A stretch of DNA of 64,000 nucleotides from Neocallimastix lanati (nom. inval.) (lineage: Eukaryota; Neocallimastigomycota; Neocallimastigomycetes; Neocallimastigales; Neocallimastigaceae). Positions 1 to 64,000 of this stretch are shown here, in pieces. Below the pieces are notes generated by a model. The model was not told the origin of the DNA, made no database searches, and saw only the letters and a program-made list of their open reading frames with translations. Location: contig JACVTC010000237.1 in NCBI GenBank assembly GCA_016946835.1, positions 50,499 to 114,498 of the forward strand. The letters run 5' to 3'. Made by a program: the position numbers and the translations under genes. Position 1 is the first letter of the stretch, and each line of letters begins with the position of its first letter.

Positions 1-419
1 TTAATAAAACGGTGTCCTTACTAATAAAATTTATCATTAAATCTTTAGAGATTAAGAGTTTCAATTAATTCAACAATTATTATTTACAAAAAAAATACTT
101 ATTAATATAAAGCAATTATATAGCAAAATAACCATATAATGTTGGAAATATACAGCATAAAGAATAGCAACTCATCATATAATGAGCCAACCCATCATCT
201 TATGATAGAGCAATCCTCAAATACTGTTCATTTATTAAAAAAAGCTAAAAATAAAGAGTAAGATGATAATGAATATTTAGCTACAATTATAAGATATTTA
301 GTTGACAATTAATATTCTAGAAATACCTAATATACAATATTAAGTCCACAGAAGTTATTTTAACCGAAAGAAATAGTTCATCAATAAAGATTTCAATATC
401 CACTTCTTAGTTGTACTTT
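1..419. other. AT-rich sequence, no gene seen
   Basis: No coding similarity or repeat structure is visible before the gag relic of element A begins. The gag homology to element B breaks off near 420, so this stretch is either a different insertion or DNA flanking a truncation. Confidence 0.4.
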
Positions 420-898
420 AAATTATCAAGCTTATTTTTAAGTTCTAATTTACATATATTAATGTTTTTGGTGAAAGATCTTTTAGTATTCTCCACAATT
501 TAAAAGCTGTTTTATTTGATCCTTGCACAATGTTTTGAATTTTTTCTCCAATACTGTTCAGGACGATCCATTTTGTTGTAATATCGTTATTGATATCAAC
601 CACATTGGTGTTTTTGTCATACACCAATGAGTCATCAAATTCATCTTCAATATACTCAGATAAATCACCTTGTATATCTCTTTTCCTTAACAATTTTAAC
701 CTTTTCTTTGGTGATATAATCAACTAGGTTGTTAATTGATAATAGATGAAGGATTTTGTTTCTCCATCTATTATAGTTTTCAATATTTAATTCAACTACT
801 CTGTTAAAATTTTTAGAGTAGTTAAATTTAATTGTTGGCCTTATGTCGATGGGTTCCTCAATAGTAATTACTTGATTTCTATTAGTTCTTCTAGCCAT
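420..898 (-). pseudogene. Ty1/copia Gag N-terminal fragment (element A)
   Basis: Two overlapping minus-strand frames encode the N-terminal half of a copia-type Gag. The start (ATG at 898-896, MARRTNRNQ) is the same as in element B at 23496. Recognisable blocks are the FNYSKNFNRVVELN motif, the RWRNKI core, and the KRDIQGDLSEYIEDEFDD segment. A frameshift near 690 separates the two pieces, and homology stops at about 420, before the zinc knuckle. Gag would form the virus-like particle; this copy cannot. It is close to the Gag of element B, so both belong to one family. Confidence 0.8.
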
Positions 899-1797
899 TG
901 CTGAAAGTTTTAAACGAATTAATTTATTTTATTAATAATTTATTAATATTTTATATTATAAGAATATTTTAAAATATAATTGATGAGGGATATGTTACCT
1001 TTTAGATGTTTATTTATACGTATTTAATACATTAATTAAAACTTTATTTTATTTTGATTAAATAAAAACAAATTGAAATATATATTTTTAATATTTCTAT
1101 GAAAATTAATAATAAACTTTAATAATATATATTTATGATAATGTGTTAAGTTATATATATTACTTAATATAAAGGGTTATAAAAATATTATAATTCAGTA
1201 ATATGATTGGTTTCTATTTTTTTCTCTTATTTTTAATATAATATTTTTCATTTTGTCATTTGATATTAATTTTAATTAAAAATTGATATTATTGGCTTTA
1301 TATGTTTGAAAAAGTTTTTATATTTGATATATATTTATTAATATTGAAATTAAATATAATTGTTTTTTGAGATAATTTTAATTTATTACTAACTGTATGA
1401 TATAAATATTTATATTTTAATTATTATTAATTAATAATAATATTTTCAATTCAAATAATAATTTGAAAAATTGTTATATATATATATAAATAATTTTTTT
1501 GTTTGTTTGTTTACAATGAATTACGATATTTTTAAATTAAACACTCATGAATTTATTTTAAAATATTTCTGATAATATATTTTGATACTGCTCTTATGAA
1601 TAAGACAAAATTAATTATAAAGATTATAATTAATTATATTACTTCTTTGCTAATTCGAAGTTAGAAATTTTTATTGATAATTATAAAAATAAAAAAATAA
1701 CGTTGAATATTAAAAATAAGAAAGTGTTAGTTCAATTAATTTATAAGATGAATATATTTTATATAATAATTATATAAAATATAACTTAACTTTTAGT
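899..1797 (-). other. 5' leader of element A
   Basis: Non-coding AT-rich leader between gag and the primer-binding site of element A. It parallels the leader of element B (23497-24561) but keeps only a remnant of the hairpin repeats around 1430-1470 (TCAAAT...ATTTGA type). Confidence 0.55.
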
Positions 1798-1828
1798 TGA
1801 GCTCAGTTGTAGGCTGAGACTCTTAATC
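1798..1828 (-). promoter_or_regulatory. Primer-binding site, tRNA-Lys(CUU) 5'-half type
   Basis: On the minus strand the bases directly after the LTR read GATTAAGAGTCTCA, followed by a segment ending CAACTGAGC. This is complementary to the anticodon arm and D-arm of tRNA-Lys(CUU). The same site follows the LTR of every copia element in the window. Confidence 0.75.
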
Positions 1829-2065
1829 TATTAAACATCAAAAAATATTAAGAATATTAGATATAAATTTATTATAACATTTTATATATAAAATTTAATA
1901 TTTAATTTTATTTATTTTATATTTTTTGTAATTTTAAACGAATTTAAGTTGTTTATCAAAGTTACTTTCTATTCCATTTATATATTTTATTTAAATAAAA
2001 TAATATTCTAACTGGATAAATAATATTAAAGTCATTATTAAAAATTTATTTTTTATATTCTAGCA
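1829..2065 (-). repeat. 5' LTR of element A
   Basis: A 237-bp LTR aligned over its whole length with the LTRs of elements B (18584-18820, 24594-24833) and I (61714-61955). It reaches the primer-binding site on one side. On the other it ends in a mutated TGCTAGAATA instead of TGTTAGAATA. Confidence 0.75.
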
Positions 2066-2124
2066 TTTATTTTAATTAATATTTTATTTTAATTTATTTA
2101 TAATATAACCAATCGTTATTTTTA

Positions 2125-2341
2125 GCAAATATAACTTATCCAATCAGAATATTATTATATTTAAATTAAATATATAAAAGAAATAAAATACAACTTTGAT
2201 AAATAACCCACCTACTTTTATAATCATAAAAATAAAGATAAATAAATATTAAATATTATATATAATATATTATAATAATAATATATCTAATTTTCTTAAT
2301 ATTTTATCTAATTTTCTTAATATTTTTTTGTGTTTAATAAT
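2125..2341 (+). repeat. Inverted partial LTR of the A/B/I family
   Basis: The sequence is a plus-oriented, slightly truncated copy of the adjacent LTR (for example ATAACTTATCCAATCAGAAT near the left and TTTTTTGTGTTTAATA at the right). With 1829-2065 it makes an LTR inverted repeat with about 60 bp between the arms. It probably represents an independent insertion or a rearrangement boundary. Confidence 0.6.
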
Positions 2342-2540
2342 AGTATTATTGATATTATAATTATTGCTTATATTATTATTATTTATAGTATTATTATTAA
2401 TATTGGTGTTATATACATCATTTTTGATATTTTCATTGTTATTTTTACTATTATTGTTACTGCAATTATTATTTCTTTGATTTTTGTTATATTTTATTTT
2501 ATTCTTTGAATTATTTTTATCGATTATATCTTCGTAAATA
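2342..2540 (-). repeat. Duplicated Asn-rich linker segment of element J
   Basis: This is minus-strand ATT/GTT-rich sequence that ends at a conserved ENYxxDIINKN-type coding stretch. It matches the integrase-RT linker of element H (about 53290-53510). The same linker occurs again, in its proper place, at about 3690-4130. Here it is joined directly to the 3' part of RT at about 2541, so part of the element has been duplicated or rearranged. Confidence 0.55.
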
Positions 2541-3420
2541 CTTCGGTTAAGTAGTTTGATTAAATTTTATGTTTCTAAGTTTTTTCTCTATTATTAGTTT
2601 TGTATTTCCTAATGGCTTTTCATTGTTGATTTTAAATTTTTCTAAAATCTCTCTAATGTATTTTCTTTGATGTATAAAATATGCATTTTTGTGTTTCATA
2701 AAATTTGTTCTGATAACGAAATACACGTCACCAATTTCTTTTATTTTATATTTTCTTTTGAAATATTATTCTATATATTTAATTTCGATTTCCTTTCCAG
2801 CGATTATAATCTCATCTACATAAATACCGACGATACATAAAATTTTTTATTCTTTTCATTTTTACATATATACATGGCTCACTTACCATTCTTCTATGTC
2901 TTATTTTAGTTGAGAATTAATTTCTTCCATTCTCGTCCACTTTGCTTCAAACCATATATAGCTTTGTTCAATTTCAAATGGTTTTTATTAAAATCTGGGT
3001 GACATTCTGGAGGTTTCATGTATATATCTTCACTTAATTTGGCATTAAGATAAGCGTCGTTTATATCAATTTGCTCTATATTAAAATTATTTTGATATGC
3101 AATTGAAGATAGAATTCTGACAGAGTCATGCTTTAACGTTGGCACAAAGGTATCATGAAAATCTATTCCCAATTCTTGAGTAAAACCTCGAGACACCAAT
3201 CTTTCCTTTCTTTTTGTTATCTCGCCGTTCACATTTCTTTTATATTTAAAAATTCATCGTGAAGAAATTACATTGACATTTTAAGGTATATATTTAATTG
3301 TATTAAATATATTTAAGTTTTTCATATTACTTAATTCTTCATATACTGCATTAATCACTCCTTTCTATTAGTTAAATTTTGAATATCTTTATAATTTTCT
3401 GGTTCTTTTATAGTATTTAT
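2541..3420 (-). pseudogene. Ty1/copia reverse transcriptase fragment (element J)
   Basis: The longest clean piece (2906-3232) encodes the RT palm start with RLVSRGFTQELGIDFHDTF, the catalytic-strand block IEQIDINDAYLNAKL and the YMKPPE motif. It is closely related to element H at 52400-52740. Downstream, frames are broken by stops, and RNase H is absent. J is therefore a dead copy of the H family. Confidence 0.8.
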
Positions 3421-4300
3421 GGTCTTTCCTCTTTTGTTGCTATTTACATTTATAACATTCCGAGTTCTTTTTTTGTTATTGATCTTAATATTATTTAATT
3501 TAAATGAATTATTATTAATTAATAAAGTATTTATAATTTCGATTTTATTATGTAGAGTATAATTTTAATTGATAATTGTATTGTCATCTACTCTGCTGTT
3601 TTCAATATTATTATTATTCATTGTTTTATTGACTGTATTATTACTTATTTTATTATTCGTATCTTTTCTATTTTATTTTGATTATCATTATTATTTTCAA
3701 TATTGTTATTATTATTATTATTGTTATTATTATTATTATTATTATTAATTTTATTATTACTATTATTTGTATTATTATTATTAATAAATTATTATTATTT
3801 ATATTATTATCATTTATATGGTTATTATTTTGTGTATTATTACTATTGATATAATTATTATTGGAATTATTATTGGTTATATTATTAATATTTTTGATAT
3901 TATTATTATTTATATTATTATTATTATATATATTATTTATTTTATAATTATTATTTATATTATTATTAATGATATTATTGTTATATTTATCATTATTAAT
4001 ATTTTTATTATTATTCTTCCTATTATTATTGCTGTGATTATTATTTCTTTGTTTTTTGTTATATTTTCTTCTATTCTTAGAATTATTTTTATTATATATA
4101 TCATCCTATATATTCTGTATATTATTATTATTTAATATTGATGAATTATTTAAAATGTTTCCTGAATTAAAAAATTCATTGGAGGTTGGACAATTAATTT
4201 TATTTAATCTTTGTTGAATATTATGATTAATGTCATATGTATTATATGTATTTTTATTATAGTATGTATTATCTCCTTTGATCTCATGATTCGGAATAAA
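3421..4300 (-). pseudogene. Asn-rich integrase-RT linker (element J)
   Basis: The minus strand reads as runs of Asn codons (seen here as ATT/GTT repeats) with scattered Lys and Glu. It corresponds to the H linker at about 52900-53700. The opposite-strand open frame rich in Ile is an antisense artefact of these codons. Confidence 0.65.
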
Positions 4301-5175
4301 ATTGGAAATTTTAGGTGAACATTTTTTAAGATAACTGTTTCCAGGATTGTATTCGAAAAAGGCAATAGATCTAGATAGGATTATTTTATTAGTAGTAATA
4401 TCTAAAATTTTGTAAGCTGATAGGTTTTCAGAGTATCCTAGAAATATTCATGGTTTAGTATTGTTATCGGATTTAGATCTAAAGACTTTAGGAATAAAGA
4501 AATATACTTTGCATCCAAATACTTTAATATTTGAGTAGTTGACCTTTTTTTGTTAATTATTTCATAAGGGATTTTCAGATTTATTCCTTTGTATGGAATA
4601 CAATTTTGTATATCATTAGCCGTTAATATAGTATCTTCCCAAAATTGGTGACTAAGTTTAGAATCATTCACCATAGCTTTGGTTGAATTTATTAAAGTGC
4701 CATTGAAACGTTCCACCATTCCATTTTGTTGAGGATTATATGGTACAGATAATTAATGTTTAATATTGTAAGATTTAAAGAATAAATAAAAATTATTATT
4801 ATAAAATTCTGTACTATTATCGGTTCGAATATATTTAATTAAATTAATATTTAAGAACTAATAGTAAAATGAATTAAATATATCACTTTTGGATTTTAAA
4901 AACAGAGTCCATCTATAGCGTGAATAGTCGTAAATAGTCGAGGATTGTAAATAAATACTTGTTATCATAAAGCGATTCAGGAAGAGGACCAACCAAGTCC
5001 ATGTGAAGTAATTCAAATATATGTTTTGACTTATTTATTTCTTGCTTATGGTTTATTTTTTAGTTTTTAATTCATACAAATTAGGCATTGATTAACTAGT
5101 ATATTTAGTTTTAATAGTTTGTTTTTAATATGGCTAATATCAAAATGACATAATCTTCTATGCCATTAATTTAAT
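4301..5175 (-). pseudogene. Ty1/copia integrase fragment (element J)
   Basis: Pieces on the minus strand correspond to the integrase core and C-terminal GKGY-like region of element H. They include VERFNGTLINS (catalytic Glu region, near 4710), SHQFWEDTILTAND, and IPYKGINLKIPYEI. Several stops and frameshifts are present. The HHCC-containing start continues to about 5175, where a solo LTR interrupts it. Confidence 0.75.
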
Positions 5176-5180
5176 CTCTT

Positions 5181-5450
5181 TGTGAAAAACAAATTTATAA
5201 ATCTAAGACAAACACTGTATTAATAAAAACAATATAACAAAGTATTTTATGTTATGAGTAATATTATAAAATGTTTATTAATAATTTTTATTATGAGGAT
5301 ATATATATTTTTTCTAAGAGATATTTTTACATTAAATTTATTTCATATTTTATATCTTAGTTAACATTATTTAATTTACTTAGAGATTAATTATTGGTTG
5401 ATATAAATTAATAATATAAATAAATGTATGTAACGATTTCGTCTCTAACA
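5181..5450 (-). repeat. Solo LTR of the G family inside element J
   Basis: A 270-bp sequence, read on the minus strand as TGTTAGAGAC...GTTTTTCACA, aligns with the LTRs of element G (48835-49102 and 61343-61610). It is flanked by the 5-bp duplication CTCTT (5176-5180 and 5451-5455). It interrupts an integrase segment that is continuous in element H. Complete internal loss by LTR-LTR recombination is the simplest explanation. Confidence 0.85.
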
Positions 5451-5455
5451 CTCTT

Positions 5456-6522
5456 TGCTGCATTTGATGTAGTGAAATTTATTTCTAAATTATTATGTTG
5501 ATTGTTATTATTGAGATTTACTTTATTATTGGAAAACCATATTTTAAATGTATTAGTTTTGGTTGCAGTGAATTAGGTATTCTTTTATTGTTGCTATCGT
5601 AAATGATTGCATATGAATTATTATTTGAATTATTAAAAACAAGTTTGTAATTTTCTTTTAATAATTTGCATACAGATATTGAATTTTTATTGATGTCTGG
5701 AGAGTTGTATACCTCATTAAGTATTATTTCATTGTTGTTTACTAACCGTTTAAATTTTTTTTATGGACTGCTGTAATTATTTGTCCATTAGTTAATTTCT
5801 TCATTACATGTTTTTATGTCTATAAGAAGATTAGTATTGCTTGTGATATTAATTGAAGCACCGTAATCCAAAATTTAACATGAAAGAAAATTTTTGTTAT
5901 TATCTTCATTTAAAATTTCTTTTTCTTTATAAGAGTAATTTAATTCAATATTATTTTCTGTATAATAATTTTTAGTAAAGGCATCTGCATATATTGTATC
6001 ATAATTACTTGAAGAGGCATCATTTATATTCATATAATTAATATCATTTTGATTTTTTCTTTTGTTTTTAATTCAATTATTGAATTTATTTTTGCTTTGT
6101 TTTTTATATAAATTATTTTTTCTGAATTTACATTAATAAAAATAACGTTATCTTCTTCCACAATAGTTGCATCTTCCACTACTTTCTGTGAGGCCTTTTC
6201 TTTTACCATTTGTTCTATTTTTATTTCAGTTTTTCTTATTATTTTTTTATTTCAATATTGAAGAGAATATTGTTGTTGTTTTCCTGAATAGAATTTTTTT
6301 TCTTTTAAATTAGATAAAATAATATTAGGAATGAATTCCCTGAAGTATGAGCAGTATGATTCCCAACTCTTATGTTAGAAGACTTTTATCCACATTATAC
6401 TTTCAGGTAAACTTCTATTTAGAATGCCGATTTTTGTACTTATACTAAGATTGTTCTCTATTTTCTCAAGCTCATCTATTGAATTTTCAAGTTGTCAATG
6501 AATATATTAATATCTTTAACGA
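5456..6522 (-). pseudogene. Protease and Gag zinc-knuckle relic (element J)
   Basis: This stretch corresponds to H 54600-55670. It contains the GAG-pre-integrase end, a protease whose active-site DSG appears as DYG (near 5860, preceded by a stop at the Trp position), the zinc-knuckle region, and part of Gag. Frames are heavily broken. Homology ends near 6522, so the Gag N-terminus, leader and LTR of J are missing. Confidence 0.7.
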
Positions 6523-6962
6523 TTTTATGATTTATTTTATCTCACTAGGTCATTGAAGATGTGTTCATTAATAAACAAAACTACTAAATGTGAGATTTTT
6601 ATTATTTATTCTAAATAAATCATTACACTAAATTATTTTGTTTTTTAATATTTTCATAATTATATTTTTATATTATTTTTTAATTTAATATTAATTTTAA
6701 GATACGTTACTTTGTTAATATCGACTCAAAGAATCAAAATAAAATAATAATACATAATTTTTATATTCAAAAACTTTATAATTAAAATACATGATTAGTT
6801 TAGAATTAAATGAATACATAATAATTATTTAAATAAATATTATTATTAAATATAAATGAATGAAAGAATTAATAACTAAAAAAATTTTTTACTCAAATAG
6901 GTAATAGATAATATTCGAACCATTTACATTTACTATGTAATGATAGGTAGACACCATTGAGT
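6523..6962. other. AT-rich stretch, nothing recognised
   Basis: Between the truncated end of J and the K LTR fragment I see only AT-rich sequence without coding potential or clear repeats. Confidence 0.4.
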
Positions 6963-7113
6963 AATATATATTTTAATATATTCATGTAAATTATGTGACC
7001 AATAATAGTATAAAGTCACGTATTATGTTAACTATAAATAACATAAAAATGTACATTATTTTGAACATGATTCTAATATTTTTAATATAATAAAGATATT
7101 TTTATTTCTAAAA

Positions 7114-7146
7114 GATTAAGAGTCTCAGCCTACAACTGAGCTCAAC
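7114..7146 (+). promoter_or_regulatory. Primer-binding site of element K
   Basis: GATTAAGAGTCTCA is followed by GCCTACAACTGAGCTC. Together they are complementary to the anticodon stem-loop and then the D-arm of a tRNA-Lys(CUU). It lies directly after the LTR, with no spacer. Confidence 0.75.
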
Positions 7147-7440
7147 TAAAAGTTAAGTTATAATTTATATAATTAATATATATAAATACATTCATTTTAT
7201 AAATAAATTGAACTAACACTTTCTTATTTTTAATATTCAACATCATTTTTATTTTTATATTTATTAATGAAATTATATAACTTCGAGCAAAGAATATAAT
7301 GAATTATAATCTTTATAATTAATTTTGTCATTTTCATAATAACAGAATTAAAATATATTATTAGAAATATTCTAAAATAAATTTATGAAGGATTAATATG
7401 ATTTAATAATATTATAATTTATTGCAAATAATATATATAT

Positions 7441-7687
7441 GTTATACTCAGTCAAATTATAACTTGAACTGAAAAAAAAAAAAAAAAATATAATCAGTCA
7501 ATTATAATTTGAACCAATAAATAACATAATAATTCAATTTTATCTTGAGCTAGATAAAAAAAAAAAAATAAAATAAAATAATTTGTAAATTATAATTTGA
7601 ACTGAAAAATAATATAGTCAGTCAAATAATTAATTTGAACTGAAAAATTATATAGTCAGTCAAATAATTAATTTGAACTGAAAATAT
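7441..7687 (+). repeat. Leader hairpin array, K/B type
   Basis: Repeated units of the form AGTCAGTCAAAT-AATTA-ATTTGAACTGAAAA. The last two are almost identical and tandem; earlier ones are interrupted by poly-A. Each unit can fold with TCAGT pairing ACTGA and CAAAT pairing ATTTG. Confidence 0.75.
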
Positions 7688-8062
7688 TATTATTAATTAT
7701 TAACAATCAAAATATATATATTTACATTATACAGTAAATTAAAACTATCACACAAAAAAAAAAAAAAAAAAAAAAATTTAAAAGAATTACATGAACCAAA
7801 TAATTATTACGATATCTTTAATTTAAATGATAAAAACGAATGATTAAAATCAGTCGATAATGAACTCAACAATATGATAAATTTGAGAGTATATGAAACA
7901 ACTGATAAAATCCCTAAAAACGCAAACTTAATATCATCATGATAAAAAAAAAAATTATAGTCAACTGATTATATTAGAGAAAAAATTAATAAATTAAAGA
8001 AAAGTAATAATTAGAATTTTATTAAATAATATCAATAATTTATTAAATAAAGTTTCGTATTA

Positions 8063-9402
8063 TGTTAGAAACAAAAATATAAAGATTTATAGTTATATTA
8101 ATTAAAGGAGAAATGTTATATGAATTAATATATTAGTGTAAGATATGTGACCAATAGTAATAATAAGCCACATATTATGTTTACTATAAATACCGTAAAA
8201 AAGTATAAAATTATGTAGATAGACTATTCTTTATTCTAATATAATAATAAAAAAAGAGTTTCCTACTTTTAACAGATTAAGAGTCTCAATCTCACCAGAT
8301 TGAGCAAGTAATAAAGTTAAGTATAAATAAACAAAATAAAATTATATTTATAGTTCATAAAATAAAAAAATAACAATATTTTATTATAACATTATTAATC
8401 TATTTTTTATTTTAAAAATAACATTTTATATTTCATTATTAAAATCAAATATTATTCAATATTAAAACCATTAAAATAAAACTAAATATATATATATTAT
8501 TTATTTTTTTTTTAAAAAAATAAAAAAAAAAATAAAAAATATTAAATTTTATAGTAAATATAATATACATTTAAAAATATATATATATTATATATATATT
8601 ATTAACATAATAAAAAGAAGGTGCAATAAAAAATTTTGTTTCCCAATATTTTACCACATTCTCAAACTTTAATTTATAATAATAATAATTTCATTATATT
8701 ATTATTAATTAAAATCAAGAATATATATTATTTTTATCCCAATTAATTTATTAGTAAGAATAATATTAATTAAAGCTTTATAGATAAAATAATCAATAAA
8801 ATTTGTTCTATAAATTGTATAATTATATTATACTACCAAACTTTATTTAATAACATCTATCTAAATTCATTAATGAAAAAAAACACATTAATATAAAAAA
8901 TTCAAACTAATAAAAAAGTATAATAATTAATTAAGCAAGGAAAGATTAATGGATAATAATAATAATAAAAAAAATAAACTCCAATCCAATTTGAAAGTAA
9001 GGGGAAACGTTAGAAATTAAAATATATAAAAATAATTTCTTAACTTTACAAATAAAAATAAAATAATTCTTTTCATATACTTAATAATATGTTAGTTGTA
9101 TTATTATTAAAAATATTATTTTATTTAGTAATACATTTGCAATATTTCTCTTCAACTCTAACTTTCACCCAAAGTTAGATTTGAGGAGGAATGTTAGAAA
9201 CAAAAATATAAAGATTTATAGTTATATTAATTAAAGGAGAAATGTTATATGAATTAATATATTAGTGTAAGATATGTGACCAATAGTAATAATAAGCCAC
9301 ATATTACATTTACTATAAATACTGTAAAAAAGTATAAAATTATATATATAGACTATTCTTTATTCTAATATAATAATAAAAAAGAGTTTCCTACTTTTAA
9401 CA
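8063..9402 (+). mobile_element. Non-autonomous LTR element L (TRIM-like), complete
   Basis: Two LTRs of 212 and 211 bp (8063-8274, 9192-9402) start TGTTAGAAAC and end TTTTAACA. The 5' LTR is followed by a primer-binding site (8275-8308). The 3' LTR is preceded by the polypurine stretch GAGGAGGAA. The pair is flanked by the 5-bp duplication TATTA (8058-8062, 9403-9407). The 917-bp interior has no coding frame. It matches the leader of element C but lacks the hairpin array, so L is a deletion derivative that probably moves with proteins of an autonomous relative. Confidence 0.9.
8275..8308 (+). promoter_or_regulatory. Primer-binding site of element L
   Basis: It starts GATTAAGAGTCTCA immediately after the LTR and continues into a D-arm-like segment (ATCTCACC...GATTGAGC). 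Confidence 0.75.
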
Positions 9403-9407
9403 TATTA

Positions 9408-9770
9408 TTTAACTTAATATAATAAAAATTACAATTTTATAAAGTCAAATATAAATAAAAATTCAAATGAGAATTTTAAATATAATTAATTATATTAATT
9501 AATAAATCAAGAGCCAACAGAATTAAACATTATCAAACTTTAATATATAATATTTGTCTTACCAATTAAAATCAAGAGTATATTTTTTTTAATTCAATTT
9601 ATCAATACAAATAAGTATTAATTAAAGTTTTATAATTAAAACAAAACAAATAAAATTTGATCTATTAATTGTATAATTGATTATATTACTAACCTTTAAT
9701 TAATAATATCTATTTAAATTCTTTAACAAATCAAATGTATCAAATGCATGTTAAAGATTTAAAAAAAAAA
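9408..9770 (+). repeat. Diverged leader relic of the C/L family
   Basis: The order of short blocks (AATTAAAATCAAGA, TTAATTAAAGTTTTATA, AAAATTTGATCTAT) follows the interior of element L at 8700-8890, but with many substitutions. No LTR or coding part remains. Confidence 0.5.
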
Positions 9771-11383
9771 GAACTTTAACGAAATATTTACTTGTTAATA
9801 ATTGATATTTAGAATTTACAATATTCTTTGAAAGTATTATTATGTATAATTAAGAATTCAATGATGTTTATTTTTCAATGTGATGTAATTTCGATATTCA
9901 AAATAAGTTTTATTTAATAAATTGAAGTGTTAAATTTGATTTTTAGAATGAAATTCTATTTGTTTATTAGTTATTTGAAAAATAATAAAATTAAAAAGAA
10001 TTATTACAGAATAAATATAAAATCACATTAAATACAATGAAAAGAATTTAGAAATTGTAAATAAAATAAAAACATGTAAATACATAAATTCTTAAAAGAT
10101 CCTAAATAATGGAAATAAATGTTTTGAAATAACCTGATCCGGGGAAGATGATTTTGACGAAAGAATATTGAAATTGTGGATATTAAGAAGCTCTCCTTTG
10201 AAACCAAAGATATTCTATATGAATACCAATAAGAAATGTCACTTTTTGGAAACAAAAATTTGGATCATTCAATTTACAACAAAAAATATTTATTTATTAA
10301 TTATATTTTTAAATATAATGCAGCCACAAAAGGATTTATAGTTAATATTTATTTATACATTATCCATTATTAATAGATAAGAAACTTTTTGAATGTCACA
10401 ACCCTCGACAGCTGTTAATGAAAATGAAATTAAAAGTAGTCAATAAAAAGTTCTTATTTGAAAATAAAGTTTTATATTTAAATTGTTGTTATTGCAATTG
10501 AGATGGTTAATATTAAGGAATTATCTTTTAAAAACGAAAAGTTGGATTAATTACAACTGTTACAAATTTATTTTATAATTTAAAATTCAACATCTTAAAA
10601 TATTTAAAATATTTTTATCCATTTTGTTTAAGTTTATGCCAAAATAAATTAATACATCTACTAAAGGGCCCCAGGAATTAGCACGTATATTTTTTGTAGT
10701 TGAAGTTAGAAATATGAAGTCTTATTTTCTTAAAGTAAATGATAACTCTAAAAAGTACAATAAATTACAATAAGTATTCTACTGATAGATAAATTTTAAT
10801 TTTAAAAAAAAAATAATATATTTGTTGTGTTGTAGATTATAATTATAATTAAAAGGACGGTATTTTTTTTATTCTAATAAGCACCAAATGAAAAATAATT
10901 AAAAATTAATCCATGAAAAATATTAAATGAGAAAATAGAAGAAAGAGAGAATCCTCCATAGTTTATTTAACATAAAACTTTTTTGAATGAAACCTTCTTG
11001 GCTTTTATCGTTTATGCCATCAATTCGATACAAAACAATAATTCATACATTTTAAAGAATAACTACCCTAGTGTTTTTATTTCTAAGAAAGATAGTTATA
11101 TTATTTATTAAAGATTGCTAGTGACAATCAAGAATTTTTTAAATAGATCCTATATTGATAATAATAGTTCAAAAGCTGGCTTTCATGTAAAAGAAATTCT
11201 ACAATTAAGAATACAAATAATCATGTTAAAATTTCTTTCATTAATAATGTATCAAATACGAAATGGGAAGTTAGATAATACTTTTCTTAATGATTCTAAG
11301 AGTATGTATTTTCTTTAAAACTTGATCATTAGGTTAATTATCATGATAATCAATTCAGTGAAATTTGTTCAATTTAAAGATTA
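9771..11383. other. Host-like intergenic DNA, possible upstream remnants of the PL4 gene
   Basis: This stretch is less repetitive than its surroundings and has short plus-strand peptides (near 10170-10280, 10500-10560 and 10665-10775) that could be decayed N-terminal parts of the PL4 gene that follows. None is convincing alone. Short open frames at 10028-10255 (minus) and 11115-11318 (plus) show no recognisable domain. Confidence 0.35.
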
Positions 11384-12299
11384 AAAAGTAATCCTTTCAG
11401 TTGGTTACAAGTTGAAGACGATGTTGGTCGTTATTTACCAACCGCTGAACAACAAAAGAATTGTCAAGTTTTAGCTCCAAAAGAAACTTGCAAAATACAA
11501 ACAGGTGAAGTCATTCATAAAGATTATTGGACAATTGATGCACTAAAACATGATATTCATGATTTAACTGCTAAAAATGGTTTAGATTGTTAGTTTGTGA
11601 ATCCATCAGTGGAATGAAAAAATGGAGGTGCTTATAATTATGATCTTGCTTGTCATCAAGGTGAAAATGATTTTTTAGTAATAAATGCATGGCTGGTTTC
11701 TATTATGGTGCAAGAGATGAATATCCAAAAAAAAAAAAAAGTAAAAAAAAAGAAGAAAACTGATCAAAAGTTTATAGAACATATTTAATTTATTTGAATA
11801 AGGCGAAGACTCCTTGAGCTTTATGGTAAGATGCTAAATCAGTAGTCAAAGTTGAAAAAGATAAATGATAATATTCATTTATTTATCAACCAGGATATGT
11901 TAAATAACGTGGAAATGTTACAACGTCGTTATTTTTTGGACTCATAGTATTTTAGGTAATAGTCCAAATTTCTCTATTAACAATTTTAATCCAAGTACAC
12001 ATCAATTACGTGTTTTGGTTGCAGCTAATTATTCTACCTTATTATCAGTCTCTATCAATGGAGGAAAGAACTCAGCTGAAGTTGCCAATTTTAAAGATGA
12101 TGCCAGTGTTCGCCGCATTGGTATTCGAGGATTCTACAGTGAATTAGAATTCAAAATTAGACCTAATGATTTCAGAATTGAAGAAAATAAGATTACTCTA
12201 TGTGCCAGTAAGACGGAATAATATACTAATAATTACCAATTCGATGGTATTTTGTATGATCATATACGTCTTAAAACTCCTGGACTTTTAATTATCTAA
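11384..12299 (+). pseudogene. Rhamnogalacturonan endolyase (PL4) pseudogene
   Basis: Pieces in two or three plus frames line up with PL4 rhamnogalacturonan lyases, which cleave pectin RG-I by beta-elimination. Order: the end of the catalytic domain (FVNPSVEWKNGGAYNYDL near 11600, AGFYYGARDEYP near 11700, then a stop-riddled match to the family's LWxDAKxxxxxExxxWPYSF and PxYxxxRGNVT segments near 11815-11925). The carbohydrate-binding C-terminal domain follows at 11990-12299 (HQLRVLVAANYSTLLSVSINGG; IRGFYSELEFKI; ENKITL; FDGILYDHIRL). The central fibronectin-like domain is missing between RGNVT and HQLRV, suggesting an internal deletion. Stops include TGA at 11866-11868 where the family has Trp. 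Frames and domains were judged by eye; the family assignment rests on recall of PL4 motifs. Confidence 0.8.
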
Positions 12300-12439
12300 T
12301 ATCTTTTCAAAAAATTAGTAAATAAATATTTTAATTTAAAAATTAATAATATCAATTATATATTTGATGATAAAAAAAAAATTATTAATATTTTATATAT
12401 AACAACAAAAATAAATGAACAATAAAAAAAAAAAGTTAA

Positions 12440-12810
12440 AAGCTCAAAAACATTTCCTTTCAATGGAAATTAGAGATGTAGAAGATATACAATAAAAATA
12501 TGATGATATTGAAGTAGTATTATTAATGAAATCTTAAAATCTTCTGAAGTTAACTTAGATATCAAACCAAATCTACCCCTTAATGAAATAGATTTTAGAG
12601 ATAGTCATGGTAATAATTCTATAAGTATTGATAGTATATAAATACTTCAAAAAATATGGATAAAATAATAAATAAGGAAAATAATTAAAATAATCAATAA
12701 TTAGATGATGAAAATGATGATAAAATTAATAATGATAATGAAACATATTAAGAAGAAGAGACAAAAGAGATTATGTTGTAAATTATAAAATAATGGGATT
12801 ATTAAAACAT
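12440..12810 (+). pseudogene. Short decayed coding stretch, function unknown
   Basis: Codon-like composition returns here. A frame from about 12519 reads EILKSSEVNLDIKPNLPLN and on to a stop near 12640, followed by Asp/Asn/Lys-rich fragments with several stops. No family is recognised. It may belong to a neighbouring host gene or to the tail of a lost retroelement. Confidence 0.3.
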
Positions 12811-13544
12811 AATATTAATATAAAAAATATAAATATAATATAATATCATTCATACTCTTTTAAAATATTATAAATTTATAATTTTTTTATTTAATCAAAT
12901 TAAAAAAAAAGTATTATTTTAAATTTTAATACAAACATTATATTTCTATTCAATTCTAACTTTTATCCAAAATTAGATTTAAGGATGAATGTTAAAAATA
13001 TAAATATAAAATTTTATAATTATTGTAACGGAAACCTGGGTGTTCCAATACTAAAAGGACACTTAGAATAAGTAAACTAAACACAAGAATTAGTAAACAC
13101 AAAATATTAATATTGGAGCACTTGATTCCTTTGTTGATTAGGAAGGTCGGTGCTGAAATATTAGTAATATTGGTTTTATTTATTATTTTATTTATTTAAT
13201 TATTTATTTAAAAAATTGTTTTATTAGAAAGATGTTTTATTACTAATAATAATAAACTACGTTAAAATACGATAAAAGCACGAAGAGAAATATTTTCAAG
13301 TGAAAATTCATACCTATTTATACTTTTTTCGGAAAAACAGTTTTCATGATTTTGAAAAATTATAGAATTGTGGAAAATTCGTTTAAAACCGATTTTAGCC
13401 ACAAAAATAGAAACTAATAAAAAGAAAGAATAAAATAGAATAAAATATAATTTTAACTATTAAGAATTTCTATAAAATTCTTAAAGAAATTACAGAAAGA
13501 AATATCTAGAAAATGAAAATAAAAATTATTAAAATTTGCTTTGA

Positions 13545-13607
13545 GTGTGAATCCAACCCGAGTAGTTCGATTCATGGTCATAGCTCTAGCCACTATGCCA
13601 AGATTTC
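13545..13607 (-). other. Degenerate tRNA-like segment with A box and B box
   Basis: The minus strand contains TGGCATAGTGG, a perfect match to the Pol III A-box consensus TRGYNNARNNG. About 33 nt later it contains GGGTTGGATTC, close to the B box. A short CATAG/CTATG pairing resembles a D-arm. The acceptor and T stems do not pair well, so this is not a functional tRNA. It may be a tRNA-derived promoter module inside the LTR. Confidence 0.4.
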
Positions 13608-13755
13608 TTTTTCTGAAATTTTTGTGTAAGAAATTTAGATAAATTTATTATAAAATTTATCTATCTTTCTTATTTAATACATTAATTTAATATATTAAAT
13701 TATTGTATTTATTTTAACCAATAATATTTAATTATTAATTTATATATATTTGATT

Positions 13756-13784
13756 CTCTTGAGTTCTCTTCGAGAAATCAAGAG
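13756..13784 (+). promoter_or_regulatory. Conserved LTR hairpin, P 5' LTR
   Basis: A 29-nt imperfect palindrome with outer stem CTCTTGA/TCAAGAG and inner stem TTCTC/GAGAA. It is identical in the second LTR at 15975-16003. It lies just downstream of a TATATATATTT stretch, where transcription would begin. Confidence 0.6.
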
Positions 13785-14977
13785 TTATTATTTTAGAATT
13801 TTTATAATAAATAATAATTCAAATAAAATAATTAATTAATAAACAAAACCCTTTTTAATAAAACGAATTTTATAAATATTTGTGTTTTTTATTCTTTTAG
13901 TGTTATTGTTTATTATAAACTTTCTATAATAAACTCTCTTTATATTAAGTTAAGTATAATTATTTATTATTTTATATTTATTTAATTATATTTAATTTTA
14001 TTTTCTCAAATTAATGTTAATTAGCAATAATTAATGTTAATTTGTAGTTAAGAAATTATTTATAATTAATTTTATAAGTAATTTCTTACATTTTGGTAAA
14101 GAATGAATTAATAACCTTTATTTTATTATTAATAATTCTTTACTTGTTAAGATATTAACTGAATTTCAATTTCAATTTCAATAATTCAGTTATTTGAATT
14201 TCAATATTAATAATTAATAATATAATAATTATTATTAAAATATTTAGGAAATAGTCTAGGCCAACTAATTGACTAAATATTATTAACATATTGAAATTAA
14301 TATATATTAAATAATGTAAACACGTGATTGTCATATTAAATTAATTTCTACATATCATATTTTAATTATAAAATATAATATTTAGCTATATTTGATTCTT
14401 ATATTTTATTTATATTAAATATTTATATTATTATTTTATTTTATATTATCAATATCAAACTTATATTAATATTATTAACATATTCATATTAATAATTAAT
14501 ATTTTAATAATTAATTATTTTATATAAATACATGTTTAAATCTTTTGATTAATCCTTTGTAGGATTATTGTAATTTAAATTATAGTAATAATTATATAAA
14601 ATAATAATGTAATAAAATATTATTAAGATTAAATAAAATTTATATTTTAAATAAAAACTTAATTATAAAATTTACTAAGAACAATATGTTTTAAATAAGA
14701 GTAAAATTAAATTATTTATTAATTACTATAATTTGGAATCTTGACCTAATCGTTAAGACCAAATTAACTAAAAACTTTAACATTACTAAATTGTACTTTC
14801 CTATATTCTTGATAACTTAAACTTAATAATAAAATTTAATTTATTTTGATATAAATTAATTTTAACTTGTAAATAATATAAATCAATTTTAATTAATTAC
14901 TTTATTGTTATATTATTAAATATATGTATATATTAAAATACAATTGTAAATATTAAAATTATACTTTTAAGATACTA

Positions 14978-15200
14978 AATTATTAAAACTATTAATTAAA
15001 TATTATTATAAAATTATTAAAACTATTAATTAAATATTATTATAAAATTATTAAAACTATTAATTAAATATTATTATAAAATTATTAAAACTATTAATTA
15101 AATATTATTATAAAATTATTAAAACTATTAATTAAATATTATTATAAAATTATTAAAACTATTAATTAAATATTATTATAAAATTATTAAAATTATTAAA
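14978..15200 (+). repeat. 34-bp tandem repeat inside element P
   Basis: About six head-to-tail copies of a 34-bp unit containing AACTATTAATTAAATATT. Decay increases at the right end. Confidence 0.85.
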
Positions 15201-15773
15201 TATTATTATAAAAATTTATTTATTATAACTATTAAATATTATTATGAAATTATTAAGATTATTAATTAAATTTATTATTAAAAATTATTATTAAAAATTA
15301 TTAATTATTATAAAAAATTATTATTTAAATATTATCAAATTTATTAATTAAATATTATAAAAATTTTATTTTATTTTTGAAAATAATTACAAGTATTATT
15401 TAAAATAATTAAAGATTATTAAATTTATTATATTAATCTTTAAAAACAATTTATTTAACTTAAAAATATCAAAGAAAATAGTAAAAACTATTTTCTATAT
15501 ATTTATTTTATAATTATTTTTAATTAAATTATATTTGAATATTATATTATTATATTTATAAAAATTAAAACAAAAATGAATTATTGATATAAAATTAATT
15601 CAATAATTCTATAAAATTACTTAAATTATAAACAAATAATTATACTTTAAATTCATAAAAAAATATAAATATTGTAAATATTTCTTAAAAATTAAATATT
15701 TGTACTTCAAAAAATAAATTTAATATTAATAAATAATAAATAAGTTTTAATAAAAAAAAGAAATTTTTTTTAA

Positions 15774-15821
15774 TTTAAAATCAAAGCAGGGTAATACCGT
15801 CCCCCCCTGCTTGATTTTAAA
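15774..15821. other. Strong GC-containing hairpin near the 3' end of P
   Basis: TTTAAAATCAAAGCAGGG pairs with CCCTGCTTGATTTTAAA across a loop of about 13 nt, with one bulged base. It is one of the few GC-rich spots in the region, lying 24 bp upstream of the 3' LTR. It could end or stabilise the transcript, or mark the minus-strand origin. Confidence 0.6.
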
Positions 15822-15974
15822 TCTATACCGAGTCTACCATTTTATGTAAGAAACTTAGATAAATTTATTATAAAAATATCTATCTTTCTTATTTAATACA
15901 TTAATTTAATACATTAAATTATTGTATTTAGTTTAACCAATAATATTTAATTATTAATTTATATATATTTGATT

Positions 15975-16003
15975 CTCTTGAGTTCTCTTCGAGAAATCAA
16001 GAG
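15975..16003 (+). promoter_or_regulatory. Conserved LTR hairpin, P 3' LTR
   Basis: Same 29-nt palindrome as in the 5' LTR, with a TTC rather than TTT loop compared with element O. Confidence 0.6.
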
Positions 16004-16503
16004 TTATTATTTTAGAATTTTTATAATAAATAATAATTCAAATAAAATAATTAATTAATAAACAAAACCCTTTTTAATAAAACGAATTTTATAAATATTT
16101 GTGTTTTTTATTCTTTTTGTGTTATTGTTTATTATAAACTTTCTATAATAAACTCTCTTTATATTAAGTTAAGTATAATTATTTATTATTTTATATTTAT
16201 TTAATTATATTTAATTTTATTTTCTCAAATTAATGTTAATTAGCAATAATTAATGTTAATTTGTAGTTAAGAAATTATTTATAATTAATTTTATAAGTAA
16301 TTTCTTACATTTTAGGATTCGTTACAATTATATTAATTTAAGGAGAAATAATATTTATTTTAATATATTCATGTAAATTATGTGACCAATAATAGTATAA
16401 AGTCATGTATTATGTTAACTATAAATAACATAAAAATGTACATTACTATTTTGAACATGATTTTAATATTTTTAATATAATAAAGATATTTTTATTTCTA
16501 AAA

Positions 16504-16986
16504 AAATGTTTTATTTTATATTGAAAAATATTTAATTTTAATAAAAACCTTTATATTAGAATAGTATTTTTTATTTTTATTTGAAAATTTTAACAGATTG
16601 TAATAATAATTATAGCCAATTAAATAAATTCTTATTAGTAATATTTTAGATAGATTATTCTATAAAAAAAAAATAAAAATAAAAATGTTTTATTAATATT
16701 ATAAATGTATTTTATTTATAATATTATAATTAAATTTTATATAATTGATTATAAAAATCAATTTAAATTTAATAGTTTTTATATAAAAAAAAATAAAATG
16801 TAATAATATAAAATTTAGTGGCAAGAACAACTTTTATGCCTTAAAAAAAAAAAAAGTAAAAATAGTTGTAAATTTTGCAACTAATTTTTATAAAATCATC
16901 AATTAATCAATAAAGCATTAATAAATAAAATAAAATAAATAGATAAAATTTGTATATTCACTTATTGTTTTTAATTAATTCTCTAA
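16504..16986. other. AT-rich spacer
   Basis: No coding or repeat structure is recognised between the K-family LTR and the foldback element apart from A/T runs. Confidence 0.4.
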
Positions 16987-18578
16987 TCCTTAACACCGTT
17001 AAAGGGTAAGTTTATTATTAACTAAAATAACGAATAATAACTAATTTTAAAAGATAAGATAATTTAACACCTCTCTATTCGAGTTGTTAATAATAAACAC
17101 TAAAATTAATTATATTTATAATTATTTATCTCTAATACTATAGAATATAGCGCAGCACTTTATAACTTTATTCGTTATTAGATACTGGGCTTACACAGGG
17201 TAAATTTATTTATTTAATAAATATATTTTTATTTATTAATATTAATATTTATTTTAACTATTTACATTAATAGTAACGCTAGTGCGTTACAGTTACAAGT
17301 TCAGTTAATTTTTATACATGCTAATAATTTTATGATTGGTAAATAATTTAATTTAACATAGGTTACTAATCAACTAAATAAAAATATATTTAACTAAATA
17401 TTTAACTATATAATAAACTATAAAATAAACTATAAAATAATAAAATTTAATGTACCAAATTTAAGAAAAGATTTTATTTGATTAGCTGTAATTGCTAACT
17501 GTTTATAGATACATTACGAAACCAGAGCGATTGTCTAATATTAAGTACACTAAAAATAGATAAAATAAAAGAAAATATAATAAAAATGATTAAAAATGAA
17601 TTATTTAAATATTATTAGTTACTAATTAAATAAAATAACGAATTCATAAAAATAAAATCAATCTTTACAAAAATTACTAAAACAGGATTAATTTTAAATT
17701 AATATTATTAAAATGACAATAATTATATGCAAAAATTAAATGAATGAATAAATAAATTACTAATATAATCAATGGATGTAATAATTATTATTAAATAAAT
17801 TCTAATAATTATATTTAATGAATATATATATAATAATTTAAATAAACTATCAAATATTAATTTAACAAATGTAATATATAGTAATTAGATAATTTATTAC
17901 GAAATAAGAAATAATAATTATTATAAAGGAAATAATTATAATTTCTTACATTGCTTTTTTTACCAAGATTGTTCTACTATATCTGTAACGAAATCTTCAG
18001 TTATTGTAACAGTTACATGGTAACTTCAAGCCTATCCAATGATAGTTCTTTGGTTACGTAACGTACCTTTAAACAGTTAGCAATTTCAGCTAATCAAATA
18101 AAATCTTTTCTTAAATTTCGTACATTAAATTTTATTATTTTATAGTTTATTTTATAGTTTATTATATAGTTAAATATTTAGTTAAATATATTTTTATTTA
18201 GTTAATTAGTAAACTAAGTTAAAATTAAATTATTTACCAATCATAAAATTATTAAAATATATAAAAATAACTTAACTTGTAACTGTAACGCACTAGCGTT
18301 ACTATTAATGTAAATAGTTAAAATAAATATTAATATTAATAAATAAAAATATATTTATTAAATAAATAAATTTACCCTGTGTAAGCCCAGTATCTAATAA
18401 TAAATAGAGTTATAAAGTGCTGCGCTATGTTCTAGAGTAATAAGAATAAATAATTATAATTTTAATTAATTCTAGTGTTTATTATTAACAACTCGAATAG
18501 AGAGGTGTTAAGTTATCTTAGTCTTTAAAATTAGTTATTATTTTAGTTAATAATAAACATACCTTTTACAGTGTAATA
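16987..18578. mobile_element. Foldback element with about 540-bp inverted arms
   Basis: The left arm (about 16987-17530) is the reverse complement of the right arm (about 18045-18578) with scattered differences. Shared landmarks are AACGCTAGTGCGTTACAGTT, TACTGGGCTTACACAGGGTA, CTCTATTCGAGTTGTTAATA and a segment ending AACAGTTAGCAATT. The middle (17531-18044) is non-coding. Element B is inserted at the right edge, hiding any target duplication. It could be a foldback DNA transposon or two inverted copies of one repeat. Confidence 0.75.
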
Positions 18579-18873
18579 AATTATATTAAATAGCAAAAGC
18601 AAATATTGAGAAAATTAGATATATTTTTAGTGTAGCATTTTTTATATAATATTTAATATTTAATTTTATTTATCTTTTTTTTTAATAATTACAAAAGTAT
18701 ATATTTTTGACAAGGTTACATTTTATTTCTTTTATAATTTTATTTAAATATAATAATATTCTGATTGGGTAAGTTATATTAAAGTCATTATTAAGTATTT
18801 ATTTTTTTTATATTCTAACATTCCTCCTAAAATATGACTTTCCTAAAATTTCATATTTTTTATTTATATAATT

Positions 18874-20440
18874 TCAAATAAAATATAAATCATCAATTTT
18901 GGTTGATAAAGAATTTCTAAATTTATCCATTAATGTCCCATTTAAATACTTTGTAAACCCATCAGCGAGATTGTTTTCAGATTTTATATATTTAAGATAG
19001 ATTTTATTTTCTTTGACTATTTCTCTTATGTAATGAACCCTGATGTCTACATGTTTAGTTTTTGGGTTGATAGTTTGATTTTTAGCATTATAAATAACTG
19101 CTTTATTGTTAACATTTACTTCAATATTTTTAATATTTAAGTTCAATTCTTCGAATAAATTTAAGTACCATATACATTATTTACCGCATTCACTAAGACT
19201 TTAATATTCAGACTCGGCTGTTGAAGTCGATATGGATTTTTGTAACTTTGAACACCAGCTTGTTGGTGCACCACCAAATGTTATTAAAAATCCTGTTGTT
19301 GAACGTCTAGTTTCCAAGTCACCTCCGTAATTCGAATCGACATATGCTTTAACATTCGGATTATTTTTGAAATTTATTCCATATTTTTTAGTTCCTTTTA
19401 AGTATCTTAATATTCTCATTACGTTATTCCAGTCTTCCATATTTGGTTCCTTTGCTCTTCTAGCTGCTTTTGATACAGAGAAGATAATGTCGGGTCTTGT
19501 ACACATACTGAGATATAATAAATTTCCTATTATGCTTCTATATTTTGTTTCATCTACTTTTACCTTCCTAAGATCTTCATTTTCAATTGGAGTCATAATT
19601 CTAAAAGGTGTGCAATTTTTCATATTAAACTTAGAAAGTAATTCATCTATATATCTGTGTTGATGTAAAAAGTAACCATTTTTATGTTTTATAAATTTTA
19701 TTCCAATAATATAATCAACATTACTTATATTTTTAATTTTGAATTTTTTCTTAATTAATAATTTTATACTTTCTATTGTTTTTTTTTTGATCCTGATATT
19801 TACATATCATCCACATATATAGCTAACATACATAAAAGTTTTCCTTTATTAAGTTTAACGTACAGACAAGGTTCACTTATAAGTCTTTTATATCCAATTT
19901 TTATTAGATAGCCGTTTAATTTATCATTCCACTTGGCACCACTTTGTTTCAGTCCATATATTGCCTTCTTCAATTTTCAAAATTTCTTATAGTGATCTTC
20001 ATGTCCTTTGGATGGTTTCATATACAAATCTTTATTTAATTCAACATTTAAATAGGCGGCAGTTATATCTATTTGGTTTATTTCAAAATTGTTCTGAGTA
20101 GCAATTGCTGTAAAGATTCTTATTGAATCCTGTTTTAAGGTAGGTACAAAGGTTTCTTTATAATCTATTCCGTATTCTTGCATAAATCCCTTTGCTACTA
20201 ATCTTGATTTTCTTTTGATTATTTCTCCATTTGAGTTTCGTTTGAATTTAAAAATCCATCTTGATATTAAGTTTGCGTTTTTAGGTATTTTATTAATTGT
20301 TTCATATACTCTTAGATTTCTCATATTGTTGAGTTCATTATCGACTGATTTTAACCATTCATTTTTATCATTTAAATTAAAGATATCATCATAAATATTT
20401 GGTTCGCGTAATTCTTTTAATAATTTTTGTTTTTTGTTAT
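18874..20440 (-). pseudogene. RT and RNase H of element B
   Basis: RT begins with NNMRNLRVYETINKIPKNAN and RLVAKGFMQEYGIDYKETF (19977-20324), followed by IEQ/INQIDITAAYLNVEL. The region of the YVDD box (near 19800-19830) is broken by frame errors. RNase H is present as two open pieces: 19201-19623 (AYVDSNYGGDLETRRSTTG, SISTSTAESEY) and 18874-19146 (NNKAVIYNAKNQTINPKTKH, ADGFTKYLN). It represents the copia-type RNA-templated DNA polymerase and its RNase H, now inactive. Confidence 0.85.
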
Positions 20441-20900
20441 TTGAATTTAATATGAAGGCTTCATTTCTATTTTTTTTCCTAAATGTATAGAAGATTCTAT
20501 GTTAAATAGTTTGTTATTCATTAAGTTATTGATATTTTGTTTTCATTATTGTTATTGTTATTGTTATTATTGTTTGAGTTATAGCTGTCTGTATTTGAAT
20601 TATAGTGATTGTTTTTATTACTGACAGTGATCATATTTTCGTTTTGATTAATACTATTATTTATTTTGTTATTGTTGCTGTTGGTGGTGTTGTTGTTACT
20701 GTTTGTGTTATTGTTATTATTATTGTTGTTGTTGTTAATGTTATTATCTTGAGATTCTATATTAATATCATAATCTTTGTTTTGATTATTATTATTATTT
20801 TTGGTGTTGTTATTATTGTTGTTTCTTTTTTGTTATATGTTCTTTTATTTTTTATTTTATTGTTTTTACTTATTTTTATTAATTTGAGAATTATGGTCTA
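20441..20900 (-). pseudogene. Asn-rich linker of element B
   Basis: Minus-strand Asn-codon runs link integrase to RT. The plus-strand Val/Ile-rich open frame here is only their antisense. Confidence 0.6.
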
Positions 20901-22400
20901 ATATTTGAATATTATTTGACTTATTGTTATTATATTGATAATACGGAATATTATTGTTAATATTATCGAAGTCTTTGCCATGGTTTATATCATATGTGTT
21001 ATTATAAAAGTAGGTATTATCATTCCTCCTTATTATATTATTAGGAATAAAATTTGAGATATCATTATCGCAATAAGATAAATGTGAATTTCCTGGTGTG
21101 AATTCAAAGAATTCAACATTTCGTGAAATTATAATTTTATTATTTGTTTTATTAAGGATTTTGTATGCTGTGGGATTATCAATGTATCCCAAGAATATGC
21201 CAGGAGATGAATTATTTTGAAATTTGGTACGTAATAGTTTTGGAACATAATAAAAAACTTTACATCCGAAGACACGTATGTTTGAATAATCAACTTTGTT
21301 ATTGGTTAAAAGTTCATATGGAATTTTATTATTTATCCCTTTATGAGGGATTCGATTATGAATGAAGTTGGAAGTTTCTACGATGTTTTCCCAATATTGT
21401 AAGTTCAGTTTTGAGTCATTTAACATTGACTTTGCAGAATTGATTATAGTGCCGTTGAATCGTTCAATCCTACCATTTAGTTGTGAATGGTAGGGAACAG
21501 TAAATTGATGTTGTATTCCAAAGTCAATTCAGAATTGTTTAAAATTTTTTGTTGTTAAATTCGGTACCATTATCTGTACGGATAGTATGGATATATTGAA
21601 TTCTTTTGTTAAATTGTTTTTTTTTATTAAACCAATTATGGAAGTGATAAAAAGTTTCTGATTTACTCTTCATAAAGAGAGTCCACCCAAATCTTGAATG
21701 GTCATCCAAAATGGTTAAGATATATTTATTGTCATAGATAGAGTTTTGTATTGGACCTATAAGATCCATGTGTATGAGTTGAAATATATTTTTGGCTCTA
21801 TTATGTGATGATTTGAAGGGCTTATTTTTAAGTTTTGAATAACTACAAATAGGGCACTTTGAGTTTATGTTGTTTTTAAAAATTTAATTTTTGATACTAT
21901 TGATATTGAAATAAGCAAAACGGCGATGCCATAAATTTAGTTTATCAATTGATTTCAAGTGTGTATAATTGACTTCAACCAAATTATTATTATGTTGGTT
22001 GTTTTCAAAATTTAATGGTTGAGTTGAAATCCAAAATTTAAATGTGTTAGATTGATTCGATTTAATTGATAATATTCTTTGATTGTGTTCGTCATAAATT
22101 AGTGCGTATGATTTATTATTAATATTATTGAAAACTATTTTGTATCCTTGTTATGTAAGATTTCCAATTGATAATAAATTTTTATTTATTTTTGGTGAGT
22201 AATAAACATTTTAATGGTTATTTTGTGATTACTAATGTATCCAATGTGGTCTCCTTTAAATTGTGTTGATATAACTTGATTATTAGCTAAATAAACTTTG
22301 TCATTGCACTTTTGAATATTATGTAATTTATTTAAATGACCTATGATATTTATTGATGCGCAGGAGTCCAATATTCAACACATCATTTCCTTTTGTTTAT
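20866..22400 (-). pseudogene. Protease and integrase of element B
   Basis: Protease at 22186-22371 reads DSCASINIIGHL, where the usual DSG triad is altered to DSC; the preceding Trp codon is TGA (22375-22377). Integrase pieces are MDLIGPIQNSIYDNKY (first catalytic Asp) and IRTDNGTEFNN (second Asp) at 21539-21769, then QLNGRIERFNGT (catalytic Glu) near 21450-21480 and the C-terminal part at 20866-21426 (HNRIPHKGINNKIPYELL, FLGYIDNPTAYKIL). Stops and shifts separate them. Confidence 0.85.
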
Positions 22401-22499
22401 TTTCTTCGTTTTGTTTATTTATTTCGGCAAAATTAATATCAAGATTTTCTTGAGAATTGTAATCCCTGGTAAAAGCATCGGCATAGCTTGTATCATATC

Positions 22500-23496
22500 T
22501 TTCTTTTTCTATGAAAAATTGCAAAATTTCTACGATTATTATATTTAATTTTAAAATTATTTCTTCTCCGTTTGAAAATTATTCTTCTTTTATTATTATT
22601 TTTATCATCTCTTCTATTTTTACAGTCATAAAAGAAATGGCCCCATTTACCACAGTAATTACATCTACCATTTTTAGTCTTTTTAGTAAATGTTTTTATT
22701 TTAGTAAGTTTTTTCTTATTTGTATTAATGTTAGTATTATTTTTTATTGAAAATATATTTTTATTATTTTAATTATTTGTTAAAGATTCTTTTAAGTTCG
22801 AAGAGATGATTTCTGGCAATACATACTTAACATATTCACTACATTTATTCCAATTATTTTTAAATTGGAACACATTAATCCAACGGAGTTCTTCTGGGAT
22901 GCTTCTGTTAAAGATGCCTACTTTAACACTTGATTCAATGTAATTATCTATTTTCTCGAGTTCATCAATAGTGTTCTGTAGTTCAGCAATAAATATATTA
23001 ATGTCCACTTCTGGGTTATACTTCAAATTATTGAGCTTATTTTTAAGTTCTAATTTACGTGTGTTGATGTTTTTGGTAAAAGATCTTTTTATAATCTTCC
23101 ACAATTCAAAGGCGGTTTTATTTGCACAATGTCTTGGGTTTTTTCTCCAATACTGTTTAGGACGAACCATTTTGTTGTAATATCGTTATTGATATTAACC
23201 ACATTGGTGTTTTTGTAATACACCAATGTGTCATCAAATTCATCTTCGATATACTCAGATAGGTCATCTTGTATATCTCTTTTCCTTAACTTCTTAACCT
23301 TTTTTTTGGTGATATAACCAACTAGGTTGTTAACTGATAATAGATGAAAGATTTTGGTTCTCCATCTATTATAGTTTTCAGTATTTAATTCAACTACTCT
23401 GTTAAAATTTTTAGAGTAGTTAAATTTAATTGTTGGCTTGATGTCAATGGGTTTTTTAATATTAATTACTTGATTTCTATTAGTTATTCTAGCCAT
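22500..23496 (-). pseudogene. Gag of element B
   Basis: Start ATG at 23496 (MARITNRNQ). Two overlapping frames (23089-23496 and 22769-23170) are joined by a frameshift near 23130. They contain FNYSKNFNRVVELN, KRDIQDDLSEYIEDEFDD, DINIFIAELQNTIDELEKID and GIFNRSIPEELRWINVFQ. A zinc-knuckle segment (CNYCGKWGHFFYDC type) is seen near 22625-22670 in a shifted frame. Confidence 0.85.
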
Positions 23497-23995
23497 TGCT
23501 GAAAGTTTTAAACGAATTAATTTATTTTATTAATAATTTTTTAATATTTTATATTATGTGAATTTTTTTTTTAAAAAAATAATTGATGAGGGATATGTTG
23601 TATGTTTGGATATTTATTTATATATATTCAATATAATAATTAAAACCTTATTCTATTTTCATTAAATAAATACAAATTGAAATATATATTGTTTAATATT
23701 TCTATGATGATTTATAATAAACTTTAATAATATATATTTTTTGATAATTGGTTAAGTTATATTTATTACTTAATAAAATAAAGGGTTACAAAATAATATA
23801 TTTCAGGAGTATGATTGGTTTCTATTTTTATCTTATTTTTAATGTAATACTTTTCATTATGTCATTTGAAATTAATTTAATTAAACATTTATGTTATTGG
23901 TTTTTTATGTTTGAAAAAGATATTTATACTTGATTTATATTTATTAATATTGAAATTATATATATATATTTTTTTTCATTTTTATTGTTAATAAG

Positions 23996-24250
23996 TGACT
24001 ACAGTATTTTCAGTTCAAATTAATTATATGACTGACTATGTCATTTTTCAGTTCATAATATAATTTGACTTACTATACTATTTTTAGAGTTCAAATTAAT
24101 TATTTGATTGACCATATGATTTTCAATTCAAATTATAATTGACTGACTATTTTATTATTTTATTTTATTATTATTTTTTTATTTTATTTCAATATAAAAT
24201 TTTATTGATTATACTATTTTTCAGTTCAAATTATAATTTGACTGACTATA
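23996..24250 (-). repeat. Leader hairpin array of element B
   Basis: On the minus strand, repeated AGTCAGTCAAATTATAATTTG-type palindromes are followed by AACTGAAAAAT. Five or so units are recognisable, of variable spacing. This is the same type as in element K. Confidence 0.7.
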
Positions 24251-24561
24251 ATATATATGTATATTTTTATATACAATGAATGAATAATGATATTATTAAA
24301 TTGTATTAATCCCTCATTAATTTATTTTTAAAAATATTTTTGATAATATATTTTGATTCGATTATTATGAAAATGACAAAATTAATTATATAGATTCATA
24401 ATTAATTAAATTTTTTCTTTGCTAATTCAAAATAAGATGTTTTTATTGATAAATATAAAAATGATTTTGAATATTAAAAATAAGAAAGTGTTAGTTCAAT
24501 TTATTTATAAGATGAATATATTTATATATTTTAATTATGTAAATTATATCTTAACTTATGG

Positions 24562-24593
24562 TTAAGCTCATTTGTAGGGTGAGACTCTTAATC
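24562..24593 (-). promoter_or_regulatory. Primer-binding site of element B
   Basis: Minus strand GATTAAGAGTCTCACCCTAC directly abuts the LTR and continues with AAATGAGCTTAA, imitating the complement of the tRNA-Lys(CUU) 5' half. Confidence 0.75.
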
Positions 24594-25521
24594 TATTAAA
24601 TACCAAAAGCAAATATTGAGAAAATTAGTTATATTTTTAGAGTAGCATTTTATATATAATACTTAATATTTAATTTTATTTATCTTTTTTTTTTTTTATA
24701 ATTACAAAAGTATATATTTTTGACAAGAATACATTTTATTTCTTTTATAATTTTATTTAAATATAATAATATTCTGATTGGGTAAGTTATATTAAAGTCA
24801 TTATTAAATATTTATTTTTTTTATATTCTAACAAATTATAATTATTTCTGTTAGAAACAAAAATATAAAGATTTATAGTTATATTAATTAAAGGAGTAAT
24901 GTTATATTAATTAATATATTAGTATAAGATATGTGACCAATAGTAATAATAAGCCACATATTATGTTTACTATAAATACCATAAAAAAGTATAAAATTAT
25001 GTAGATAGACTATTCTTTATTCTAATATAATAATAAAAAAAGAGTTTCCTACTTTTAACAGATTAAGAGTCTCAATCTCACCTGATTGAGCAAGTAATAA
25101 AGTTAAGTATAAATAAATAAAATAAAATTATATTTATAGTTCATAAAATAAAAAAATAACAATATTTTATTATAACATTATTAATCTATTTTTTTTATTT
25201 TTAAAAATAACATTTTATATTTCATTATTAAAATCAAATATTATTCAATATTAAAACCATTAAAATAAAACTAAATATATATATATTATTTATTTTATTA
25301 AAAAAAAAAAATTAATTCTGGAAAGAAATGATAGGGATAAATATTCAGATAAGTTAATTTTATTATTTTATAAATTAAAAGATAAAAGATAATTATAATA
25401 ATTAAAATGTAAAAACATATAAAAACATATTGAAAATTGAGAACATTTTAAAAAAAAAAAAAAATAAAAAAATAATAATAATAATAATAATAATAATATA
25501 AAATTAAAGTAATTTAATAAA

Positions 25522-25655
25522 ACGTTAAACTGAAAAAAAAATATATATAGTCAATTAACAAAACGTTAAACTGAAAATAAAATGTATAGTTAGTTAACAA
25601 AGTGTTAAACTGAAAATAAAATGTATAGTCAGTTAACAAAATGATAAACTGAAAA
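25522..25655 (+). repeat. Leader hairpin array, C/L type
   Basis: Three to four units of about 38-40 bp. Each has TCAGTTAAC or a variant, a loop, then AAACTGAAAATAAAAT. TCAGTT pairs with AACTGA. Inverse copies exist in element M (41697-41775). Confidence 0.75.
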
Positions 25656-26397
25656 TAAAAAAAAAAAAATATAATAATAAAAAAAAATTTTTACATTTTA
25701 ATTAATTTAACATAAACAAATACAATAAATATATATAAAAAAAATTTAAAATATTTAATTTTATAGTAAATATAATATACATTTAAAAATATATATATAT
25801 TATATATATATTATTAACATAATAAAAACAAGGTACAATAAAAAATTTTGTTTCCCAATATTTTACCACATTCTCAAACTTTAATATATAATAATAATAA
25901 TTTCATTATATTATTATCAATTAAAATCAAGAATATATATTATTTTTATCCCAATTAATTTATTAGTAAGAATAATATTAATTAAAGCTTTATAGATAAA
26001 ATAATAAATAAAATTTGTTCTATAAATTATATAATTATATTATACTACCAAACTTTATTTAATAACATCTTTCTAAATTCATTAATGAAAAAAATCACAT
26101 TAATAAAAAAATTCAAAATAATAAAAAAAAATTTAAAATTAATAAAAAAATTTAAAATTAATAAAAAAAAAAAAATTCAAAAATTCAAATTAATAACAAA
26201 TTCAAATTAATAAAAATATTCAAATTAATAATATCAACAATAATAAATATAATATCAATAATAAAATAATATTAATACTAATAATATATAATAATATAAT
26301 TAGAATATTAATAATTCAACATTTATTAATGAAATTATTAAAAATTATAATAATAAATAATAATATAAAAAAAAAAAAATAAATATATATTCTGACA

Positions 26398-27890
26398 TTG
26401 AAGATAATTCTATTGATAGATTTGATAATTCACGACATAACTCTTATGAAATTTATTCAAAAGAAAAAGCTAAAGCCAATGATATTAGTTTGGATTTTAG
26501 ATTCAGGTGCATCAATCAGTACTATTAATGACATAAAATTTCTTACTAACATTAAAATATGTAAAACAAAAATTTTACTAGCGAATGGTAAAGAAGTATT
26601 ATCTGAATTTTGTGGCTATTTTGTAGGATTCATTAACAATAACAAATTTATTTTAAAAATTGTATATTATTCAAGATATATTAAAAGAAACTTAATTTCA
26701 ATCAATCAATTAATTTCTCAAAATTATAAAGTAATATTCAATAATTACGACAACTCCCCACAAGCATTAATTTACAATAATAATGGAAATAGAATTTATA
26801 AATATTTATCTAATACTAAAAATATATATCAAATTTTCACTTCCAAACACCAAACAATTTTAAATTCAACAAAAAATAACGAAATCAATTATACACATTC
26901 AAATAACAAACAAGTAATAGACCTTCAGCATAGACGCCTAGGTCATTATGATATTTCTAAAATCAAAAATAAGTTAAGTAATATCAATCAAAAATTAAAT
27001 TGTCCAGTATTTATTAATTCCAAATTAAAAAATAAGTCATTTAAACCATCTACCAATAAAACTAAACAAATATTAGAATTAATATATTTAGATCTTGTAG
27101 GACCTGTTAATCCTTCAATAAATAACAATAAGTATTTCCTTACAATTTTAGATAACTATTTTAGATATGGATGAGTCATCTTCACTGTAAATAAAAATTA
27201 TGTATTTAATAAATTTATTATTTGGTATAATAAAATTTATAATTCATTAAATATAAATATCAAAGCAATTCGGTCTGATAATGGAAAGGAATTCCAAAAT
27301 AGTAAATTTCAATTTTCTGTGAAGAAAATGGAATCTATCATCAGTTTTCAGTTCCTTATAACCCTTCTCAAAATGGAAGGGTCGAAAGATTTAATGGTAT
27401 ACTTATTGCTTCTTCAAAATCACTTCTTAACGACGCTAAACTCAGTCATGATTTTTGGGAGTTTGCTGTTGATACTGCAAACTATATTCATAATCGACTT
27501 CTCCATCAAGGCATTCAAAACAAAATTTCATTTGAAGTATTTTATAATAAGCCTCTAGATTACAATACATTTAGAGTACTCGGATGTAGAGTCTATTTCT
27601 TTGTGCCAAAGGAACAAAGATCAAAATTCGACAATAATTCACATCCTTGTATTTTTCTTTGATATTGCGATCATTCTTCCACTTACAAAATTCTTGATGT
27701 TATCAATAATAAGATCATCTAATCTCGCACTGTAGAATTTATGGAAAACGAACCAGGAAATTCCTTTTTAAATCGTATTCATTCCAATAAAAAATTCAGG
27801 GAGAGCAATTGTCTAAACCGACTTAGATACAGTAATGAAATTAATGATTATAATAATAAAATAATTGACATTATCAATGAAAGAAATTGT
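26398..27890 (+). pseudogene. Protease-integrase fragment of element C
   Basis: The first open piece (26398-27174) has the protease WILDSGASISTIND, the GAG-pre-integrase zinc-binding block (RRLGHYDISKIKNKL) with one zinc-ligand Cys altered, and the integrase start LIYLDLVGPVNPS. TGA at 27172-27174 replaces the TGG found in element D. Later pieces keep SDNGKEFQ, NGRVERFNG and the FLGYGD region, but with a frameshift after about 27310 and CAA-to-TAA near 27718. It is very similar to D, so decay is recent. Confidence 0.85.
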
Positions 27891-27902
27891 CATGAAATGG
27901 TT

Positions 27903-28311
27903 CTTGACAATAAATTTAAAAATAAACACTTAAAACCTTTAAAATAAAATAAGTAAAATATTTTTATTTATATTTATTTTATTAATTATAAATTTATTAT
28001 CAAAAACACATTAATTAACTTAATAAGTTAGTGTTTAATAATAATTTTATTTTATTAATAAAAACTCAAAGTATAAAATATTTTTAGAGGAAAATCTACT
28101 CCTATTTATATAAAAATTTTGATAAATAAAATAAAGAAATTTTAATGAATTAAAAATAACCAATTAAGCTATTTTTCTTAATAAAAATAAAAATAAAATA
28201 AAAATAATAATAAAATATATTTTTTGGAAAAATAAAGGTTTCGAACTTGAGAAGTTCGATCTAAAGTCTTAGTTACTAACAACTAAGACATTATGCTAAT
28301 TTTTATGATTG
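27903..28311 (-). repeat. LTR-like relic with TATA box and tRNA-like segment
   Basis: This stretch shares layout with the LTR at 13024: a minus-strand TATA-like TATAAATAGG (28101-28110 region) and, 150 bp away, a tRNA-like block. In that block the minus strand has TAGCATAATG (A-box-like) and CAAGTTCGAAACC (B-box-like). The plus strand of the same block (28241-28265) forms the hairpin TCGAACTT-GAG-AAGTTCGA. Element O seems to begin at 28312. LTR ends are not certain. Confidence 0.4.
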
Positions 28312-28319
28312 TGATAAAG

Positions 28320-29980
28320 AATGCCCAAATAATGTTCTTTTGGTTATTCATCTTAAATGATTTATTTAACCCTTAAATAAATTATTTGATTCTTTATTCT
28401 TTTGGAACTTTCTATATTCTAATAAATTCATCTATATTCCTAATTAGTACAAATTAAATTATACTATTTAAAAAAGTGTATTTAATATTAATTCCTTATC
28501 TATATTACTTTTATTATTCTTATCTATATTTTATTATTATTAAAATCCTTATCAATATTATATAGTTTATTTTATCAATTTTCTTAATAGTTTATCAAAA
28601 TCTTATCAATAATTCTTTTATTAATATTAAACTTATCAATATTAATTATTTCTTTGGAAAATTCCAGATTAAAAATTGTATTAATGATTACTAATAAAAA
28701 AAAAAAAAAAAAAATTAAACATAAAAGAAAATAGTTATATTATTATTATATGTTTTATTATAAATATTATATTATAAATTTGATGAAATGATTATAAATT
28801 TTATATTAACAATTTAAATAATATTATTTTTCTAAACTTAGTAAAATTAAACTTTAGGATTAAATAAATATTACTAAACCACAGAATTAATTTCTGTAAA
28901 ATAAAAAAATTGTCTTTTAAAATATATAATTAAGTAGATTAGTAATAAATAATTAGTAATAGATTTATATATAAGCATTATTTATTATAAGTAAATAATA
29001 ATTATATTAACAATAAAAAAAAAAAATAATATAAAAATTATTAATAATAATTAATTTTTATTATACAAAGAAATGGCTTTACCATTTCTATTATTTTAAG
29101 AAAAAAATATAAATAACAGTAAAAAAATTGTATTTTTTTTATGTTGTAATTCTAACATTATAATTTTTAAATAAAAAAAATTTAATAAAAGAATTATAAA
29201 AATCAAATTTTAAAAAGTTATATTGTTTATTTATTTTTTTTGTTTATATTAATCTTTTATTTTTATTTTTATTATTGTTTTAATTTTATTTATAATTTTT
29301 GAATAATTTTTATAAAAACCCCGAACCAAACCAATTGATTGTAAGAATCTATAATTTTTTTTAACAAAATAATTATATTTTCTTAGTTAGGTTATAATTA
29401 ATATAACTTTTATTTAACTCATATTTCATTTATACAATTAATTATAATTAATAATTTATTTAATTATATATTAAAATTTTATTTAGTTTAATATTAAAAA
29501 TTTATTTAATCAAATAATTTTTATACATTTAAAATAATATTAAATTTATTTAATTATTCACTTAATTATTAAATTTATTAGTTTTAGTTTTCTCTCACTT
29601 ATTAAATCATAAACTAAAACACTATTCTGTATTTTATCATGTATTCTGTATTCTATCATGTATTCTGTATTGTATTAATCATGTATTTTATTATTAATGT
29701 ATTGTTTTATATTTTTTATGTAAAGTTCTATAAAATAGAACTAAATAGATTAAATTTTAAATTTTATGATCGAAATAATTTTCATTATTTTATTCTTTTA
29801 TTTTCGATCATTATATTAGATTAAGTAATCGGTTAATTAAGGTTTTTCCAATTACTTCTTAAAAGTAATCGGTTTTACTTAATTAACGCGATGATCGATA
29901 TGGATAGAATATCGATCAAAAAACTTATCTAGGTTTTTCTTCTAGTCTTTTCCTAGATAAGAGATTTGTTAAGATTAGAA
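28320..29980. other. AT-rich LTR/unknown sequence, no genes
   Basis: Apart from a poly-A run near 28690 and low-complexity TTAATT repeats, nothing is recognised. A short Phe/Ile-rich open frame at 29639-29824 looks like chance in AT-rich DNA. Confidence 0.4.
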
Positions 29981-30015
29981 CCCCTTTTGATTTTAACCTT
30001 ATTTTGACAAAAAAG

Positions 30016-30055
30016 TATAAATAAGGCTCTTGAGTTCTCTTTGAGAAATCAAGAG
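30016..30055 (+). promoter_or_regulatory. TATA box and conserved 29-nt hairpin, probable LTR promoter of O
   Basis: TATAAATA at 30016-30023 is followed four bases later by the palindrome 30027-30055 (CTCTTGA...TCAAGAG with inner TTCTC/GAGAA). This palindrome is also in both LTRs of P. In an LTR, a TATA box followed by a shared hairpin marks the U3/R transition. Confidence 0.6.
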
Positions 30056-30671
30056 TTATTATTATAACAATTATAATATAATAATAATAACAATAAGTTT
30101 TAACATTTAAAATTTTTAATAAATAATAAAACAAATTATTTTAAGAAAACAAATTTTATAATTAAAACTTTTCCTTATCAATTTTAGTGTTTCGTCTATT
30201 ATAATTCGTTATAATAAACTCGATAATTAAAAAGAACCATAGGTAAGTATGATTCTTTTCTAAACCTTTAATATTAGCAGTCAGAGCTAATATTAATGAT
30301 TAATAATTTAATTATAATTTTTTAATTAAATTATTACATTGATGAAAGATGAAATTTAAAATTTAAAATTAATTAATAAACTAAAATTAATTGTTAAGAT
30401 TTTGATATAATTTATAATTTAAATTTAAATAAAATAATATGTTTTAATAAAAATATTCACTAAGTCGATATGTCTATATAGTAATATACTATATAGATAT
30501 ATAATAATAATAATAAATATTTAAATGTTTAGTTTAATAAAAATTTATTTATAATAAACTTTGATAATTAGAATTATCAAATTAATTTGATTTTAAATTT
30601 ATTGATTTTATTTAATAATAAAATATCTATAATATATTACTATTAAGGTAATTTTACAATAACCTTACAAA

Positions 30672-30717
30672 GAACATAAAAGATAGATTTTTACATCTTT
30701 CTTTTATACTTTGTAAG
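30672..30717. other. Inverted repeat, TTACAAAG...CTTTGTAA
   Basis: An imperfect hairpin about 46 nt long with stems TTACAAAG/CTTTGTAA and AAAGAT/ATCTTT. It resembles the terminal hairpin at the start of the P LTR (13625-13680). Confidence 0.45.
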
Positions 30718-31792
30718 TTACATAATAATAATATTTAATTATAAGATAATAATAATATAAATAATAATAAAATATAAGGATAAATTTAATTATATAATTA
30801 ATTTGAATAATTGAATTTAATATAGATATGTTGTAAACATATATAAAAACATGATATAAATAAAATACACTTGACGTCAAATGTATCATTGAAATTAATT
30901 ATTAATAAAAACCTTATTTATTAATATTGTAAGGATTATTAGGCCTAAGATAACCCTTTAAATATTAAACAAGAATTTATATTAATTATTAATTATTTAA
31001 ATATATATATTATTTATAATTAAATAAATAATATTTTTAATTATTGAAATGTAAATAACTGAAATTAAGATTTCAATTCAGTTATAATTTCAACATTAAT
31101 AATTTATAATAATAATTTACTAAACTATAAAATTATAAATAATTATTATAAAAAGTTAGTATTTTCAAATAAAATTTTAAGATTAATAAAAGAACAATGT
31201 AAATTTAAATAATTAATATAGAAATTAAATTTAAATAATTTTATTATGTAAAATATATTTTATTACATAAATATTTGTTATTATTTGATATAATTAGTAA
31301 ATAGTTATTTTATTTTAAAGACTTAAAACTAATTCTTTTTTTTTAAAATAGAAAATAAGACTTTAAATAGAATTAAAATAGTAATACTTTTTCTTTTTTT
31401 AATATTTCTAAAAGATATAAATAGTAATTAAATTAGATAGTTAATTATATAGTTTAATCTTAACGAAAATTATAAAAACATGTAATAATTCTTATTTAAA
31501 AGAACAACATTTTTGTTAACATTTTTGTTTATCAAAACTTGTTCAATAAATACTTATTTTATCTTATTTAAATTTAAAAGTATTTATTTAATATTATAAA
31601 TTTAAAATTTAATAAAAATTAATATTTAAAAATTAAATAAAATTTATGTATTAAAATAACTTCATTGTTTCTAATAAATCAATTTTAAAAAGTTTTATAA
31701 TAAAATATATTTTAATTATCTTAAAATTTATAACTTTGATAAAGAGTTATTAATAAACTAAAGTAAGTTATTAATAATTTCTTATCAAATTT

Positions 31793-31808
31793 TGGTGGAG
31801 AATCCTAA
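31793..31808 (+). promoter_or_regulatory. Putative primer-binding site of element O
   Basis: TGGTGGAGAATCC lies five bases after the proposed LTR end TTTCTTATCA. TGG at the start suits pairing with a tRNA 3' CCA end, unlike the half-tRNA sites of the copia elements. Confidence 0.5.
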
Positions 31809-32567
31809 AAAACGGCCGGTGAAGGTTATGTATTATTTTCAAATAGTGGTAAGATATTTGAAAATTAATTATATGAAATAAAGTTAATATAAAATTTACT
31901 GTTATAGTTTAAATCTAACTAAAATAACTATAAACTAAAAATTAAATTTAACGATCTAAATATATTGAAATACATTATTGAAATATATTTAGTAAATTAC
32001 TACACATATTAATTAATAGAAAATAATTATATTGTTAAAATATAATAGTATAATATTATATAATATATTAAAAAAAAAAATAAAAAAAAAAAAAAAAATA
32101 TAAAATTAATTTTATAATAAATATTATAAATAAATTAAAAATATTCTATTCAAAAATTGAAAATATATATATAGAATAAATATATATAAATAATATAATA
32201 GTAAATATCAAAATAATTAAATAAAAATAGTTAAAAAAAAAAAAAAAAAAAAAAAAGTATATATATATAATAATATTAAAATAATATAATAATATTTAAA
32301 ATAATTTAAAATAATTTAAAATAATTTATAATAATATTTAAATAATTTAAAATAACTTAAAATAATTTAAAATAATATTTAAAGTAACTTAAAATAATAA
32401 TTCAAAACAATTTAAAATAATTTAAAATAAAATAAATATAAAATATATAGATAATATATAGAAAGTATAAAGTAACATATATAATACTTATTACATAAAT
32501 ATAATAATTAACTAATAAACTAATAAATATAATATAATAATAATAATATAAAATTAAATATAAATTC

Positions 32568-32611
<44 letters not shown>

Positions 32612-32719
32612 TAATTCATCATTAGAATAATAATAGTATTAATAATAATTAAAATAATAATAGAAAATCACATATTTATATATATATATAAAAATAATAA
32701 TAATAATAATTTTTAAGAA
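31809..32719 (+). other. Leader of element O
   Basis: Non-coding, with long A and AATTTAAAAT runs. No hairpin array of the copia type is seen. An A run ends near 32600, about 120 bp before the gag start. Confidence 0.5.
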
Positions 32720-33742
32720 ATGGAAAGTCAAACAAAAATTATTACATTCAACAGACTCCCAATATTGGGCAATTCTAAGGTTTCATTTGACCAGTGGAAG
32801 TTCTCCTTCGACCACTGGTGTAAGACGTTTAAAGTAACTGAAGAATCTGAAAAAGTAGATTACCTTTTTGCAGTTACTGATAAAACCGCACGTACCATAG
32901 TCTATAATTCTTTAAATAAAAAGAATCCCGATAGTTACGATACAATACTTAGTAATTTAGGAAAGCATTTTAAAAGATCTACGTCAAAAAATTCAAGAAT
33001 ATTAGAACTATCATCCATCACTATTAAAAAGGATGAGAGCATATCTGATTTCGACCTAAGATTTTCTGAACTTTTAAACCTAGTTAATAAAACAGTTAAT
33101 GTTTCTGAAGTCATAACAACTTCATATTACATAAACGCATTTAGAAATTGGCCAAGAATCTATGAGAGTCTAATGGAGGAAGAACCTACCACTTTAGAAG
33201 AAGCAATGAAGATTACAACAAAGAAAGAAAAGATTTTAAATCTACTCAAGGAAAACAAAGAAAATAAAGAAAGAGGATCTAGTTCTAATTCAAAAGGAAA
33301 ATCTACTAATAATAACAAGAAACAAGAATCTTATCAAAATACTAGTTACAACAAAAATCCTACAAGATATGTTCAACAAATTAATAATAATAGTAGATAC
33401 ACTCAACAAATTAATAATAATAGTAGATACGCTCAACAAAATGATAATAACAATGGAAATCTAGATAAATACTCTAATTATTATAACAATCAAAATAGAA
33501 ATTATTCTAATTATAATAATTACAATAGACAATATACAAATGAATATAAAAACCAAAAACAACCAAATGAAATCCATAATAATTATAAGAATAAATTAAA
33601 TGATAATGAAATGGATGAATTAACAAAAAAGTTATCGGAATTAAAAATTAATTTTTGTGTTAATTGCCTAAGAGTTGGTCATGATAAAGGAGATTGTCCT
33701 GAAGAAGAAACCCAAGAAATGAATGAAAAACATTTAAATTAA
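32720..33742 (+). CDS. Ty3/gypsy-type Gag, intact
   Basis: A 340-residue structural protein that would assemble the virus-like particle. Residues 1-180 form a retrotransposon Gag capsid-like domain (SFDQWKFSFDHWC, LGKHFKRSTSKNSRILELSS, SISDFDLRFSELLNLVNKT). Residues 190-300 are Asn/Tyr-rich with three 9-residue repeats ending NNNSRY. A CCHC zinc knuckle (C-x2-C-x4-H-x4-C, residues about 317-330, CVNCLRVGHDKGDC) binds RNA. The ATG at 32720 follows AAGAA. The frame has no internal stop and ends TAA at 33740-33742, overlapping the pol frame by 16 nt. Codon use is less AT-extreme than the surroundings, suggesting recent constraint. Confidence 0.85.
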   Translation: MESQTKIITFNRLPILGNSKVSFDQWKFSFDHWCKTFKVTEESEKVDYLFAVTDKTARTIVYNSLNKKNPDSYDTILSNLGKHFKRSTSKNSRILELSSITIKKDESISDFDLRFSELLNLVNKTVNVSEVITTSYYINAFRNWPRIYESLMEEEPTTLEEAMKITTKKEKILNLLKENKENKERGSSSNSKGKSTNNNKKQESYQNTSYNKNPTRYVQQINNNSRYTQQINNNSRYAQQNDNNNGNLDKYSNYYNNQNRNYSNYNNYNRQYTNEYKNQKQPNEIHNNYKNKLNDNEMDELTKKLSELKINFCVNCLRVGHDKGDCPEEETQEMNEKHLN

Positions 33743-34716
33743 ATAATGGGAGTGTGCAATCTCCCAGAATAAATAAAATTGCAAAATATATTTATGAAAA
33801 TTTAGAAGAAAATCATTATTCTATAAATGTTACTCAAAAGAATAAGTTAAATAAAAATAAAGTAAATCAAAATAAATCAATAATAAAACCATCAATATTA
33901 AACCAACCAAAAACAAAACTATTAAAACAACAAAAAAAAGAAATAAGAGATAAAAGAAGAAGAGCAAAAGATTCAAGTGATGAAGAAGAAATAATGGAAA
34001 TTAGTGATAATGAAATTGAACAACATGAACAACAAAATAAAACTAATAATTTAAGCAAAAATGGAATAAATGATAAAGAAGAAAATAATAAAGAAAACAA
34101 AAATAAAAATAAAAATCATAATGATGATGATATAGAAAATAACGAAAATAAAAATCATAATGATGATGATATAGAAAATAACGAAAATAAAAATCATGAA
34201 ACTAATACAAATAAGAACAATAAAAATAAAACTAATAATAATAAATTCTCAGAAAATGAAAATTCAAAAGTAATAACAAAAAGAAATATGACAAATATTC
34301 AATTATTAGATAAAGAACAAAAATTTAATATTAGAGAAGAAGTTCAAAATTTATTTCCAAAAATCAGTTTATCGCAATTGTTAGCAGCGAGTCCTTCAAT
34401 TAGAAAAGAATTAGAACAAGGACTTAAACCAAGAGTAGAAAGAATAATATGTTCACTATCTAACATAAATATTCCTATTATTATTGGAGAAAGTTACAAC
34501 GTACCACTTAAAGTTTTATTTGATACAGGTGCTAACATAAATATAATTACCCAAGAAAATTTCAACAAATTAAAAAGCAAAAATATAAATAAAACAGAAA
34601 ATGAAATTGAAATAAAACTAGCAGATAATACAGTGGTTTCTACAAATTATTACACAAATTTAAAAATTAAAATAAATGATAAATTAATAATATATGATAA
34701 GTTTTATATTATATAA
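33727..34716 (+). pseudogene. Start of Ty3/gypsy Pol: leader region and aspartic protease, truncated
   Basis: This frame has no ATG near its beginning and would be made as a Gag-Pol fusion by -1 frameshifting at 33733-33739. The first 230 residues are charged and Asn-rich, with a direct duplication of NHNDDDIENNENK (34105-34195). The protease follows, with active-site VLFDTGANINIITQ (34522-34563) and the flap-side block IKLADNTVV. A stop at 34714-34716 ends the frame soon after the protease. RT, RNase H and integrase are absent, so the element was truncated by the rearrangement that brought in the next relic. Confidence 0.8.
33733..33783 (+). promoter_or_regulatory. -1 programmed frameshift signal (slippery site plus pseudoknot)
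   Basis: TTTAAAT (33733-33739) is in the correct phase (T TTA AAT) immediately before the gag stop. After 7 nt, stem 1 is TGGGAG (33747-33752) with CTCCCA (33761-33766). The loop sequence TGCAAT (33755-33760) pairs perfectly with ATTGCA (33778-33783) as stem 2. Loop 1 is 2 nt and loop 3 is 11 A/T-rich nt. This is the geometry of classic H-type frameshift pseudoknots. The pol frame lies in -1 and is open from 33727. Confidence 0.85.
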
Positions 34717-34769
34717 AATAAAATAAATTAAATTTAATTAAAAAATTTAAAATAAATTAAACTAAAATA

Positions 34770-35565
34770 TAAATAATAATCAACTAGTTAAGTCGAAAAT
34801 AGTTAAATATAAAATAATTGTCATTTACGTCATCAAGAATAAGAATAATTAATGAAAAATAACATGTTTTCTCATGTTAATTAATAATAACCATTTTAAC
34901 TTAATATTTATGAAACATATAAAATAAAAAAATTAACAAATAATCTAAAAAGAGTCAAATAAAAATGTATATAAAAATTAAAATTAATATTGCTAAAAAT
35001 ATATTTTAATATAAAATTTAATCTATGATTATCCAATATTTTATAAATACATAAATACTCGAAATACTATAAAACGTGCTTAAGTTATAATTCTAAAAAA
35101 TTTTTTTTTCACTTTTATAAACAACAATAAAAACCTTAATATATATATGCTAATACATACTTAGTTATATATATTTAAAATAATAAATATTAATATATAA
35201 TAAAGGAATATAAAACATCTTTACTTAAACATAATTATAATATTATCTTAATATTGTGTGTCTCTTAATTGTGTGTTTATTAACAAATATTAACATTAAT
35301 ATATAATATTAACATAAATTATTTTTAATATAAATAAATATATATTAATATAATAATAAATATTATTAAATATAAAATAATATATCCTTACACACAAAAT
35401 CTATTCTGACATCATATAATTTAAATAAAATAAATTTTTATTGCAGATATATTATGAATTAACTCAATTTTTAATATACAATAAAGTACCACTAAGAAAA
35501 ATTAACCAAATAATTAACATTGAAACCAGAAACAATTCACAGAAAATAGTAAATTTCAAATAGAT
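34770..35565 (+). pseudogene. Leader and gag-start relic of the G family
   Basis: 34779-34870 matches the last hairpin unit and following leader of element G (ATCAACTAG..., AATAATTGTCATTT). 35440-35565 matches the gag beginning of G, but the start codon is changed (AAAGTACCACTAAGA for AAAATGCCACCAAGA). Between them lies leader sequence, part of which (34980-35290) is found inverted at 46910-47200. It is an old, truncated copy. Confidence 0.65.
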
Positions 35566-35589
35566 TTATTCGAATATGTTAAAATTAAT

Positions 35590-35987
35590 TCAATTGGCTT
35601 TTGATATACAACTCAAAAGTTCGATATCCTTTTGTTGGAATTTATTTATTAAATTTATTAGTTTATTATTTATTTATTTATTTATTTTTATTTAAAAATT
35701 ACATATATTTAGAAAAAGTTATCTAACAACTTTCTTATACTTTAATTACAAACTAACTTAATATTATTCAACACAAACTTCTCTATATTCAGAGAAATAT
35801 TTTATTTTTATATTATTTAGTTATAATTAATTATTAAATTAATTGTTCTTGTGATTAAAATAAACTATTAGTTATTATTATTTAAGTAAATATTTAATAA
35901 CTATATAAATATAAATATAAAATATTAAGAATATAATTAAAACATTGATTTATGCTATAAATTTTATTATCAATTATAAATATAATT
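35590..35987. repeat. Dispersed repeat, inverted copy at 47.44-48.50 kb
   Basis: The segment is the reverse complement of 47440-47511 plus 48183-48500, but lacks the 652-bp MITE found there. It includes a hairpin CTTTTGA...TCAAAAG near 35602. The type of repeat is unknown. It provides the empty site for the MITE. Confidence 0.7.
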
Positions 35988-36247
35988 TGTCAAAATAATG
36001 ATTAATTTAATTAATCTATCTTTAATATAAATAATGACCAATTACTTGTATTAATATTCAAAATAAAAAGTATAAAAATCATGGAATTATTATTTTATAA
36101 AAAAATAATATCTTATACAAAAATGAGAATAAAAATAATTTATACTGTTATAAAAAAATATTTTTCTAAAAACTACTAATCCATATATTTTTATTATTGT
36201 GTTTATTATAGCTTATTTGAGTGTTTCTTAACATAACATTTTTGACA

Positions 36248-36280
36248 GATTAAGACTCTCAATCTCAACCGATTAATCCA
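36248..36280 (+). promoter_or_regulatory. Primer-binding site of element D
   Basis: GATTAAGACTCTCAATCTCA directly after the LTR. It differs at one base (GAC for GAG) from the other copia elements' site. Confidence 0.7.
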
Positions 36281-36498
36281 TATAAAAGCTAAGTATTTTT
36301 TTTTAAAATAAAAATTTAACATTAAATAAATTTGAAATTTATATATTTATTATTAAATATTAATTTTTAATTATTTATATATATATATAAATATTTATAA
36401 ATTATAAAACTAAAATAAAAGTGGAATCTTTAATATTTAAAATAATTGTACAAAGAAGTCCAATATCAATATAATTGAATTTGAAAATAAACAAAAGG

Positions 36499-36680
36499 TC
36501 AGCTATTAGACATAAGCTGAGGATGAAATAAAAGATCAGCTATTGAATATAATCTGAGAATGAAACAAAAAATCAGCTATATTATATAAGCTGAGAATAA
36601 AAGAACATAACATGTCAGCTATGCTATATAAGCTGAGAATAAAAGAACATGACATGTCAGCTATGCTATATAAGCTGGGA
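36499..36680 (+). repeat. Leader hairpin array of element D
   Basis: Five units with TCAGCT, a loop of about 10 nt such as ATGCTATATA, AGCTGA, then GAATAAAAGAACA-like spacer. The last two units are nearly identical, with a period of about 42 bp. The second unit has a weakened 3' arm. Confidence 0.85.
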
Positions 36681-37302
36681 AAAATATAATAAAAAATTCA
36701 ATTATATAATAAATAATTTAAATAAAGATTTTAATTAAAATGAAATTACAATAATATATTAAATATGAACAATTAATGATATAATCATTTTCACAACAAT
36801 AGCAAAAATTTTTAAATACACTTAATATAAATAAATTAATCTCTTTATACTATTGTTCGTAATATAAATATATATAATACTTTGTAATAAACATTAATAA
36901 AAATAATTTATTCTTAATTAAAAAAGGAATAGTAACATAATCACACTCACATTATTTAATAAAAGAATCAAAATGATAGGTCTCAGTAATAATAAAATTA
37001 TACTAATTCCTCCCTCAATATTAAAAAAAAAATGTATATTAATATCTTTAAATTAAATTTTTTAAATATTAATCATTAAAAAATCTATATAAATAGATTA
37101 ATAATAAATTGTCACTAAAAATAGAACCAATCAAAATTAATTACAATTTACATTATTTAATTTAATAAAACGAAATCTAACTAAAGAAATAAAAAATATA
37201 TAAAAGACAAATTAAAGAAAAGCAATAAAAAATAAATTAAGAAAATAATAAAACATAAATACTTTTAATTAAAACAAGAAGGTAAAAATAAAAAAATAGA
37301 AA

Positions 37303-40300
37303 ATGAGCAGAAACAATTCAAGAAGTAACTCTAGAAACCAAATCATCGAAATTCCCGAATCAGAAAGTAATTTCTTCACTAAAGGAATCTCTTTCAATTA
37401 CTCCGAGAATTTCAATCATGTTACCGAATTAACGGTCGAAAACTTCCAAGATTGGAAAACTAACGTATTGGACCTCTTAATCATCAATAATCTAGATGAA
37501 TACGTTAGTTTACCAAAAGTAAAAAAATTGAGAAAGAAGGATATTAAAGAAGATTTAGATAAGTACATTAAAGATAAATTTAATAATTCTCTTGTTTACG
37601 ATATTGGGACAACCTAAACAGATATCAAGAATGACATCATGGTCAAATGGATAATTAATAATAGCCTGGGAAAGAAAACGAAAGAAATAATAAAAAGCCA
37701 TAGTAAGACCGCCTTCGAAATGTGGAACTTCCTTCAAGATTCCTTTACTTTAGGAGAAGAGCATCAAAAAATGCTATTACGAAATAAATTACACAGATTG
37801 AAATTTACCACAGATGATGACATACATATCTTCCTTGCAACACTTCAAAATATGATCGATGAATTGGAAATCATTGATACAGACATGAGTGATAGTGTAA
37901 AGATAGGGATTCTGAATAGAGCCTTACCTGAAAATCTAAGGTGGATAAATGTTTTCCAGTACAATAATGAATGGATAAAATGTTGCAATTACGTAATAAG
38001 AATAATACCAGATATTCTTTTCTCGAACATCAAGGAAAGAAAACTTCAAGAAGAAAACGCAAAAAATATTTTTAATTTACAAACTGAAAACAAAAATAAA
38101 CAAAATAATAAGCATTTAAAAATAAGAAGAAGAAAAAATGGAAAATGTTTTTTATGTGGAAAATACGGCCACTACAAAAAGGAATGTTATAAGTATAAAA
38201 GAAATAAGCTCTTGAATCAAAACAATGAAAATAAATCAATGAAAATTCGAAGAAAATTGAACAAAAAATATAATAAAAGTAAAATTAATAACAAGCATTT
38301 ATATTCAATAAGCAATTACAACAACTATAAAGACGACTACTTAGAAGATTTTTCTAAAGATTATAACTCTGACAATGCAATCGAAATTAATTGTTTAGAA
38401 AGAATAAATAATAAAAATCACGAAAATAGTAATATATATAATAATAACTTCATAGTTTGGATTTTAGATTCAGGTGCATCAATCAGTACTATTAATGAAA
38501 TAAAATTTCTTACTAACATTAAAAAATGTAAAACAAAAATTTTACTAGCGAATGGTAAAGAAGTATTATCTGAATTTTGTGGCGATTTTGTAGGATTCAT
38601 TAACAACAACAAATTCATTTTAAAAAATGTTTATTATTCACGATATATTAAGAGAAACTTAATTTCAATCAATCAATTAATTTCTCAAAATTATAAAGTA
38701 ATATTCAATAATTATGACAACTACCCACAAGCATTAATTTATGATAATAATGGAAATAGAATTTATAAATATTTATCTAATGATAAAAATACATATCAAA
38801 TTTTCACTTCCAAACACCAAACAAATTTAAATTCAACAAAACATAACGAAATCAATTATACAGTATCAAATAACCAACAAGTAATAGACCTTTGGCATAG
38901 ACGTCTAGGTCATTATGATATTTCTAAAATAAAAAATAAATTAAGTAATATCAATCTAAAATTAAAATGCCCAGTATGTATTAATTCCAAATTAAAAAAT
39001 AAGTCATTTAAACCATCTACCAATAAGACTAAACAAATTTTAGAATTAATACATCTAGATCTTTTAGGACCTGTTAATCCTTCAATAAATAACAATAAGT
39101 ATTTCCTTACAATTTTAGATGACTACTCTAGATATGGATGGGTCATCTTCACTGAAAATAAAAATGATGTATTTAACAAATTTATCATTTGGTATAATAA
39201 AATTTATAATTCATTAAATATAAATATCAAAGCAATTCGATCTGATAATGGGAAGGAATTTCAAAATAGTAAATTTCAAATTTTCTGTGAAGAAAATGGA
39301 ATCTATCATCAGTTTTCAGTTCCTTATAACCCTTCTCAAAATGGAAGGGTCGAAAGATTTAATGGTATACTTATTGCTTCTTCAAAATCACTTCTTAACG
39401 ACGCTGAACTCAGTCATGATTTTTGGGAGTTTGCTGTTGATACTGCAAACTATATTCATAATCGACTTCCCCATCAAGGCATTCAAAACAAAATTTCATT
39501 TGAAGTATTTTATAATAAGCCTGTAGATTACAATACTTTTAGAGTATTCGGATATAGAGTCTATTTCTTTGTGCCAAAGGAACTAAGATCAAAATTTGAC
39601 AATAATTCACATCCTGGTATTTTTCTTGGATATGGCGATCATCCTTCCACTTACAAAATTCTTGATGTTATCAATAATAAAATCATCCAATCTCGCACTG
39701 TAGAATTTATGGAAAATGAACCAGGAAATTCCTTTTTAAATCGTATTTATTCAAATAGCAAATTCAGGGAGAGCAACTGTCTAAACCGACTTAGATACCG
39801 TAATGAAATTGATGATTATAATAATAAAATAACAGATATTATAAATGAAAGAAATGCTACAACAAATTTTAACCAGAATAGAAATATTAACCAGAATAAA
39901 AATATTAAAAATCAATCCAAAAATAAATCTTCTAAAACAAATAGAATTAGTCGTAAATATTATCCCAATTATCAAAATAATAATAAAAAAATTATCATTA
40001 ATCACAGTAATCAAAATAATAATAATGAAAATAACAACAATACTATTGACAATAATTCAATCAATAATAATAACAATACTTTCAATCAGGAATTGTTAAA
40101 TTCAAATGATCACAATTTCAATAATAATTCAATCAATATTAATAATGAAATTAAAAATACGACTGAAAATGATAACAACAAAATATCAACAGAAAACCAA
40201 CAAGAAATTAACAACATTAATAATAAATATAACACAAATAAAGAGAAAAATCAAAACTATCAACATCCTAAAAATTCAAAAAGGAATTTAAACAATTTTA

Positions 40301-40704
40301 CAATTAATTCAAATAAAAGAAAAAAAATAAACAACACAGATGAATCAGACATGAAAATTAATGAAAATACATTAATTGAACCATATAACTTCAAGGATAT
40401 ATTCAAATTTAAAGATAAAATAGAATGGCTAAACGCAATCAAGAAAGAATTAGAAATCATGAAAAATCTTGATGTTTATAAAATTGTTAAAACAGTACCA
40501 TCAGGATCCAACGTAATATCATCACGATGGGTATTTAAGTATAAAAGAGATGCAAACGGAAATGTTATTAAAAGAAAGGCAAGATTAGTTGCAAAAGGAT
40601 ACACTCAACAGTACGGTATCGACTACAAAGAAACATTTGCACCAACACTAAAACAGGATACAGTTCGAATCATTACAGTTATCGCGGTTTTACAAAATAC
40701 TTAA
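37303..40704 (+). pseudogene. Gag-protease-integrase-RT polyprotein of element D, one stop and truncated
   Basis: Starts at ATG 37303 (MSRNNSRSNSRNQ) and stays in one frame to 40704, except for TAA at 37615-37617 inside gag. Gag core LRWINVFQYNNEWIKCC; CCHC knuckle CFLCGKYGHYKKEC (38146-38187); protease WILDSGAS (about 38458); HHCC block HRRLGHYD...CPVCINSK; integrase catalytic residues in LHLDLLGP, RSDNGKEFQ and NGRVERFNG; Asn-rich linker 39850-40300; RT start RLVAKGYTQQYGIDYKETF. At about 40690 the frame jumps from the RT segment to the RNase H tail (GFTKYLNNSLMDKFRN, in another frame to 40760). Roughly 1.1 kb is missing compared with element H. Confidence 0.9.
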
Positions 40705-41099
40705 ATAACTCTTTAATGGACAAATTTAGAAATACCTTATTAACGAAAATAATTAATTAATTATATTAAAATCAATCTTCATTTTTTTATCTTTTAAAAA
40801 GTTTTTTTTTTTGAAGCTAGATTTTTGGAGGGAATGTCAAAATAATGATTAATTTAATTAATCTATCTTTAATATAAATAATGACCAATTACTTGTATTA
40901 ATATTTAAAATAAAAAGTATAAAAATCATGGAATTATTATTATATAAAAAAAAATATCTTATACAAAAAAAAAAAAAAGAATAAAAATAATTTATACTGT
41001 TATAAAAAAATATTTTTCTAAAAACTACTAATCCATATATATTTATTATTGTGTTTATTATAACTTATTTGAGTGTTTCTTAACATAATATTTTTGACA

Positions 41100-41330
41100 A
41101 TTATAATAATTATATATTATTATTACTTTACAGTATAATTAATATTAACTCTTATTCTTGTTTTTGTTTTTCTTTAGTAGAAATAATATTGTAATTATAA
41201 AATAAATATTAATAAAAATTATTAATAACTCAAATACACTTATTAAACCAGCTACAACATAAAGAATATCACATTAATACAATAAAAACTAGATTAATAC
41301 ATAAATTTATGCTTTTCCTACATTTCTTAA
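41100..41330. other. AT-rich spacer
   Basis: Nothing recognised between the 3' LTR of D and the leader of M. Confidence 0.4.
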
Positions 41331-42439
41331 CATAAATTTATTATTAATTAGAGTTTTTATTTCTATTTCATATAATTTTAATTAATATTATTCTTACTAA
41401 TAAATTAATTGGGATAAAAATAATATATATTCTTGATTTTAATTGATAATAATATAATGAAATTATTATTATTATAAATTAAAGTTTGAGAATGTGGTAA
41501 AATATTGGGAAACAAAATTTTTATTGCACCTTCTTTTTATTATGTTAATAATATATATATATTATATATATATTTTTTTTTAAATGTATATTATATTTAC
41601 TATAAAATTTAATATTTTTTATTTTTTTTTTTATATATATTTATTGTATTTGTTTATGTTAATTAAATTGTAAAAATTTTTTTTTATTACTATATTTTTT
41701 TTTTATTTTCAGTTTATCATTTTGTTAACTGACTATACATTTTATTTTCAGTTTAACGTTTTGTTAAATTACTTTAACTTTATATTATTATTATTATTAT
41801 TATTTTTTTTATTTTTTTTTTTTTTTTTTTTAAAAATGTTCTCAATTTTCAATATGTTTTTATATGTTTTTACATTTTAATTATTATAATTATCTTTTAA
41901 CTTTTAATTTATAAAATAATGAAATTAACATATCTGAATATTTACCCCTATCATTTCTTTCCAGAATTAATTTTTTTTTTTTTTTTTAAAAAAAAAATAA
42001 ATAATATATATATATTTAGTTTTATTTTAATGGTTTTAATATTGAATAATACTTGATTTTAATAATGAAATATAAAATGTTATTTTTAAAATAAAAAATA
42101 GATTAATAATATTATAATAAAATATTGTTATTTTTTTTATTTTATGATATATAAATATTATTTTATTTTGTTTATTTATACTTAACTTTATTACTTGCTC
42201 AATCTGGTGAGATTGAGACTCTTAATCTGTTAAAAGTAGGAAACTCTTTTTTTATTATTATATTAGAATAAAGAATAGTCTATCTACATAATTTTATACT
42301 TTTTTATGGTATTTATAGTAAACATAATATGTGGCTTATTATTTCTATTGGTCACATATCTTACACTAATATATTAATTCATATAACATTACTCCTTTAA
42401 TTAATATAACTATAAATCTTTATATTTTTGTTTCTAACA
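41331..42439 (-). mobile_element. 5' part of a C/L-family element (M)
   Basis: Minus-strand LTR of 212 bp (42228-42439), primer-binding site (42196-42227) and leader including two hairpin units (41697-41775). It is colinear with 24849-26110 of element C in inverted orientation. No coding region remains. Confidence 0.8.
42196..42227 (-). promoter_or_regulatory. Primer-binding site of element M
   Basis: Minus strand GATTAAGAGTCTCAATCTCA next to the LTR. Confidence 0.75.
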
Positions 42440-42442
42440 TTA

Positions 42443-42955
42443 TGTTAAAGAATGAACAAATAATGTTAATTTTATTATTTTAATAAAAATAACAAAAGTA
42501 ACTTAACCACTAAAATTAAAATACTTATTTCCTTTCTTGGAGAACTTTCTTATGTTCTATTACTGCCAAATTATTACTAATATTAAATTTATTATTATTA
42601 ATATAAATTCTTTATCAATATTAATACTTTATTATTAAAAATAATACAATATTATTAATATCAATATTATTATCAATATCTAGTTTTATTAATATGATTT
42701 ATTCTCTCAATATTTTATTATTAAAGAAAATTGTATTTAACAAATATTATTAATACAGATTATTTATTATTAATAAAATTAATATAATTAATAATGATTT
42801 AAAAATATTTTATTTAAATCCATGATCCTTGTCATTAAAATTAGTAATACTTCCTTCCAAAATACACCCTATTTATAATAATATTATTAATAGATAATAA
42901 TCTAAAATACTTTAATTGAAAATATTAAATTTGTGATGTATATATATTATAAATA
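42443..42955 (+). repeat. Partial O-family LTR
   Basis: TGTTAAAGAATGAACAAATA and the blocks that follow (for example GGAGAACTTTCTTATGTTCT) are colinear with 28312-28440 of element O. No internal region is attached. The right boundary is placed where N coding homology begins. Confidence 0.5.
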
Positions 42956-44484
42956 TTTAATTGTTTTTGATTATAAATTTTATTAAAGTTGTATTTATTG
43001 GTAGTAATCCAGATTTTAAAATTATTAGAAGTGTTTGATGTAATAGTTATTATTATTGTTGTAAATTACTGCTTGAAGTTTATTGTTATTATTATTGAAA
43101 ATAATTTTGTAATTATTTTTAATTTATTCATTAATTAATATAAGATTCTTATTTAGTTTTGGAACTAAATATACATTTTGCAGATGGATGGAATGATTAT
43201 TGATGAAACCTGACATATCACCAATTCGTTTTGCTGTTAGTGATTTTCCTTTTGCAAGGAATATAGTTTCTTGGCAATCTCTTAAATTGGAAAGGAATCG
43301 TATATTATTTGTAACATTAATAGAAGCCCCAGAATCCAAAATACATTGTGATATATTGTTATTTGATTCAAAGTTATCTGAGATAATACTGGTAAAGTTG
43401 GCTTATATGTTATGTTTGGAACTATAATCTTTTGAAAAAATGTCTGAATAGTTGTATCATAGTTGTCTTTTTTCTGTTTTAAATCAATATATTTTTTATT
43501 ATTATTTTTATCAAAATTTTTATTTGAATGATAATTTTTATATTTATTGTTATTTCTAAAATGCTTCTTTGAGGAGATTCTCTTTTTATTATTGTTTTTA
43601 AATTTTCATTCGTAATAATAATGACCTTTCTTTCCACAGTGGTTACGCTTTCCATTGCGTCGTTTCTTGTATAATTTGATTTTTGTATTTTTATTTTGTT
43701 TTTTCTTATAATTTTTGCTGTTATTTTGAGTTAAAAGGATATAACTATTATCATTTATTGTATTCAAAATATTTTGTTCTTTGAAATTCGAGAAAACTAT
43801 TTCAAGTATAACCTTTTTTACATATTGACAGCATTGTTTCTAGTTATCTACACACTGAAAAACATTTATCCAACGAATATTTTCAGGGAGAGACCTATTT
43901 AATATTCCAACTTTAGTGCTATTGCTCTTATTTGTATCAATTTTTTCGTATTAGCTTATTTGGTTCTGTAGGTCTGTAATGAACATGTTTATGTCAGGCT
44001 CAGTTTTATATTTTAAAGAAGTAATTTTATTTTTTAATATCATTTTTTGTCTTTCGATATTAATTGTAAAAGATTCTATTTGCCAAATTGTAAATGCGGT
44101 CTTCTCATTTCCTTCAATTAATTTTTGAGTTTCTTCGCCTAAACTATTTATAATTATCCATTTGGTAGAGATATTATTTTTTATATCTATTTCATAGGTT
44201 CCAATATCATAAACTAACATATCGTCGAAAGGGTCTTCAATGTATTCAGAGATATTTTGAGTAACGTCTTTCTTCTTTAATTTTCTTACTTTTTCGAATC
44301 TGACGTACTCATCTAATTCATGAATAGATAGTAGATAAAGGATATTACTTTTCCATCTACTATAGTTGTCATAAGTTAATTCAATAACTTTCTTTGGATT
44401 ATCGGAATAATTGAAATTAATTTTTTGTTTTGGAATTATTGGTTGATCAATGTTAATTGTTTGAGTTTGGTTTCTTCTTTTCAT
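42956..44484 (-). pseudogene. Gag-protease of element N
   Basis: Gag starts at ATG 44484 (MKRRNQTQTINIDQP) and is open to 43951 (ELTYDNYSRWKSNILYLLS, KDVTQNISEYIEDPFDDMLVYD, TAFTIWQIE). It continues brokenly through the conserved RWINVFQ segment (near 43860) and a damaged zinc knuckle (near 43620-43660). The protease piece 43124-43339 has DSGASINVTNNIRFL and the flap-like LAKGKSLTAKRIGDMSG. The family differs from A, D, G and H. Confidence 0.8.
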
Positions 44485-45139
44485 TTTATTATTATTATTA
44501 AAAATGAATTATTATAATTTAAATTTTAGTTTAGATAGTGTTATATTTTTTTTTAATTATTGTAAAAAAAAATATTTATTTATATGTCTTTAAATCTATT
44601 ATAATCAATAAAAGTTTATTTAATTTGTTGAGTTTGAATATTTATATTGATTTTTTATTATTTTTAATTTTATTAATTTTTAACAAATAATTTTAATTTT
44701 TATAAATAGTCAATTAATTTCTTTTACAAATTAATTAATTTTATGTGGTGAGTATTGTTTGTAATTGTTCATTTGATTTATATTAATTTACAATTGATTT
44801 GAGAGTATTAATAGTAATTGTTTGTTTAATTGGATTTGATATACAGTCTTTTTTTTTATTTTTTTTTTTTTTATATTTTATTAACATATGATATTAGTAT
44901 TTATATTAATTGCTCTAATTTAATAATGTTTAATTCTTAATTATTTTTATCATCATCATTTGATAATATAACTTATTTTTAACATAAATGTTTAAATTAA
45001 ATTATAATATTGTTAAAAAATTTGTTTTATTTTTATTGGATTAAATTAATTTTAATATTAATTTAATATTCTTTTAGAATATTTTAATTTAATGTGATTA
45101 ATTGCATATTTAATACTGTCATGTTAAATATTAACTGAC

Positions 45140-45700
45140 TATTTTATTTTTCATTTTTTAAATTAATGTTAGCTGACTATTTATTTTATATTTTCAACTA
45201 TATTATTAGTTGAATAGTCTATTATATATTTATTTATTTTTTAGGTCTTAACATTAGCTGACTATATATTTGTTTTTTTCAACTTAATGTTAAAAAAATT
45301 TTTATTATTTTTACTATAATTATCACCTTTTTAAGTCTTAACATTAGCTGACTATCTATTTTGTATTTTTCAACTTAATGTTAAATTTTTATTATTATAA
45401 TTATCTTTTTTTTTTTTTAAACTAAATGTTTGCTGACTATTTTATTTTTAAATTTTCAACTTAGCATTAATTTATCGTTTGTTCTATATTTTTCAACTTA
45501 GCATTAGTCGACTATTTATTTGTGCTTTTCGACTTAATGCTAGTTGACTATGTTACTTTATATTTTTTTTTATTTTTCAACTTAACATTAACTAATTATT
45601 TATTTATTTTATATTTTTCGATTTAGCATTAGTTGACTATATATTTTATATTTTCAACTTAATGATTATTGAATATCTTACTATATTGTTCAGCTTAATA
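45140..45700 (-). repeat. Leader hairpin array of element N
   Basis: About ten units of 35-65 bp. On the minus strand they read TAGTCAGCTAATGTTAAGTTGAAAAATA with variants (TCGACTAATGCTAAGTTGA, TCAACTAGCATTAAGTCGA). The stems show G-U pairs and matched changes among units. Confidence 0.8.
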
Positions 45701-45927
45701 TTAACTAACAAACAATTACAATAATATTTAATTCACCACAAAAATATTGAAATTTATAATTGTATATTAAGTGATCGTTTATTAAATGAACAAATTATTA
45801 TATTTATATATTTGGATGTTTTCTATACATGTATATATAGAATAATAGGATTGAAATAGTTTATTATAAATTTTTACTTATATTAAAAATTATATGTATA
45901 ATGTAAATTTTTAACATAACTTAAAGA

Positions 45928-45956
45928 AGCTCAACTAGTAGGTGAGACTCTTAATC
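45928..45956 (-). promoter_or_regulatory. Primer-binding site of element N
   Basis: Minus strand GATTAAGAGTCTCACCTACT followed by AGTTGAGCT, next to the LTR at 45957. Confidence 0.75.
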
Positions 45957-46228
45957 TCTTCGAAAGATAAAAGAACATCAATATTTAATTTAGAATTTAT
46001 GTTTATTATAAATTATTATTATAAGTTCTATTATATTGTTATCGTTTTTTTTTTTTTTTATATATATATATATTTATTTTTATATCTTAAGTCTTTTCTT
46101 TTATATTTTAAATTATATTTACTATTTATAGTAATTTAATATTATTCGATAATATTTATATATTTAATATAAACATTATGTACTTAATATATATTTAATA
46201 TAAATATAATATAGACTTAATTCTAACA

Positions 46229-46425
46229 GCGTATATATATTAAAGTTTTTTATTATTGAAAAAGAGAAAAAAAATTTAAAATTATTACTTAAGCACGTTT
46301 TATAGGATTTCGAGTATTTATGAATTTGCAATTTATTGGATAATCATATATTAAATTTTATATTAAAATATATTTTTAAAAAATACGATTTGTTCATAAT
46401 TTTATTTGATACATATTATTAATTT
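46229..46425 (-). repeat. Diverged copy of the repeat at 47040-47210
   Basis: Shares TATATATATTAAAG...TATTACTTAAGC(A/G)CGTTTTATAG with 47040-47200 and with the inverse of 34980-35150. Function unknown. Confidence 0.5.
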
Positions 46426-46429
46426 TTTA

Positions 46430-47290
46430 TTATTATTTTTTAATTAAGCTTTATTTTTGTATTAATAATATTTTAGTTTCAAATTTATCTTAGTATCATC
46501 AGTTGACCTTTTGATTTTCATCTTGATGATATGTTTAATTTTAGATTTATCTTAATATCATCAGATGATATTTTAATTTTCATCCTAATGATATTAAATT
46601 TATTTTAATATTATATTAGCATCATCAGGTGACTATTTAATTTTTATCTTTATGATATTAAGTTTATTTTAATTTTATGATAATATCATCAGTTGGCAAT
46701 TAATTTTTCATCTTAATGATATTATTTTAATTTTATTTTTATTATTTAACTATAATTTTATTTATAGTTGATTAAGAAAAAAATATCCTTTACTTACGGA
46801 TTTGATTCAGTAATAAATAAAAATATAATAAATAACAAAAATAATAATTTATTAGTTCTTTGTTTTTATTAAAAAGTAAAATATTGAAAATTTAATTTAT
46901 ATTATTATTTGTTAATAAACACACAATTAAGAGACACACAATATTAAGATAATATTATAATTATATTTAAGTAAAGATATTTAATATTACTTTATTATAT
47001 ATAAATATTTATTATTTTAAATATATATAATTAAGTATCTATGAGAGTATATATATTAAAGTCTTTTTATTGTTAAAGAGTAAAAAAAAAAAATTTGGAA
47101 TTATTACTTAAGCGCGTTTTATAGTATTTCGAGTATTTATGTATTTGTAATTTATTGGATAATAATAGATTAAATTTTATATTAAAATATATTTTTAACA
47201 TTATTTTATATAACTTTATTTTAGTTCAAACTCAATTAGTAGATTGAGACTCTTAATCTTTTGGACATATTAATATTTTATATAATTCCA
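46430..47290 (-). mobile_element. H-family leader, primer site and partial LTR relic
   Basis: A hairpin array of H type (46490-46735, ATCATCAGTTGAC and CATCTTGATGATAT units) precedes a leader copy. A primer-binding site (47230-47258, minus) and a truncated LTR beginning at 47259 follow. A separate repeat (46910-47210) is inserted between them. Confidence 0.6.
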
Positions 47291-47299
47291 TGATATAAA

Positions 47300-47511
47300 A
47301 TGAAATATTCAAAACTTAATATAAAATTAGTTTTTTTTATTCAAACATAAATTAATGTCATAAATCAAATTTAAATCTAATGATTTTACAACACTTTCAA
47401 TATGTGGCTTGATTTCTATATATTAATTATATATTTAATTAATAATAAATTTTATAGCATAAATCAATGTTTTAATTATATTCTTATTATTTTATATTTA
47501 TATTTATATAT
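47300..47511. repeat. Left part of dispersed repeat interrupted by the MITE
   Basis: 47440-47511 continues directly at 48183 when the MITE and one target copy are removed. It is then colinear with the inverse of 35590-35987. Confidence 0.65.
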
Positions 47512-47520
47512 TTATTAAAT

Positions 47521-48172
47521 GGGGAGAGCGCGGTTTCGGAACCGCACGTGAATAAATATAAGCCACATATTTTTTGAGATGACGTATTATATATAAATTT
47601 TTTTATATAAATAAATAATTAAATAATAATTAAATAAATATTTTATTATATTGTAATTTAATATATATTTGATAATAAAAAATAAAAAAATAAAAAAAAT
47701 AAAAAAAATTAAAAATTCAGAAATGAAAATTTATGTAAAATTTTTAAAGCCACATCCGAAACGCACCACCCTCCATATATATATGTTAACATGAATTTTA
47801 TTATAATTTTTACAGTATTTTAAATTAATGTAAATTTTATATTTCCATATAATAAACAAACTTTATAGTTAAAAAATAGTATAAAAAAAATATTATTAAA
47901 TATTATTATTAAATAAATAAATGAATAAATTAATAAATAAATAAAAATTTTCAAAATATGGCAAATATAAATCATCATTTTTTTTTGAAATATATCACAT
48001 TTTAAATATTTTTAATAACTATTTTTTCAAAAAAATTATATGTGCCATTTTATTTTAATGTTTTAAATATTACATTCATAAATAAAAATTTATAAAAAAT
48101 AATATAGGCCACATTCCGAAATGAAAATTTATGTAAAATTTTTTAAAGCCACATTCCGAAACGCACCACCCT
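47521..48172. mobile_element. 652-bp MITE, MULE type
   Basis: Begins GGGGAGAGCGCGGTTTCGG; its other end reads inward AAGGGTGGTGCGTTTCGG. It is flanked by a 10-bp duplication TTTATTAAAT (47511-47520 and 48173-48182). The related copy at about 35.89 kb has the site only once. The GC-rich end holds the hairpin GCGGTT-TCGG-AACCGC. The right end is duplicated within the element (47720-47773 and 48118-48172). There is no transposase. Confidence 0.8.
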
Positions 48173-48182
48173 TTTATTAAAT

Positions 48183-48505
48183 ATTTCCTTAAATAATAAT
48201 TATTAATAGTTTATTCTAATCACAAGAACAATTAATTAAATAGTTAATTATAACTAAATAACATAAAAATAAAGCATTTCTCTGAATTAAGAGAAGTGTC
48301 GCTGTTGTGTTAATTCTAGTTAAGATTAAAAGTTATATTATGTTTAGTAATGTTTAGTTAGTTTGTAATTAAAAGTATAAGAAAGTTGTTAAATAGCCTT
48401 TTTAATTATATGTATTTTTAAATAAAATTAAATAAATAAAAAAATAATAAATTTATAAATTTAATAAATAAATCCCAACAAAAGTACATCGAACTTTTGA
48501 GTTGT
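48183..48505. repeat. Right part of the dispersed repeat
   Basis: Inverse of 35590-35900, including the ATCGAACTTTTGAGTTGTAT block. Confidence 0.65.
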
Positions 48506-48516
48506 ATATCATCCAT

Positions 48517-48775
48517 AATGATTTAATTTATTTATATTATAAATATTATTTTATTAATTAATATATTTAAAACTAGAATTAAAGAAAAATATTTTCGCTT
48601 ATAAAACTTTTATACATGTATAATATTTATTAAACTAATTGATAGGTTAATGTAAATCAAAATGTAATAAATATATTTTAACACTAATTGATTGGTTAAT
48701 GTAAATCAAAATGTAATAAATATATTTTAACACTAATTGATTGGTTAATGTAAATCAAAATAAAATATATGTATT
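48517..48775 (-). repeat. H-like LTR relic with a triplicated end
   Basis: 48517-48686 resembles the H LTR (TTAATTTATTTATATTATA, AAACTAATTGATTGGTTAAT). Its terminal 48 bp, ending AATATATTTTAACA, is present three times in tandem (48638-48770). Confidence 0.65.
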
Positions 48776-49102
48776 TTAATAATAATTAATAATTATGAAT
48801 AATTAATAATTAATAATAATAAATAATTAATAATTGTTAGAGACAAAATTGTTATATACATTTATTTATATTATTAACCTATATCAATCAATAATTAATT
48901 TCTAAGTAAATTAAATAATGTTAACTAAGATATAAAATATGAAATAAATTTAATATAAAAAATTATCTCTTTAAAAATATATCTTTATAATAATATAATC
49001 TTAATAAACATCCTATAATATTATTCATAACATAAATCACTTTGTTATATTGTTTTTCTTAATTTAATATTTTTCTTAGTTTTATAATATTAATTTTTAT
49101 TA

Positions 49103-49132
49103 GATTAAGAGTGTCAACTCTTCAGTTGAGCT
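49103..49132 (+). promoter_or_regulatory. Primer-binding site of element G
   Basis: GATTAAGAGTGTCAACTCTT followed by CAGTTGAGCT. It resembles the complement of the tRNA-Lys(CUU) 5' half, with matching changes (GTGTC) in the anticodon-stem part. Confidence 0.7.
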
Positions 49133-49420
49133 ATAAATAAAGATAAGTTGAAATAAATAAATCATAATATCATTTTTATCATTCATATTCAAACTAATAA
49201 AAATATATTTTTATTATTTTTAAGATATTTATTATAAACAAAATATAATAAACATTATCAAATCAATAAGTAAATATTACAGAACAATGGTGAGGATGTT
49301 GAGAATATAAGATTTCAAATAGTTCATAATTATTATTAATTTTTCAAAAAAAAAAAAAAAAAAAAAAAGAAAAAAAAAATTAAAAAAATTTTAAAAAAAA
49401 ATCATTAAAATATAAATAAT

Positions 49421-49620
49421 TGTCAACTAGCTTAAGTTGAAAATAATTAAATAAAATAATTGTCAACTAGCTTAAGTTGAAAATAATTAAATAAAATAAT
49501 TGTCAACTAGCTTAAGTTGAAAATAATTAAATAAAATAATTGTGAACTAGCTTAAGTTGAAAATAATTAAATAAAATAATTGTTAACTAGCTTAAGTTGA
49601 AAATCATTGAAAATAAAATG
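49421..49620 (+). repeat. Leader hairpin array of element G (40-bp period)
   Basis: Five exact-period units. Each begins TGTCAACTAGCTTAAGTTGA and continues AAATAATTAAATAAAATAAT. TCAACT pairs with AGTTGA across a 6-nt loop. The fourth and fifth units carry one 5'-arm substitution each. Confidence 0.9.
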
Positions 49621-50242
49621 ATTGTCATTTCACTAATTAAGATTAAGAATAATCAATGAAAAACAACTTGTTTATTCAAGTTAAAATAAATGAATAATAA
49701 CAATATTTAACCAAATATTGATGACACATATAAAATAAAAAAAAACTAGCTACTAATCTAAAACAGAAACAAAATAAAAATACAAAATAAAAATTAATAT
49801 TAATATTAATATAATATTTACTAATAGAAGATCAATAAGAGTAATTATACTAATGAAAATAAATTATGACTAAATTAAATTAATAAATAATAGAAGCAAT
49901 CAAATACTTTCATAGGTACAAACAAAGTAATATATAGAATTATCTATTTACTACACAAAATAAAATTTGTTACTATTAATAGTACCCAATAAATTTAAAT
50001 ACCTTATATTGTTTAATTTGATATACGAATCAAAAGACATATAAAAAATAAACATAATTAATTTTTAATATAAATAAATATAAAATTAATATATGATTAA
50101 TAAAATAACAAAAAATAATATAAATAAATTAAAACATCCTTGTATACAAAATCAGTTCTGATATCAAACAATTTATTACTATATAAAAATTAATTATAGA
50201 TTTATTACGAAATATTTCAATTTTTAATTAAAAAAAGATAAA

Positions 50243-50959
50243 ATGCCACCAAGAAGGGCTAATCAAGTAATTAACGTCGAAGCCACAGACAATCCAAAGA
50301 AGATAGTAAATTTCAATTACTCTGAAAATTTCAACAGAGTAATTGAATTAACAACTGAAAATTATCATAGATGGAAAGGAAATATACTTTATTTATTGAC
50401 TATAAATAATTTAGTCTTTTACGCCACGAAAGAAAAAATAAAAAATTTAAGAAAGAAAGATATCAGGGAGGATATATCAAGCTATACGAAAGACCAATTC
50501 GACAACACATTAGTAATGCAAAAAATACTTATGAAAATGGCATTAACAATGATATTATTGCAAAATGGATGATACTTAATACTTTGAGAGAAAAGACTCA
50601 AGAAATAGTAAAAGGAAATGGAAAAAATGCCTATTAAGTTTGGAAACTGATAGAAAAAGTCATTCATTTAATCAAACGAATCTAGAAAGTTGGAACTAAG
50701 GAAAAAGTTAAATGAGTTGAAGTTCGAAGAAGAACAAGATATAAACATATTTATGGCGGATTTACAAAACACTATTGGAGAACTAGAAAAAATAGATGAA
50801 GATTTAAACACCAGTACAAAGGTCGGTATTTTGAATAGAGCACTACCAGAAAATCTTCGCTTCATCAATGTGTTTCAATACAATAGTAATTGGGAAAAAT
50901 GCACATATTACGTAAAAGATGTCATACCACAAATCTTATTATCAAACTTAACAGAATAG
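50243..50959 (+). pseudogene. Gag of element G
   Basis: ATG 50243 (MPPRRANQVINVEATD), then FNYSENFNRVIELTTENYHRWKGNI and KDIREDISSYTKDQFDN. A frame break near 50515 is followed by stops. The second open part, 50690-50959, has EEQDINIFMADLQNTIGELEKI, LPENLRFINVFQYNSNWEKC and VIPQILLSNL. The zinc knuckle lies beyond element H at about 57286-57330, with its last Cys changed to Tyr. Confidence 0.85.
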
Positions 50960-51352
50960 AACTATATTAAAGAAAACAATAATAAAAACCTTTTTTCAAC
51001 AGAAAGAATATTTCAAAAGAATCAAGAAAAATCCGAAACCTATATCAAAAAATAATAATAAAAAATCAAAACGATCAAATATTTTTAGGCACATTAATGT
51101 TCATTTAATTAAATAATAGTTTAATTTATTTATATTATAGATATTATATTATTTATTAATATATTTTTTTATAAAAAATAGAACTAAAGAAAAACATGTT
51201 CATTTAGAAAGCTTTTATACATGAATATTATTTATTAAACTAATTGATTGGTTAATATAAAATGAAATATAGTAAATATATTTTAACACTCCTTCTCAAA
51301 TGTAACTTCGTTTCAATGTTACATTTGTTTAATTTTAACTATATTTTTAGAA

Positions 51353-54300
51353 TTAAAATTTTAAATCCTCAATTTTATATAACAAAGAATTTCTGAATTT
51401 TTCCATAAGGGTGTTGTTTAGATATTTAGTGAATCCATCGGCCAAATTATTTTGAGATTGAATATATTCTAATTTTATAAAATTTTTATTTATTATTTCT
51501 CTATTATAATGAATTCTTATATCAATATGTTTTGTTTTCGGATTAATGGATTGATTTTTGCTATTGAATATGGCAGCTTTGTTATCTATTTTTATTTTAA
51601 TACATTTAATATTATAATATAATTCTTTCATTAAGTTTAAATACCAAATGTAGTGCTTGCCACATTCACTCAGACTATAATACTCCGATTCTGCAGTAGA
51701 TGTTGACACACAGTGTTGTAGCTTGGAACACCAGCTAGTTGGTGCGTTGCCCATGGTTACTAAAAAACCTGTTGTTGATCTTTTGGTTTCAGTGTCTCCT
51801 GCAAAGTCGGCATCAACAAAGGCTTCTATTCCTAGTTTCCTTGTATAGTTTATCCCGTAACTCGTTGTTCCTTTAAGATATCTTAATATTCTTACGACAT
51901 TGTTCCAGTCTTCCATATTCGGATTATTTGATTTTCGTGCTGCTTTACTTACCGAAAATAGAATATCAGGTCTGGTGCATATAGCAATGTAGAGTAAATT
52001 TCCTATTGCACTTCGGTAGGTAGTTTGATTAAACTTTATATTTCTAAGTTTGTCGTCCGTAATTGGTTTTGTATTCCTTAATGGTTTTTCATTATTCATA
52101 TTGAATTTTTCTAAAACCTCTATAATGTATCTTCTTTGATGCATAAAATATCCATTTTTGTGTTTAACAAATTTTATTCCGATAACGAAATCCACGTCGC
52201 CAATTTCTTTTATTTTATATTTTCTTTTGAAATATTCTTTTATACATTTAATTTCATTCTCTTTTCCAGCGATTAAAATATCGTCAACATAAATACCGAC
52301 GATACATAAAATGTTTTTATTTTTATCGTTTTTTACATATATACATGGTTCACTTACCATTCTTCTAAGTCCTATTTTAGTTAAGAATTTATTAATTTCT
52401 TTATTCCATTCTCGTCCGCTTTGTTTCAGACCATATATAGCCTTGTTTAATTTCCAGTATTTTCTATTAAAATCTGGATGACCTTCTGGAGGTTTCATAT
52501 AAATATTTTCACTTAACTTGGCATTAAGGTAAGCAGCGTTTATATCGATTTGTTCTATATTAAAATTATTTTGGGCAGCAATTGAAGTTAAAATTCTGAT
52601 AGAGTCGTGTTTTAACGTTGGTGCAAAAGTATCATGAAAGTCTATTCCAAATTCTTGGGTAAAACCTCGTGCTACCAATCTTGCCTTTCTTTTTGTTATC
52701 TCGCCATTCGCATTTCTTTTATATTTGAAGATCCATCGTGAGGAAATTACATTGGCATTTTTGGGTATATATTTAATTGTATTAAATACATTTAAGTTTT
52801 TCATATTGCTTAATTCTTCATTTACTGCATTAATCCACTCTTTTCTATCAATTAAATTTTGAATGTCCTTATAATTTTCTGGTTCTCTTAAGTTATTTGT
52901 TGTCTTTCTTCTTTTGTTATTACTTTCATTTATAACATTCATAGTTCTTTTTTTATTATTGGTCTCGATATTATTTAATTTAAATGAATTATTATTAGTC
53001 AACAAAGTATTTATAATTTCGTTTCCATTACGTTGATTATAATTTTTATTGATAATTGTGTTGTCATTTACTCTGCTGTTTTCAATATTATTATTGTTAT
53101 TGATTGTTTTATTGGCTGTATTATCATTTATTATATTATTAGTATCTTCTCTATTTTGGCTATTATTATTATTTTCAATATTATTATTATTATTTTCAAT
53201 ATTATTATTATTAATACTAATTTTATTATTACTATTATTTGTATTATTATCATTACCGTTATTTGTATTATTATTGTTGATAAAACTATTATTGGTTATG
53301 ATATTATTATTATTATTATTATTATTGTTTATATTATTATTATTATTTGTATTATTATTAATGAAATTATTGTTATGGTTATCATTATTGATATTTTCAT
53401 TGTTATTGTTACTATTATTATTACTGTGATTATTATTTTTTTGTTTTTTGTTATATTTTCTTTTATTCTTAGAATTATTTTTATTGATTATATCTTCGTA
53501 TATATTTTGTATATTGCTATTATTTAATATTAATATTGGTGAATTACTTAGAATGTTTTCTGAATTAAAAAATTCATTAGAACCTGGATAATCAATTTTA
53601 TTTAATCTTTGTTGAATATTATGATTAATGTTATATGTATTGGTATCGTATGTATTTTTATTATAATATGTATTATATGTATTATCTCCCCTGATTTCGT
53701 GATCCGGAATAAAATTGGCAAGTTCAGGTGAGCATTCTTTAAGATAACTGTTTCCAGGATTGGATTCGAAAAAGGCAACACATCTAGATAGGATTATTTT
53801 ATTAGTAGTAATATCTAAAATTTTGTAAGCTGATGGGTTTTCAGAGTATCCTAGAAAAATCCCTGGTTTAGTATTGTTATCGAATTTAGATCTAAAGACT
53901 TTAGGAATAAAGAAATAAACTTTGCATCCAAATACTTTAATATTTGAGTAGTTGACCTTTGTTTTGTTAATTATTTCATAAGGTATTTTCATATTTATTC
54001 CTTTGTGTGGAATGCGATTATGTATATAGTTAGCCGTAGAGGTAGCATCTTCCCAAAATTGGTGACTAAGTTTAGAGTCATTCAGCATAGCTTTGGCGGA
54101 GTTAATTAGGGTGCCATTGAAGCGTTCCACCCTTCCATTTTGTTGTGGGTTATATGGTACAGTTAGTTGATGTTTAATACCGTAAGATTTAAAGAATAAA
54201 TTAAAATTATTATTGCAAAATTCTGTACCATTATCCGTTCGAATATATGTAATTCTAGTATTATACTTATTTTTAATACTTAAAAACCAATTGTAAAATG

Positions 54301-55519
54301 AGTTAAAGGTGTCACTTTTAGATTTTAAAAACAAAGTCCATCCATAGCGTGAATAGTCATCGAGGATTGTAAAAAGATATTTATTACCATAAAGTGATTC
54401 AGGAAGAGGACCAACCAAGTCCATGTGAAGTAATTCAAATATATGTTTCGACTTATTTATTGCTTGCTTATATGGTTTATTTTTAAGTTTTGAATGCATA
54501 CAAATTGGGCATTGATTAATTGGTGTATTAAGTTTTAATAATTTATTTTTAATATGACTAATATCAAAATGACATAATCTTCTATGCCATAAATTTAATC
54601 TCTTTGCTGCATTTGGTGTAGTGAAATTTATTTCTAAATTATTATGTTGATTGTTATTATTATTGAGATTTATTTTATTATTGGAAAACCAAATTTTAAA
54701 TGTATTAGTCTTGGTTGCAGTAATGTTAACTATTCTTTTATTGTTGCTATTGTAAATGATTGCATATGATTTATTATTTGAATTATTAAAAACAATTTTG
54801 TAATTTTCTTTTAGTAAATTGCATATGGATATTAAATTTTTATTGATGGCTGGAGAGTAGTATACCTCATTAAGTATTATTTCATTGTTGTTTACATACC
54901 CCTTAAATTTTCCTTTATGGACAGCTGTAATTATTTGTCCATTAGCTAGATTAATTTCTTCATTACATTTTTTTATGTCTATTAGAAGATTAAGATTGCT
55001 TGTGATATTGATTGAAGCACCGGAGTCCAAAATCCAACATGAAAGAAAGTTTTTGTCACTATCTTCATTTAAAAATTCTTTTTCAACGTTACAGTAATTT
55101 AATTCAATATTATTTTCTGTATTATAATCTTTAGTAAAGGCATCTGCATATATTGTATCATAATTACTTGAAGAGGCATCATTAGTGTTCAGATAATTAA
55201 TATCGTTTTGAAATTTTCTTTTGTTTTTAGTTCTTTTATTAAATTTATTTTTGTTTTGATTTTTATATAAATTATTTTTTCTGAATTTACATTCATAGAA
55301 GTAATGTCCTCTTCTTCCACAATAGTTGCATCTTCCACTACTCCTTTTGAGACTTTTTCTTTTACCTTTAGTTATATTATTGTTTCGATAATTCTTGCTC
55401 TTTTTTGTTTCAGCATTGAAGAGAACATTATTGTTGTTTTCCTGAATTGAATTTTTTTCTTTTAAATTAGATAAAACGATATTAGGGATGATTTCCTTAA
55501 CATAGGAGCAGCATGATTC
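51353..55519 (-). CDS. Protease-integrase-RT-RNase H of element H
   Basis: Open without a stop from just after the TGA at 55520 to TAA at 51353. Domains: zinc knuckle CNYCGRRGHYFYEC (about 55288-55329); aspartic protease WILDSGAS (55033-55010); HHCC block HRRLCHFD...CPICMHSK; integrase DD(35)E residues in LHMDLVGP, RTDNGTEFCN and NGRVERFNG; integrase end FLGYSENPSAYKIL; about 190 Asn-rich residues; RT with RLVARGFTQEFGIDFHDTF, IDINAAYLNAKL and IYVDDILIAGKE; RNase H with VDADFAGDTETKRSTTG, STAESEY, IDNKAAIFNSKNQ and ADGFTKYLNNTLME. All expected catalytic residues are seen. The usual start would be the gag ATG at 56173, in the same frame. Confidence 0.9.
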   Translation of the reverse strand, partial: ESCCSYVKEIIPNIVLSNLKEKNSIQENNNNVLFNAETKKSKNYRNNNITKGKRKSLKRSSGRCNYCGRRGHYFYECKFRKNNLYKNQNKNKFNKRTKNKRKFQNDINYLNTNDASSSNYDTIYADAFTKDYNTENNIELNYCNVEKEFLNEDSDKNFLSCWILDSGASINITSNLNLLIDIKKCNEEINLANGQIITAVHKGKFKGYVNNNEIILNEVYYSPAINKNLISICNLLKENYKIVFNNSNNKSYAIIYNSNNKRIVNITATKTNTFKIWFSNNKINLNNNNNQHNNLEINFTTPNAAKRLNLWHRRLCHFDISHIKNKLLKLNTPINQCPICMHSKLKNKPYKQAINKSKHIFELLHMDLVGPLPESLYGNKYLFTILDDYSRYGWTLFLKSKSDTFNSFYNWFLSIKNKYNTRITYIRTDNGTEFCNNNFNLFFKSYGIKHQLTVPYNPQQNGRVERFNGTLINSAKAMLNDSKLSHQFWEDATSTANYIHNRIPHKGINMKIPYEIINKTKVNYSNIKVFGCKVYFFIPKVFRSKFDNNTKPGIFLGYSENPSAYKILDITTNKIILSRCVAFFESNPGNSYLKECSPELANFIPDHEIRGDNTYNTYYNKNTYDTNTYNINHNIQQRLNKIDYPGSNEFFNSENILSNSPILILNNSNIQNIYEDIINKNNSKNKRKYNKKQKNNNHSNNNSNNNNENINNDNHNNNFINNNTNNNNNINNNNNNNNNIITNNSFINNNNTNNGNDNNTNNSNNKISINNNNIENNNNNIENNNNSQNREDTNNIINDNTANKTINNNNNIENSRVNDNTIINKNYNQRNGNEIINTLLTNNNSFKLNNIETNNKKRTMNVINESNNKRRKTTNNLREPENYKDIQNLIDRKEWINAVNEELSNMKNLNVFNTIKYIPKNANVISSRWIFKYKRNANGEITKRKARLVARGFTQEFGIDFHDTFAPTLKHDSIRILTSIAAQNNFNIEQIDINAAYLNAKLSENIYMKPPEGHPDFNRKYWKLNKAIYGLKQSGREWNKEINKFLTKIGLRRMVSEPCIYVKNDKNKNILCIVGIYVDDILIAGKENEIKCIKEYFKRKYKIKEIGDVDFVIGIKFVKHKNGYFMHQRRYIIEVLEKFNMNNEKPLRNTKPITDDKLRNIKFNQTTYRSAIGNLLYIAICTRPDILFSVSKAARKSNNPNMEDWNNVVRILRYLKGTTSYGINYTRKLGIEAFVDADFAGDTETKRSTTGFLVTMGNAPTSWCSKLQHCVSTSTAESEYYSLSECGKHYIWYLNLMKELYYNIKCIKIKIDNKAAIFNSKNQSINPKTKHIDIRIHYNREIINKNFIKLEYIQSQNNLADGFTKYLNNTLMEKFRNSLLYKIEDLKF

Positions 55520-56173
55520 TCAACTCTTATGTTGAAAGACGTTTATCCACCTTAGATCTTCAGGTAAGCATCTATTTAGAATGCCGATTTTTGTATTTAT
55601 ACTAAGGTCATTGTCAATTTTCTCAAGTTCGTCTATTAAGTTTTGCAAATTGGCAATGAATATATTTATATCGGTCTTGGTGTCAAACTTCATTGTTTCA
55701 ATTTTGTTTTGGATTTCGATTTTTCTTCTTTCCTTGCTTTTGGTAAACGATTCTTGGAAGATGTTCCAAATTTGAAAAGCGGTCTTTTCATTTCCATTTA
55801 TTAGTTTTTGTGTTTGTTCTCCAAGCCCATTTATGATAATCCATTTGGCCGTGATGTCGTTAGTTATATCAATGTTTTTAGTGTTCTTTTCATAAACTAA
55901 CGAACTATCAAATTGATCCTCCGGGTAATCTGTTAATTCTTCTCTTATATCTCTCTTTCTTAACTTCTTTACAATTGGATGAAGGACATATTTGGTTAAT
56001 TTATTTATTGTTAGCAAATACAGAATTTTTCTTCTCCAACCAGGGTAGTTTTCTGTATTTAGTTCAGTAATTTGGTTGAAATTTTCGGAATAATTAAAGG
56101 TTATTCCGTTATGTGTAATATCTTCTCCGGTGAGGTTGATAACTTGTTCTTGGTTTCTTCTTCTTCCAGCCAT
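55520..56173 (-). pseudogene. Gag of element H, ended by one TGA
   Basis: ATG 56173 (MAGRRRNQEQVINL), 217 codons to TGA at 55522-55520. Core motifs are FNYSENFNQITELNTENYPGWRRKI, KRDIREELTDYPEDQFDSSL, NIFIANLQNLIDELEKID and PEDLRWINVFQHKS. The TGA lies where D has Trp (EWIKCC) and G has Trp (NWEKC). The pol frame continues in phase, so a single TGG-to-TGA change breaks an otherwise continuous polyprotein. Confidence 0.9.
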
Positions 56174-56639
56174 TTCGAGTACTTTTGAAATTTAAAATTT
56201 TTATTATTGTTTTAAATTAATTATATATTTTTTTTAAAATCTCAATTAATAAAAATATTTTAGTAGTTTAAAAAAAAATATTATAATATTTAATTCTGTT
56301 AATTTTTATTAATTTATTAGTATTAATTTGTTATATTAAAAATTCTCATTTTAATTTTTACTTAAATTTGATTTCATTAATTTGTTACTATTTTTATCTC
56401 ATTTAGTATTGTAATACCAAACTTTAATAAATAAGGCATTTATATTATTTAATTTATTATTAATTTTGATTAAATAAATGGTGATTATTATTTGATTAGA
56501 TTTTTTATTTTTTATTCATTGATTAGTTTTATAATTTCATTTTAATATATTTGATATATTACATAATGTGATTTATTTAATATATATAATTAATTTTTTA
56601 TTATTATTTTAATTTATTTATATTTTTTTTTTATATTAA

Positions 56640-56845
56640 TAATATTTTAGTTTCAAATTTATCTAAATACCATCAGTTGACTATTTATTTCTCATCTTGA
56701 TGATATTAGATTTAATTTAATTTTATATTAGTATCATCAGTTGACTATTTATTTCTCATCTTGATGATACTATGTTTATTTTATTTTTAATATTAATATC
56801 ATCAGTTGACAATAAATTTTTCATCTTGATGATATTAATTTTATT
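56640..56845 (-). repeat. Leader hairpin array of element H
   Basis: Three units of about 63-66 bp. On the minus strand: TAGTCAACTGATGATA, loop of about 25 nt, TATCATCAAGATGAGAAATA. TGATGATA pairs with TATCATCA. Confidence 0.85.
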
Positions 56846-57037
56846 ATTTGACAATTTAACTATAATTTTATTTATTGTAGATTAAAAAAAATATCTTTAT
56901 TTCTTATGGATTTGATTCGGTAATAAATAAAATGCAATAAATAATAAAAATAATAATTTATTAGTTCTTTGGTTTTATTGAAAGGTAAAAATAGAAAAAT
57001 TTAATTTATATTATAACTTAACTTTATTTTAATTCAA

Positions 57038-57066
57038 ACTCAATTAGTAGATTGAGACTCTTAATC
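57038..57066 (-). promoter_or_regulatory. Primer-binding site of element H
   Basis: Minus strand GATTAAGAGTCTCAATCTAC then AATTGAGT, adjacent to the LTR. Identical in the H-type relic at 47230-47258. Confidence 0.75.
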
Positions 57067-57278
57067 TTTTAGGCACATTAATGTTCATTTAATTAAATAA
57101 TAGTTTAATTTATTTATATTATAGATTATTATATTATTTATTAATATATTTTTTTATAAAAAATAGAACTAAAGAAAAACATGTTCATTTAGAAAGCTTT
57201 TATACATGAATATTATTTATTAAACTAATTGATTGGTTAATATAAAATGAAATATAGTAAATATATTTTAACAAATAT

Positions 57279-58540
57279 TAAATGCAATTACTGTGGAAAA
57301 AGGGGACATTTCTAATACAATTACTTCAAAAGAAAAACAAATCAATTAAGAAGAAAAAGGAACACAAATTTTAAAAGAAAAAACAATTATAATAAATTAT
57401 ATGTAAGAAACAAAAAGGTTATATACAACATACAAAGAAACAATTATAACAATATATATGTGGACTGTTTTTCTCACGATTACAGCACAAATGAATCAAA
57501 TAATATAGACTTAATAGATAATAAAAATGAATCAATAAAGTCTATAAATAAAGAATTAATCTGTTGGACCTTAGATTCAGGAGCTTCAATCAACATCACC
57601 AACAGACTCGATAAACTCACAAATATCAAACATTGCAATAAAAAAATATTTTTTGTTAACAATCAATCAATTATCATCAATAAGGTTGGCACCTTCATAG
57701 GATACATTAATGAATACGAATTCACAATTGAAGATATTTATTACTAACCATTAATCAATAAAAATTTAATATTAATTGGAAACTTAATTAAACAAAATTA
57801 TAAAATTTTATCTAATACCAACCACAACAAATCGTATGTCAGAATCTATGACAAATACCAAAACAAAATCGCCAATATTATTTCAAATTCGAACAATACA
57901 TTCAGCATTTGGTTATCAACGCAATATATATTTTTACATGACAATAATACTAGATTCACAAATGACGAAATTAATTATATTATAATGAAGATTCCCGGTA
58001 AATTAAATTTATGGCACAGAAGATTCAGCCATTTCGACATAAAACCAATTATAAACAAATTACTTAATACAAACATCAATTTAAAATGCCCTCTATGTGC
58101 TTAATCCAAGATTAAAAATAAACCTTATTTAAGAAACATTAATACCACTAAGCACATTTTTGAACTGCTACACTTGGATTTTATAGGTCCACTACCTGAA
58201 TCCATACACGGAAATAAATATTTCTTTACCATCTTGGATGATTACTCTAGATACGGATGGGTCCTCTTCCTTAAAGGAAAAGATTACATATTTTCCGCCT
58301 TTTATAAGTGGTTCATCAATAATAAAAATTTATTTAATACTAGAATAAAATATTTACATTCTGATAATGGAACAGAATTTCGTAACAAATTCAAAGAATT
58401 CTGTCAGTCTTACGGAATTACTCAATAATTTACAGTATCACACAATCCTCAGCAAAATGGAAGAACTGAGCGAATCAACGGAACCTTAATCTCGTCTGCC
58501 AAAGTAATGCTTAACGATGCTAAGTTAAGTAAATACGCAC
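57279..58540 (+). pseudogene. Zinc knuckle, protease and integrase of element G
   Basis: CNYCGKRGHF (57286 on), then a stop. The protease piece 57460-57747 has CWTLDSGASINITNRLDKL. The HHCC block is near 58010-58110 with a stop (TAA) after CPLCA. The integrase core 58174-58428 has LDFIGPLPESIHGNKYFF and LHSDNGTEFRN; NGRTERINGT follows near 58455-58490. At about 58535 the sequence leaps to the Asn-rich linker, so the integrase C-terminal part is deleted. Confidence 0.85.
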
Positions 58541-59386
58541 AAGTTCACGTAAAGCTATCAGCACTACCATAAATAATAATATCAATACTAATCAAAATAA
58601 CAATACCAGCGCTACTCAAGACAATAATACTAACATAAACACTAATCAAGTAAAATACAACAAAAATTATTCAAATAAAAATAGTCGTTCTGAAACAAAC
58701 GATATTCGAATTAGCAGCATTATAAGTAACTAAAACAATGAAAATAAAAAAAATCAAAAATCTAATACTAATAATACTATCATGAATAACAAATAAGTAC
58801 TAAATAAAAATTAAAGAGAACCATTAGACTATAACGACATATACAATCTCGAAGATCAATATGAATGATTTACCCTAACCCTTTGTAACTTGAAAAACCT
58901 AAAAGTTTATGAACAAATAGATAAATATGAAGTCCCAGAAGAAGCTAATATTATAAAGTCCAGGCTAATATTTAAGTATAAAAGAAACTCTAAAAGGGAC
59001 ATAGTCAAAAGAAAAACAAGGCTTGTGGCAAAAGGATTCACGCAGCAACATGGAATAGACTATAAAGGTACGTTTGCACCCACCTTAAAACTAGATTTGA
59101 TAAGAATATTTACATATATAGCAGCAAGATATAACTTCCAAATCGAACAAATAGATGTTAAAGCTGACTACTTAAACACTCATCTAAAAAAAAAATATGC
59201 ATGGAGCCTCCAAAGGGACATCCTGATCACAAGAATTATATCTGGAAACTAAAGAAAATCATATATGATTTAAAGCAAAGCGAAATGGAATGGAACAATG
59301 AATTAAATGGACACCTACTAAATATAGGCTTCAGAAGACTGACTTGTGAACCATGCACATACTTTACAACAGATAAACATAACAAG
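58541..59386 (+). pseudogene. Linker and N-terminal RT of element G
   Basis: Asn-rich remnants to about 58800, then RT: NLKVYEQIDKYEVPEEAN, RLVAKGFTQQHGIDYKGTF, IEQIDVKADYLNTHL. A frameshift at about 59195 shifts to EPPKGHPDHKNYIWKLKK...CTYFTTDKHNK. TGA at 58866-58868 takes the place of Trp. The solo LTR starts at 59387. Confidence 0.85.
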
Positions 59387-60099
59387 TGTAAAAGGAGACA
59401 CTAAAATAGATTACAATAACAAAGACACAATAAATTTTATTTTATTAAAAAAATTTTTATTAAAAATATATTTTATTAATATTTAATATTTATTAATAGT
59501 TATTTGTTCAATAACAATTACATCAAAAAAAAATGTGAAAAGTATCTTCTATTTATACTTTTCCTAAATACATTGATAATATATTATTTTATTTAAATTA
59601 CATATATTTTAATATAAAACTATCGTAATGAATTTTATTAAATAACAAATTTATAAACTATAGCTAAATTTAGAAAAATGTAATTATTAATTAAACTAAA
59701 CACTAAATAATTAAAATTAAGTATATTTATTATCTATTTATTATTTTAATATTATAAGTAAAGTCTTTATTTATTTTCGATTTAAAAACAATGTCAAAAG
59801 AGTCATGATTAAATTTTGAAACTTAATTTTCACAAAATAAATTATTAATTTATTTCGTTTTAAACTTTAATTAATTCATTTAAATTATTTTAAAACAATA
59901 ATTTTCTCAGAATTAAATTTTATAAAAATTATTACATTAAAAATTTATCTTGTGGCTTAACGAATATAATTCAAAAATTTAGTTCATATGATTTATTTAC
60001 TTTGTTTATTATTTTATAAAACAAAGAATAATTTACATTTTTGAATTACACAAAAAAATTTTTAATTTAAAATGTGATTGGGATAATCACATCTTTACA
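59387..60099 (-). repeat. 713-bp solo LTR inserted into RT of G
   Basis: Starts TGTAAAAGG, ends TCTTTACA, and is flanked by ACAAG (59382-59386, 60100-60104). RT sequence is continuous when it is removed (KHNK to TTCFISFYVDG). A minus-strand TATA-like box GTATAAATAG at 59549-59558 links it to the 13024 family. Near its right end it has a hairpin GTGATT-GGGAT-AATCAC (60073-60090). Confidence 0.8.
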
Positions 60100-60318
60100 A
60101 CAAGACTACATGCTTCATATCTTTTTATGTGGATGGTATAGTACTTGCAGGTAACAAAGCAAAGGTATATCAAATCACAAAAATGATAAAAAATAAATTC
60201 AAAATAAAAGAAATTGGTGAAGTCAATTTCATAATTGGAATAAAATTTGTAAAACATAAAGGAGGTTACTTTTTAAATCAAGAAAAATACACTAATGATA
60301 TAATTACCAAATATGGAT
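60100..60318 (+). pseudogene. RT active-site segment of element G
   Basis: Reads FYVDGIVLAGNKAKVYQITK, where the expected YVDD is YVDG, so the second catalytic Asp is lost. KFKIKEIGEVNFIIGIKFVKH and GGYFLNQEKYTNDII follow. It is split from its flanks by two solo LTRs. Confidence 0.85.
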
Positions 60319-60524
60319 TGTGAAAAGTAGGAATCTCTTTTTATTATGTAAAAATAAAGAATAGTATCATTTTATAAAATTATACATTTTTATGGTATTT
60401 ATAGTTGACATAATAAGAGGATTATTATTATTACCTATCATATATCTTACACAGATATATTAAAAATATAAAATTACTCCTTAAATTAGTGTAATTGTAA
60501 AACTTTATATTTATATTTCTAACA
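60319..60524 (-). repeat. 206-bp solo LTR (K/L type) in RT of G
   Basis: Minus strand TGTTAGAAATATAAATATAA to CCTACTTTTCACA. Flanks TGGAT and TAGAT are probably a 5-bp duplication with one substitution. It resembles the LTR that starts at 63969. Confidence 0.75.
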
Positions 60525-61271
60525 TAGATTGTCAAGTGCTATCGCTATTCGAAACTTAACACCAATTGTAAACTTAAAATTAAGAAAGAAGAAAATGAAT
60601 GAAACTACTTATAGAAGCGCTGTTGAACGCTGTTGAAAGCTTATTATACTTAGGTATTTGTACTAGGCCGGATATTTTATATGTAGTGTCTAAAGCGGCA
60701 CAAAAAGCAAAAGAACCCAACTAGGAAGATTGAAAAAACTTAAAATGAATAGTAAAATATTTAAAAGGTACAATAGAATATGGTATTAACGTATCAAGAA
60801 ATTCCAATATTAAAGCTTCGTAGATGCCGACTATGCTGGGGACATAAAAACAAAAAGATCGACTATATGATTCATAATTACAATAGTTGGTGCTCAAAAC
60901 TACAGGATTGCATATCCACTTTCACAGCTGAGGCTGAAAACTACAGTTTTAGTGAATGTAGCAAGCACTGTATGTGGTACATAAACTTATTAAAGGAATT
61001 AAAATTCAATATTAGTGGTATTGAAGTCAACCTAGACAATAAAGCCGCAATCTATAATGCAAAAAACCAATCAATTAATCCAAGAACAAAACATATGGAC
61101 TTAAGATTGCACTACGTAAGAGAACTAATAAAGGACAATAAAATAATATTAAAATACGTAAAATCTCGATACAGTTTAGGGGATTGGTTTACAAAATATC
61201 TAATTGGTACTTCCATGGTTAAATTTAGAAATTCCTTATTAACACAGCCAAAGGACTTAGAAATTTATTAA
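60525..61271 (+). pseudogene. RT end and RNase H of element G
   Basis: Broken frames hold LLYLGICTRPDILY and AFVDADYAGDIKTKRST. The open piece 60780-61271 includes WCSKLQDCISTFTAEAENYS, LDNKAAIYNAKNQSINPRTKH and WFTKYLIGTSMVKFRNSLL. TGA at 60731-60733 replaces Trp of the EDWNN motif. Confidence 0.85.
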
Positions 61272-61610
61272 CTTATAATTGTTTTTTTCTTTTTTTTTTT
61301 TATAAAATATATAATTTTAAAAACTAAGTTATTGTGGGGGAATGTTAGAGACAAAATTTTTATATACATTTATTTATATTATTAACTTATATCAACCAAT
61401 AATTAATCTCTAAGTAAATTAAATAATGTTAACTACGATATAAAATATGAAATAAATTTAATGTAAAAATTATCTCTTTGTAAAATATATCTTTATAATA
61501 AAATAATCTTAATAAACATTTTATAATATTACTCATAACATAAAATACTTTGTTATATTATTTTTTTTAATTTAATGCTTTTCTTAGTTTTATAAGTTTT
61601 ATTTTTCTCA

Positions 61611-61705
61611 ATAATAATAAATGATTAATAATAATAAATGATTAATAATAATAAATGATTAATAATAATAAATGATTAATAATAATAAATGATTAATAAT
61701 AATAA
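61611..61705 (+). repeat. Tandem AATAATAATAAATGATT repeat
   Basis: Five or more 17-18 bp copies right after the target duplication of G. They belong to the DNA into which G inserted. Confidence 0.85.
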
Positions 61706-62019
61706 TAAACAATTATTAAACATCAAAAAATATTAAGAAAATTAGTTATATTTTTATTATAATATTTTATATATAAAATTTAATATTTAATTTTATTTAT
61801 ATTTATATTTTTTATTATGATTATAAAAATATATTTGTTATTTATTAAAGTTACATTTTATTTTATTTTATATATTTTATTTAAATATAATAATATTATG
61901 ATTGAGTAATTTATATTAAAGTCATTATTAAATATTTATTTTTTATACTTTAATATTCTTTATTAAATATGACTTTCGTTAATTGTCATATTTTTTATTT
62001 ATATTATTTTAATTAAAAT

Positions 62020-63640
62020 AAAAATCATCAATTTTAGTTAATAAAAAATTTCAGAATTTATCCATTAATGTTCCGTTTAAATACTTTGTATACCCATCAG
62101 CAAGATTGTTTTTATATTTTATATACGTAAGATAGATTTTATTTTCTTTGACTATTTCACTTATGTAATGAACCCTAATATCTACATATTTAGTTTTTTG
62201 GTTGATAGTTTGATTTTTAGCATTATAAATAGCTACTTTGTTGTCAACATTTACCTCAAGATTTTTAATATTTATGTTTAATTATTCGAATAAATTTAAA
62301 TACAGACTGTAATATTTAGATTTGGCTGCTGAAGTCGATATGAATTTTTATAACTTTGAAAACAAGCTTATTTGTGCACTACCAAATGTTATTAAAAATC
62401 CTGTTGTTGAACGTCTAGTTTCCAAGTCACTTCTGTAATTCGAATCAACATATGCTTTAATATTCAGATCATTTGTGAAATTTATTCCATATTTTTTAAG
62501 TGCCTTTTAAGTATCTTAATATTCTCATTACGTTATTCCAGTCTTCCATATTTGGTTCCTTTGCTCTTCTAGCTGCTTTTGATACAGGGAAGATAATATC
62601 GGGTCTAGTACATATACTGAGATATAATTAATTTCCGATTATACTTCTATATTTTGTTTCATCAACTTTTACCTTCCTGAGAACTTCATTTTCAATTGTA
62701 GTCACAATTTAAGAGATATTCAATTTTTCATATTAAACTTAGAAGGCAATTCATCTATATATCTGTGTTGATGTAAAAAGTAACCATTTTTATGTTTTAT
62801 AAATTTTATTCCAATAATATAATCAACATTACTTATATCTTTAATTTTGAATTTTTTCTTAATTAATAATTTTAGACTTTCTATTGTTTTTTTTGATCCT
62901 GATATTTAAATATCATTTACATATATACCTAACATACTTAAAAGTTTTCCTTTATTAAATTTAATGTAAAACAAGGTTCACTTATAGGTCTTTTACATCC
63001 AATTTTTATTAGATAGTCATTTAATTTGTTATTCCACTTGGCACCACTTTGTTTCAGCCCATATATTGCCTTCTTCAATTTTCAAAATTTCTTATTGTGA
63101 TCTTCATGTCCTTTAGGTGGTTTCATATACAAATCTTCATTTAATTCAACATTTAAATAGGCGACGGTTATATTTATTTGATTTATTTCGAAATTGTTCT
63201 GAGTAGCAATCGCTGTATAGATTCTTATTTAGTCCTGCTTTAAGGTAGATGCAAAGGTTTTTTTTATAATCTCTGACGTATTCTTGGGTAAATCCCTTTG
63301 CTACTAATCTTGATTTTCTCTTGATTATTTCTCCTTGTGAGTTGCGTTTGAATTTAAAAATCCATCTTGATGATATTAAGTTTGCATTTTTATGTATTTA
63401 TTAATTGTTTCATATACTCTCAGATTTCTCATATTGTTGAGTTCATTATCGACTGATTTTAACCATTTATTTTTATCATTTAAATTAACGATATCTTCAT
63501 AAATATTTGGTTCGCGTAATTCTTTTAATAATTTTTGTTTTTTGTTATTTGAATTTAATATGAAGGTTTCATCTCTATTTCTTTTTCCTAAATATTTAGA
63601 AGATTCTATGTTGAACAGTTCGTTATTCATTAAGTTATTG
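62020..63640 (-). pseudogene. RT-RNase H of element I
   Basis: Fragments correspond to B 18880-20510: the RNase H tail (FTKYLNGTLMDKF-like, 62045-62090), the ADGF region, the EDWNNVMRILRYLK block near 62510-62560, the RT palm near 63130-63310, and the open start 63376-63630 (LKELREPNIYEDIVNLND, KWLKSVDNELNNMRNLRVYET). Frames are disrupted throughout. Confidence 0.8.
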
Positions 63641-63968
63641 ATATTTTGTTTTCATTATTGTTATTGTTATTGTTATTGTTATTGTTATTTGAGCTATAGC
63701 TGACTGTATTTGAATAATCGTGATTGTTTTCATTGTTGTTTGTGATTATATTGTTTTTTTGATTAATATTATTATTTGTTTTGTTATTATTGCTGTTGAT
63801 GTTGTTGTTGTTATTAATGTTAATTTGGTTATTATTGTTATTATTATTTGTGTTATTGCTATTATTGTTTTTGTTGTTAATGTAATTATCTTGAGATTCT
63901 ATATTGTTATTGTAATCTTTATTGTGATTAATATTAATATTTTTGGTGCTGTTATTATTGTTGTTTCT
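63641..63968 (-). pseudogene. Asn-rich linker of element I
   Basis: Minus-strand Asn/Ser codon runs. The Val/Ile-rich plus-strand frame is their antisense. Confidence 0.6.
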
Positions 63969-64000
63969 TGTTAGAAATATAAATATAAGTTTTATAATTA
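63969..64000 (+). repeat. Start of a K-type LTR, cut by the window end
   Basis: TGTTAGAAATATAAATATAA begins inside the linker of element I and matches the start of the LTR at 60319-60524 (minus) and 12990 (plus). Confidence 0.65.

Follow-up and report, generated by a model that had tools for sequence, protein, structure and literature searches.

Tandem covarying hairpins with a bulged A in the leaders of one group of Ty1/copia retrotransposons of Neocallimastix lanati

The window analysed here is a stretch of 64,000 nucleotides with a GC content of 19%, taken from Neocallimastix lanati (nom. inval.) (assembly GCA_016946835.1, contig JACVTC010000237.1, positions 50,499 to 114,498). Its elements D and H are assigned to Ty1/copia by their domain order, LTR pairs and primer sites; the Pfam domain rve is followed by RVT_2 in both, and D also contains Retrotran_gag_2. 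The LTRs of D are 94.5% identical, and those of H are given in Table 1. Among the best 120 of 2300 matches to the H protein, the closest named relatives carry the code Orpsp1_1, which we take to stand for an anaerobic gut fungus (Orpinomyces/Pecoramyces). Two adjacent reading frames on the forward strand (32720-33742 and 33754-34716) perhaps represent another kind of retrotransposon; the first looks gag-like by eye, without a Pfam match, and the second has a protease-like DTGA stretch.

The window contains nine arrays of short hairpins, all located 3' of a primer site on the same strand that matches GATTAAGAGTCTCA at 13-14 of 14 bases (Table 1). This sequence or a near match to it occurs at twelve places in the window, and the D site also has a weak match on the opposite strand. 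An earlier note on this DNA, made from the letters alone, had placed arrays in a series of copia leaders; each of these leaders was read, and the array was present in each. The hairpin units proper of the G array span 49423-49600 with a period of 40 nt, and the two best units of the K array share the upper stem CAAAT/ATTTG. The description as simple hairpins holds for most families, but H and part of N consist of nested double units, with an outer stem TATCATCA/TGATGATA in H that encloses the linker in its loop.

Table 1 Hairpin arrays and associated features, in coordinates of the 64-kb window.
Feature	Position	Strand	Remarks
G primer site and hairpin TCAACT/AGTTGA	49103..49130	+	site 49103-49116, continuous with hairpin; 13/14 match
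G array	49421..49620	+	five 40-nt units; 5' arm altered in units 4 and 5
D primer site	36248..36261	+	adjoins 5' LTR; LTRs about 35988-36252 and 40835-41103
D array	36499..36678	+	five units TCAGCT..AAGCTG(A/G)
C array	25522..25655	+	primer site 25061-25074; weak folding (z -1.4)
M array	41697..41775	-	primer site 42214-42227; C and M are one family
K array	7448..7681	+	primer site 7114-7127; stem TCAGT/ACTGA
B array	23996..24250	-	primer site 24580-24593; kind like K
N array	45140..45700	-	primer site 45943-45956
N nested pair, GTCGA/TCGAC compensation	45493-45547	-	pairing read by eye
H array	56640..56845	-	primer site 57053-57066
H LTRs	57067-57273 and 51083-51288	-	99.5% identical
H-type array relic	46490..46735	-	primer site 47245-47258
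C-family copy without array	8060..9090	+	416 nt missing; junction near 8516-8525

The units of many families are built alike. Their lower stem is UCARY/RYUGA (5 bp), the 3' side usually has a single bulged A, and the upper stem varies in sequence; A-rich linkers separate one unit from the next. The arms that the earlier note had described are present, but its plain stem is better drawn as five base pairs, a bulged A and a variable upper stem. The counts come from 77 distinct units chosen by their flanks alone, after removal of second starts nested in K-type units and of non-leader places in the window around 10.4 and 59.8 kb. The set under-counts N and H, because units that do not start with GTCA or end with TGAR escape the flank definition. 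The lower stem was complete in 56 of the 77 units and incomplete in the other 21. An upper stem of at least two pairs was reached through a single 3' bulge in 37 of the 56 units, without a bulge in four, through a 5' bulge in two, through a two-base 3' bulge in six, and across a 1x1 mismatch in four. Upper pairing thus appears mainly when one 3' base is skipped after five pairs, and this base is an A in 33 of the 37 cases.

That the stem letters change together between families, as had been proposed, was confirmed by these bulge-aware counts and by shuffling. When the 3' arms of 58 units were dealt at random, the observed mean of 2.43 exceeded the maximum of 1.84 among 2000 shuffles; these units were unpicked, and the shuffle preceded the removal of nested K-type starts and non-leader places. 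In 21 family units, hand-picked as typical and therefore biased in favour of pairing, 106 of 116 cells were paired against a maximum of 95 in 5000 shuffles; read without the bulge, the same units gave 74 of 120 paired cells, close to the shuffle mean of 71.6. Pair 4 in these units is A-U, G-C or G-U, pair 5 is C-G or U-A, and pairs 7-9 are mixed. The array families share ancestry, so the independent events are fewer than the unit counts. Folding z-scores over 20 arrays ranged from -9.9 to -0.7, and four arrays folded less than two standard deviations below their shuffles (C, -1.4; L094, -0.7; L090, -1.5; L097, -1.7). Good scores are weak evidence here since palindromic repeats fold well anyway. 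In the one genome scanned (199 Mb, 762 contigs), the tandem pattern GTCARY..RYTGARAA..GTCARY had 497 matches (279 + 218), the first 100 of which were listed by location, compared with 12 (7 + 5) for the reversed pattern; the array pattern is not a product of chance. No Rfam family matched the 64-kb window at its gathering score, and a search of viral contigs for relatives confirmed none.

Because the arms of neighbouring units are also complementary, the 3' arm of one unit is able to form a stem with the 5' arm of the following one, the linker then forming the loop. When 50 distinct adjacent unit pairs were examined for both forms, 28 fitted the within-unit and the cross-unit form alike, 16 were broken in both, two (L099 and L102) fitted only the within-unit form, and four had both of their own stems broken and both cross stems perfect. 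These last four (L041, L057 and L078, with GATGA opposite TCATC, and L066, with TTTGA opposite TCAAA) amount to about two independent cases, since the first three come from related elements. A compensatory change across units was also read by eye in N, at pair 3 between GTCGA and TCGAC (45493-45547), and H folds in the cross-linker form. At L099, a unit TCAGC/GCTGA lying amid TCAAC/GTTGA units agrees better with pairing inside the unit. The two forms probably both exist. Taken with the arm shuffles and the 3' bulge counts, the cross-unit compensation supports and sharpens the original claim of a selected, covarying structure.

Pairing letters of this kind could also mark DNA, with the array serving, in the transcribed leader, as palindromes that a transcription factor of the host or an insulator protein would recognise, much as the earlier note had suggested. 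The fixed lower-stem code TCARY/RYTGA would suit such sites, and there are precedents. The Su(Hw) array of gypsy, another LTR element, is a set of DNA insulator sites repeated in the leader; it resembles the present arrays in position and repetition, but it is not known to have their covarying arms and one-sided bulge. Wilson and colleagues reportedly described, in 1998, an enhancer in the untranslated leader of Drosophila copia, hence protein-binding elements in copia's own leader; it acts as DNA and is not known to have covarying arms like those of the present units. The base-pair test was likewise no obstacle to DNA sites: G-U at pair 4 was not in excess over A-C, with 12 matches (about 10 in arrays) against 74, about 17 of which are by eye clearly not nested K-type starts, and a pyrimidine at pair 4 showed no excess either (59 versus 128 reversed). 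The G-U test gives RNA no support over DNA; it may be blind because most copies may be old and decaying after insertion. DNA half-sites are nevertheless disfavoured by the one-sided bulge and the cross-unit changes, and the upper stems vary in letters yet stay paired. We therefore consider DNA-level sites unlikely, with the G-U result leaving some room for them.

Unit number varies between insertions of one family, with seven consecutive pattern matches at C70 and two at C50. One C-family copy, starting at 8060, has lost a segment that includes the array, and a smaller copy from 9191 is likewise without the array-bearing segment. Among the 40 of 658 candidates that were scored, the deletion junction was unbroken only in the 8060 copy; its two sides lay 332-415 nt apart in C511, C379, C90 and the window elements C and M, and only one side was found in C88 and C710. 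The 8060 deletion form shows no sign of spread. The earlier note stated that an array-less element, L, had still transposed; the 8060 copy may or may not be that element. Both the variable unit number and the loss of the array in one copy would be expected if slippage had multiplied a chance palindrome into functionless tandem repeats. We regard such neutral repeats as very unlikely, since pairing is kept across units and between families with different letters, and since the leader pairs L092/L097 and L049/L094 resemble each other more within the array than around it; in the K/B pair, the array was not seen as a conservation island.

The distribution of the array was examined from the side of gag, by reading 50 leaders drawn from 150 listed gag matches of 1212 candidates. 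A primer site matching at least 13 of 14 bases was found in 38 of them, at two distances from the gag domain. The 13 long leaders, with the site 1164-1541 nt 5' of the domain, all have at least one unit; none of the 25 short leaders, with the site at 79-406 nt, has a unit after it, and these offer little room for an array. Many sampled leaders are copies of one family, with G-like elements making up eight of the 13 long leaders. Nine of the 13 carry a single flank-defined unit, eight of these nine being G-like, and the repeat itself was checked in six of the eight; L042, with its one unit, shows no array. Excluded for want of a primer site at this threshold were 12 of the 50 leaders: nine with 2-6 units, one with one unit and two with none. 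A tree of 31 gag sequences separates the short-leader group (support 0.956), to which L040, where no primer site was found, also belongs. The array is restricted to one copia group with long leaders, about 1 kb in length. The earlier assertion that all copia families carry it is correct for the nine listed leaders of the window and fails genome-wide, where 25 of the 38 sampled leaders are short and unit-less. All 51 clustered units in 12 gag-oriented loci are in sense orientation, a result to be expected from shared descent alone as well; a wider count of 112 sense units is partly circular, because the strand of L089-L103 was taken from the array match itself.

A role in translation had also been put forward; the structured leader would then drive internal initiation, shunting or reinitiation at gag. 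Nine measured long leaders contain 5-16 upstream ATGs, so plain scanning to gag is doubtful, while five of six measured short leaders have none and one has two. However, the last flank-defined unit ends 515-798 nt upstream of the gag ATG in 17 array loci and 958 nt before it in window element D, and this distance disfavours a simple translation role, which we now judge quite unlikely. Splicing or internal initiation is possible in the long leaders with 5-16 upstream ATGs.

The primer site itself has a structure in the same leaders. Its complement matches a tRNA-Lys(CTT) gene at 14 of 14 bases, within the anticodon arm and not at the tRNA 3' end, in long and short leaders alike. A tRNA-Lys pattern combining the anticodon arm and the T arm had 73 matches and none in reverse; ARAGORN identified the two matches examined as tRNA-Lys(ctt), and the sequence of one of them was also inspected. 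Many of the 73 follow one another at intervals of about 5 kb within the same small contigs. Judging by this complementarity, the elements would use a half of tRNA-Lys as primer, a mode known for Drosophila copia (PMC5371799). Starting from the last four bases of the site, a six-pair hairpin CTCANN/NNTGAG forms in 11 of 13 long leaders and in one of 25 short ones. Its letters vary with pairing kept (AC/GT and GG/CC in this count, AT/AT and GT/AC in a separate reading of leaders); ten of the eleven are AC/GT, so the sample holds few families. In several short leaders (L043-L050 and L071-L085 regions) the primer site seems by eye to pair with the bases just 3' of it, for example TTAAGAGT with ACTCTTAA in L081, a hairpin unlike the long-leader class. 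Many array families have a block AAGYTAAGT, or a close variant, 3' of the primer-site hairpin.

The stem code of the primer-site hairpin resembles that of the array, and the letters of the two are identical in G-type elements, L099 and L093. Identity within every element was considered and rejected, as the letters differ in D, C/M, n (L101), H and L074. The array might then consist of copies of the primer-site hairpin that hold reverse transcriptase or the tRNA half nearby; the code shared at the primer site of mostly long leaders, with the same letters in those three cases, is consistent with such an aid to reverse transcription, but the elements with differing letters speak against it, and we put it at the same low level as translation control.

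Between primer site and gag, position and covariation thus indicate a conserved RNA structure, on which the G-U test is unsupportive. We propose, with about as much confidence as doubt, that the genomic-RNA leaders of one Ty1/copia group carry the array as a repeated cis-acting RNA signal, with packaging or dimerisation as its putative function. Each unit would present the stem UCARY/RYUGA, as a rule with one 3' bulged A, below a variable upper stem; the arms of adjacent units could also pair, with the linker between them, and some families would have this nested form as the only functional one. The element's own Gag may bind hairpins and linkers; in 26 of 30 loci, from both leader groups, the gag domain is followed by a CCHC knuckle. 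Binding by Gag would select and dimerise the genomic RNA, and the similar primer-site hairpin would serve the same complex. Packaging or dimerisation, already named in the earlier note, is still the best guess because of the position after the primer site, the covarying structure, the A-rich unpaired linkers, the Gag knuckle and the precedents of Ty1 and MMTV.

In Ty1, 5' RNA structure takes part in dimerisation and packaging (PMC5454406, PMC4974528). The Ty1 leader of Saccharomyces (TIPIRT domain/packaging signal) is likewise structured 5' RNA of a Ty1/copia-type element, but it is built of a pseudoknot and two kissing hairpins instead of tandem bulged-A units. In MMTV, Gag binds a purine loop and the primer site (PMC8096270), so that leader structure and primer site are Gag targets, as they would be here; MMTV is a retrovirus, however, and is not known to have a tandem array. 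Sireviruses also have palindromic repeated motifs clustered in non-coding copia DNA (PMC2829016), but these sit 5' of TATA in the LTR or on the 5' side of env, with a conserved CGG-CCG core.

A more elaborate version, which we find possible but rather improbable, is a modular array of bulged-A hairpins, variable in copy number and pairing within a unit or with the next, that shares a covarying stem code with the half-tRNA-Lys primer-site hairpin, so that one element protein would read both to choose, dimerise and prime the genome. Searches of open PMC papers turned up nothing pertinent on the leaders of copia elements in gut fungi, or on copia leaders with covariation. Short-leader copia elements manage without the array, and its presence in one copia group and absence from another, in the same genome and with the same primer site, provides a natural comparison. 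The cis-acting packaging sequences of Ty elements are described as 'not clearly defined' even in yeast (PMC4974528); here the leader element is discrete, repeated and covarying.
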